64,000 bases of DNA from Pyxicephalus adspersus. Lineage: Eukaryota > Chordata > Amphibia > Anura > Pyxicephalidae. A program made the translations under genes and the position numbers. The notes beneath the pieces are model-generated. The model ran no database searches. It was not told the DNA's origin and worked only from the letters and a program-made list of their open reading frames with translations. Location of the stretch: assembly GCF_032062135.1 (NCBI RefSeq), contig NC_092866.1:24051879-24115878 (forward strand), given 5' to 3'. Below, piece by piece: positions 1 to 64,000 of the stretch (position 1 is the first letter of the stretch; each line of letters opens with the position of its first letter).

Positions 1-839
1 CCTTCATGTGTTGGAGACTTTTACATGCATTTTTTAAATCATTGCATGTAAGCCGTAACGAAATAAGCCTTTAAATCAGCAATGTTTTAAAAATGTTAGC
101 GTCAACTTTTTAAAGTAATAAGTCTTTAGAAACTTGGCTAATTAGGGCCTTTTTCATTTTTATGAGATGAGTTTATTAGGCACATAAGTCCACTCCCTCC
201 CACATTGTATTAAACATTTTAGAGAACAAGGGTAGCAATTTAGGGGTTCTATTTAAAAATGTTCCCACCCAATCAGCCAATTCAACCAGCTTTTATCTAA
301 ATTCAAACTTGTTTTGGATTGGATTTAATTAGAAGATGTATGAATTAGTTGATTTACACATTTCTGACTGAATGTTTTCTGATGTGAAAACTGTGTGTAT
401 TTAGTGGTAAAGGTTAAAGAATCTTGGATATTTATTATGGTTATTATCCAATTTTGTTATACTACTATATACATGCATTTGTATGAAAATTTTAATGTTT
501 TTATATATAGTTTGATCTATCACATTAATAAACATCAGCATGATATATACCATAGCAGTTATATTTATAAGTTATAAGTGAGCAACAGCGCATTGCAAGG
601 GGTATATTGGTGGAGTATAAATCTTTAGGCTGCAACATCTCTATTGCACCTTAATATGATATGTGGTAGAAAAATCAAAAACTTTGATTAGTTTTGAGAC
701 TAACAGTAGGGTTTTACAGGGTTGAATATTTACATATATTGGCCCTGAGCATTGTATTACTTTATACTGCCTAATGCAGTACCTAGGTTAGTTTGTGGTT
801 GCTAAGCCAATTATAACAGTGGGTTTGCATTAGAGATAA
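1..839. other. AT-rich non-coding DNA
   Basis: No open frame with family resemblance and no repeat ends that I can name. The last part, from about 700, may belong to the Penelope-like remnant that follows. Confidence 0.5.
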
Positions 840-885
840 AAGACCCTAAGAAAAAAGCATGCCCCTGAAACGCGTTAGCTGGAAA
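840..885 (+). ncRNA. Decayed hammerhead-like motif of a Penelope-like remnant
   Basis: The 3' half of a hammerhead core is intact: GAAAC, a two-base loop, then GTT (867-876). The upstream CUGANGA box is degraded to CTAAGAA (846-852), so this copy should be inactive. It is listed because four other sites in the window carry the same architecture. Confidence 0.4.
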
Positions 886-3110
886 AGATACACTAGTACT
901 TAATCAGACTAAACCAGACTGCATATTCTAGAGGACTGACTAGGCTTTGTACAGGGGCAGGATTATGTCTTGATCTTTGAAGACATTACAGTAACCCTTT
1001 TTTTTCCAAGAAATTATTTTGCTTGCTTCAGAAATTGCGGCTTGGAGTTGCTTGCTAATATTAAGTATGCAATCTACCAGAACACCCACATCCCTCTTGA
1101 TTATTAACTCTCCCAGATGTTATCCCCTTAGATTTTATGATGCATGCAAGTTGTTTGCTCTCAAGTGCATAATCAAAACAGCGCATTTAGGTCGGCTCTA
1201 AGTAACAGACATCCTGTAAGGACTTTAATCCAATACATACACATAATATTTCTCCTGATGAAGTGAGAGGACTTTTAAGGCACTAAATGTACTAAATTAC
1301 TAAACATGAAATGTTACCAACTCACCAAATGATAAATTAAAAGGAACATTCAAACTGTGGAACTTTTAATAAATGTTTCTTTTTATTTTTTATTTGGTGT
1401 ACTATGTGTCCTCTAACCTTATCAGGAGAAATTTTGACTATGGGACGTGCCACACATTAGATGTAAACCCACCCCCATAAGGGAAGTGATATCATATGCA
1501 AACACAAAAATTGTACTATGGTACAGAAATGATAACTTTTATAAACTTTCAAAATATGGTAAAACATATGGGTCCCGACAATGAACCCTGGAGTACACCA
1601 CTAATAACCTTACAACATTCAGAATATGAATCATTAATCTCTACTTCCTCAATATGATTTCTAGACAGTTCGCTACCCATTTGGAGATAAAATATTTAGG
1701 TCTAGTGACCCTGCACATTACTCATCTCTAGGGTACTGCAGCAAATGTTTTTCCAAATTATATGTATAATATATCAACTGCTATTCCATTGCCATAATAT
1801 TTACTTCTTCGTTAAAATAAAACTAAGAAAAATTATCAAGTTTTGTTTGACAACTTGGGTTTTTTTTAATCCATGCTGCCTAGCACTTTTTTTATTCCAG
1901 GAAAAACTCTTCTGTTTGGTAAACTTACACATCTATGGTTAGATGGTAAGGACTTTGCAAGATAGGATGGGATACATTCCATGTTGGCATTACACCAATC
2001 TACCAATGAACCAATGATTAAATGGTCCCTAAAATTGCAAACCAAATCTTTGAAATAACAAAGTTCAGCTCTTTGTGGACACATAGGTGTACCCCTTCTT
2101 GTTCTGGTGCTTTGTTTACCCTAAGTTTGTCCAATTGTTGCTAGATCATATCAATTTTGAGTCAATAAAGCCTGATTAAATAAAGCTCTCCAAACCTGGA
2201 GAAGATACACATTCATCAGTAAACTTGGGTGATCCAGAAAACCTGAACTTGATCAGGTCCAGGAATAAATACATTTGGTAGCCTTGAAGAACTTAAAAAT
2301 TAAGCCAATTGCAGTTCACTTCAGGATGCGACAATAAAATCTTCATCTTTGACATGAGCTCCACAATCATCCTTTGCATGCACAGAGCTGAAGAAGGTGT
2401 ATAATACATTTTCCTTCTCTTTGTCCCGTCTCTAAACTGGAGTCATTTTGTAAGGACTCTACATGCTCAGACTGGATACTTTTACTACTATATTTTTTAA
2501 AAAATTTAGGGGGGTTGCCTTTTTTCACAACCCATCGTTCATTTTGAATTTTGGCAGTATTATTTCCTTTTTACATCTTTTTTATACGCTGTGTAATTTT
2601 TAAATAAAGAAAGTTATGCTTTATTTTTTTATTTTTCCAATGCCTTTACTTTTTTTCTTTATGCCATTTTTTAACATTAGCCGTGACACAGATTTAATTT
2701 TTAGTTGATATAAAGCTATTTTATCTACTGTTTGTTTAATTTGAGTAAGCTTATAGTTTTTTTAGTTGATTGACCTGATTAAGACCTATGCTGGGGATCC
2801 CAAAGCTCTATACACAGAACATAACAGCAGCTTCATGGAACAAAATGACCTGTGAAGTTTGTCATATATACTTTAATTTTGTTTTTCATATATGTAGGAT
2901 AGTTTGTGGGGCCTCTAGTTAGTCTAGAAAGAATTTTGCTTGTCCATTTGCCATATCTGAAGAATTGCAGATTCCTGAGTGAGTTTTTAACTTGCTTGTA
3001 TTATTCTATCCAGAGTTCAAATTGACTCTTAGCTGCATGGAAGAATGATTTGAAGTCTGGGGTTATCCATATAGTATATTCAAATATTATATTAATACTA
3101 TTATACCAAC
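886..3110. other. Non-coding DNA with one partial MITE
   Basis: No gene seen. Short frames here look like chance. The segment 1541-1720 reads like decayed repeat, but I could not assign it. A partial copy of a palindromic MITE is listed separately at 2171. Confidence 0.45.
2171..2268 (+). mobile_element. Partial palindromic MITE, copy A
   Basis: Contains the family phrases TAAAGCTCTCCAAACCTGGA, TTCATCAGTAAACTTGGGTG and GATCCAG. Related copies lie at 31515, 51310 and 57125. The right arm is shortened. Confidence 0.5.
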
Positions 3111-3217
3111 ACATTGCACAGTCACATTGCGCATTGCACATTGCACAGACACATTGCACATTGCACAAAAACATTGCACATTGCACAAACACATTGCACA
3201 TTGCACAAATATTGCAC
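3111..3217 (+). repeat. Minisatellite, about 20 bp unit
   Basis: Roughly five tandem copies built on ACATTGCACATTGCACAAAC. The open frames across it on both strands are a by-product of the repeat. Confidence 0.85.
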
Positions 3218-3813
3218 TACAAAACTATAGTGACAGGAAAGCTACAACTCACCTGTCATTGGAGAATGACGTGCTGCACAAGAAATCTAGCACTGCTCAC
3301 CTCAGACTGCCTTCCCCCTTCCCTCTCTGCCTCCCTCCCCACTCCCCCCGGTTTACGGAGCCTTCTCTCACTGAAACACATCCCCAGCATCCCTATAGAC
3401 GGGACTGCTAGGAAACAGCAGGGAGGGATAAGGCTTGGCTTTCTGCACTGCCTGGTGATTTTAGTGCAAGGTCCCTTGAAGAGGGTGGAACGGCACTGCA
3501 GCTGTTCCCCTTCCTATCCCTGAACAATCCCGGCATCAGTGTTTAGGAGGCTGCAGAATGGAGGGGCCATGCTGCAGGGGGGATGCCAGGCTAGATGGAA
3601 CTGCAGCCTGCCCCCCCCCCTTGGAAGCGCGGGCAGGTTGTAAATGGATCATAATATGCTCCCTAATTTCCCCCCCATAGTCGAAAAGATACGGTAATTA
3701 TATATTATGTGAAATTCGTTATAACTAGCCTTAACATATTACAATATTTAACATCAGTTTTCGTTTTTTAAGGTTAGAGACAGCATTACCTGTGATTGAT
3801 TGCATTTGCCATA
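3218..3813. other. GC-richer non-coding stretch
   Basis: About 600 bp with a C-run near 3611 and more CpG than its surroundings, leading into the pseudogene at 3814. It could be the 5' part of the same repeat unit, but I see no terminal repeats that would prove it. Confidence 0.4.
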
Positions 3814-5474
3814 ATGCCTAGAAATTGCCTTGATGATCCAGACAGTTTCTGTTACGTGTGTGGTTCATTCACGATGAAAGCACAATGTCACCAAATTACC
3901 ACAGAACTTAAAAAGATATACAAATTATATTTCGGCTTTCCACTTGGTGACTAGGATAAATCTTGGGCTCCACATGTCATCCGTACCAGTTGTTCCAACG
4001 GACTGCGTGACTGGCTAAATCGGCATAAAGCAGCAATGCTATTTGCAATCCCGATGGTGTGGAGAGAATCGCAAGACAATCTAATCAACTGCTATTTTTG
4101 CCGCATAAACAAAAGTGGATTCTAAGGTAAAACCACGCACAAAATTGTATATCCCAGCCTCAATTCTGCAATTAGGCCTGTTCCCCATGATGATTCATTG
4201 CAAGTTTTGGTACCGGAACCACATGATGGACTTGCTTCTGTAGAAGGTGATGAGGAATGCGCTGGAGTTGCAGCCAGTTACAACCCCGAATCACCTGATC
4301 CTGATTACTTGGCCGATGAAGATTCAGAACCAGAGACCTTTACACAAGCAGAGCTAAATGATCTCGTTCCTGACCTAAATCTCTCCAAAGACAAAGCAGA
4401 ACTTCTTGCTTCAAGGTTTAAACAGAAGCACTTGTTTGCAAAAGGTGTAACTGTAACTCACTACAGAAAATGAAACCATAACTTGACAACATTCTTTACT
4501 AGTGATGAACTGTCATGATATAAATGCACTCTTTAATAGTTTGTCAAAACATGTTCCATCAGAATGGCGTATCTTCATTGATTCCTCCAAAAGAAGCTTG
4601 AAAGCAGTCTTACTGCATAATAGTAATTCCAAACCCAAATAACCTAAAGAAGTCCATTGACAACATAAAGTTACTACTTGAAGGAATCCAATATAAAACA
4701 CACCAGTGGAACATCTGTGGGTATCTAAAGGTCATTGGCTTGCAGATGGGCATGCAAGGAGATTCACAAAATATTGCTGTTTCCTTTGCCTGTGGGGCAG
4801 CCGATTTACGGGAGACCATTATGTCCAGCGTGATTGGCTACCAAGGGATACCTAAAAGCCCGGAACCAGCAGTGACAAGTTTCTGCCTCTGGTTGACCCG
4901 CATAAAATATTTCTGCCACCTCTCCATATCAAGTTAGGCTTGATGAAGAACCTTGTAAAGACCATAGGTAAATCAAACTCCATGGGTTTTCAGTACCTTG
5001 TTGGGAAGTTTCCAAACATAAGCACTGCAAAAATGAAGGAAGGGATATTTATAAGGCCAGATCAAATCTGTTTTGCGGTATGATGTTTTCAAACAATCAG
5101 TCTCAGCAGCTGAGCTAGAAGCTTGAGATGCATTCAAGTGGCTGTGTGAAAATTTCCTGGGCAACTCCTGCATACAAGGAAGTAGTTCAGAATCTGCTTG
5201 ATTCATACCAGAAATTAGGCTGTTGCATCTCAGCAAAAATACATTTCTTGCACTCACATCTAAAATGCTTCCCGGAAAATCTTGGAATGGTGAGAGACAA
5301 ACAAGGAGAACGTTTTCACCAGGACATTCAGTTAATGGAACACTGCTATTAAGGTTTCTGAAATGAAAGTATGATCACTGACTACTGTTGGATGCTGCAC
5401 CGCGACAATCCAAAGAGTACACAAGAAAATCATACTCTAAGCATTTCTGAAGAAACAATGGTACCTGACTGATA
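3814..5474 (+). pseudogene. Broken copy of an uncharacterised repeat-borne metazoan protein
   Basis: A decayed coding region starting at an ATG (MPRNC) and running through segments I recognise from a large multi-copy family of uncharacterised animal proteins, which look transposon-derived. In order: CYVCG near 3850; FAIPMVWRE near 4050; CYFC near 4095; an acidic linker; LNDLVPDLNLSKDKAELLAS near 4350; WRIFIDSSKRSLKAVLLHN near 4570; LPLVDPHKIFLPPLHIKLGL near 4900; FLHSHLKCFPENLGM and GERFHQDI near 5240-5330; DYCWMLHRDNP near 5390. In-frame stops occur at 3952 (TAG) and 4123 (TAA), with further stops and frameshifts after 4473. Two CxxC pairs suggest a zinc-binding N terminus. The function of the family is unknown to me, and I recognise it only from memory of repeated homologues. 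Confidence 0.65.
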
Positions 5475-6194
5475 CTGTTCAGTAGATCTATACCACAGTG
5501 TGCCTTATTTTACTTTACACTGAAGATTTATTAACATTCACTTCAATGGTGCTTACGTTTTAGTACAAAATACATGCACGTACAATGTTACCTAAAATAG
5601 TACTCATAACTCAGGAACTGTACATGTTAGGGGAAAACTGAAAACACATCTGAAATCTGCTTGGAAAAACTGATTTAGAAAAGTTTGCTGTAGTTTCTGA
5701 TGATTATATTGTCCTAAAGACTATACCAAAAAAATAGTTAACCACTGAAACACTAGGGTGGACACATAGTGGGGTTTACTAACTAAAAAGGGGGGGGGGC
5801 AGTGTGGGGTAAGTCCCGTTCTCCTTTATACAGCCGTAGCAGAGATTTGGTCCACTAAGCCATCTACAGATTTAAACTTATGATCACCACAGTATAGATA
5901 ATGAAGCTGGTGTCACAATAAATAGTAAGTACTGTAACCAAGGTTCCCAAATATTTGCACATTTTTCTTGAGGTATGAGAGTGCTAGACAACTTTTCGTT
6001 AATAAATATACTGTCTTCTCTAATAAACACCTCCTGATATGGAACATAATATAAATTAAATATTTGTGAGGTTTGGCAGCTTGAAATGTAACAGAGTCAA
6101 CCAGGGATCTCTTGCCATATGTATCTGGAAACCAGAAGTAGCTTGAAAACTCTACCCCAGAATCTAATAATAAAAGGACACTTCCACCAGATAT
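5475..6194. other. No gene recognised
   Basis: AT-rich DNA with a run of ten G at 5790-5799. It may include the 3' flank of the preceding repeat. Confidence 0.4.
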
Positions 6195-6420
6195 GCAGGT
6201 GTGCACCTGGGTCCCGGCAGACCTGAGTTATGTTGGAAAAAATGTTTCAATTTTGCAGGTACCATGTACCATCTCATCATCACCTTAAACAGTGATTACA
6301 TTGTAGTGATATTACATGAGCAAGATGTCATCGTGGACCACATCCTAAACCATTCCTTATCAGGTTTAGTATATTTCAATTCCTTTTCCCAATGCATGGT
6401 ATATGAGTGTAGTCCGGCAT
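6195..6420 (+). mobile_element. Possible L1 ORF2 C-terminal fragment
   Basis: The frame from 6201 contains PELCWKKCFNFAGTMYHLI, which resembles the Cys-containing C-terminal region of Tx1-like L1 ORF2 (the pattern C-W-x-C, then G-T-x-x-H). It is short and decayed, so this is a weak call based on similarity to the clear L1 copy at 45430-47030. Confidence 0.35.
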
Positions 6421-6479
6421 CTGTCTAAGATGGGGAATAACAGGAGGTCTAGATTTAAGTGGGAGCTAAGGAACTGTGC

Positions 6480-7075
6480 TAGTTTCCACTGGGTGACTGT
6501 GAGGTACTTACCCCGCTTGCGATCCTGCGTCATCCTCGGCAACCCGAGGGATCGGGGGCAGTGTAGGGGAGGCCGCCGCAGCAGGCGTGGCCAAGGCCAC
6601 CACTGCTCTGCTAGCAGTGCGTCTCCCGGCTCTGGCGAAGAGATCCGTTCCGACCAAACTACTGTTTGGTCAAACGGCATCCCCAGCATTCCCTCAGCAC
6701 TCCTGTGGATGTGTGCAGCACAGCACGATCAAGGGGCCCTGGTGTAAGAGGCACCCGGTATAGCCTCTGTATAACAGTGGTTACAGTGGGTGCGCTCTTG
6801 TGTTTGGATTACTGGTTAAACTTCTGTTGTCGTTACCAGCAGCGACCCGGCCTGTTTTGTGACCTTTGCATAAACTCTGCCTGCCCTGACTTCGGATTGT
6901 CCCTGACCACATCTTCTGCCTTATCCATCTGTACCGCACTTTATCGGACTGACCTTTTGTGTATGACCCTTGGCTTGTTTTTGGAATACGCAATAAAGCT
7001 TGTTAAAAGGATACCTGGAGTTGGTAGTTGCTTGTGCGCCCAGGCGCATTACAGTGTGTTGGGATTCCAGCTGAA
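6480..7075 (+). repeat. LTR-like or unclassified CpG-bearing repeat
   Basis: GC-richer than its surroundings, with CTGACC/TGCCTG-type pyrimidine-rich text and an AATAAAGCTTG poly(A)-like signal near 6990. It sits between two L1 fragments. The style recalls amphibian LTR or LINE 3' sequence, but no terminal dinucleotides or target duplication were established. Confidence 0.35.
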
Positions 7076-7104
7076 CCCAAAGTGCCGCCTTACCCGCATG
7101 TAGA

Positions 7105-7526
7105 CTGGTGAAGTGGCAATTTGTGCTGTCTGATAATATTTAGGTATATTGGGAACTCCCAACATACAAAACAACCCTGTTTTTTGTGTGTAAACATGAT
7201 TTTATGGGATACTCTCATTTTTTAATTGCTCCAGATACATGAGAATAATGTTTTCTGAAGAGAATGTAAAACTGCTGTAGGGACCGATATTGGAAGGGTT
7301 CGGAAATAGTACACCAGTTTGGGTAAAATTGTCATTTTTACTGAGTTCACTCTACCCATCCACGAAATGGGGTGGGTGTTCCATTTATTTATTAGTTCTT
7401 TTAAATTTCTGAATATTGGCATGTAATTTGAGGAGAATAGTGTTTCCGGGGTCCAGGTCAAATGTATTCCCAGGTAATCTAAGTGGCAAAATGCCCAGGT
7501 GTAGCGGAATGAAGTTTGTAAAGAGG
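7105..7526 (-). mobile_element. Tx1-like L1 ORF2 fragment
   Basis: The minus-strand translation shows LDYLGIHLTWTPETLF, WNTHPISWMGRVNSVKM, ILPKLVYYFRTLPI and, after a frame break, GVPNIPKYYQTAQIA. This is the thumb/post-RT block of vertebrate L1 ORF2, where the usual consensus reads SWLGRINAIKMNILPRLLYL. The upstream part is interrupted by the hAT MITE at 7535. Dead copy. Confidence 0.8.
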
Positions 7527-7534
7527 GACTAATC
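7527..7534. repeat. Left target-site duplication of hAT MITE
   Basis: GACTAATC, matched exactly at 7934-7941. Eight bases is the hAT signature length. Confidence 0.7.
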
Positions 7535-7933
7535 TAAGCATGGGCAAACTACGGCCTGCAGGCCTTGTACGGCCCAGTAGGGATGTTTCTCCGGCCCTTT
7601 GGGTGGTCAGCAGTTCTGGCTGGTGCCACCCTGAGCAGGATCAGGAAAAGGACCCTGCTGGGGGGGGCGCACTGGCCAGGGCCACGGAACACGTCCTCTG
7701 GATTTGAGCCTGCGATCGGAAAGTGGGCGGGCTGTGTCACTGCACACAACCCGCCCACTCCACCATCACAGGCTCAGATCAGTGATGGGAAAGTAGGCGG
7801 AGTTATGCCATCATGACATCATGTTCAGTGGCGTCATGATGGCATAACCCCGCCCACTCCCCTATCAGTACGGCCCCTCTGTCAAATTTTATTTCAGATT
7901 GTGGCCCCTGACTAAAAAATTTGCCCACCCCTG
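7535..7933. mobile_element. hAT-type MITE, 399 bp
   Basis: Right end reads CAGGGGTGGGCAAATT when reverse-complemented. The left end is a degenerate version, TAAGCATGGGCAAAC. Both are flanked by the 8 bp duplication GACTAATC. The CAGGGGTGGGCAAA-type terminus is typical of vertebrate hAT (Charlie-like) elements. An internal inverted repeat runs from about 7796 to 7856 (GGCGGAGTTATGCCATCATG against its complement). No transposase, so it is non-autonomous. It is inserted next to or within the L1 fragment. Confidence 0.8.
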
Positions 7934-7941
7934 GACTAATC
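7934..7941. repeat. Right target-site duplication of hAT MITE
   Basis: GACTAATC, identical to 7527-7534. Confidence 0.7.
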
Positions 7942-7952
7942 TCATATGGCAA

Positions 7953-8753
7953 AAAAGTGCGGTTTTGTATGTGTTGAGTGACTCGTTTTTGTCAGAGTTT
8001 GCTTTCTTTATGGACTCAACATGTGACTTAAAAAATTAGGTTAATAGCTGTCATTTAAGGCAGAGTTTTTGTTATTTCTTTATGCTTCCAATAGGGCATA
8101 CTATTGTTTCCCCTGTTAAGTCCAGGGGGACATGTAGTCTCCACAACCTTTGGTAACTTGGTAATGTATTTTAGGTTGAAGTATCCTTATTACTTCTCAA
8201 ATAAGACTTAAAGCGTACCTAAACTCAGAAATTTCACATTACATAAAAGGGTAGACAACCCTTTTATGTAAAGTAGAAATTCTGTTGTTTGTTTTTTTTA
8301 AAAAAAAAAAAAGGGTGCAGCACTGCACTCTAATTCTGGATTGCCTAGGCAATGAAAAATAAATGAGAGCCCAATGCCTGCTGGGATACCTATGTCACGC
8401 ATCCCGGGAGGCTCTTGGGTGCTCCTTCTGCATATACCTGAGCATCTCGTGCACAGAGAAAACATTGCTAATCTCATGCATGCGTTTTTTTTCCATCCTA
8501 CACCACCCAATCCCGTGCCTGGGTTGGGTGACGTAGGATGAAGAACCAGGAAAGTGAGGAGAAGATGGCGGCGCGATGCAAGACACTCCTGGATGGATCG
8601 GACTGCCCTGCAGGAGTGGAGGTCAGTGTATTTTTTTTGGCACACTTCAGTTTAATTCCTCTTTAATGTTTCCCTCATAACAGTGATCAAGCAAGTTTAA
8701 ATTTGTTCCTGGGAAAGCTGTATTCAGCAAATTGAAAAGGAAAATGGTTACCC
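7953..8753. repeat. Tandem duplication, copy 1 (split by a MITE)
   Basis: Begins at GTTTTGTATGTGTTGAGTGA and ends in GCAAATTGAAAAGGAAAATG. Nearly the same text recurs in the same order at 8761-10352. Shared landmarks include CTCCACAACCTTTGGTAACT, TTTTAGGTTGAAGTATCC and CTGGGAAAGCTGTATTCAGC. The unit is about 350 bp once insertions are removed. Confidence 0.75.
8208..8666 (+). mobile_element. TTAA-flanked MITE, copy 1
   Basis: Flanked by TTAA at 8208-8211 and 8663-8666. The left terminus is AGCGTACCTAAACTC; the right, reverse-complemented, is AGAGGAATTAAACTG. TTAA duplications with AG-starting termini resemble Kolobok/T2-type elements of frogs; piggyBac also uses TTAA. The paralogous unit at 10152-10352 lacks the element and reads GGACTCAATG at the same point, which marks the empty site. 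A second, inverted copy is at 63278. Confidence 0.75.
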
Positions 8754-8760
8754 ATTGAAT

Positions 8761-10352
8761 AAAGCAGTTTTGTATGTGTTGGGTGACTTGTTTTTGTTGG
8801 AGTTTGCATTTCCCAGAGGCTCTACACGTGATTCCAGGAAATGTAAGTTAACAGCTGTCATTTAAGACAGAGTTTTTCTTATGTTTCTAATAGGCCATGT
8901 GATAAAAAAGGACTTTTCTGTAGCTAAGCAAAAAAAGTCTCTGAATGTGTTCTCTGATCTGTTGTTTTGCAATAGGAAACTTTATTTACAAAACAACATC
9001 ATACAAATGATATTGAATCCTGCCTGTTTTACATAATTAGGACACTGTCATCTAGTGACAAAAAAGGTACATTTATCACATGTATTCAAAGCATCATTTG
9101 TTGGCATCCAGATTAGTAGCTAAATTACACTAAAAGCATTAACAATTTCATATAATACTATCTGTACAGGTCACCTGCAATATTTGAAGGAATAGTGAAA
9201 TTTTGAGATCCGATCTGAAAAATAAAGTTTAAAAAACTTACTTTTCAATTTGTTTTTGTCAGTATTGCAAATTAAATCTTAATATTATACTGGAAGATAA
9301 ACCTTACTGTTGAATACATGAGCTTTTCCTCTAAGCCTTACTGTTGGGAATCAATCTACCCCGGTTACTTTTAAAGGAAATCTCACACTTGTAATGTAGA
9401 AAGGTGCCTACTTTGTCTCTTATATACTGAAATACTAATGCATTTATGGAAAAAATTGTGCTCATTATATCAATAAGTTTTAGAAAATATAAATGGACTT
9501 TCTGCTTTGACTACTACTGAATCTGCTATTTTAAAGCTGAAAAAAAATGTATCCATAATCTCCGGTTTAGGCCAGCGTCAACCAGGAAAGCATATTAAAA
9601 ACTGTAGTTTACTTTTTTTTTTATCATTTTGTGACATTATTTACCTTACTGCACTGTAGGATGCGTTGTAATGTAGATTCTAATTGGCTATGCAAAGACT
9701 AGACTATGGACTATGAATCCAACTCTACAAGTTCACAAAAACAATGTATTTTATAGACCATATGTCTACATTACAAGGCCATGGACTGTACCATGACTAT
9801 ACCACCACTGACTATACCACCCATTAATGTCTGCCATTTGGCTATTATTCTCAGCTTTTATTGATGGAAATTACAAGCAATATGTCACATAATAATCACA
9901 AAAAGAATTATTGTTACTTAGAGATCCCTAAGTTAACTATTTAATTAGTAAATCACTCCCTTATATAATATGAAAAAATGAGTACTATAGTGAAAATGAC
10001 AACTACAAGTCACAAATAACTATTCTAGACTAACTATATTAGTTCTTATATGTATTCTCACATTTCTTACACTGATAATACTTTAGATCCAATAACTAGT
10101 AAGCCACTGTTGCTGACACAAACTAAAAATTCTTACAGAAAACCTTAAGAATAAATCTCTTTCCCCTGCTAATTCAAGAGGGAAATGAAGCCTCCACAAC
10201 CTTTGGTAACTTGGTAAAGTATTTTAGGTTGAAGTATCCTTTTTATTTCACAAATAGGACTCAATGTTCTCTCCTTAACAGTGGTCGAGCAGGTTTAAAA
10301 TTTGTTCCTGGGAAAGCTGTATTCAGCAAATTGAAAGGCAATATGGTTACCC
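8761..10352. repeat. Tandem duplication, copy 2 (split by an insertion)
   Basis: Restarts with CAGTTTTGTATGTGTTGGGT at about 8765 and stays colinear with copy 1 to about 8897. It is interrupted by roughly 1.25 kb of unrelated DNA and resumes at about 10157 with CCCCTGCTAATTCAAGAGGG. It ends in GCAAATTGAAAGGCAATATG near 10350. Confidence 0.7.
8898..10156. mobile_element. Unclassified 1.25 kb insertion in duplication copy 2
   Basis: Absent from copy 1 of the duplication, so it is either an insertion here or a deletion there. The ends show a weak inverted match: GGACTTTTCTGTA on the left, and GGTTTTCTGTAAG as the complement of the right. No coding frame and no clear target duplication. Boundaries are good to about 10 bp. 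Confidence 0.45.
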
Positions 10353-11504
10353 CTAAGATTCTCTATATGCCTACATATGTTTTCACCAATATAATGAAAT
10401 TGCCTAAATATGTAAAAAAATGAATCACACATGTCTCACACAAGAAGGCTTCTGCTGTGTCGACTTTGATGTCTTTTATTGTGTGTCAATGTATATTTTA
10501 GAAACAAAGAATGTATACACATGCAGAGTATGTAGTAAAATGATATAAAACCTCTAAAAAAAATGTACACACGTAAAAAAAAGAAAACAAATGAAAATGG
10601 GCCAGAATCATTTAAGGAACTTTCATCAGAAATATATTTAAAATTGAACCTTTAATGCTCTCCAAAGCCAGCAGCTTGCCTATACACATAATGTCATAAC
10701 TCAAAGCCTTTGGCACTCATACTGTTCTGCAAAATTACATTTTTCTGATCCTCCAAGTATTTACAATCAACACTTGAAGTCACTTATAGTTTTCATAGTT
10801 ATCTGTATAGTTTTTTTTATTTTTAAACATAGTAATAAACTTTCTTATAAATGTTAAGTGTAATTGTATACCTATTGTTATTACCAAAGGCTGCAGACCA
10901 CCTGTAAGGGAAGTGGTCACAAGTTTATAAGTGTACATATTGAGAACATCTCTCTTCCCACTGGTTGTAACCATATGAGTGCACCTCACATAGATACTGG
11001 AGGCTACTCTGGATGCTATGAAGAGGCCTGTATCCAGTATTCAATTATAAAACTCTGAACAGTAACATTGAGAAGTAGGATACTATTGGCAACAAGCCCA
11101 CGAGTAGCTGCAGTGAACAAAGCAGTCCCATGTTAGATAGTATTATAATGTTAGGATTGGACAATGCCAGGATAAAATCTATGTGGGTATAGCACAACTT
11201 ACTTTATTTACCAGAAACTCCCCATTGCATTTTGTGACCACAGTCACCTCTTTGGAAGGAAGAAGGTAGCGAATTTCAAGTCAGTTAGTTGTAAACTCAG
11301 GTAATTCTGTTAATTAATAAAATGTGCTACACTCACATCAAGTACAGAGATGTCATGTTGTCTAATCCAAACATTGATAGGCATTTCTACTCAGGATGTG
11401 GCTACTTTATAAGGACAACAAAGTATAATGCATTACATTATGTTATTAAAACTTTTGTTTTGCTGCTAGAATATATATTTATGTGATCTTGTCCCACTTA
11501 CCTT
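10353..11504. other. Non-coding DNA
   Basis: No gene, RNA or nameable repeat seen. Confidence 0.5.
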
Positions 11505-11945
11505 TTTGACCTGGTAAAATAATACTCCCCTAGCCACTTCGCTCCTCCAATGTCCTACTACTGACTTCCCTACTCATAACCTCATCACATGCACGGCTCT
11601 AAGACTTTTCTAGAGCTGCCCCAATTCTTTGGAATGGTCTTCCTCATCTTTTGGCTTGCTGCTACTTTCCGCTCATTTAATAGAGCATAAACATATTTTT
11701 TCAAACTTCCCTATTTTCTTCTGTCTTTTGAAATCCTGACTACTTCCCACCACTACATATCTTCCCTCCTATTGTGTGTTACTTCCCCCACCTCCTAGAT
11801 TGTAAGCGCTTTAAGGCAGGGTCCTTTCCTTCTCCTGTGTCACTGTTTGTATTTATCTGTCATTCGCAACCCCTATTTAATGTACAGCGCTGCATAATAT
11901 GTTGGCGCTATATAAATCCTGTTTAATAATAATGATAATAATAAT
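11505..11945 (+). mobile_element. L2-like LINE 3' end
   Basis: Decayed C-terminal RT text (near LWNGLPHLL), then a characteristic 3' tail: GATTGTAAGCGCTTTAAGGC, TCACTGTTTGTATTTATCTG, CAACCCCTATTTAATGTACA, GTTGGCGCTATATAAATCC and a terminal TAA/TAATAA microsatellite. The tail recurs at 32748 and, inverted, at 50399. It is a 5'-truncated insertion of the LINE family also seen at 38230 and 59340. Confidence 0.75.
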
Positions 11946-12477
11946 CCTAATTAAAAGTTCAGTTGAGCTGTAATAATGTATCACCTGGTTCTTCTGCAAT
12001 AAAAACCCTGCCTGTTTCCAATTTTTCATTATAAAACTATGGTTCCACTTTAAGCCCTGAATAAAGCAGGGGGTTATCGGACTGCAGTGAAATTAGTGAA
12101 GGAAATTTCAGTAGAGGTGAGGAGCACTGTGTACAACTGTGCAAGACTAAAAGTAAGCATTACGTTCAGCTTAAAAGTTCTCCTAAAATTTACCAGGTAA
12201 AATGGGTCCATTGGGTCCAATTCACAAAAAAACACAGAATGTGTTAACATATTGCTATATAGAAAGTTTTTTCAGCTAAGTCTTACATGATTCTTCACTT
12301 ACAGTCACAGTCACACTTTAAAACAAGCCAGCCATACAGTTCTTCTTTTTACACCTGTATAAAGTGCTGTTCTGTCACAGGAAAGAGGAATAGTCCTATT
12401 AAAATGCACAGTTCACCATACGCAGAACAAACATTAAAAGCTGCAACATGTTTCTAAAGGTAATTTCAAGTTTGGTG
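11946..12477. other. Non-coding DNA
   Basis: Nothing recognisable beyond short chance frames. Confidence 0.5.
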
Positions 12478-12485
12478 GCCTAGAG

Positions 12486-12753
12486 CAGCAGTTGCCAACT
12501 AGTGGCCAACGAGAAAATTTTGCTAGTCCGCTGCTCTGGCCGGTGGGCCCCCAGTGGAGTCAGGAGAAGGAGCTGCTGGTGCACCGGTCGGAGCTGCGGA
12601 CCATGTCCCCCATAAGTTGGCATGTTCTGGCATCATAACATCACTCTGGGGGAATTTTCTCCCCCTTTGACTGACACACAGATTTCCTTGCATGTGCGGT
12701 CTGCAGTCTGTAAATTTAGTGGTCTGTGAGGTACAAAAGGTTGGCAACCACTG
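12486..12753. mobile_element. hAT-type MITE, 268 bp
   Basis: Left end is CAGCAGTTGCCAACTAGTGG. The right end, reverse-complemented, is CAGTGGTTGCCAACC. Flanks GCCTAGAG (12478-12485) and GCCTAAAG (12754-12761) agree at 7 of 8 bases. It is a different family from the 7535 element. Internally GC-rich, with no transposase. Confidence 0.75.
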
Positions 12754-12761
12754 GCCTAAAG

Positions 12762-13934
12762 CATCATTAAGCCCTCTCCCATTGATTGCCACCACCGTTA
12801 GCCCTCCCTTTTTAGCAATTTGCTTTCCTTTCTTTCAATCATCCAGTCTTAGTAATGTGTGGCTGTATGCAACAGCTCTTACCCATTAAGCCTAAAATGT
12901 GCATTCCCATAGTGCAGTGTTTTCTGTTGGTGTATTGGTTAGTGGTACTGTTTCATATGCCTTTGATGGTGAATTCAAGACTAACCATTGATGTTTGGAC
13001 AACTTCAACTTTGCTAAAAGTAATTCATAATTTGGTAGTATATTTGTGTTCATATATAATTTTTTATTTATTTTTAATCTTATTTTGAATAGGCAGCATT
13101 TCTCCTGTTCTACACATAGACTTATCTTACTTACCGCAAACCTGTTTAACCAGGGTCAGTACTTGAAGAATGGGAGAAATGGAACTAACAATACAATTTT
13201 GTAAAAAACAGAAATGTCAGCTGTTACTTTACTAATTTATAAACTTCCTTAACAAGGCTTCAATTTTGAATCCTGGTAGACTGCCTATGGGAATTAAAGG
13301 CCTCTGTTTGGTAATATTTGTAAAATAATACATAATGGCTACACTGTATATGGAATATATTTCTTTATCTGTCAACTTATGACCACACAGCCAAATCAAG
13401 GCCACATCACAAGAAGGCAGAAACCAATGCAATGTGTACAAAAAAGTACAAACTTGTTTATATAAACAATCATAAAACTTTTAGCCAACCACAGAAAATG
13501 TTTTATTGTATAAGCATTGTATATACTTTTATTTGACATTTTCTTTGGTATTGATCTACATTTTATATTATGTTTTTCCTGTTTAAAATTATTTTAATTG
13601 AAGTCAAATAAGCTTCTACAATATGTACTGCCATGGTAACAAGATATATCAGTAGACTAATGTGCATATAGAATGGCTCAGGAAGGCCACACAGTAGAAA
13701 ATTGCATAGTTTGACCCTGATAATTCCTGGTAGAAACAAGTAAAACAATCTACAGACATATTCCTTACAGCATACCTGCAAAAAGGATATAGGTCACATC
13801 TAAATAAGGTACATCTAAAAACTATGGGATCAAAAGTGAGTTCTACTGTCAACTATATATATATATATATAAGCCTGCTAACCAATTCGGTACTTTTTGG
13901 AACACTTTTTACATTTTTAAATCACCTATTTATT
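12762..13934. other. Non-coding DNA with a TA microsatellite
   Basis: Contains a short (TA)n run at about 13855-13872. No gene seen. Confidence 0.5.
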
Positions 13935-14240
13935 TGTTTGTGTTTTTTTTTGTTTCAGTGATTTTTATTAGTTTTACATTTTTCAAACAACCAGAAAAAA
14001 AATAAATAACAATAAAAAACACAAAACATACATAATGTTACTGGGGGATCACATAAGACATTTCATGTCCTGACTCCAAAAAGCCCAAGTCCAGAGGCAT
14101 GTTACAATATTTAGGTGCAGCAGCCTGCATGGACATGACAAAAATGACAGCTTGGGGGGGGGGGGGGATAGTCATGAGAAGGAGTGATGAGGAGGGGAAG
14201 GGGACCATATTGTTTGTGTTTTTTATTCCATAAAACACTA
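13935..14240 (-). mobile_element. Probable L1 3'-end remnant
   Basis: Read on the minus strand it ends in an A-rich tail (the + strand shows GTTTCAGTGATTTTTATTAG and A/T tracts), similar in style to the tail of the L1 copy at 45095. It includes a 14-base G run at 14154-14167. No coding part was recognised. Confidence 0.35.
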
Positions 14241-15439
14241 CCTAAAATATCATTACATATAAATGTTTCTGCTATTGAACCCTGTGCAGACTTTATTCTC
14301 TCCACTTCTCTAGTCATCTCTACAGATCTTGGCTGACCAATTTTCTAACATAAGCAAAAAATAATCCGATTAACTGTGCAAGATGATTTTGATGTCATAA
14401 ATTTACTCCTTTGGTAAATCAATCTCATAATTTTGATTCAATCATATACAGAATAATTTATTTTGATGTTACTTTTTTGCTACTGTAATTCATTTTATAG
14501 TTTTGTCGTTGGAAAAAATGCAACTGATCAACAGTTTTGTTGATCGGTGTAAATAAGAGTTATGTAAATGCTAACACTCACCAAAACATCTTAACTGTCT
14601 GATAAGAAAGAGTCACTATGATGAATCATTTACAGGTGTGCATAAATGTATTCTTGACTTATTGAGGCCTGTAAGTTTAACAACACATGGTAAAGAGAGA
14701 GCTTAGAGCTTCACCTGCTGGTAATAAAATACCTAAAAATATAATTTGCAATATAACTTCACCTAAATGTACCTTCTTACCATATTATACAAGCAAGTGC
14801 ATTAAATAATATATGCACAGCAAAAGAGAATTTTTGCTTTTTTAGTGTCCTGCCTTTTGCCATTGCAGTAAGTGGCTCCTAATTGTGTTATATCTAGCAT
14901 ATCTAAAAGAATTATGGGGCCCTCACAAATAGGGTTAGAAATATGTAGGTCAAGTGGCTGTGCTTATCAAGAGATTGTTTATATTTAGTTGCTCCAAGTT
15001 ATTTAAAAATAGAAAATATATCGAAGTACACTTATGGAATCTTTATGTCTATGTCAAATAACATAACTTGACCAAAGACTGGTCATGTGTAAACAAGCCT
15101 CGTGCCTGGGAGAGAGACAAAATATGATTATAATGTATTCAAAACTTAATGAGAGTTCAATCTTTATTTGCCTATTTGTCTTCCTGAATGGAAGACTCTT
15201 CAGACTTATTTGGATAAATATAACAGCGATTTTGTTCAATGGAAGGAAAAGGATGTAAATAAATGGAAACTAAAAAATTCAAAGCAATAGAGACGCTTAA
15301 GGAAAAAAGATACAAGAGCAAACTGTACCAGGTCGTTTTCACTTTATCAAAAAAAAAAAAAAAACGCTTTAGATAATTTTTTTACCAAGAAAAAAATAGA
15401 CATTACCTACTAGGACTCACATATGTTGAGGAAACTTGA
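14241..15439. other. Non-coding DNA
   Basis: AT-rich. The end may already belong to the Penelope-like element. Confidence 0.45.
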
Positions 15440-16450
15440 CTTTAGGTCTATCTTTTTGCCCAGATCAAAATCTGTCCAAATTTGACACCATTTAAGACCT
15501 ACATCTCTTTGCTCAAAAGCTAATTCTTAAAGAAAGCTTGTTATTGAAAAAATAAGGGAAGTCAAATTTGAAAATGTGACTAAAATCATGTCTAATATTA
15601 CTAGAGAAGATTTAAAAGATTTGAATAATTTCATGGAATTTTAGGACAAAACAATTACGCTGAGGAAGGTAATCCATTATTCCAAAGTACTTCTACTTTT
15701 CCCCCAAAATATACAAATAAATCTCAAATCTTTCCACGTCTTCACTCCAAAAAAACATAGGGATGTTTCTCAAGTGTGTAATGACTGAAACTGATCAGCT
15801 ACCATTAACAAAAGACAAGATATATAATCCTAAATACCAACAGTAACAGGCCCTAAATACTCTCCAGAATAACTCATCTTTAATTATAAAACCATCCGAT
15901 AAGGGAGGTAATGTGAATATGGATGAACCACATTATATAAATATCAACAGGCAATACTATTCTTTCCTCTTACAGCGCACAGCGTCAGCATACTATCAGA
16001 AGTATCCCAATGGGACAATACCTTAGATTGAGAAGAATTTGCCCAAGTTTACAAGATTTACAAGATGAGGTAAAAAAACTTAGGGATAGGCTCCTGAGTA
16101 GAGGATATTCTAATTCTTTCCTAAAAAAGCTTACAATCAAGCTGCAAAAGCAGATAGATCAAATGTTTTGTATAAAACAAGGGAGGAAAACTACAAAAAC
16201 AAACAAAATATAGTATGCCTAATTACATCATTCACAAAACAAGTTATTTCTCTATTTGTCTGCTTCAACTGCCCATATAGTAATTTGACTGTTTCTATAT
16301 TACAGTACGACCACAGGCTGTATCTCATGATGTAGCTTATCTTAAACGTTTATCAATGTATACATTTTTTGATCAATCTACATATGGCCTCTTCTGATTT
16401 GATGAAGCGGACATTGTTCTGCGAAACACATCATCATTAGTAGATTTTTT
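15440..16450 (+). mobile_element. Penelope-like (Neptune-type) retroelement remnant
   Basis: Decayed coding text includes FAQKLILK near 15510 and SLIIKPSDKGGNV (about 15877-15920), the DKGG motif diagnostic of Penelope-like reverse transcriptases. At about 16010 comes the C-terminal block GQYLRLRRICPSL ... DRLLSRGYSNSFLKK, which in intact elements lies at the end of RT. The roughly 1 kb between these blocks, including the catalytic centre, is deleted, and the frame shifts at the join. No GIY-YIG endonuclease was found. A hammerhead-like motif follows at 16395. Confidence 0.75.
16395..16436 (+). ncRNA. Hammerhead-like ribozyme motif, copy 2
   Basis: Stem I is TGAT (16395-16398) with ATCA (16433-16436). 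The core box is TTGATGA, where CUGANGA is expected. Stem II is GCGGA with TTCTGC around a short loop. GAAAC is at 16423-16427, then ATC at the cleavage position. The first C of the core is changed and the second stem III pair is lost, so activity is doubtful. Confidence 0.5.
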
Positions 16451-17826
16451 TATTTTATATATATTGTATGTCACCTCAACAATGTTTTTAAATTTGATTT
16501 TGTTCTTATAGTTCTGTTGTTTGGGGTTATTTGTGTCAAATGTTCATTTTATTAATACTACTACTAATAATCTACTTTTTAAATGAGCCTAATTGTGGAA
16601 TATTTAGTGCCATTTTTATTCACATTGAAATGTTTTTAGCCTTTAATATACATGCTAAAGAGATAAAGATGTCACTGCTCCTACTGTGAGCCTTCAGAAA
16701 TAGAAATAAAGGGGGGGGGGGGGTTGTGATTTTAACCCTGGGTGCTAAAGGTCCTTGTCTCAGCACTATGTGATATGCTATTCTTGCCTACATCTTTAAT
16801 TTGATCTATCACATGTTGTATTTTTAGTTACTTATATTCATCTATAGTTATTTCATGTGTGGTCTAAAAGCTGTCACAATTATTCAAGCATGTAAATATA
16901 TATTGCTTTAAAATGCAGTGGTATTAAATTATAGATTATTTTACAATAGATGTAACTATGTCTCACATATCCAATATTGCCTGGAGAGCTTGCAAGTTAC
17001 ACCACATTCTTAATCAGAATGATATCACTGTCTCCTGCAAAAAGCAGCAGTTTACATACTCCTTTCATTTGTCCACTGAGCTACCTATCACTTTTGCAGG
17101 AGGTGTTCACAGATTGGATAATCATTCAATAGGCAATTTAAAGTGGGTTTACTTCTACTTTAAGGTGTAAGCTCCTCAAGCCGACAACATTGCTGCTTGT
17201 TACAAGACAGCATCTTAGTGTTTTTAGACTTAAATAGAATCCTAAATTAAGGTTAAATAGGTTACTTATATATTATTTGTAGTACTTAGTATTATTTAAT
17301 TGTGCTTTTTATATCTGTATAGCAGCATTTATTTCTATATGTGCTCAACTAAATTTATGCATCTGCACATAAACATTCAATGACGAAGGACCTATGACCT
17401 TTTCACATGACAACATCCTTGTGAGTAGTCATGACAAGGTATGGAAATGTAGCTCAAAAAATATTCCAAACTTAACCTTCTCATAGGAGTTGATTTTGCA
17501 TTACAAAATACTAGCAAGCTGGCATTTACATCACTGACTCTTTAGATATGTGTGTGCATAAGAAAAAAAATCAAATGTGATTAGTTTGTAGTGCACAGAA
17601 CTTACAATACTGAAAGCAATCAAATATTTCTAAAAAATAAAATAAAATGTTTCTAAAAAAAAAAAAAATCTTTATGAGGTGATCTAGTCACGAGGCCTGG
17701 CATAGGGCAATATTGTCTTTTTTTTTTTTTTTTTACAAGACCAACAAACAGTTAACATAATTACAGATGAAAGGGAATGTTTAAAAAATTCACATCTCTT
17801 TATATCACTCAAACACAAAAATGTAT
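16451..17826. other. Non-coding DNA
   Basis: No gene seen. It includes a 13-base G run at 16711-16723 and A/T homopolymers near 17650 and 17720. Confidence 0.5.
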
Positions 17827-17985
17827 TACAGGTAGTTCCCGAGTTAAGGACATCCGACATACAGATGACTCCTAAATACGAACGGAGCTTTCCCTGCTTG
17901 TTCGTGTGCAAGACGGAGGCTTGATGGGGGGGCGGTGTGCATGATTGGCAAAAGAGAGCTCTTCTGCAAACTCTTGTAACTCAAT

Positions 17986-19203
17986 GGGTAAATAAAAGTA
18001 GAGAAAAGAAAACTGTGATTTTTAAGGCAAAACAAATTTGTGTTGTATATTTTACATGATTAATTTTATATAACAACAGTGGTGATTAGTGGTCATTCCC
18101 AATAAATATTCATGGGATCTGTAGACCATTAGCTATACATGTCAGATACCTGACTAAATAACATAAGCATGGCTGGGTCTACACAGACATTTATAAAAAC
18201 ACATGTAAATGTTCATACTGGGTTTTTATCCACTTTTATTAGCGTATTAAAACTATGCCGCATTTTCCTTCATTTTTACCCTTTTTACGTTTTAAGTGCT
18301 TAAAAATGCCCCAAAACATGGGAAAACACCTCATTTAAATCAATGGAAGTGTTTACCCGCGATTTCCCGCATTTTTGGCCGTTTTCCAGCTTTAACCCAG
18401 GGTTTTATTTTTTTAAATGTTGCAAGCAACATTTAGAATAAAGCTCATAAACATGCCTCAAGGAAACGTCCTGGTCTAGATTAGCCCATTTGAATGCATG
18501 GGGATTTTAAACATGAGCTTTAAAAGCCTCAGCTTAAACGCTGGGGAAAACATTCGTGTAGACTAAGCCTAAAAGACATAAAGTCAATTGTCCTGACGCG
18601 TCCCACGGGCCAGCTAATTTACTGTTGGACATCCATGTGGGTGCTGTAGAGAGACCGACTCCCTGCTTTCACAAGACGAGAAGCCGATCTTACTAAACCC
18701 CCTGCTGCCATTTCATCAACACACACGCTGCAGGCTAATACCTATACCTCACCAAATGGAAAGCTGATCCCACGCAGCTCCCTTCTGTCATCTTTTAAAT
18801 ATACATGCTGCTGATCTACATTTATTTCTTGCAATATCCTGAAATATCTGGATCTTATTTCCCTTTCCTCATCATTATGGACTTATAATCCTAATCATAA
18901 CGAGACACCTAGCTACAACATATAACAAGTATTATCAGTCTCTGCAAAACCCCTGAGGAAGCCACACGGTGAAACGTGTCGGGCCATTTGACTTTACATC
19001 TTATGCTCATGGTTTTTAGTCAGCTTTTGGACATGTATAGCTAATGGTCTACATATCTTATGCCTATTCAATGGGAATGACCACATATTACTGTTGTTGG
19101 TGTATATGATCATCGTGATATATGATATATGATCGTGAAATATACAATACAAATTTGTTTTGCCTAAAAATCCCCAGTTTTCTTTTCTCTACTTATATTT
19201 ACC
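17986..19203 (+). mobile_element. Penelope-like element terminal segment with inverted arms
   Basis: The left arm 17986-18146 and right arm 19032-19203 are imperfect inverted repeats. Examples: AGAGAAAAGAAAACT and GGCAAAACAAATTTGT on the left match ACAAATTTGTTTTGCC and AGTTTTCTTTTCTCT on the right, and CCATTAGCTATACATGTC matches ACATGTATAGCTAATGG. The central part has no RT text but ends in a well-conserved hammerhead core at 18950. The assignment to a Penelope-like element rests on that motif and its resemblance to the 16395 context. Confidence 0.55.
18950..18983 (+). ncRNA. Hammerhead-type ribozyme motif, best-conserved copy
   Basis: All invariant boxes of a minimal type I hammerhead are present in order. 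Stem I 5' CCC; CTGAGGA (CUGANGA) at 18953-18959; stem II GCC/GGT around loop ACAC; GAAAC at 18971-18975; a two-base loop; GTC with cleavage expected after C18980; stem I 3' GGG. Stem III is only two pairs (A-T, C-G), as known for Penelope-element hammerheads, which are thought to work best as dimers. Confidence 0.65.
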
Positions 19204-19581
19204 TATATATTGTGGGGTGGCAAACATTAACATACAAAGGAAGGATTGCTATTCTTACTCTACATTTTAAGTCTTGTAACTCTTTGATGACCAAGAAAAA
19301 CTCTGCAGTTGTTTCTTTTTGCATATCAAAGCACAGCTTGCTCTAGAAGTTAATGAATGTCTAGACTCCATAAAGTTTTTTTTTTTTTATTTTGTTTATG
19401 ATTAACTCACAGTGAGGATTTTATACAGTAACTGACATCACGCTGCCTAATAATACATTGAGACAAACATCTGTCCTATTTGCATTTATTAAAATAATGT
19501 ACCTGTTCCGACTTACATACAAATTCAACTTAAGAACAAACCTACAGTCTGTATTTGGTATGTAACCTGGGACTACCTGTA

Positions 19582-21906
19582 TATTGCAACATAGCAGTCA
19601 TTTCAAAGGAGGATGGAGACTACATTTGTTTCTTTTTATCAGTTAGTCATTTTCACAATGATGAGTCTGATGGTCGTCTATGCCATTACCTCACGTCTTT
19701 GTCTCGCCCATGCAAAAAACCATCTCTACCTACTTCCAGCTCTCATGCCCTACCCACCTGCCAGCACTGCCTGCCCCCCTCCCCCCACACCAACTGGCCC
19801 CATCCGTTGACTTGCACAGAAGCACAACTGTAAGTGGGAAATCTGGACAAGTAGGATGTCAATTCATCCTACCCACCCAGTTGTCTTACTTGCGGCTGTG
19901 TTTGAATGTCATAAAGCATCAGCAAAGCATAAAAGCAAGTTTTCCTTTGCTCGGCTGCATTGTTTGCACCCCGGTCAGTGTGGTTGTGCTGGTGCCTACA
20001 GAGGTGGTGGGGGCTGTTGACTGAGGAGGGTTTGGGGGTCTCGTGCAGCTGCACACTTTGCAACTCCATATGTCCTCCCCTTCTTTAAACTTCCTTCCCT
20101 GATAAACTACAGAAGAGATGAGCACTGTACACACAGTGCTGTTCAGTTTCATGGAATGGTGAAGGAGGAGACCACCCAACTGTGGCCATTATAACATAAT
20201 TTGTCCTCGCTATGTTGTTTAGTGATCCACTATGGCAGATCACTAAAAGACTTTGAGGGACTGCTGTATACAAGATATATTTTCAACCAAAATGAGCAAG
20301 ATCTTTGAGCTACAATCAAGGTGCGTCTGTTTATTTAAGCTTAAGAGAGCATAGAAGGTAAGAAATTAAAAGGAATTGGCCATTAAAACTAAAAATGAGA
20401 GCATAGGTACACAGAGTAAGCATAGGACAAAAAGTATGGAAAGGGGTACAAAAAATACGTCTTGAGTCAGAAAGGAGGTGATGGCAAACAAGAATGTTAT
20501 ACAGCAGATGTAAAGTTACATAAGGCACAAGGAAACAAAGTAATACTAAAGAGTACACATAAGTCATACTGACTAGAATAATTATTGGGTGTTGGTGATA
20601 AAGTAGGACTCAAAATAGGAGGTAGGTGGTAACAGAGGAGGCACATGGCAATAGATGAGGCATAGAAAAGGTATATGGCATATTTGACCCACTCAAATAT
20701 AAACAGGAAGATTACAAATATAGGAACTTCATAATATGCTCCTGTGAAAATGTATGTAATAAATTAGTAATTATTCACATTTCAGAAAATCTGTGTAGAA
20801 GGTGATTGTTCAATCTTTTTTGCACCATCAAAACATTGGATGAACTAGAAAATTATATCCAAACAGAATGCAGTGAAAAAGACCACTATTCTATCAGCAC
20901 CCAATGTTATATGCTATGACCATTCATTATTGAATACATTTTTAGCCTCATCTGATTTAGAGGAGTTTACATGACATAACCACTAATTGTGTTGATTGTT
21001 TTATAGTTAGTTTGACTGAATATGGCACCATTTTATATTAATCATTTAGAAACGCAAATTGTTTTGCTCATTTATTTTGTAGCTATCTCATTTTAAATGC
21101 CCAGTGTGGTAGGAGAGTTTGCCTTGACTTGAGCTGTTCTACTTTATGGACAGATTACAGTTTAAAACATAAAGGTGTTTTTCATTTTTCAGATAACATT
21201 TATCAGAAAAGTTCCTAAAATGAGAAAAGTCACAAGTAATCTAAAGCTTTAGTATTTGATGTTGCTGTTAATGGAGGCAGTTCAGGAGATATTGAAAATC
21301 TTTCAGATGGTGCTAAAAAAAACAACTGCTACAATAAAAAATGTTTAGCCCCAGGCCAGATGTTCATATCCTTGAAAAGGGGGAATCTGTCATATAAACC
21401 CAGGATTTATTGCAGGGATAGAACCACAGCCAGATAATCATTTTTATTGATAAAACACACAATTGCTTCTCAGCCGAAATATTGTTACAGAGGGTTACTA
21501 TGCGCTAGATATAGAGTCAAACTGCAAAGAAATACAAACTGCAAAAAAATATAGTATGCTCAGTTCACTGAGCTGTAAAGATGGGGTTATTTGACATAAT
21601 GGTCATAATTTAGCTTTGTGAGTGTTATTTTTAAATCTCGTTGGCTGTCAGTATTTTATATAACTGTTAGTATGACAAATAAAAATATTCTTCACAATCA
21701 TTGGCAATCATTCACAATCAAATACAAACAATAAACAGTTTTATAGCTCAGTAAAAAGTGCCTTGTTTATATATTTGTATTTGTGTATATCTCTACATTA
21801 TACCTTTTGCAGGTTTGATAAACCAAGGCAAAGATATGCAATGAACTTTATTATTTGAATACAATAAAAATGTACCATGCTCATATTATATTGGGATTAA
21901 GTGGGG
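19582..21906. other. Non-coding DNA
   Basis: 19680-20200 is GC-richer than its surroundings and has overlapping short frames on both strands with no family resemblance. The rest is AT-rich. No gene or repeat named. Confidence 0.45.
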
Positions 21907-22132
21907 CTGATTTCCTAAAGGAGTAGAGAATGTTCATTTATTAAAATAAATGCCTACAGTGCAGTGTAAATGTTCACTTTGTTCATAACCAGGTTAAGCT
22001 GCATTCACTTTAAATACCCCATCATGTGCAAATGAAACACAAAAATGGCTTTTTCTTGCACATGATGAGTGAACACAGCTTTATCTTATTAACTAGCCTC
22101 AGTGAAAATTCACATTCTCCACTTAGTAAATC
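21907..22132. mobile_element. Palindromic MITE
   Basis: Left terminus TGATTTCCTAAAGGAGTAGA and right terminus, reverse-complemented, TGATTTACTAAGTGGAGAAT. Internal inverted segments GCTGCATTCACT, CATCATGTGCAA and TTGCACATGATG, GTGAACACAGC fold on themselves. No coding capacity. Confidence 0.6.
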
Positions 22133-23268
22133 AAGGTCATTGCTTCATATTGTGCCCAAAGTCTTCTGAAGGTGGGCATTCATCTATATCCTAATGCCTT
22201 TAGACTACTGACTGGATCACATTAGAAGTCATTGGTGGACTAGAGTTATGCCCTTCCAATTTGTACACTTTTTTAATAGTATACTCACTTTTAACTGATA
22301 TGTCCATATAATTGTTTGAATATTTTGCACAATGTACAATTTTTACTTTTAGTCCAGTTCTAGTCTGGTGGTCTTCTATAGCTGTGTATAGTAAGTTAGT
22401 GGTATATACTCCTTCTTGAATCCCCACCAAGATGCCTATTGTCCATAGAGTGCCCATGTTTGTTGTGTCAATTTCTCCAGTATGCAATGGTTTCTTCAGT
22501 AATACCAACAATACACTGGTGCATTGTTGCACTAGTGCAGGTGTGAAGAGTAAATGCACTCTCTAAATTGCTGAAGGATTAAAAAATAACATAAAATGGA
22601 ATGTCTGCCAGTGTCTAGTAACGTATTGTATCCTAGTAATGTATTGTGTCACACTGGTGACATGAACACAAGTCAAGTTTCAACAGTAAATACTTTTACA
22701 ATGTTAAAATGTGTAAGGAAGTAATGCATATGTAAAATACTGACTATAAAGTATTATTGTGATGTACTTTCTTGTAACATCAAATTTACCAAAAAAAGGA
22801 ATGTTTAAGCTATATGAATGTATTGTTATGCTTCTTTGGGAAGATTCTCTGTTTTACAGGTTGGCATAGTCTCTTAATAGACAGGCTGAACTTTCTTTGT
22901 AAGGCTCACCATAAACTGTACAGTCTGACCACACAATCAACTTTAGATCTAATAAATATATATGGAGACCTACCTGATCATCTCCCCAGGCAACCTAGAT
23001 CAAATCAAGCAGGCCCTTTCATTATATACCTATTGTAAGTTTTAATGGAGATTGAACAATCAAATTTTAACACAAGTGGTAAGCTGAAGATGTTTTGCCA
23101 CTTGAGCTTTCTCACTTTAAATGAGTGTCAGGAAAACTGGAGTACATTAGAACTGAGAAAACTACTTGAAGGAGCACAGATAAACCATTACATTACATTA
23201 TAAGTCAACTTGAAGGACTCAACAGATTCAGTAGACCCTAACAGAATGTAAGTTTAAAATGTCATTAT
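22133..23268. other. Non-coding DNA
   Basis: Contains a 119-codon minus-strand open frame (22200-22559) that I do not recognise and regard as chance. Nothing else seen. Confidence 0.45.
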
Positions 23269-23648
23269 GGTTGCTCATCCAGGGGGTAATGTCCACACAA
23301 AGCAATGCATATGTACTTTTTCAGAAGATCTCTCTCTAACTCCAGTTAGAGTATCAGCTGCCAAAAAATTAGCCCTTATAATTTTTACACAGATCTCTCC
23401 ATCCAACATGCTGCACTCCAAGTCTCAACTAGAATTGGTGCATCCTTTCACAGTTCATAAAGGCAGTTTCTTATAGAGGCAATTAAATAGATACTAAAAA
23501 TGTAAAATTATTGGATTGCCTCTATAAGAAACTGCCTTCATGAACTGTGAAAGGCTGCACTGTACTAGCTGAGATGCTAGGGAGAGATCTGCTGATATAT
23601 TACAGGTGCATTGCCCTCTGTAGGGTTTAACCCTTGGATGAGCAAACC
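23269..23648. mobile_element. Fold-back element, 380 bp
   Basis: Termini GGTTGCTCATCCA and (complement of the right) GGTTTGCTCATCCA. The inner arms are nearly perfect: about 40 bp ending at 23484 on the left pairs with 23513-23552 on the right, around a 28-base AT-rich spacer. The left arm is longer than the right by about 80 bp. No target duplication could be fixed. It lies about 1.4 kb upstream of the CBLN1 start. Confidence 0.65.
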
Positions 23649-23800
23649 AGGACAGTGTTTTGAGTGCAGGTTGACTTTTCTGTTATGGTCCTCTGAATCT
23701 GGTGTGTCTATTCTAGCTAAGGGGGACTTATAGGGTGATGTGGAATCACAGATAGCAGCACTTCTTACAGAAAAAGCATATGTGGACTTTTTTTGTTGTG

Positions 23801-23805
<5 letters not shown>

Positions 23806-23840
<35 letters not shown>
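23806..23840. repeat. (AT)n microsatellite
   Basis: Uninterrupted alternating AT of about 35 bp. Confidence 0.9.
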
Positions 23841-23844
<4 letters not shown>

Positions 23845-24768
23845 CATTCAAATATATTTATCAACTTTACAGTTTACGCACCACTCATACTATAATATTT
23901 TAGATGAATGCATTAAGTTTCAGAGTTAGCTACTGTGTTGAATATCTGTGTTTTAGTGCAAGTGTATTGAAACACTTTCTTATCAGCAATTGTCAAAAAA
24001 ATGCAAAAATATATTTCTTCAGTGATAAAAAACAAACAATTCTGAAATAAAATATCCACATAACTATTTAAATATGATATGAAGTGATAAGAAATAAAAC
24101 AATGCTGGTAAATACTGTATGTTCAGATAACACATTAGCAAACTCATTCATTTAATAAATGGAAATAGTTTTGGTGGATGGTGTTACTTTATAGAAACTT
24201 CTTAGCCTGTGCATGTGCTGACCTAGGTTACAGGTAACTATACTTTAAATAGTCCAATGTTATTTCAGATATTCTCAGCTAGCAGTTCCTTCTATATATG
24301 ATGATCTCTATTGTGGAATATACACATGTGAACACATTACATGCAAATATCTTGATCAGAGTTCTGGCCACTACACAGCTCAGACCCCACAAATCATTGC
24401 ACACATCTGCTTTGTCTCACACTTACCCTTACCTGTAGAAAAGCTGAAGCCAGCGAAGCAGAGAGCAGTAATGATCCATTAGCAATATCCAGACTTGAGA
24501 AGGATAAGAGACCACCAGCCACCACTTCCCTTTGACTGCTATAACAAAGCCACAGCTGTAACATGCAGAGAGATGTGTAAGCCAGCATTGGTGGTGCCTG
24601 GGATAGGCGTGCCTTGGTGATGCCCCCACCTTTTCCCCAGCTTTCTCTGCACTCATAGTATTGGATGCATCGATATTCTAGCAGGAGCTATGCTATGATG
24701 TCTCAGTGCACGGATGCAGTGCTGGGCTTAGAAGACATGCGATCATAGAAGTACTGAGGCACAAAGCT
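23841..24768. other. CBLN1 upstream region
   Basis: No repeat recognised. From about 24390 it becomes less AT-rich and probably includes promoter-proximal sequence. Open frames on the minus strand (24394-24656) are not conserved-looking. Confidence 0.4.
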
Positions 24769-24775
24769 TATAAAG
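24769..24775 (+). promoter_or_regulatory. CBLN1: Possible TATA box of CBLN1
   Basis: TATAAAG lies about 240 bp upstream of the CBLN1 ATG, in a stretch that is less AT-rich than the surrounding DNA. If used, transcription would start near 24800 and give a 5' UTR of about 200 nt. This is inferred from motif and position only; the window holds no expression evidence. Confidence 0.3.
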
Positions 24776-24973
24776 TCCATCCAGTCCTAGAAGAAGGAAA
24801 AACAAAGGCTGCTGGTATAGCTGGAGAGCACTCTGAAAGTCCCTAAAGTGTCTCCTAAAGGTAGCTACCTCCTGATCCCAACCACGTTCTTCTTTTTGGA
24901 CTGTTGAAGAGGTTGATGGTCCATTTGTCTTCCTTCCAGTAGAACTTGGCTTGGAAGAAAAGTGGTCGATTAG

Positions 24974-29012
<4,039 letters not shown>

Positions 29013-29470
29013 ATCTGACTTAACCTAAGAGCAGCACGGAGAGAAGGTTTGTTGCTATTACCCTCAAATAGCTTCAATTAGAGACGCAAAATGGACGTTT
29101 TTCACTATCAGATATTCAAGACCCCGTATATTTAATTGTGTGTTTACCTGCTTCGGAAACTATTATTGTAACAGACAAGGAACTAGCGGGATCAGCTGTC
29201 ATTTCATAACAAGTCACTTTAGGAGCAAATGTCTTCTGTCCACGTTCTTAGGAGACTTACTATGTCAAATAGGTGTACACGTTTCTTTTATTATTTTTGA
29301 GCACAGTATATCCATCTGTAATTTTTGTTTTCTCAGCTTGACAACCAGTAGAGAATACCATTGAGATATCATAAATACTGGCTGCTAGTATCCCAGATAA
29401 CACCAAAACTATCTTCAGAGGCACAGTTGGTGTATTTCAGTATTTCTCTGTAATTTTGAGTGATTGTGGA

Positions 29471-29476
29471 AATAAA
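29471..29476 (+). terminator. CBLN1: Proximal CBLN1 poly(A) signal
   Basis: Canonical AATAAA 459 nt after the stop codon, followed within 40 nt by a GT/T-rich stretch resembling a downstream processing element. Confidence 0.6.
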
Positions 29477-30155
29477 GACTGCTACATGTCCAATGCTTGT
29501 TCTGCTCTTTTAAAATGTGGCCCAAATACAAGCGATAGAATATTATCCAGCTATCAGTATTATACTCTGTACTATAAGTGTGAATGCTGGAATGTTGTTA
29601 TGCTTCAAATTCTTAAGTCATAGTTAAGAGGTTTTCTTTTTGTTTCAAGTGTAAGCCTACAATTTCCCAGACATATGCCAAATAATTGTGAATACATTAA
29701 AGGAAAAATCAAATGTAAAATATTTTTTTTACTCAAAAATGTCATGTTTTTATTCATTCTGTCTTCAGTTTAAGTAGCAGTGTACCTTTTTTAGTTTGTT
29801 GCATGTTAAGTGTTCATTTTATCCCAGAAATACAAAGTCCAAACTGTTCTTTAAAATGAAAAAAATAAATAACACCTAACAGTATTGGGTAAATGGATAC
29901 ATCAACTGTATATACAGTGAACATTATATAAAATATTATATTTTAAAGTACATTTCTTTATTCAGATGTTACCTTGTATGCAGCCGTCTGAAATGTCACT
30001 GTTAATAATTTCATACTCTAGTCATTTGTTTGCTAATTTATAATTTTTATTGTTATTAAAAAATGAAATGCTATAATTTTGCAGCACTCAGAGATGACTA
30101 CTTTTATGATCGTGATCATGGGAGGAGATTTGATTGTACCTTAAATTACCAGTAA

Positions 30156-30161
30156 AATAAA
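30156..30161 (+). terminator. CBLN1: Distal CBLN1 poly(A) signal
   Basis: A second AATAAA about 1.14 kb after the stop, followed by a GT-rich stretch. A further AATAAA lies near 29864. Use of the distal site would give a 3' UTR of about 1.2 kb, ending just before the TTAA-flanked MITE at 30209. Confidence 0.45.
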
Positions 30162-30208
30162 AGTGTCAGAAAACAGTGCTGAGTTTGTCATTGCAGTGTA
30201 AAATTTCC

Positions 30209-30573
30209 TTAAAGGGATAGTTTACTCAAAAGTGATGTCCATGGTAAAGGTTGAGATTGGTAAGTGTCTTACATCTCCGGAGTGAGATCCCCTTGCCATA
30301 GGCTATGACTTGTGTATCCCTGCTTATCCTTGGGAACACCCTTGGAATAGTTCTAACTCCTCCTTTTGCATCCTCCATAATACAAAAAATATATCACATA
30401 TTCAACAGGACAACTGTTACCCCCTTGTGGCCAGGGTTGATATACAGTTTTTGGGAACTGAAGCTCAAAGATCTTAGAACCATATTTTTCGTGGAGGTAT
30501 AAGAAACTGTGATTTTAACGGTGTAGTATTTACCAAACACTGACAAATTTGTTTCGGTGGACTACCTCTTTAA
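30209..30573. mobile_element. TTAA-flanked MITE, second family
   Basis: TTAA at 30209-30212 and 30570-30573. Inner termini are AGGGATAGTTTACTC and (complement of the right) AGAGGTAGTCCACCG, resembling Kolobok/T2-type ends but different in sequence from the 8208 family. It begins 48 bp after the distal CBLN1 poly(A) signal. Confidence 0.65.
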
Positions 30574-31514
30574 AAAATGAAATAAATTGTTTGTTAAAAT
30601 TGGTAGAAAGAAATGTGTCACCGGTGAAAACCAGTTAAATACCATCTCAAATGTTTCGTGTCCCGGCTGGTGAAAGAATGGATAGATTTATTAGCTAAGT
30701 GGAGTGTACATTTTTCTCTTCTTCAGTCTTTATATATCTGTGTGAATGTGTCAACTTCTATTATCTCTGTCATTCTGAGATCTTGATTTTTCCAGAAAAT
30801 CTACAGAATGGGAGTGGATACTGCAGAGTTAATATGCCATGGCTTTATTTCAAGCCTTTGGCTTCAAGAAGGAATTTAATTAGCTCCTATGGGGAAAATT
30901 AATACCAGCATAATAAGCAAAGTCTCCTTATTTATTCTCAGTTTTGTCTCCATAATAGTTTTGTTGAGCTGATGGGGACATTTCAAGATCTTCTAACACA
31001 CCAGGTGACTCCATCATATCTACAACTTGATTGTTCCTGTAGAGGTCATTATTAAAATGACAAGATCTAATTTCCACACTATTTGACTCACTTCTGAGAA
31101 GTGTAAACAGGCAGATTTGCCTGTATATACTTCGTGTCTTCCCTTACTGTGTACTACAGATTTGTTGAATATTTATACTAATATAGCAGGTTTTTTAATT
31201 TTTACGAGTCTTAATATTTCTAAGTTTTCATAAACAATTGCTCTAAAGATTTATTATTTTTCATAAACATTGGAATAACACTTTCACACAACTTTAGCAA
31301 TATACGTTTTAAGTTTTTGAAATCTAACTTTTTGAACTATTTTTTTGGAATAATAGTTTCTGCAGGGAAAAAGCGTTAGTGTAATGCTTGTCAGCCAATG
31401 TAGCAAACCAGCCACTTGTCTGTTTATCTCAGTGATAACTTGTATGCCTAGCATAAGGCGAGGAAATTGACATGGGTTTAGCTCAAAATGGGCCTGATGT
31501 TCTTTTAGGCCGGT
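30574..31514. other. Non-coding DNA
   Basis: Nothing recognisable. Confidence 0.5.
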
Positions 31515-31702
31515 CAAGATAGACTACTATAAGAGAACCTGGGTAATCCAACAAACCTGGGATAATTTTCCTAAAAACTTGCTATTGGTTGGAAATTGTT
31601 TTTAATCCTGGACCAGATCCATTTCAGGTTTGCTGGATCACCCAGATTACTCTCATAATAGCATATTGTCTCCAGTCTTGCAGAGCTTTATTAAATCAGA
31701 CC
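31515..31702. mobile_element. Palindromic MITE, copy B
   Basis: Near-palindrome: AAGAGAACCTGGGTAATCCA and ACAAACCTGG on the left, and CAGGTTTGCTGGATCACCCA then CTCTCATAATAG on the right. Same family as 2171, 51310 and 57125. Confidence 0.65.
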
Positions 31703-32747
31703 CAATCTGAGAAGTTTTGGAAATAGACAGATTTGAATACAGTGACAACTACTCCAAAAGCAAGTGGAAATTTTGATTTTAAAATACCATAGCACCCCAG
31801 AAAGGGTAAGTGAATATGAGTTTCTACACATACTGAACTAGCTCTTTACTGCTGATGACTGTATTTGTCACAACTTCATAGCCTCAGTATTGGGACAGAC
31901 TGATTTTTACTAAAATTTATTAAATATATGATAATTCAGTATTAAAGGGCTGAGCTTTTTATGCTAAATTTGAAACCTTGTAACAATAGTTAAATACTTT
32001 AATATATGGCCATGAGTATTGCAATTGTCACTGTCTGCTTATACAAATGTACAGGTACTGAGGGACTGTTGTTCCATGCCTGTGTTCTTTCGAAATGCTT
32101 TTACAGTTTGGGTTACAATTGTTTATATTATTTTTCCTCTTAAAAGTAGCTTGAATGTCTATTTGGTAATATCTATATTTCATTGAAAAACAAAACATGA
32201 ACAAAAGAGGTCTGGCACAAAATCTGTAAATATTGAAGTGTTTTACTTTATTTTTTTATTTTTTTTTTTGTGGACCTTCGGGTGCTCTCATATACACTGT
32301 CCCCAATGTGCTCTTCAGTTGATGAACAGCTCTTGTCTGAAGACAAAAAAAGAAATCTGGCTGCTTTTCATCTGCTGATACACAGGACCTGCCAGCAAGT
32401 CTTCATTATAAACACATTCAGATACTTCAGTAGCAGCTGGTTGGGGGGCTTGAGCGCAAACCAATTACAGTTTATGAAGAGGTTAATAATGGAAGGACAA
32501 GTCCTTCCTCTTTAGAAAACACTCATTTGTGTCTATTCTGGTTTGAGAATATTCACATTGTCTTGTGTGTAAAAAAAACGTTATTTGGTGGATTATCTAC
32601 ATCAGATATTTTGCATTAGCAACATTTTTATTTTGCTGCTAGAATTTATCACAAAGGATAAGAATAAAAAAATTAAATGATGTCAATTTAAAGAATAGAT
32701 CCCTTTTACCTGTGTGAAAGGAGAAAGGAACTTGTTATAAATTTATA
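31703..32747. other. Non-coding DNA
   Basis: Nothing recognisable; homopolymer T near 32255. Confidence 0.5.
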
Positions 32748-32802
32748 TTAAATGTACAGTGCTGCGTAATATATTGGCGCTATATAAATACTGATCATTA
32801 TT

Positions 32803-32833
<31 letters not shown>
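32748..32833 (+). mobile_element. L2-like LINE 3' tail fragment
   Basis: AATGTACAGTGCTGCGTAAT followed by TTGGCGCTATATAAATACTG and a TAA microsatellite: the same tail as at 11880-11945, without upstream LINE sequence. Confidence 0.7.
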
Positions 32834-33188
32834 TTAATAAAAAAGGATTATTGTGTTTTTTAAAGCAGCATAATATTATTAAACATTTGTTTGTTTCCTG
32901 TGGGCAACGATTGTGGTTTCTTATATTTTTAGTGCTTCGGACCATCAGTATCACAAAAACATAAAAAAACTGTGTATAGGACCTTTTCAGCATCTGGTGT
33001 ATGAAGAAATATTAAGACTGATTTACTTATGGTTTGTGAATGTTTGCACAACAAGTTATGCAATTGTTCACATTAATATCTCAGTTTTTAAAAAATAGGT
33101 GGATAATTGATCCTAATACGTATAAGTTTTATATTGGTCTTATCAAAGTGAGTGCATCCCTGGCTTGAAAGTATATGTGTGTGTATAT

Positions 33189-33221
<33 letters not shown>

Positions 33222-33611
33222 TATAAATATCTATCTATATATATGTATATATACAATATATATATATATATATACATACACACAATGTTGTATGTAGGTG
33301 TGTGTATATCTAAAAATCTATATATATAAAAAAGATGAAATATATGATGCCAAATTTGCAGGGTATGCAACATAAATAATTGTATTGCTGCAGATTTGCG
33401 GCTCTTTATTTGGGGATCCAGGCCCAAAGTGTCTTGGAAGGAATGGGTGGGCTAGGCACCCCACTCCAGAAATTTAGGATATCTAGGGAGCATCTGGCCA
33501 CTGATAATAAAAACACACCTGTCTTTGGAGACAGGGGGGAGTTTGCAGCCTGATGCCAGGTGGGCCAGCTGCAAAGGCTATGTGCAGCCTGTGAGCTGAG
33601 AGTAGGTCTTC
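32834..33611. other. Non-coding DNA with a TA/AT microsatellite
   Basis: A compound AT/TATA repeat spans about 33177-33330. The isoleucine/tyrosine-rich minus-strand frame across it is an artefact of the repeat. Confidence 0.55.
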
Positions 33612-33775
33612 CATAATTTATGGGGGTACATGTCTAAATACTAATTAGAGGAACCTCTCAGAAAAGGCCTAAACACAGCAAAATGTAACATAACTGAAAA
33701 CCCTATCAAGTCTATGGTAGAAAGCAAGGTAAAAAACAAAGAATGAAGGGAAACATGGAAAAAAATATGTCTGAT
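33612..33775 (+). repeat. Dispersed repeat, copy 1 of 2
   Basis: About 160 bp with a direct copy at 37212-37366. Shared text includes CATGTCTAAATACTAATT, AGAAAAGGCCTAAACACA, AAAACAAAGAAT and GGGAAACATGGAAAAA. Family unknown. Confidence 0.7.
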
Positions 33776-34067
33776 AGACCAGAGCCAGAAGGCTAAATTT
33801 GTGTTTTTGCATGTAATGTTGTGATGACTTGGATCCTCTGTGATGGAAAACACTGGATTTTTCTCTGTTTCATTGTGCTTTTGTGAATAAAAGTGGGCAG
33901 AGTGCTCTGAAATTAGAACCGCAGTCTAAAGAACCTCTCTGTAGCGAGTGTGTTTTGAAGCTAATCCCCACAGCATATACAACACATGGAACCTTTTAGT
34001 TTCATCACATGACACCAACTATATCATAAAAATATCTTTGACTTTGACAAAACAGTCATCAACCAAT
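33776..34067. other. Non-coding DNA
   Basis: Nothing recognisable. Confidence 0.5.
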
Positions 34068-34107
34068 GTCAACATGTTTCATAATCCAAAGTACGCTTTT
34101 TCAGGAC
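34068..34107 (-). ncRNA. Hammerhead-like ribozyme motif, minus-strand copy
   Basis: On the minus strand: stem I GTC, then CTGAAAA (CUGANGA with one G to A change), GAAAC, a two-base loop, GTT, then stem I GAC. Stem I pairs by three bases with a sequence different from the other copies. Stem II is poorly formed. Decayed Penelope-like remnant. Confidence 0.4.
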
Positions 34108-37100
34108 CAAAGAAGTAGTAAAAAAAAAAAGATCACTAAACAAATAACATGATATATAATAATTACAACATGATTTTTTAAATAAAGGAATCATCTCTGC
34201 TCCATAACTGCCACATCCCCTTATGTCATGCTAAAACACCAGGGATCAGAGCACACAAAGGAATTAAAAATGGAAATTAGCCATCGGAGCCCTTTAAGAA
34301 CTGAAGAGGAATTAGTGACTGAGCATAGGAGCATAGGCTGACTAAGCAATAATCTTGAGGAAGCCTATCCACTGATATCCTCCCTCCTTTTATTTTATTC
34401 AGTACCTGACAATTGGACCACAAAAAGCCAGCATTTTAATCAGATATGAATGTGTTCCAAATCAGATAACCGCCAAAGCAATGTCATTTGATGTAACCTG
34501 AACCCTTTTATGCATCCTCCAAAACTAAATTCCTCAGGCCTCACTAAAAGGCAATGTTAAGCCGATTCTTCTGGCAGGAAAACCAAACATCGGCCACTCC
34601 AAAATGTAACCCTAATATGAGCATGGGAGCACAAATGTAAACCAAGACAAAAAAAAAAATCAAGCGTGAACGGAACATTCTGAGAGGCACCACTAGGAGA
34701 CCTAAGACCTAAGATCAACATATAAAATGCACAATCAAACGAATCTACTGTAACAAAATTGATATCAATACATGAAGTTCACATAGAATAATACTCACTA
34801 CTGTAGATCACAATATTAACCACAAAGTATCTCTTCTCAATGACATAGGCAGATCCACAAGAAGAGGAACACGTGATGGCAACAGGTGCAGAGGGGCAGA
34901 AACAGCTAAGTACAGGGAAACCTAATAAATACTTAAAAAGATCATAAGTATAAGCTAGAAAATAAGCTAGAAAATAAAAATGTGTCAATGTTAAATGGAA
35001 CCATCAAGAGACTATATATTATTATAAAAGACCCATGATTAGGATCTTTTGAAAATATTTTGTGATGTGCATTGTAACATTACCTTTGTCATAGGCAATG
35101 GTTAAATTTTATCTTGTTCTTAAATTGATTAATCAGTAAAATACTTACTTTATTTTACCATATGCCTGCAAAGTCCCGCTCTTCTGCACATGAGACTTTT
35201 ATTGCCTATTATGATTTGGAATGTGGCATTGTTCGTTTTAGACATTGTCATTCCCTTATCAGCAAACCCTTTTCAATACATCTAATTACCTGACCAGTTG
35301 ATAGTTGTAAACACCTAATGGAGGTTCCAATCCCCCTACTCTAATATAAAACTAACTTCAATTTGGCCTAATTTACACTTTAGGTTTTACCTGATAATGT
35401 GGGCATTGAATGTATGGCTTTACACTGAAATTAATCCAATATTTTCCATTTTGTTGATATCTGGCTGCTTCTAAACTTTGCACAGAGATATTCAATTAAA
35501 AGACATGAAAACAAACCTTTAAAAAGAATGCTACCTAAATCCAAGATTATAGAATACAAATATTAGATTTACCTTGCGGAACAAGCAAAAATATCTTTAA
35601 AGATAAAGGTAAGATTGCTTCGTAAATTACAGCAAAACTCAGACTAAAGTTAAAAGACATTATAATTTAGGAAAAAGTTCATATAGCATCTTTTTCTAAA
35701 TGTGATCTGCTAGGTTGTGTAAAACTGGACCAAACAATCAGGACTGTGGGTAGACAGTGCTGTTGGGAACAGGGGTACTTTAATGGTAGTTAAAATGTTA
35801 AATGGCTAATTTATTGCCTGAATGAAAATTACCTATTATATCCTTTCTCCTGATTTGTGCAGTGGTATCCAGAGCTGCCATCAGAATGGTCTGAGCCCCA
35901 CACTGGGTAAACTTCCTGGATCCCCGTGTCTAAAAGTTCCACCATAGCAGAATTCAATTTGAGGGTCAGGGCTAATCAGTAAAGTCAGGTTCAAGTGAAG
36001 GTTCAGGCTCCTTTTGTACCCGGATCCTTTGCTGGCCTGCCCAGACCCCCCAATTTAAAATTGAAAAGCTGGCAAGGAAGTCACGTGCAAATGGAATGTC
36101 AGGATAGCCAGCAAAGGGGCCAGGTAAAAGTGAAGGGTCAGGTTCCACCTTCATCTGGATTCCTTGATAGCTAAACAGACTCATTACTTTCCCGTGATGG
36201 GGAAAAGTGTGTATGGTTACATATCACCTAATATTAGGGATGAAGGGTGCAGGGTAAACAGACCGTCAGTGACATACTACTCTTCTGTTTCTGCTTCTAT
36301 GTATTATTTAGGTGCTAGGATTAGCTTTCCAGCACCCAGTGCCAGGAGATAGAGGGAAAAGGTGGCCTGGGGCCACTATTAACTGTGGAGCGTGAGAGTG
36401 GAGTAGTAGATAAGCCCCTAGTACAGAGTTTTACCTGGCAGGCATGATCAAATCCAATACATTGGTCAGACCCAGTAGTGTAGTGCCCGTCTGATGGTGG
36501 TCCTTTTGGCAGTGTATATGTTTGTACCAGTCACAACTTACCCACAGCCAGGGTCAAACTGGGACACTTCAGCTTGGGGACCACCAGTGCCAGGGTATGG
36601 ATCCAACCTGCTTTAGGTTTTGGAGCTCATCAGCACCATAAAGTTGAGCCTATGTTAATTTCCAGTCAAATGTTTACACATAAAAATAATGCAAATTTGT
36701 AGCAAATCTATATAAAAAAGAAATTTTTGTTTACTTAAATATTCTGCAATTACAGTATGTGTAATGACAAACTTCACTAAAAAACATAAACATTACATCC
36801 AAGCACTAGATAAACATATTTTAAGTTGTATCCCTCTAAAAATTATTTCACACCTGTATTCTGTTATGTGTCTTGTAGAAGACAGCTTCTGTCTTACTAG
36901 TCTGAAAAAAAACAAAACTATTACTGATTTAAAAAGGGAGACGGATCAAAGTCTCCCCACTTATTCTAGCTGGTGGAAAAAATAGGTTTGAAATGCAAGT
37001 ACAGTAAAAAGGAGGAAAGGGAAAAAGGAGGGGACAGAGTGGAAGGTGGGGAGTGAGGAAGTCAGGGAGGAGATGAAGAAGGCACAAAAAGCAAAACCAG

Positions 37101-37211
37101 GAGCATACTGAGGTTAACAGTAACAGTAAGAAAAGATAGGCAAGGAGATGGAATAAGTGAAGGTTAAAATTTATAATCCCGGGCTTGTAATGATGTAAAC
37201 TCAGGGCAAAG
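34108..37211. other. Non-coding DNA
   Basis: About 3.1 kb without a recognisable gene. 34180-34700 has a repeat-like look and may be flanking Penelope-like sequence. 35860-36400 is moderately GC-richer with short frames of no family. Confidence 0.4.
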
Positions 37212-37366
37212 ATTTATTGGGGGTTCATGTCTAAATACTAATTGGAGGAACCGCTAAGAAAAGGCCTAAACACAACAAAATTGAACACAACTGAAAATCT
37301 TATTAAGTTTATGGCAGATAGCAAGGTTAAAAACAAAGAATAAGGGGGAAACATGGAAAAAATAGG
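37212..37366 (+). repeat. Dispersed repeat, copy 2 of 2
   Basis: Direct repeat of 33612-33775 with scattered substitutions and small indels. Confidence 0.7.
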
Positions 37367-38229
37367 AACAACAATCTTTACATCAGAAACAAAATACAGC
37401 AAACAATGCTTATACTAATATATAGTCTTCAGCAAAAAATGAACATGCATTGCTGACATCCTTTGAAGGCACTACTGTTGCTTCAGATGTCGTGAGTTTA
37501 CATAAAATAGTTATTTCATGACAGAGGTCAGAATAGTCTGTCCAATAATTCACAATGCAATATTTTCATGTTTTCTAAGATGGAAGGATCACTTTTAGGT
37601 TTTTGAGCTCAGTCATAAAAACCTTATAAACTTTGAGTACGTCTTTAATAATTTCAATATTCAGGTAGCCATTTCCTTCACATATTTTTCCCCTAACACT
37701 TACAACAACTCTTATTGACAGATTCCCAGTAAGGGTTACAATAAAGGCTTCTAATTTTGTCTGTTTAATTGTACCACTTTCATCTTGGAAAAAAAACAGG
37801 CAAATAAATTAGCAGAGGCCTGTTCAGAGCATTCTGCAAAATGATCCCTCGCAATCACTTGTGGTGGGTTATCAAATGCTAGAATGTGGAGCTGCCTCAT
37901 ATTTGACAAATTTAACTGATCCTACACTTTCACTTCAACTATGGTTCCTATTTTTATCTTGCCCGGGTGACTTATGAGGCAGTGTTTTCTTTTATTTCAT
38001 ATCAGTTGTAACAAGTTTTAGCTTGAGAATTTTCTCTCCTCCTTTCCTGTTTAAGAAAGAGAATCTCTTTACAACAAGAATTATTGCATCAATATTTTGG
38101 AGCTCTTTGAAAATCAAGCATAGGTAGGTGATACAGATGAACATTCTAGCTACAGGATGAACATTTGGAACGGTTTTGCTTCTTTTGATTGCTTTTGTTT
38201 AAGCCAGAACATTGGACCTTATATTTTCA
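37367..38229. other. Non-coding DNA
   Basis: Nothing recognisable. Confidence 0.5.
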
Positions 38230-40085
38230 AAACTCTGCAACCTCTCCACACTTGAAAACTCGCCATTTCCCCTTTTTTGATCACAACCTTTTCATCTTCA
38301 ATGTATCTAATTCTTCTCCCACTTTGCCACATCCCAGACCAGGTTAATGGCAGAGAGATATCCATAACCTTGACCACAACCTATTCTCAAACTGCCTTAT
38401 GTCCCTTTCCGCCACTCTCTCTAAAATATCATCTCCAGATAAAGCTGCCACTCAGTTCAACCACGCTCTTTCTTTGGTTCTGGATAAAGTTGCCCCTGCC
38501 ACCTTTTGCTACTCCCACCCTGCTAACCCCTGACCCTGACAAAACACTCACACTAAAAACATCTACTACTCTTTGTGCAGTTGAGCGCTTGTCTGAGCGC
38601 CAACTTCATGGACTACAATGCCAGACTACAACACTTTAACACTGAACTCACAGTCGCCAAGCAAAATTATTTATCTACTGTCATATCCTCCCAAGCTTCC
38701 AACCCATGCAGCCTCTTTGACTCTCTCCTAAACCCCACACCTGCTCCCCATACAACTACCTTTTCTGCCCAAAACAAAGACTCCTACTTTAGAGAAAACA
38801 ATTGTCAAAATTAGACATGATGTCTCTGCCCACCATCCCACTCCAGCCATATCCATCCCTTCTAGTTGTTAATCACCGCTAACCTCCCTCAACTCGTTTA
38901 CTCTGGATAAGATCTTCTCTTCTTCTCTCATTTTTCCACCCTGGTGCCCGCTCTAACTAAACTATTCAACCTCCTCCTTTCTAATGGTATGTACCCCTCC
39001 TCTTTGAAACATGCCATTATTCTCCCTATCCTAAAGAAAACCCTTACTAGACCCCTCCCTACCTTCTATCTACTGTCCTATCTCCCTTCTCCCATATGTT
39101 TCCAAACTTGTCTTGCAAACTTGTCTATAAAAGACTCACAAATTACTTGAACACCAACTCACTTCTTGACCCACCACAGTCTGGCTGTCGAGCTGCCCAT
39201 TCTCCTGAAACAGCCCTTACTATAGTGGCCAAAGACCTTCTCAGTTAAGTCTCAAGGCAACTTTTCCCTCCCCCTTCTCCTTGACCTTTCCCCTGCTTTT
39301 GACACTGTTGATCACCCCCTTCTAATTCAAATCATGCGCTTCATTGGTATCTGTGACACTGCTCGGTAGACTCATAGCCTCCTTTGGTTTACAGTACCAT
39401 CTGTATGCTGATGACACTGAAATCTATCTGCTGACTTGTCACCCTCAGTCCTGGATAAGGTCTCATGCTGCCTGTCAGCCAGCTCATTATGGATAGCTGA
39501 CAGATTTCTGAAACTGGATAAAACAGAACTCATTCAAACAGAACCCCCCACTCAAATTCTTAATCTCCCCCTCACATTTTTCTAACTGTTAACAACACTG
39601 TTATTCGCCACTCCCCTCGGGCACATTGCCTTGGTATCACCTTTACATTCTGCCCTAATATTTACTCCTCATATTCAGAACATTTTCAGGTCCTGTCACT
39701 TTCACCTGTGCAACATCTTCAAAATCCACCCCTACCTGTCCCCAGAGACAACCAAACTCCTTGTACATACTCTGATCATCTCTCGTCTGGACTACTGTAA
39801 CCTCCTCCTCTTTGGTATTCCACTAATCCCACTCTTTCCTCTACAATCTATTATGAGTGCTGCAGCCAGATGTATCCATCCTTCCCAGCACTCTTCTTCT
39901 GCTCCATCTCTTTGTAGTTCTCTTCATTGGCTTCCATTTCACCTGAGAATCAAATTCAAGCTCCTCTGCTGTGCTTTCAAATACCTCCAAAACCCATCCT
40001 TTCAAACTTGACCATCCTTCTTCTAAACCTCTCTCCTAAACCTTCACTACTTCCGACCACTCCATATCTCCCACTCTTACTCCTT
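38230..40085 (+). mobile_element. L2-like LINE, broken RT open frames
   Basis: Successive frames carry L2-type ORF2 text: LSTAKQNYL-like linker with ASNPCSLFDSLLNPTPAP near 38700; ALTKLFNLLLSNGMYPSSLK near 38950; [13 protein letters not shown] (catalytic YxDD box) near 39395; HIQNIFRSCHFHLCNIFKI and SRLDYCNLLLFGIP near 39680-39810; SLHWLPFHLRIKFKLL near 39925. The endonuclease is mostly missing. There are multiple stops and frameshifts and a deletion just before the YADD box. The 3' end is lost, so there is no tail. The copy cannot encode an active protein. Confidence 0.85.
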
Positions 40086-40204
40086 GTCATATGATAGTTA
40101 AAAAGTAGGTGGTGCACTCTCAGCTTTTTTCACAAGCCCATTATTGGTGGCCGTATAGTAAGTATTTAGTGCCCATGGCCATAATGCCAACTGCACTCAT
40201 CAAC
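40086..40204. other. Short spacer between LINE copies
   Basis: Unassigned; it may include L1 ORF1 5' sequence. Confidence 0.3.
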
Positions 40205-40789
40205 CAGTAACCTGTGCATCAGAGGAATCACTGAATCCATTGAAGACCTTAAAGGTACAGTGATGACAATAAAAAAAGAGCTAGCTCTTGAACTTCCCCT
40301 AAATAGAATTGAACTAGACAGGGTTCACAGGTCCCTAACCCGCAAGAATACCAATGGCCTCCCAAGAGACATTGTTAAGGTTCACCACTTTGCCAGGAAG
40401 TAGCAGATATTACTTTAGCCCCTACTAAAGACCATCTGTAGTTCCAAGGTACCAATTTTCAAATAATTGCAGACTTAGCCCATACCACCATACTCAAATG
40501 CACGGCTTCACACCCTTTTTTACGTATTCTCCAAGACAGAGAAATTAGATATCATTGGGGATTCCCATTCAAACTGATTCTTGCCTATTGGGGCAAACAA
40601 TTCCAAACAACATCTCCTTCCTTTACTAGGAAATGCTTTTGTGACTTGAAACTTATATTACCTGATCCAGATCCAGCTGTTTCACCTTTCCCCTCACAAT
40701 CTTCTACTGAATCCAAAGGGACCCTTCCAAGACCTGACCTGTAATTGAAGTCTTCTCCAATTCTTCAGCAACATCAAGAGCAGAAGTTA

Positions 40790-40797
40790 TTTCTAAG
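40790..40797. repeat. Left target-site duplication of the fold-back hAT element
   Basis: TTTCTAAG, repeated exactly at 41412-41419. Confidence 0.75.
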
Positions 40798-41411
40798 TAG
40801 GAATGAGCGAGCGAGAATATTAAGTTTGATCTCGTGGTGAATTGGTCCTTTCTCGCTTACCGAAAATGTAAGCGATAACGGCCTTCTGATTCGCTGAGAG
40901 GTTGAGCTCTCGCTGAACAGAAGGATTTCCAGGGCTTCATCATGCAGCCCTGGAAATCCTCTGCGATCCCCAGGCACTAGAGATTAATTAACCTCTAGTG
41001 CCCTGGGGATCGCACACTCTTCTCAATGAATCCAGCCACATCTGTAATCATTGAGAAGATGCCAAACACAGGTGAACCTCCTGACATTGTAAAATAAGTA
41101 TCTCCTACAAATCATACATTTGTATCTGTAACAAATGTATCATTTGTAAGAGATACTTATATTACAATGTCAGGAGGTTCTCCTTTGCTGGGTATCTTCT
41201 TAATGATTGCAGCTGTAGCTGCATTCATTGAGAGGAGTGTGTGATCCCCGGGGCACTAGAGGGTAATTAACCTCTAGTGCTCGGAGTTCGCGCGAACAGA
41301 AGGATTTCCAGGGCTTCATCATTAAGCCCTGGAAATCCTCTGTGATCCCTAGGCACTAGAGGGTAATTAACCTCCCCGGGGATCACAAGTAGGGGGATTC
41401 GCTCATCCCTG
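40798..41411. mobile_element. Fold-back hAT MITE, 614 bp
   Basis: Termini TAGGAATGAGCGAGCG and (complement of the right) CAGGGATGAGCGAATCC, with exact 8 bp duplication TTTCTAAG. The inside is one large nested inverted repeat centred near 41125. CTCCTGACATTGTAAAATAA pairs with TATTACAATGTCAGGAG, and CACTAGAG/CTCTAGTG with GGGGATC blocks recur on both sides. Small hairpins such as CCAGGGCTTCATCATGCAGC sit near each end. No transposase. A partial second copy starts at 47399. Confidence 0.85.
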
Positions 41412-42383
41412 TTTCTAAGAGCTGAAGAGACTATACTTGTTACAGTGACATACACGTATTATACTTTTTTTTGATAGATTTCTTTGGATAAGCCAACAAA
41501 TGTACTCCAAATAATTTATTTTTGTAATCCCTAATGTTAACTATCTTACCTACCATCTTTTCCAAAATTGGACAAATCAAGGAGTGGAACAAATTCTGTT
41601 ACTGTTACATTCAACGACCTTTTAAATGGACACAATTTAGAAAAAGTTCTCTGTGTGGCGAGAACTTCATTCCCTAACAAAAGATTACACACACTATTCC
41701 CATACTCATAAACTCTACTCCAAGATTGATCACAATTGTATATCCTGCACTTTTCTCCCTTCTGTATGCGCAGCTCAAAATCATACAGTACCTTGGTCTG
41801 ACCATGACCCTGTAATTATTACCTATAAATCCCTAATTGCTAAACCCTGGATTTCCACATGGATGTTAAATGACTCCTTGCTGTCAAGAGCAATAGCCGA
41901 AATAACTATATTCTCTAAAACTAAAGAATATTTTGATGTTAATGAACCCTCCATTACCTCTCGTACTACTCTTTGGGATGCTTATAATACGGTCATACGC
42001 AGTCACCTCATCCAATTGCCATTTAGGAATTAAGAAAGAATGTATAAATGTGTCCTTCAACTAGAGGCAGAACTAATTGCAGCCACACAAGCTTTCAAAT
42101 CCAATCTTTCCCAACCTAATTCACGTAAAGTTGAAAACTAGCAAACGTCAGTGTACTGGCAACACAAACTAAAATCCTGGAGGAATTTAAATTTAAATTT
42201 CAACAGAAAGAAACTATATTCCCATTCAAACCAATTTTGTTCCTCGGCTGCTGATTTTTTTTCACTAATATTATTTTACCTCAAATACCTAACTCCTTAA
42301 TAGAACATCTAGAGTCAGACATAACTAGTGCTGAGGTACTTGGAGCTACCAAAACACTCAAATCAGGAAAAAAAACAAGTTCC

Positions 42384-43165
42384 ATGGTGTGGGATACATG
42401 GTTTGTGCTGTGTCTATTGCTAGGCAGGATAGGCTCATTGGAGGACCATGTAGTGTTGGTATTATGCTGGTTGAGTGAGTGTTATGTCAAGGGGATTTCT
42501 GTGTCATCAGTAAGAGGATGGTTGGCTTGTCCTTTTTATTTAATCTGCAGGGCCTCCGGGATGTTACAAAGGACTTTGTATTATGGCAAGCATTAAAGAA
42601 GTATCAGAAGGGTGAACAGGCTTGGGATTTGATCAGTTACATTCCCCTTATTGGTGGAATTGTTGGCTTCTTTGAAGGGAAATTGCAGATCTGTTTTTTT
42701 TTTTTTGTTTAAGGGGCATTTGTAGTGGCCTTTTTTAAAATCCTTTATGTAGGTGAGTTGGTTAGCTCCACTTGTTTGTGGTGAGGTGAGCTGTGATTTT
42801 GGGGGCTTTGATTATCAGAAAGTTAACGACAGACCAGGGTGGATGGAGTTTTTCGGGTGATCTTGTTTCTGGTCCCGGATCCCTATTTAGTGTACAACGA
42901 TATTTTATTAAATATTGTTTAATATTATTAATAATATTAATGTGTGGACAGTCTATTGTTTTTTGAGAGTTCAGCTGGAGGTGGGGTGGTTCCTTCCTAG
43001 TACATGAGGACAGTTCGGTCCTCCCTTGTACTGTTTTCAGTTTATATCAGTTTTTGGCAAATGTTTGGCTGTGATTAACATTTGTTCCAGATTGGGGCAG
43101 CCACAGAGGCAGTCCATTGGGGTTTGATACGAAGACATGGGCGATGGGAATCTAATTGTTACTGA
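42384..43165 (+). pseudogene. Tyrosine-recombinase (XerD-like) remnant from a mobile element
   Basis: Frames in series give GISVSSVRGWLA, the N-terminal core-binding text GLSFLFNLQGLRDVTKDFVL and ALKKYQKG near 42500-42620, GAFVVAFF near 42715, and the C-terminal catalytic text HLFQIGAATEAVHWGLIRRH then GRWESNCY at 43079-43159, followed by stop and LYVCP. Tyrosine recombinases use R, HxxR and a Tyr nucleophile. Here HxxR has become HLFQ, so the arginine is lost, and a stop precedes the YVRP-like Tyr. The class resembles recombinase genes carried by Crypton- or DIRS-type elements and often annotated as XerD homologues. I cannot say which. Confidence 0.65.
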
Positions 43166-45094
43166 TTGTATGTCTGTCCTCAGCTGGCTTGAAGGGCATG
43201 GGATTCAGACTTGGTTTTTCATTTTGGTTGGAAGTTGGGTGTTAGCAGGGGTGTTTGGAGGTCTATGATGTTTGTTGTACTTTGGCTGGTCGAGTTATGT
43301 TTTATTTGTAATAAAATAGGTTATTTTGAAATTGTTAATTTATATGATAAACTGCTGTTCAGCCAAATTGTTCCATAGTTGCTTTTTGTATTCATTATTG
43401 GGAGGGGGGGTTAAGAGAAAGCACATAAGGAAGGGAGCTGGATAGCTGGGAGTAAATGGGGAAAAACCTGTGCCTTGGGACTATACTGGTCATATGTATA
43501 CACCGTCATATCTATATAATTCATTCTCGTGTTAATGCTGGTTTTCAAATAGAAAAAAATATTTTAGCATATGCCTGAGCATGATTAAGTTTCACATTTT
43601 AAGACTTCAGCATCCCAACAGCCTGTTCACTACAGTCCAGGTATAATATAACATAATTAAATAGGTGAATTTGATGACTATAAAGTATTTTTTTGATTGT
43701 AATGAATACCTAAAATTAAAATCCACATTAATCACTTTACTATCAATTTAATAGATTATACTTTCCTTTCTTTACTGCTGATGTGTTTAGGTGACTTAAT
43801 GAAGTCAAGTTCACTTGATTAATTGACCTCCCCAGTTATTTACCTGCATGCAGCTAATTTATCACTGTTGTATTTATAATGAAGTATTCAGGCTTGGTGG
43901 ATACTTAGAGATGTATGTATCTGACTCCAAAGACATACTCAAGCTGTTCAGCCTTGTACAGGTCATTTTCATGCTTTGACATGGCATTGCTTTCCCAGCA
44001 TTGGGTCCTTAAGGTGACTGAGATTAAATATCTTGCTTTTAATCACACTCCAGTTAAACTGCATTAAAGAGGTAAAGTAATTTGTACTACTTGATAGATG
44101 TAGTTTCTCAATATTTATTAATGGATAAAAGAGGATGATAAGCTTTTACAGTAACAGTAGGTGTTTTGATGCTGTATGGATAATATATAAAGCATATGCA
44201 TGTTGAAATTTTCAAGTGGAGATGAAAAGGTCAAAAAATAAAAATGAGTAAAAATAATAAATTACTTAAAGCGTCCTTATACTTACAAAATCTATTTTGA
44301 ACAATCCTCTTAAAGTAATCTTTAGTGTTTGTGTTATTTTACCCTAAAATGCTTGTAAAACAGTATTTTTATTCGGGCACCTCCCCTACTTTATTGTGCC
44401 ATGACAGTGGTTTGACCCTGCCTATTAGGAGGAGTGTGTATAGGAAGCAAAGAAGGGTGCCAATACACATCACATCAGCAGGTTGAGCAGCAAGTATAAA
44501 TTAGATATGATGGAAAACATATTGGGATCAGTATGGGATCAATGTTTTGCCGACAGCATAAGATTTTCTCCATTTTGATTTTATAACAGCATGTGTTATT
44601 AAAGAGGCATTTATTTTTTTGTTATGAAGGTGATCATAAAGTCATCACAGTATCATAATTATACAAAAAATTCTCTAATTTTACTGGATTAATTTTCTGA
44701 AGGTAGCACTGTAACACTTTCTCCAAACTTCTCACTACTTAATATTTGATATTATGTCAGTTTTAGAATTTTATTTTTGTGTCAGTATTTAGAGTTAAAA
44801 TAGATGTCTATTTTAAAAGTATTGTTTAGCAAAATATATCTCAATCGTGAATAAAAAGTTATAAATATTTTTTTTCACTAAAAAAAAGTAAACATGCCTA
44901 AAATAAAGTTTTACATGGTACATTTTACACACATTACTATTTCATCATTTACTGTTCTCTGCAAAACAAAATTCTATAAAGATTTTGTTAGTGTGTAAAT
45001 GAATCCCATTTTAAGTGTAAAACTAGAGATCTGATGGATGGAGCACTCATGTCTTTGAATCTATTGCAACAAATAGTTGCATCTAGAACTTTTT
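43166..45094. other. Non-coding DNA, partly repeat-poor
   Basis: 43166-43560 may be the 3' part of the recombinase element. 43560-44060 shows no repeat features and is a candidate conserved non-coding element (see findings). The rest is AT-rich with nothing named. Confidence 0.4.
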
Positions 45095-47029
45095 TTTATA
45101 ACATTTTCTTTATTTTATTTATTTATTATTTTTTATTTTATTACTTTTCTTTAATTTCAAGTTTTTCAATTCTCAAACAAATAAATACAGTAGCAAACAC
45201 ATAGTATAACAAAGGTAAGTAGCAGAGGTATGTAAGAACAATACATTGTACAACACACATTGAAAAACAAAAGTCTGTGGCTAAAGGAAGAAAAAACGAC
45301 GGGTTATGAGCAATAATCAAGCAGAAACAAAACAACTGGGATTCCAAAGGACAATTGGTACAACAAGCCATAAAATTGCTTCCCACATGGAAAGATACAG
45401 CCCGACATACTTATTAGGCAGGAATCATTCCTAATCAGAGAGGGACACATCCAGGTGGCACTTAAACTTTGGTGTTTCTCGATAGTACATCCAACTACCC
45501 CACATGGCATTAAATTTCTCTTGAGTACCCCACAGACTGGCTGTGAGGTTCTCCATTACCATAATGTAATTCACCCTGTGGAGCCACAAGCCCACCGTCG
45601 GCATGACCTTAGATTTCCAAAACACCAGAACACACGCATTGGCGGCCACAATAAGATGTCTGAGGAATGGATCTCTTATATGCTTTTTCTGAAATCGAAT
45701 TATGGTGTAATAAGAAAAACCCTGGATCCCACGGGATAATATGAGTGGTAACTCTGCATAAGGGCCCTCATCTGTTCCCAAAAGGGATGTATTAAAAGAC
45801 ATGACCAAGAAATATGGATCATGGTACCTCCCGCTTCTTCACAACGCCAGCAACTATCTGAGACATCAGGAAAGAAGCTGTGCAATCTCTCCGGCATCCT
45901 GTACCACCTGGACAAGATTTTGTAACTTAGTTCCTGATATCTACTACTGACAGAAGACCTATGCACCAAGGTGACTATCTTCGCCTTCTGTTCGGCTTCA
46001 AATGTGTATCCCAGTTCTGCCTCCCAAGCCTGGATGTAAGTAGGTGTAAAATTTTCAGGAGCAGCATTCAATTCAGAATAAAAGACCAAAAGGGAGTGTC
46101 TGGCCAAGCCGCTACCTACACATACCATTTCAAACAGCTTTTTCGCCCAGCTGGCTTTATATTCTGCCAGGAGGGATTTAAGGAAATGCGTGAGTTGCAG
46201 GGCCCTCCAAAAATCCACTTTGTAGCCACCACTATCAGCCATCAACATCTCCAACGTCACCCATTGACCATGAGAAACAAAATGCTTCACCCACTGTATC
46301 CCCTGTTCATGTAGTTCAGCAAATCTCCCATTCTCTAGGCCGGGTGGGAACAAAGAATTACCCAAAATCGGTATCAGAGGAGAGGGCCATGGAAACATAT
46401 TTAGTCTAAACCAAGGTTTCTGACATGCCTTCCATGTTGCATAAATTAAAGGGTGGGATCTCAGGACTGCTGGAGTTTGCTTCAGTAGCCACGCGATGGC
46501 AGTAATGGGCATAGAGGTAAAGGCTTGTTCTGCACCTACCCACTGTTTTTGTCCTGAATAACCGAACCAGTCTACGATCCAGACCAAATGTGCTGCCATA
46601 TATTACAATGACAAATTTGGTACTCCCAACCCCCCTACTCCCTTTGCCCGGAACAACAAGCTTCTGCCGAGACAGTGACCCTTTTGCCCCAGATGAAACG
46701 GAATATTTTGGAGTGCAACAACCTAAAAAAAGGGGCTGGTATATGAATTGGTATCGCTTGGAAGAGGTATAAAAGTCTCGGAAGGATGTTTATTTTAATT
46801 ACCTGTATACGGCCAAGCCAGGAAATGGACAATGGGGACACTTATCAAGGTCCTTCATGATGTTGGTAAGTATTGGAGCAGAATTCAAATGGAAAAGTTG
46901 TGAGAGATCCACTGGAAGCATAGTTCCTAGATACTTTACCACCCTTTTGTACCATTTAAAGGAGAAAGAGGGTGTAAGCTGGTCACTTAGATGTTGATGG
47001 TCGCCAATACCCTGACCAATACAGACCAA
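45095..47029 (-). mobile_element. Tx1-like L1, ORF2 C-terminal half and 3' tail
   Basis: From high to low coordinate on the minus strand: LTPSFSFKWYKRVVKYLGTM near 46990; a frame change to SISWLGRIQVIKINILPRLL near 46820; a second frame change into the 299-codon frame 46599-45700. That frame holds a long helical region and CWRCEEAGGTMIHISWSC near 45830, the Cys-rich C-terminal box. Last comes text to VSLSD near 45433. The 3' end is A-rich (T-rich on the + strand at 45095-45165). It is 5'-truncated, or interrupted at 47032 by a MITE. At least two frameshifts; dead. Confidence 0.85.
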
Positions 47030-47031
47030 TA

Positions 47032-47343
47032 CCCTATTTCCCCTATGATAAGGCACTGTCCTATATTTTTTGAAATGCCAAAATATTCCCTAGGTCTTAT
47101 TTTCAGGGGGATGTCTTATTTTTCCATGAAGAAGACTACAGTACACATTTATTGTTGAAAATCACTCATTTGCCATTGATTGTCCCCTTCCACTGCAGCC
47201 AGCATCGAGGAGTCACACAGAGGCACACAGTATCAGGTATCGGAGGATGTCTTATTTGCGGGGGGTGCTTTATTTTACTTGTTTGAGCAAAAATCGGGGG
47301 GTGGTTTATTTGATGAGGATGCCTTATCATCGGGGAAGCACGG
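47032..47343. mobile_element. TA-flanked MITE, 312 bp
   Basis: Termini CCCTATTTCCCCTATGATAA and (complement of the right) CCGTGCTTCCCCGATGATAA, both continuing AGGCA. TA dinucleotides lie at 47030-47031 and 47344-47345. Blocks such as GATGTCTTATTT recur inside. It fits a Tc1/mariner-like or other TA-targeting non-autonomous element. It abuts the L1 copy. Confidence 0.7.
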
Positions 47344-47398
47344 TATTTCTAAATTGTCCTAATGAGGTTTGGGAGCATCTAACAATTTTACATGAGAT

Positions 47399-47660
47399 TA
47401 GGAATGAGCGAGCGTACCGAAATTGTAAGCAAGAACGGCCGCTGTAAATTCGCAGATAGAGATTAAATTTAAATTTAAAAAAAAATCGGGGGCTGTGCTG
47501 ATCAATGAATGCAGCCACGGCTGTTAATTGATCAGCTCAGTGTGCGATCTCCGGCACTAGATGGTAAATGGGGACAAGTCTCCCCATTCAAAACCTCTAG
47601 TGCTCTCTGATTGGCTGAGGAAAGGAAATTTCTGATGACGCTCAAGCTCAAGGTTAATTA
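47399..47660. mobile_element. Partial second copy of the fold-back hAT element
   Basis: Starts TAGGAATGAGCGAGCG like 40798. It shares GTAAGCRAKAACGGCC-type text, ATCAATGAATGCAGCCA and CTCTAGTGC. No right terminus was found; the right boundary is approximate. Confidence 0.6.
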
Positions 47661-48424
47661 ACTTGGTTAATTGCTTAAAACAAACAATAATACCACACTG
47701 AAAACTCACAGCTGAGCCGCACGATTACACACCAGTTTCCCCGTATGATACAGTCCGCGTCCCATGCGTCTCATTTCAAGCCCTACCTAGAACTGTACGT
47801 AATGAATCGTTTGGAGTCCTTTTGGAGTTTTTCATTGCTCCCACTTTTTGCGTTTATGGACTTTTCCCTTTCCTTAGGACTAATATATACAACATTAAAA
47901 CCGTAGGTACCATATAAACAACTAGATGTGATTTAAAGTAAGTGGGTTGTTAACCACAGTGAATGTGCACAAAATGGTTAAAAATGGACAAATATGGGTC
48001 GGTTACCATTTTAGTAAACGGTGGTGGATTCAAACGACGATAGTACTAATTATATGGTGATCTGAATGTAAAGAGATGGGCATGTTGTATAACTGATTAA
48101 TAATTGGCTGGCTTTTCACACATTACATTTGAGGTGTTTGGCTATGATGCATGAGGCATGTAAAACATGATGGGACAGATAAACTAAAGTGCTGTCATAT
48201 TTATGTTGATAATAGATTAAAGCAGATAACAGCTTTATTGCCATGACCACCGGTTTGTTCCCCGCCATTGATTCTAACAGAGAGTGTTGCTGAAAACACA
48301 AGTATCAGGTACATTGATGTGTAATATGTTTACTTTAATGTATTTTTTTTTTCTGCTAATGTAATAATAACTTGTTTGATGGTAACAATGTAATCTTCTT
48401 TATGGTTGTAGATTCTCTATCCTC
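47661..48424. other. Non-coding DNA
   Basis: No gene. The last 100 bp may be Penelope-like flank. Confidence 0.45.
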
Positions 48425-48464
48425 TCTCCTGAGGAAGCGGATATTTCCACAAATTGCGTAGAGA
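48425..48464 (+). ncRNA. Hammerhead-like ribozyme motif, copy 4
   Basis: Stem I TCTC (48425-48428) with GAGA (48461-48464). CTGAGGA is intact at 48429-48435 and stem II starts GCGG. The GAAA box is degraded to AAAT by changes that look like CpG decay. GCGTA is at the cleavage side. Inactive but recognisable. Confidence 0.5.
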
Positions 48465-50398
48465 ACTAACTCAGAATGCATCCCTCACAGGGACACTCTG
48501 AAAGGAGAGGTTATTACATGTAAAAATGGTTTTATGTGGTTTTTTGTATTTGAAATTAGTTTTTTAATGTAAATATTAATAAAATTTTGTTATTTTCATA
48601 ATACATGTTGTTGATATTGGTCTACAAAATCCCGCTACAAAAATTGGTGTTCTTCATCGTATGTTCCTTTTTTTCTTGGTTTAAAAGGGAAGCGGCCTAT
48701 GTGAGGTATAACATATGTATAGTCGGAAATCCTTTTTAAATATGCCAGATTATTGTGTTTTTGCCAGTGTCTCACCTCACTACTAATGCTGCTTCTGCAT
48801 TGCCTTTCTGCTGCTCACTTGTGTACTGACCTTTGGCTACGGAATTATCAACTACTCTTTGTTGCCCGCTACCTTTACCTGATTAAATGGATACTGACTT
48901 TGGCTCTCTCCCTTTGGAAATGTATGCAAATCTTGAAAATTATCCCACAGTCTAAATAAAAGCTAAATAGGATACTAAAGATATAGCCCTTAAAATTATG
49001 TGATCAATACATATAAAGCTGAGAATCTAAACATAAAAAATAAAACATTTCAGTCATTTAAAAAGTACCTTAATTCAAAAAACCCTGTCCCCAAGCAGGC
49101 CTGGTGTGTGATGAATCTCTCTTGTCCCTATATTATCATAATGTATCTTCTCTTGTCTCGACATTATCAGAAAAATTTGAGTGAAGAAGTTGCCATTACA
49201 TTACAGAATATTGGTATTATTCTGGAAGTTTTGAAAGGACTAAAATGATGTCTACCTTGTAACATGTAAGAAAAAATTCCTTGTACACCATCATAAACCA
49301 TGATCATGGACTTAAATCAGTTGATTATGTAAGAACAGAGGAACAAAATATTGAGAATTGAGGCTTGAGAACTGGAAATGTATATTTCAATCTCTGTATA
49401 TATCCATATCTATCTATATGCTAAAGGTAAAACAGTGCACTGGATAGGCCCACAGCAAAACAAGATAAGCGTTGGGCCTACATGATACGGTGTGAAAAGT
49501 AGAGGGGATGCAGGGGTTAAATAGAAGGAGGGGTCAGTACGGTATAGGTAATAGAAGTACGGTAATAGAAGGTAGTAGTACGGTATGGAGAAAGTAAGGT
49601 GTTAAAGGGGGTAGGCAAGAAAGATCTAGAACAGTTTTTGGTGAGGAAAAGTTTCATGTCTGCCCATTCCTAGGGGTAAGGGGTGGAGAGGTAAGCCGGG
49701 CAGTTGGAGCCTTGGAAGACAAGGGTCCTGTTCGATAATTTTTGTAACCAATTTTGGTGTGGTGCGCACAGTCCCTGAGGCAGTACTGGGCAGCTAGGAG
49801 CCATTGTAGTGTGATGGCTTGGAATTAAGAATCCGGTTTGGCTTGCCTTCCGGACCTTCAGCCTTGTTCGTGGGTTTAAAAAGGGTATGTTTGTTGTCTA
49901 CAAAGAATTAGGTATTTTATGTTATTGTGTAAATTGTTTTAAAGATGTTGTTTTAAAGATGTTGCCATTTTAAGTCCAGAGATGTTTCAGTGTGTGATTT
50001 AAAGTTGGGGGGAGGGGCAATGGGGCTGGGAAAGGAAAACGGTAAAGGGGGGGGGGGGGCGACGTCTGAGCTACCCTGGTCAAGCGCACATATAAACTTT
50101 ATTGAAAATATAGTAAAGCTGATTTGCAAAGGGAGTAAAATTTTCCTTTAAAACTTGTATAAATATATTCAATTCAGTTACTCATTCATGTGAAAAGTAC
50201 ATCCCTCTTGACTTTAATACCTAAATTATGTATGGATGCTTTTCAAATAAATAGATATTTGAACTGAATAATTACATACTTTTGAGTAAATATTCTTAAC
50301 CCCTTTATAAATCATCTTTATCTATTTATTAAAAGGTGAATTAACTTGGTGAAGCAGCCCAACTGAGTATAAAATACACTTAAAAAGAAACAACTTAA
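48465..50398. other. Non-coding DNA
   Basis: 48465-48650 may be Penelope-like 3' flank. 49430-50060 is G-rich and repeat-like, with a 13-base G run at 50047-50059, and was not assigned. No gene. Confidence 0.4.
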
Positions 50399-50535
50399 TT
50401 TATTATTATTAAACAGGATTTATATAGTGCCAACACATTATGCAATGCTGTACTTTAAATAGGGGTTGCAAATGACAGTCAGATACAGACAGTGACACAG
50501 GAGGAGGAGAGGACCCTGCCCTAAAAGAGCTTACT
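50399..50535 (-). mobile_element. L2-like LINE 3' tail, inverted
   Basis: Reverse complement of the 11800-11945 tail: TATTATTATTAAACAGGATT, TATATAGTGCCAACACATTA, AGGGGTTGCAAATGACAGTC and GGACCCTGCCCTAAAAGAGC. Confidence 0.75.
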
Positions 50536-51309
50536 TAATAGGAGCATGTAAACAGGCAAAGGATTCCCATCAAAGCCACGTCAGAACACAGCAGCAGCAG
50601 TTATCAGTCCCAAACGCCAGCAGAACAGAGAGAAAGAGTATGCAGGTATAATAAAGCTGAATTGAACAATAAATAGAGAGAATCAATAACAGCAACTTGT
50701 CCAGTAATAGAATAGACTAAAGAGGGAACGAGCAGATGGCCTGCAAAATAGGTACCTCTACTTGACCTCCTTATGACCTGACATTTAAAGTAAATGTTTT
50801 TTCTGTTTACATTACTTTATAAGTGCATTTTGTCATTTAGCTAAATCATAAGTAGCATAACATTTCCCCTGTGCGCCTATAGATTTGCAACACCAATATT
50901 ATTTCTAGTAACAGAATCCTTAAAGAAAAACTTCAATAGTTGAGCTGATTAGTTTTATTTCAAATGGGAGTGTGTTCCAACTTGAAGTGTTCAGCCACCA
51001 GCTCCCTGTTGTAAGGAGAATGTTTCTCGAATGTATGGGGAGCAGGAGATAAGCATTTAATCACTAAGTAAGCAAATCAGAAAGACTCTGCATGACAAAT
51101 GAGCTGACAACAATCAACAAATGAGTTTTAAATGCTTCCACTACTAATGTACTGCAATAAAAGGAAATTTTAAAAATAAAAAAGTTTTTTTTTTCATATA
51201 AAAATATACAAAATATACAAAATTGTAATTCTTTTTAAGGTGTTTATTTTCACAAACTAGTGCACTCTGTTTCTTCTCTTTTATCTTTACCTTGATGTTT
51301 TTTAGTATA
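50536..51309. other. Non-coding DNA
   Basis: Nothing recognisable. Confidence 0.5.
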
Positions 51310-51420
51310 TTTGCTATTAATTTGCTATTAGCTGCCAAATGTCAATCCATTCCAGGTTTGCTGGATTATCCAGTTTCTCCAATGATGGTTTATCCTCTTC
51401 AGTCATGGGGAGTTTTAATG
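51310..51420. mobile_element. Palindromic MITE, half copy C
   Basis: Contains TCCATTCCAGGTTTGCTGGA, TTATCCAG and TTTATCCTCTTCAG, the right arm of the family seen at 31515. The left arm is missing. Confidence 0.5.
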
Positions 51421-51955
51421 ATCAGGACTATTGTGCTACGTTTTTAAAAGAGTGTTCAAAGTATGGGCACATATACTGTATATCATGTATATCATGAGGA
51501 CAAATATTTGTGGTTTGAAACTCACTGAGGACTGGTGTGTCACAAAGTGTAGGGGTGACATTCTTCAAAATAGCCAGCCATATAAGAGAGATTCTAACTA
51601 CTCACCACCACACTGTGCTGTAAACTGTGGATATAGTAGTTAAAGCAGGGGTTACCTAATGATCTGAAAGTTATTTCAGAGAGAAACACTGATAGGGCAG
51701 CTGCATTAGTTTTTTTATTTGAGTTTTCATCTATATTTTTTTCCTAGATTTTTGCTTAATAGTTTAGCCATGGGAGCAGTCTGATTTTCTTTTCTCTTCT
51801 GTTACTATTAGCGCAGAGAAATTACAGTAATTATATCTAATTAAACAAATGCATTTTTTTCAATATTGTGTAAAAACCTGCCTACTCTTTCATACTATGA
51901 CCAACATTATAGCAAAACAGATGGGGAAAATGTATGTGTAATACTCAAACTTTTT

Positions 51956-53316
51956 GCTGTGATTTCACTAACTTAACAGTCACAATTTGTGATTATTTTG
52001 TTATTATATGATAAGAATGTTCTGCATTATAATTATATATAATAATAACAATTATTTTATTGTAATAATAATATGATAGCAGTATATATATATATTTTTC
52101 ACAGTATTATAATAGCAATTATTTCCTAACATCAGCCAATGCCTGCTATGAAACACAACTGCACCCAAGATTGTTAGATGCACTAGTGGATTTTAATTGG
52201 CTTTACCGAGGGTAAAAATTAATAGAAACCTCCAGACAATACTTTTTAAGCAGTTACCGTTCTCTCTGTTTTTAAAAAATAAAAACCAACCATTGTAAGC
52301 CATACTATCCAGTGATGAATGGGGTTGTGATAACTTTCTAGCTGCCACTTCTGCTGAACATATTACAGAGGGGAAAAAATAAAAACTGACATGTTAATGT
52401 ATCTTAAAAATTTTTTGTAATCCACTAGAGTTTTCACTTAAATGACACTATATAATATTCCTAGCTGAAAAAGTCAATCATAAATTGAATTTCAATAATG
52501 GTCTACATGGAGCACACATTTATCAAACATTTTGGTTCTGCAGATTTAAATGGTACATTATACTACCACCTACTTTTCAATGTTCTGTTTGAATGGGGAT
52601 CTTTTTTATACTATTTATTATATTGTAAGTAACCTGAATGCAGGATATTAGCAATGTGTATTTCCATTACAGCAACCCAAAAAATCCTCTGACTGATGAT
52701 GTATCTAAATCTCCCTCGTACTGATAGTCTTTAAAGGAAAGCTTAGTTTTGTCTTGGATATTGCATATGAAACCCCAAACATAAAGCAAAACAGGTCTTC
52801 CGATAAGACAAGACTAATCCATTTATTGCAAACATTGCTGAAAATATTTGAATAAACTGATTGCTACCTCAACAATCTCCTGTAAAACAAGCCATCAGTA
52901 ATGTAAGAGCCAATATTCATAGTGTGGTCTCAGACAAATGAAAGAGTCTTGTAACGTCAATAAATACAAATTTTAGCCTATTTACTTTTGATCATCTACT
53001 GTGATATTCATCATGGATTACAACTTTGTAAACATTAATATTGAAAAACCAGATTACAACTATTGAGTAAGCCACCAAATTATATGTGCCCTGAATTGCA
53101 CTTGGTCATTGTGAATAATGAGAAATGGAGTGATTATAACACTAAACTATTTTTTTTCAGGTAATTCTTAACTGTTAATTTTTAACTGTTTTTTTTAAAA
53201 AGTCACCTCAAGTCACAATTATAATATATTATTACAATAAAATAACAGATAGCCGTCTATAGTATATTACCTCTGTAGTCACAATTTTGTGACTGTTAAC
53301 TAAGTGAAATCACAGC
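51956..53316. repeat. Inverted repeat pair 1.36 kb apart
   Basis: The left arm at 51956-52000 (GCTGTGATTTCACT, ACTTAACAGTCACAAT) is inverted at 53270-53316. A further inner match, TATTTTATTGTAATAAT at about 52054, pairs with ATTATTACAATAAAATA at about 53229. This could be the ends of a non-autonomous DNA transposon. No target duplication was identified and there is no coding text inside. Confidence 0.5.
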
Positions 53317-54559
53317 GATTAAATATAGGTATAGACAGCAAATTTTCCAAATTGTAATGAAAAAATCCCTTCTTGTGTAAAAATCCTTTTTTGTGTTTTC
53401 TCAGCACAGTTGGCACACTAATTAGTTAAGGGAACCATTTCTAGTGTTTTATTCGACAAAATAACTTTTAAACTTTTTTAATTCCTGTATTTAAAATCTG
53501 GTCAGATGTTTTAATTGATCCAGCTTGCTTTGAACTAACTTTGACTTTTTCTGTTCCACTCACTTTTACCTGCAACAAATGCTGAAATGGTAGTGACATT
53601 CCTTTATATGATATACCAAGGTAGGGCCAGTAATGGAGGTATGTTTAACACCTGGACATTGTAGAGTTAAAGGAGTTGTGTCCAGGTGTGAACTGTAAAC
53701 ATTTGTAAGAATACATAAACATATACAAGAGTCGTGAGCAGGGAGTATAGAACTACAAATATAAGATTGCAATTACTACCATAAGTTAAATACATACAAC
53801 ATTTAATAATGTAGTTTTGTAATGTAATATTATACAACTACTTAACACAGAAAAGAATTGCAGTAATAGCTCAAATTAAACATTAGACAAATCATTATTA
53901 CATTTCAGTTTATCTGTTTTTTTTTTAGTTTGTGTTGTAATTGAACACATCAATATTATACATACTATTACAATATAAACTACAAATTAGGAAATTACAC
54001 TAAAAAAACCTTTTCTTTTGGATAGCAATCCAAGATCACAAGGGTTTTTTACGCTAGATTTTCTGTTCTGCTTGTTATTCTGGTGTCTTGGGCTCAAAAC
54101 TGCCAAATTTTGTCACACATATGATTAAAGTGCTATTATTGTAATTTAGAAACCTTCATAAAATTTAATTTTATTTGCATAAACTTTGATGGATTCTGAT
54201 TAAAATTTGGAGTCAGTTTACTCAACAAGACAGCTCATATTCATCAGTTCATTAAACAGACTGAAGCTGAGATTATGAGTTGTATTAGTATCGTTAATGG
54301 TCAGGCCTGATTGATTTGTAATGTGAATATAATTACACAAACATAGAGGGAATTGAAGCATTTTCATGTAGCTATAGCTAATTGTTTTATTTATTTATTT
54401 ATTTTGTACTATATTAATTAGAATCAACCCACAAAAACAGGCTTCTTCATAAACAAAATATATGACCCAACTATGATTTGTACAGTGCTCACAAAGAACA
54501 TCTTCTAGCTTTAGACTTTGTGCAGTTTAATGTCTAAAAAAATTTTTACTTTCAAAATT
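53317..54559. other. Non-coding DNA
   Basis: No repeat named. 54170-54410 is a candidate conserved non-coding element (see findings). Confidence 0.4.
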
Positions 54560-55330
54560 GTTACAGACAGTTACTTCCTCCATGAAGGAGTGGTTTGCAT
54601 AACTAGAGAGGATTCAACACATGAAGCAGCTTGTTCCGGAAGATAAAGACCAGTTCGAAAAATATAAAATTATGTGGGCAGCATGGGATTAGTTTAAGGA
54701 ATCCTCCCAGTTTCAAATTTACCTATCCTGAGTAGGGTGGGGTCGCTTGGCATTGAGGAGGTATACTCTCCCCCTTACATATCCCCCCTCAGTTGACCTC
54801 TGCTTTTCCAACCACCTTGTTCTAGTCATATCTCTCTCTCTCCCTCCTTCTCCTACCTAACATCTCCCTATCTCCCTCCTCCTTCCTCCCCTCCCACTCA
54901 AATAGGGCTACATGTATGTGTGTCTGTTCCCCCATGTTCCCCCCCTCCTCGATTTTGTATGATAGCAATCCATACTTGAAACATATGGCTTTGGATTTTT
55001 TCACAATTATATCAGACTTTGAGTAGTTTCACAGCTAGGTAGCAATTTGGTAGTCACATCATACATAATTATGGTAATAATGCAAGTTACTACTTTGCTC
55101 ACCGCTTGGATGGCAATTTAGATAAAGTAACAGATATTACTATATATTCACTATTGTCCCAAGCAAATACCTCAGTACAGGCTTTATGTGACTGATCTTT
55201 GATTTTTCTCATTCTGTTGCAATTATTTTGTGGTATATGCTGTATGTTTCCTATATGTATTATTTTCTGCCTTTCATTTTGTATGTATATTTGTATAATG
55301 TTCATATAAGGTGATTGTTTGTTGCATATG
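54560..55330 (+). mobile_element. L1 3' end: ORF2 C-terminus and 3' UTR
   Basis: At 54580-54700 the frame reads ERIQHMKQLVPEDKDQFEKY then MWAAWD, the usual C-terminal text of Tx1-like L1 ORF2, with two in-frame stops. It is followed by a pyrimidine-rich CTCTCTCC/CCTCC block and 3' UTR text such as TTTCTCATTCTGTTGCAATT and TATGCTGTATGTTTCCTATA up to about 55310. Short 5'-truncated insertion. Confidence 0.6.
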
Positions 55331-57124
55331 AAAAAACTAATACACTTGACTGAAACAAAACTTAGTAAGCCATTCTATACTGGTAATGGTAAGCAAAATG
55401 CTTGTCTGTTATAAAATATTATAACTGGTCTTGCCTAATGGGTCTCGTCCATTAAAAACAAACAATATAATGGCAGAGTTTTCAATCAAATGAACATATA
55501 CATTTTATATAGAGTCGGTCATATTATGTTTATGTGTGTCCTGATGAGCCTAATGTGGCTCATTTTATTTTATTTACTACTGCATATTTAATCAAATCCT
55601 TTGCTAATATAAATTCTGTCTTCATTATGCTAAAGTTTGCATAAAGCAAGCAGATCCAGATGTAATTTGCATGCTTCAGATGGTAGTTTCTGAACAGAAT
55701 GTTGAGGTTTCAGTTACAGCTCGGAGTATGTGACTTATGGATTGTTAAATCTTCATATTTATGTCGATGTTGTGACATATTTGTGGACAGAGACAGGTTT
55801 ATGAGTGCTGAAAAAAATCTGAGAACACAGACACTAAATACTAATGACATAAATAGTGCATCATATTGGTGGGAATGGAAATGAATAATGAAGATACCTA
55901 TTTTATTCCTAAGTACACAGACTTCCTATTATGCTGCATTGGTGACATAAATATTGAATTAAATGTTCTAAAGTTTAAAAAAATAAAAGACATATGATGG
56001 CAATATCACAGCTGCTAGGGAAATTGTTATTTCGAATATGTATTTTTTTAGGATCTACACTGTCAGACTTCACCGAAACAGTTTCTTAGATTGCTATATA
56101 CAGCTATATACATTAGATCAGATTTCTTTATGTTTTTACTATGGATAAATCCTTGAAATAACTTCAAGGTCTATAGGAAGCCTCCGCAATAATTACTATA
56201 TCTACAGCTCACAGTATAGTAGCATAGTGGTCAGTGGAAAGAATGAATCTTTCATTGCTTTCAGATAGCCAAAAAGATCAGGGAGTTTAGGTGGGAGGCA
56301 CTTAAACTAACCTGGGAGGCACAAAAAGTGACAAAGTACAACAGTGTTTATTGTAAATAAATTAAATAGCAAAGTTTTGCTTTGGATGAAAACTCAGGTT
56401 TTACTTTTGCAGTGGATATTCTTTAAATATTGCCTGGCATTAATATATCTAAATATACAATGGAAATACATACATGCAAGTTTTATTACATCCTGTAAGA
56501 TTTATCATTCTGTTCAGCAAGACTGAAGATTCATGTATTCTGTCAAAAGGCATAGACGGGTCCCTGATTTCCAATGAGTGGTCAGCACGATAATTTCACA
56601 TTAGGGAGCAACAGAAGACCAATAAAGCAATCCCAGTACATATTCTGCTCCTCACTGCTGTTAACATGTTTACAATGTTAGACAGCAAGCTACAAAGCAA
56701 AACTGCTTGGCCTCCCTTTTTCATTCCCTCAAACATTCCCTGGTGGAAATCAGTTGCTGCTAAAATACATGATCTAGAATAGATAATACCCACAAAGGAA
56801 TGTTTGAGGGAATGTCTGATTTCCTGTTTTATATATGAAGCCCTTAATGTTGCTATACAGGAAAATACATAAAACTGAAATCAAAATGTGCATACTTTGA
56901 ATATGTCCTTTCAGTTAATGTATACATTTACCAATATAGGGTATTTTGATCTAATAGGCATGAGAACATTTGACCAAGTTAATTTCAAAGTAAAAAAAAC
57001 TGTAATTCAAGGTTAAAATTAACAAGCTGAATCCCATTTGAAAATGTAGATTTTGTGAAGATTTTGACATTCACGAGTTAATTGCAACACACCTAAACAC
57101 AATAGACTATTTAAACATTATTTA
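55331..57124. other. Non-coding DNA
   Basis: No gene or repeat named. 55540-55720 is a candidate conserved non-coding element. A short inverted match of AAACATTCC-type text lies near 56730 and 56800. Confidence 0.4.
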
Positions 57125-57285
57125 CTAAAGCGCTTCAAGACTGGAGCAGATAGACTGTCATAAGAGAACCTAGGTGATCCAGCAAACCTGGAAGGTATTT
57201 CCTAAAAATCCTTTTTCATTCCTGCACCAGATCCTTTCCTGGATTTGCAGGATTACCCAGGTTCTCTCATAATAGTTTTTATAAT
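57125..57285. mobile_element. Palindromic MITE, copy D
   Basis: CATAAGAGAACCTAGGTGAT and CCAGCAAACCTGGA on the left, TTACCCAGGTTCTCTCATAA on the right. Same family as 31515. Confidence 0.65.
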
Positions 57286-57514
57286 CTTATAATCTTTTCT
57301 AGTGCTGTTGATAGATATCAATATTGATAGAGATGTTAGGGTGACCTTTGGAAAATGTTCCAAAGAAAGACTGTTAAAAAAGCATGCAGTTTTTTTGTAA
57401 ATCGATATTTACTCACCCCTTAAACCTGGAAGTTAGTGTTGTTTGATTTTTTTCCCCACAGATCAATGTGATATCTATTTGGCATGAAAAGTAGAAATAA
57501 TTAAATGTAAATCA

Positions 57515-58110
57515 AAGTTTGCCTGTTAGGAAATGCTTATTGGCCAGCCATTCTCTGCTATGCGGCAACGTAGTATCCCACGCAGCCTATTTTACCCCCC
57601 AGCAATGTCACTTTCAGTTCCTGACTCTATCCTACGCTGCCATTGGCTGCTGGAACTTTATAGCATCCCTGCTCCCAGTCACCAGTGCCTCTTGTAGTGT
57701 TTAGCTGGGCTAATCTGTACTGGAGTGAGTTTTGGCTGATTTACTGTTGCCTGTTTGTGATCCTGCGAGTTTATGCTGCCTGGACTGACTTTTTTTGCTT
57801 GTGACTCGACTCTGCTTGTGTTTGCCTCTGTGTACTTAGTCTGATGGATGGAGTATCTGTTATGACCTCCTGCTCTGTATTTTGGACTTGTCTGTTGGAA
57901 TCTTGGTACTACATTATCTGCGGGCTCCTGGTGCTCTGCCAGTTCTTCTCCAGGCACCATCCCTGGCGCACTAAGTCCTAGGGGCAACCGTGTGCTGGGA
58001 AACGCAACCAGTCTCCAAGGCTGAGTGGGGGCTTGCTATAGGTGAAGAGTGCGGTGTTAGATTGGTGTCTGGTGAGTACTGTTGCTGGACCAGGGCCTTA
58101 CATTGCCATG
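57515..58110. repeat. Unclassified CpG-bearing repeat
   Basis: GC-richer than the flanks, with TGACTGGCTG/CTGCCTG-style text like the repeat at 6480-7075. Possibly LTR-derived or SINE-like; ends not found. Confidence 0.3.
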
Positions 58111-58309
58111 CAAAAACCTGTCAGCTACAATGGATTCCTCTTATTTATTAGGCAGCTACGTTGAACTTTTGTCATTATGTGGCAGGGAGCTGCCATTCTA
58201 AATAGATTGTTGTGGGATCTCATTTTTGGACATCTTTGGACCTTGCAATACTATAAACTATATATATAAACTATTACTATGCAATAGATACATACTGATT
58301 TAAAAGTTA

Positions 58310-58641
58310 CAGTTGACATTCAAAAATCTGGCAACCTCCGGACCGGAGGAATGCCAGATTTTCGAAATTTCTGGATTTTTGAAAGTTATACTTACCTCCA
58401 CACACAGGCCAGCCTTCCTCTCGCAGCACCTGAGGACATCTGGCACAGAGAGCAGACAGCAGGGATGTCTCAACGTGTATTTAGTGTAGAAAGAAAGACC
58501 TAAGAGCTATTTCTGCAGAACAGCACCATCAAAACATAAGTGGCCAAACAGTGTACTACAGTCCCTGTATTGAAAATGTGATCTAAAATTCATGCCGAAA
58601 AACTGAAGGAACCAGATTATCGATAGACGGATTTTCAATTG
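58310..58641. mobile_element. TA-flanked MITE, 332 bp
   Basis: Left end CAGTTGACATTCAAAAATC, right end (complement) CAATTGAAAATCCGTC, with TA on both sides (58308-58309, 58642-58643). CAGTTGA-starting termini recall Tigger-like Tc1/mariner elements. Non-autonomous. Confidence 0.6.
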
Positions 58642-59339
58642 TATACTGTATAAGAAAAGTCCATAACAAACCTTATTTGGAAAAAAAACAACTCTGTCAA
58701 TCTGTAGGGTCTATTTATCTTCCTAATATTTAGCTTTTTGTTATACATTTAGCAGAATCTAAAGTATAATGGTTGATACTGCAAGATAAAAGGGATTTTT
58801 TTGTAATAATGATTTAAGAACAATTCACCCAGCATTTATTCAGAATTCTTTGCGCATTAGCCAGATATTTTCCTAACATTCTCCCAATGACAATTGTTAT
58901 CCCTGACTAAGGCTTTTTCAAGTTTTTACAGGATCTTATGTATAAGGATAAACAAGTGAAAATATACATTGGTAAAAATATTTTATTATTTTTAATTTAC
59001 TAATATTTATCTTATAGTACTGTAGCTGTTCAAATTTTGAGTGTAAAAATTCAATATTCGGCTCAGTTCTATTAGAACTGGACAATGGAATTTTTTTGTT
59101 TATTTTTTTAACTACATCTTTGTACACCATGAGTAGCCACTGCCCACTGTGTGCATCATCAACAGACTCACAGTTGATTGTAACTATGATACATATTAGA
59201 TTGTAATGTGTTCCTCAAGATTAATAACTGTCAGCATTCCCATTGGTTTAGGGCTGGAAAGGCTTGGCAAGAAAAAAATGGTTTAGATTCAGATATTCCT
59301 AATGTTTTGGCTCAGTTTCGCTGATGAGAAAAGTCACGA
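58642..59339. other. Non-coding DNA
   Basis: Nothing recognisable. Confidence 0.5.
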
Positions 59340-61260
59340 GTGGACAGATAGATTTGTATGTCATCAGCATACAGATGGTACTGTAAAGGAGGATATGAGA
59401 CCACCAACTGAGGAGGTGTACAGAGAAAGGAGAACCGGTCCAAGGACTGACCCTTGGAGATCACAGGGAGGAGAGTAAAAAGGTGGAAATACCAAGGAAC
59501 TTGAAAGGATCAGTCATATAGGTAGGAAGTAAACCAAGAGAGAGTAGTGTCACTGATACCAATGGAGCTCATGATTTAAATTAAAAGGGGGTGGTCAACA
59601 GTGGCAAAAGCAGAGAAAAGATATAGGAGGAGGAGGGAAAAGTTCTGTTGTGACATCGGTAGAATAGGCAGCTCGAAAGCCAGACTGGAGAGAGTTGGTA
59701 TTCAGATAGACAGTGAGTCTTTTATGGATAATGCCCTCAAGAAGTGTGAATACATATAAGAAAAGGGAGATAGGACAGTAGCTAGAAGATGGGAAAGGGT
59801 CTATTGAGGGCTTCTTTAAGATAAAGGGAACAATGGCATGATTAAAAGCGGGGGGGGGTAGATACCAGTAGAAATGGAAAGGTTGAATAGTTTGGTTAGT
59901 GTGGAGACCAGAGTGGAGGAATAAAAATGGAGCAGATCAAAGTTTATTGGGATAAGCAGACTTGTAAATAAGTAGGCAGTAGATGGAGGTGATGAGAGAG
60001 GAGAGCAGACTTCATCCAGAGTAACAGGGTTGAGGAAGGTTAATGATTTACAGCAGGAAGGGATGGATTTGGTTGGAGTGGCATAGTGGGCAGAGACATT
60101 ATGTTAGGGGGAGCTGGTGTGTGGTTTAGAAGGCAGTCAAAAGTTTGAGAAGCGGCTGCATAGGTTGGAAGCTTGGGAGGATATGACAGTAGAGAAATAA
60201 TTTTGCTTTGTGATATTGTGTGCAGTATTAATGTGTTGTAGAATGGCTTTGTGGTCCATAAAGTCAGTTCTGAGGCCAAATTTCCTCTACTTGCGCTCAG
60301 CTGCACAAACAGTCTTTTGCAGATGTTTGGTGTGAGTGTTGTGCCAGGGTCAGGGGTTAGCAGGGTGCGGGTTGCGGAAGGTGGCAGGAACAACTTTATC
60401 CAGACCTAAAAAAAAGTGTGGATGAATTGAGTGTCAGCTTTATTTGTAGATGTTTGTATTTTAAAGATAGGGCAGAAAAGACTGAAGGAATGCACTTCAA
60501 AAGAAGTGAAAATGAAAGAAGGGGGGAGTAGGAAGAACTCTGAATGTACAATTATGGAAGAGAATGAGACCCACACCCCCAACTACTCCGTTGCCAGGAC
60601 TAGGGGTTTGTGCAGGCCTCCATAGGAGAGTGTAGCAGCAGAGACAAAAGTCTGAGAAGGAAAGACAAATTTTAATGAGAGACAGGAAGTTCAGGAATTT
60701 ACATAGGAGAAGGTTGTGGATAGAGGTTAGTTTATTGCTGGGGGGGTTTATTGCCAAGGGGGTAAGAATTTTTGAGTTGAGTGAACAGGAATGAGGTTAG
60801 GAGGAAGGAGTATTTTGCTGAAATTGTAGGGAAGAGAGAGGCTCTGGGGGGGATCAGGGTTGGGCGAAATGTCACCAGCTGGAAATAATAGAGAAAAAAG
60901 GTACAGGATTACAGTCAGAGAAATCAGGAGAGCAACTGAGCAGGCATACAGTGAGTTAACAGATAGGAGGAGGAGAAAAGGGAATAGAACCAGCAGAGTT
61001 TGAACAGGGTGAATGAAATACAGTAACAAATAATGGTAAATCACAGGAGTACACTAGACAATGTAGCAAACTTAAGTCCATGTGAGTGTCAGCTGCAGTA
61101 GGGGTTGTAGTGAGGCTTGTCAGCTTGTTAAATTCCAGGTGTGGGATAGGATGAGTCAGCTAGAAGGGGTGGCATGGTGAAAAGGCAGTTCAAGATGGTA
61201 GCAGCAGAGGTTTTGTTGCTGTGAGTCCAGTGTGGGTTGTTGAGTCCAGGTGGAAACTTG
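59340..61260 (-). mobile_element. L2-like LINE with N-terminal 2A-like motif and RT remnants
   Basis: On the minus strand from 61044: a hydrophobic N-terminal region ending in AGDISPNPDPPQSLSL (about 60840-60880), then a shortened endonuclease region. At 60393-60040 comes linker text homologous to the 38530-38800 stretch of the + strand copy (LLTPDPGTTLT, FDCLLNHTPAPPN). After frame breaks there is RT text [26 protein letters not shown] and [16 protein letters not shown] near 59350. The copy is truncated 3' of the YADD box. The 5' limit is approximate. Confidence 0.8.
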
Positions 61261-63277
61261 ATGATCATTAATGTAGTGGTGTGTCCAATCCCGTTACACT
61301 TCTTGGTTCAATTCCCTGGAATAATTATCAAAGCACTTATATTTGGCACTTGGAATTTGAGCCCATGACCAAGGTCCTTTGTGACCATGCCTAAGGTTTA
61401 AATAGGTGTGCTTTTGGCCTTTAATGGATGGACTGATTAAAATAACAAGGGATTTGTGGGATCAGTTGAACCAGAGTAGGGGAGGGGTTGGGAGGACAAT
61501 AAGTTAGCCTCAATACGTACAATGTACTGAACCATAATTGTGACTAAGTCTACGGTAGTTAGGACCAGTAATGAAATTGTGAGCTCCAGGGAGATGTTTT
61601 CCAATGCTGTTTATCACTTATCACTCTTCAGCCTAGCAGAACAAAGCAGAACAAAATAGAGGTAATACCAGTCTCTTTGTAAAACCCCAACCTGGTGATA
61701 AAGACCAGGGAAACAGAAATGGCTAGTAGAGCAGTATCTGCAGTAAATAGTAGCTGTTCTCTGTAAATCGTAAAGATAAAGCAATAACTGACAATAATTA
61801 GTCAGATTGCAGAGTACTGGCAAGTAGGGAGTAAACTGTGTTGCCAAACTTGAGAGCAAACTGTTTTGCCAAACGTGTTTTTGAAAAAATATGTTTTTTG
61901 TTGCATTTTTGCAAATGTGTTCACTTTTCCCAAGTGTTTCAAGTAAAAAAATGTATAAAGTATTTTTTAAATAAATTCAAGTTAAAGTAAAGTGAGTGGG
62001 TGTTCTTCCTAAAGGTTGAAACCAGACACTGCTTCAAACCTAAAGCCTGTGTGTTCAGGGGGTGAAAAGGAAGTGGGGAGCAGCTAGAGGTTGTCCCCCA
62101 TTCCTTTCCACAACAGGCTCAATGCCTTCCCTCAACTGGTTGAAGGCCTAAGTTGAGAGACAGGACCTCATCCTAACATCCCATCCCCAAATGGTTGTAG
62201 AGGAGTATACACTATATAATTGGGGTTTCAAATGGAATTTGTGAGTTTAACATTCTTACTAATAATATGTAATATGTGCATGAAATTATTAATTTATCAA
62301 GTAGCTAATCTATACCTAAATTGGCTTGATCTGTGTGGGAATATCAGACAATGAAGATGAAAACATTGCTAGAATGTATTTATAAATATGCCCTAAATAT
62401 ATTAGCTATGGGTGCATATTACTGGAGATAAGATAGAAGTGTCTTGTGATTCTGTGGTATTGTGCATCAAAATGATATTCTTCAGCTGTTTAAAAATAGC
62501 TCAATCATTTAATGTAATCACTTCTCTGGAGATAAATAAAACCCCATATTGCATAAAATACAGCAGCTTTAAAGGTTGTGAAATTGTTTCATTTTTGCTC
62601 ACTGCCTGTATCTTACTAGACTTTTAATCAGTGTGAACTGAAGTTTAATGAACTAAAGTCCAGTTTCTATAGTTCACAATGAGCTAAAAATAATTGGGCT
62701 GAGACTCCCATGCATACAACATTCTGCCTTTGGCATTTTCCTGAAAACTGTGCTTAATTGCTTTGCTGATGTTGTTAAGTGGTCCTAGGGGGCTTTAGTA
62801 GCAAGACTTCCTATATAGGTAGTAGAGGTCCTTTCTTAAAAACACAAACAGCTATTAAACAAATCTATTTTTTTCTTGAACTCTGTAAGTATTGCTTTAC
62901 AAAAAAAACCTCAACAAAGCTTACATGTACAAGAGACACCACTGGATACACATGAGGCCACAAAGTAAAAACAAATCTTAAATATCATTACATGTAATGG
63001 TTTCTTTAAAAATAGCATGCACTCTCATTGCAAAAATATTAGATGTACCTTTTTTACAGTAATAAATTTAGTCATGGTTGTACTGAATATTTTATTGGAA
63101 CATATACTACTTTACATTATGTGTTAATTATTTCCTGCTAAGATAAAGCATTAATATTCATATGACTGTTTTATGATTAGCAGATTATTCTAGAACATAC
63201 TCATGATGCCTAATAGAGATGAGCAAATGAGGTTTATGTAAGTATTTGCAAATTTAATACAGTTTTATTATTTTTAG
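61261..63277. other. Non-coding DNA
   Basis: No gene or repeat named. 62640-62800 is a candidate conserved non-coding element (see findings). Confidence 0.4.
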
Positions 63278-63805
63278 TTAAAGTGGAAGTAAACCCAAAA
63301 CAAAAAATCACGCGTACCTTCAATCCCGCAGATCAGTCTATCCATCGGGAGGTTTCTTCCATCAGGTCCCGTGTTTCTGTCTGTGAACCGAAACAGTGGG
63401 AGCGCCGGGTGCCGACATCTTCATCTCTCTTTTACTGAGAACTTCTTCCTGCATCACCTGATCTTGAGCTGCGCAGATCAGGTGACATAGATTGGGAAAA
63501 AACTTGCGAATGCGTGAGGTCGGCAATTTTTTTCTATTGATGAAAGGGCTCCTTCTGCGCATGCTTGAGATGCTCAGGCATGCGTAGAAGGAGCAGCCAA
63601 TAGCCTCCCGGGATACCTACATCACACGTCCAGGGAGGATCTTGGCTGCTCCTTCTACTGTGCTTTTCCAGTAGAAGGAGGTCAAAAATTAAGGGGGCAG
63701 TGCTGTGCCAAACAAAAACACAAACAAACTAAATTTTTACTTAATATAAAGGGGTTGTCTACCATTTTATGTAAAGTAAAAATTCAGAGTTTAGGTACGC
63801 TTTAA
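63278..63805 (-). mobile_element. TTAA-flanked MITE, inverted copy of the 8208 family
   Basis: TTAA at 63278-63281 and 63802-63805. The left terminus is AGTGGAAGTAAACCC and the right, reverse-complemented, is AGCGTACCTAAACTC, identical over 15 bases to the left end at 8212. Shared interior includes CCGGGAGGCT-like and GGATACCTA-like text and the CTTTTATGTAAAGTA segment. Orientation is opposite to copy 1. Confidence 0.75.
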
Positions 63806-64000
63806 CTAGTGTGTTGGGCAGTCCAGCTGAAATGGCATAGTATGAATTAAGTGTCCAAAATGGTAAAACATTTGCTGTATGTTGTGTCAGTAAGATTATA
63901 ATCCTCCATTATCAGAAACTCAACAAAGTAACAAGTTAGAACCAATCAAAACCATAATTCTGGGAAATATCCATCTTTTAGATTTAACAAAACCACAGCT
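63806..64000. other. Non-coding DNA to window end
   Basis: Nothing recognisable. Confidence 0.4.

Follow-up and report, generated by a model that had tools for sequence, protein, structure and literature searches.

The question raised by this locus is whether a short motif near position 18950 of the window (the whole 64,000-nucleotide stretch of frog DNA analysed here) is a real hammerhead ribozyme, and if so, what kind of element carries it and what it may have done there. Within the 40 bases from 18947 to 18986 of the plus strand, the sequence reads CCC-CTGAGGA-A-GCC-ACAC-GGT-GAAAC-GT-GTC-GGG, and the core elements that the preliminary description had placed at 18950-18983 are indeed there in the order it gave. 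The type I order CUGANGA ... GAAA ... NUH is followed with all three stems: stem I is CCC/GGG, stem II is a short GCC/GGT helix with one G-U pair, and stem III is reduced to one A15.1-U16.1 pair that closes the loop CGTG, in keeping with the very short stem III that had been ascribed to the Penelope kind. C3 falls on 18953 and C17 on 18980, and following the hammerhead scheme we predict cleavage between 18980 and 18981. A canonical hammerhead core has stem II directly after A9. Here, A9 is followed by an extra A at 18960, a base that is nearly fixed among the copies of the frog genome and that had been passed over, together with the G-U pair, when stem II was described. The core had been called near-consensus, which is right for its letters, while the extra A and the lack of any match to the Rfam hammerhead models in this window set it apart from the textbook form. 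Since minimal hammerheads are already described for Penelope-like elements (PLEs; PMC7761336), the site at 18947-18986 is a new example of a known motif type.

The first explanation to be weighed is a chance match inside unrelated repeats, and the window taken alone leaves some room for it. The strict motif (core, with at least three pairs in both stem II and stem I) is present once in the window, and 6 of 300 dinucleotide-shuffled windows contain it too, so the window by itself is only moderate evidence; the loose pattern CTGANGAN{4,30}GAAA is common, with 9 occurrences against 4.1 expected, a count that 5 of 100 shuffles reach and that is unremarkable alone. The Rfam search to which the preliminary description had pointed came back empty: no family attains its gathering score across the 64-kb window, and the hammerhead models give no match at E 10 in the 3001 or the 66 bases around the 18947 site. 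The curated hammerhead models thus miss the PLE-type class in this window.

A covariance model specific to this genome, R1, built from 39 other hammerhead copies of the same genome, recovers the 18947 site over the whole motif length with 39.2 bits (E 1.1e-11) among nine window matches listed up to E 10. The copies come from the first 100 listed places for the loose pattern, 48 of which (counted by eye) have CTGANGAAG; 40 of these were fetched after being picked by eye as hammerhead-like, a choice that may flatter stem II, which the listing displayed, and does not flatter stem I, which it did not display. One of the 40, L029, was left out of the alignment, the regular expression having run beyond its hammerhead. 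Over the 1.44 Gb of genome searched, the near-intact core pattern has 7840 matches against 13 in a backward-read control, and the hammerhead motif recurs thousands of times in this frog.

The copies also change in the way expected of a paired RNA. When the 39 are aligned on the hammerhead structure, 81% of cells are paired, with a covariation score of 0.424 against 0.202 for shuffled and at most 0.164 for slid alignments, and both sides have changed in 58 cells, compared with 27 after shuffling; compensatory changes are found in stems I and II. Grouping by flank similarity reduces the 39 copies to 35 groups, and with one copy per group stem I holds 2.77 of 4 pairs against 2.11 after shuffling, a value that none of 10,000 shuffles reaches. 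Genome counts of three stem I arm combinations agree, with 2625 for CCC/GGG, 766 for CTC/GAG and 141 for CTC/GGG, where a U-G pair is still possible in the last. Flanking arms do pair among the genome's copies, the opposite of the outcome that the preliminary description had set as its refutation, and the suggestion that stem I pairing was kept in the parent families while its sequence changed is borne out. The search pattern left the cleavage triplet free; 37 of the 40 fetched copies have GTH there (the others having ATT, GTG and, in L029, TTT), and the six-base strand of stem III is self-complementary in 34 of 39, by an eye count that allows G-U and in which the first two letters are imposed by the pattern. 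These data support the view that RNA-level constraint acted in the parent families of the hammerhead. The R1 match, the pairing of stem I across copies with its covariation, and genome counts in the thousands against 1 to 13 in backward controls rule out a chance origin for the 18947 motif, which we consider extremely improbable in spite of the common loose pattern and the shuffles that contain the strict motif; the preliminary statement that chance is unlikely is well justified, as is its classification of the motif as a minimal, Penelope-like hammerhead of type I, which the R1 match and the covariation support.

Besides the main site, four weaker relatives had been proposed in the window, and R1 independently gives firm support to three of them. 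The second copy lies at 16393-16438 on the plus strand (28.0 bits, E 1.2e-7), with stem I TGAT/ATCA, a T at the C3 position and ATC as cleavage triplet. The third, at 34065-34110 on the minus strand (23.2 bits, E 6.4e-6), is decayed and has stem I GTC/GAC. The fourth, at 48423-48466 on the plus strand (19.5 bits, E 1.5e-4), has stem I TCTC/GAGA and a decayed GAAAC part; a copy similar to it with that part intact is found at C1:36756446, among the matches listed. The stem I arms of these three are exactly as previously quoted. The remaining candidate, at 840-882 on the plus strand, is marginal (12.5 bits, E 0.048) and not established as a fifth copy, its score being indistinguishable from chance and lower than that of a weak partial match at 1249-1270 (13.7 bits, E 0.018), which may be a broken hammerhead or chance.

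The carrier of the 18947 hammerhead is a family of non-coding repeats with at least 29 loci. With 18860-19230 as the DNA query, 49 matches were obtained, 40 of 77 candidates being scored; 30 loci were fetched, 29 of them distinct with the window's own included, and R1 matches all 30 at E 0.05 or better. The alignments begin in two ways: of the 28 copies outside the window, 15 also match upstream of 18928, as far as 18561 at most; the remaining 13 start to match at 18928-18934, and several of the 13 have another upstream body in common. Hence the hammerhead and its 3' tail, at 18928-19267 on the plus strand, form a unit shared by two subfamilies with differing upstream bodies, that of the long subfamily lying at 18561-18927 on the same strand (the longest match, L060, covers 18561-19267 of the query). 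The window also holds an inverted partial copy of the tail at 17984-18170 on the minus strand, head to head with the main copy and matching 19003-19206 at 75%, and such head-to-head partial copies are found within the fetched flanks of 10 of the 29 distinct loci, the window included. Penelope elements have terminal repeats with partial inverted copies, and the family shares this feature. An intact core survives in only 13 of the 28 other copies, and all three stem I pairs in 12 of 26 scorable ones, so the family copies are decaying fossils.

Two observations on the arrangement of hammerheads may be recorded here. Among the matches listed on C1 and C2, seven pairs of hammerheads, picked out by eye, lie less than 1 kb apart, and all are divergent with the minus copy first (for example C1:5258877-5258912 minus and C1:5259195-5259230 plus), so the head-to-head arrangement may be usual for these elements in this genome. 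In locus L058, the best R1 match among the family loci (43.7 bits, at 944-984 of the locus) belongs to a second hammerhead, which precedes the family's own by about 640 bases on the same strand.

The relation of this repeat to Penelope-like elements is then to be considered. For PLE loci in the genome, a Pfam search for GIY-YIG gave three matches, one of them SLX1-like by reading, and for this reason a PLE EN protein, which itself matches GIY-YIG, was used as the query instead; it gave 150 matches, with 150 scored out of 1009 candidates. Scanning for PLE protein with a hand-made motif yielded three approximate matches, none of them exact. The GIY-YIG match at L050 (C7:5695817-5695966), from its open reading frame read by eye, looks like a host SLX1 nuclease and not a transposon. 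The loci called PLE here are presumably such, judging by the GIY-YIG match of the query protein and by the RT and EN motifs that we recognised in them.

Against 29 PLE loci read in three frames, the window shows a Penelope-like RT coding remnant at 15838-16285 on the plus strand, upstream of the 16393 hammerhead copy and on the same strand. Its best single match is 15941-16198 to L095 (E 1.8e-15), matches with E no higher than 0.01 inside 15941-16285 come from 16 of the 29 loci, and the reversed window gives no match at E 0.01; no EN domain match was found for the remnant at 15838-16285. For the 18947 element itself, the same 29 loci give no coding match within 17984-19267, and no ORF with RT and GIY-YIG EN was found on it. 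The idea of a Penelope-like remnant in the window thus holds for the neighbourhood of the 16393 copy, and is not supported for the 18947 element, which belongs to a non-coding family. Around the other copies, candidate PLE coding was rejected: near 48423, the stretch 47501-47632 matches in two reading frames and is therefore repeated DNA, not coding, and upstream of the 34065 copy no match is listed for 33000-36500. In the genome, hammerhead matches occur in 4 of 30 EN loci with flanks of about 1.5 kb, three of the four being downstream on the EN strand, so that the genome-wide link is modest; one locus, L096, has an RT-like ORF, EN and a hammerhead in this order on one strand. A tail common to the window element and the PLE loci was looked for and rejected, since what matches is the hammerhead alone or else stretches of weak similarity, and for this reason mobilisation in trans stays a matter of inference. 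With these small numbers, the PLE link is supported for the hammerhead class and is extended to the 18947 element by inference.

Comparison with known hammerheads places the frog motif in the same class. The minimal PLE hammerheads of Lunse et al. (2017) are reported to be like it in type I order, minimal stem III, association with PLEs and large copy number, and in dimer cleavage, which for the frog is predicted only; they come from other genomes. The PAc hammerhead of Poseidon from Anolis carolinensis is also of PLE type, having the core with stems I and II, but it resides on an autonomous element whose ORF begins at stem II, unlike the window element with no PLE coding match (PMC11167929). 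The satellite and retrozyme hammerheads of newt and axolotl share the one-pair helix III with its palindromic tetraloop and are reported to cleave as dimers (PMC7229834), which brings in the explanation that the frog element is a metazoan retrozyme, namely a small non-LTR element in tandem that moves through circular RNA and has a canonical hammerhead of type I, rather than a PLE derivative. The frog repeat is likewise non-coding, amphibian and of type I, and its palindromic helix III loop is as in axolotl retrozymes (PMC7229834). However, tandem repeats of 170-400 bp with a canonical hammerhead are not what was found: no tandem array is reported at 18.9 kb, and the family copies are dispersed, with head-to-head partners in 10 of 29. 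The newt and axolotl hammerheads are described with loop-loop contacts and in tandem repeats (PMC7229834), whereas the minimal frog motif lacks the length needed for loop 1 and loop 2 to touch as in retrozymes and in addition contains the extra A. A retrozyme origin is thus quite improbable.

Folding shows how the window copy itself may behave. In the monomer a rival hairpin has -10.6 kcal/mol against -5.4 for the hammerhead without the lone A-U pair, or +1.4; in the dimer the rival fold has -31.2 against -10.0 kcal/mol, and the predicted fold of the 18947 site is no more stable than those of its shuffled versions (z -0.36, 70/200). Given the more stable rival hairpin, the 18947 copy is probably inactive alone, or nearly so as far as such energies predict, and it is probably a fossil that is not under selection now. 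On the whole, we assign a probability of roughly 80% to the reading that the site is a decayed minimal type I hammerhead of the PLE type, carried by an interspersed repeat that is itself non-coding and that the frog's own PLEs most likely mobilised in trans.

For the source RNAs, the most likely mechanism is the following. The centre of stem III would be the palindrome ACGCGT, and two hammerheads would pair their stem III strands; since ACGCGT is self-complementary, stem III could form between separate RNAs or between neighbouring units of one tandem transcript, which would then be cut as a dimer. In the window the strand reads ACGTGT, and its self-pairing uses two G-U pairs. Dimer cleavage has been reported for amphibian retrozyme hammerheads, where helix III has a palindromic tetraloop, and for PLE variants (PMC7229834, PMC7761336, PMC6466107). 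The cut would come after GTC, in the dimer or with the aid of a PLE protein, and would split tandem or read-through transcripts into element units serving as templates, with the non-coding repeat carried in trans by PLEs.

The most distinctive feature of the family remains the extra A next to the catalytic core. With stem II GCC..GGC, 4,087 copies in the genome have it, 70 have C, G or T in its place and 4 have no extra base, while the backward-read control for the extra-A pattern gives 1 against the 4,087. Of the first 100 listed places, 26 have a stem II (at least three pairs, closing on GAAAC) that starts one base after A9, the base being A in all 26; in 1 place such a stem starts directly after A9, in 6 two or three bases later, and 67 lack it. 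In the 35 flank-independent copies, a set preselected for A plus a following G, the first three positions of stem II are paired in 88% with one unpaired nucleotide after A9, and in 29%, 48% and 45% in the other registers. One genome, with its 7840 near-intact core matches, offers a large natural data set for a hammerhead core that is one nearly fixed base off the textbook. Viral contigs contrast with the frog genome, having 33 stretches with the extra-A pattern against at least 120 without the A, though these may be chance or coding matches. The literature searched, outside whose scope two primary descriptions of PLE hammerheads lie, makes no mention of an extra A in PLE hammerheads.

A precedent is offered by the plus-strand hammerhead of the viroid CChMVd, which is said to be of type III and to have an extra A next to A9. 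One extra A in the catalytic core of this viroid hammerhead is on record (PMC3705267; de la Pena and Flores 2001 cited there), in one RNA, whereas the frog has a genome-wide family. An extra nucleotide of this kind is reported to accompany weak activity (PMC11014351), and an engineered hammerhead with an extra adenine somewhere in its core is reported to cleave more slowly but in the end completely (PMC12531169). In the frog, the probable effect of the nearly fixed A is either to slow the bare ribozyme or to make space for a contact with a protein or a dimer partner. We tentatively propose, as a possibility on the unlikely side, that the extra A is the selected, defining mark of a distinct core variant, a deliberately slow ribozyme gated by protein or dimer, which PLEs would retain in order to restrict cutting to assembled element RNAs; non-coding repeats would copy it together with the tail, as a detachable unit, to hitch-hike on PLE machinery.

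The same near-fixation would also be expected if the conserved fold were a recognition element inherited from a hammerhead, for binding of PLE protein or for the start of reverse transcription, in which cleavage no longer matters and the extra A marks the loss of fast catalysis. The hammerhead and tail stay constant under differing upstream bodies, which is how a recognition unit would be expected to behave, and for the Anolis PLE it is reported that cleavage required protein and was dispensable for insertion in vitro, cleavage-dead mutants still inserting (PMC11167929), a result that also counts against the main reading. Pure binding, however, does not obviously require the GTH triplet kept in nearly all fetched copies, and this explanation seems to us doubtful. 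The role of the ribozyme for these retrotransposons has been termed unknown (PMC7761336, 2020), and with the frog copies both this role and the reasons for the slowness and protein-dependence of PLE hammerheads become testable; the nearly fixed A and the detachable unit of hammerhead plus tail are what we think worth following.

Two further inverted structures were seen elsewhere in the window. The stretches 38395-39364 and 59542-60488 form an inverted pair of about 1 kb with 68% identity, and nearby open frames look LINE-like by eye. At 40917-41343 there is a long palindrome, with 84% over 435 bases against its own reverse complement, possibly a foldback DNA element.
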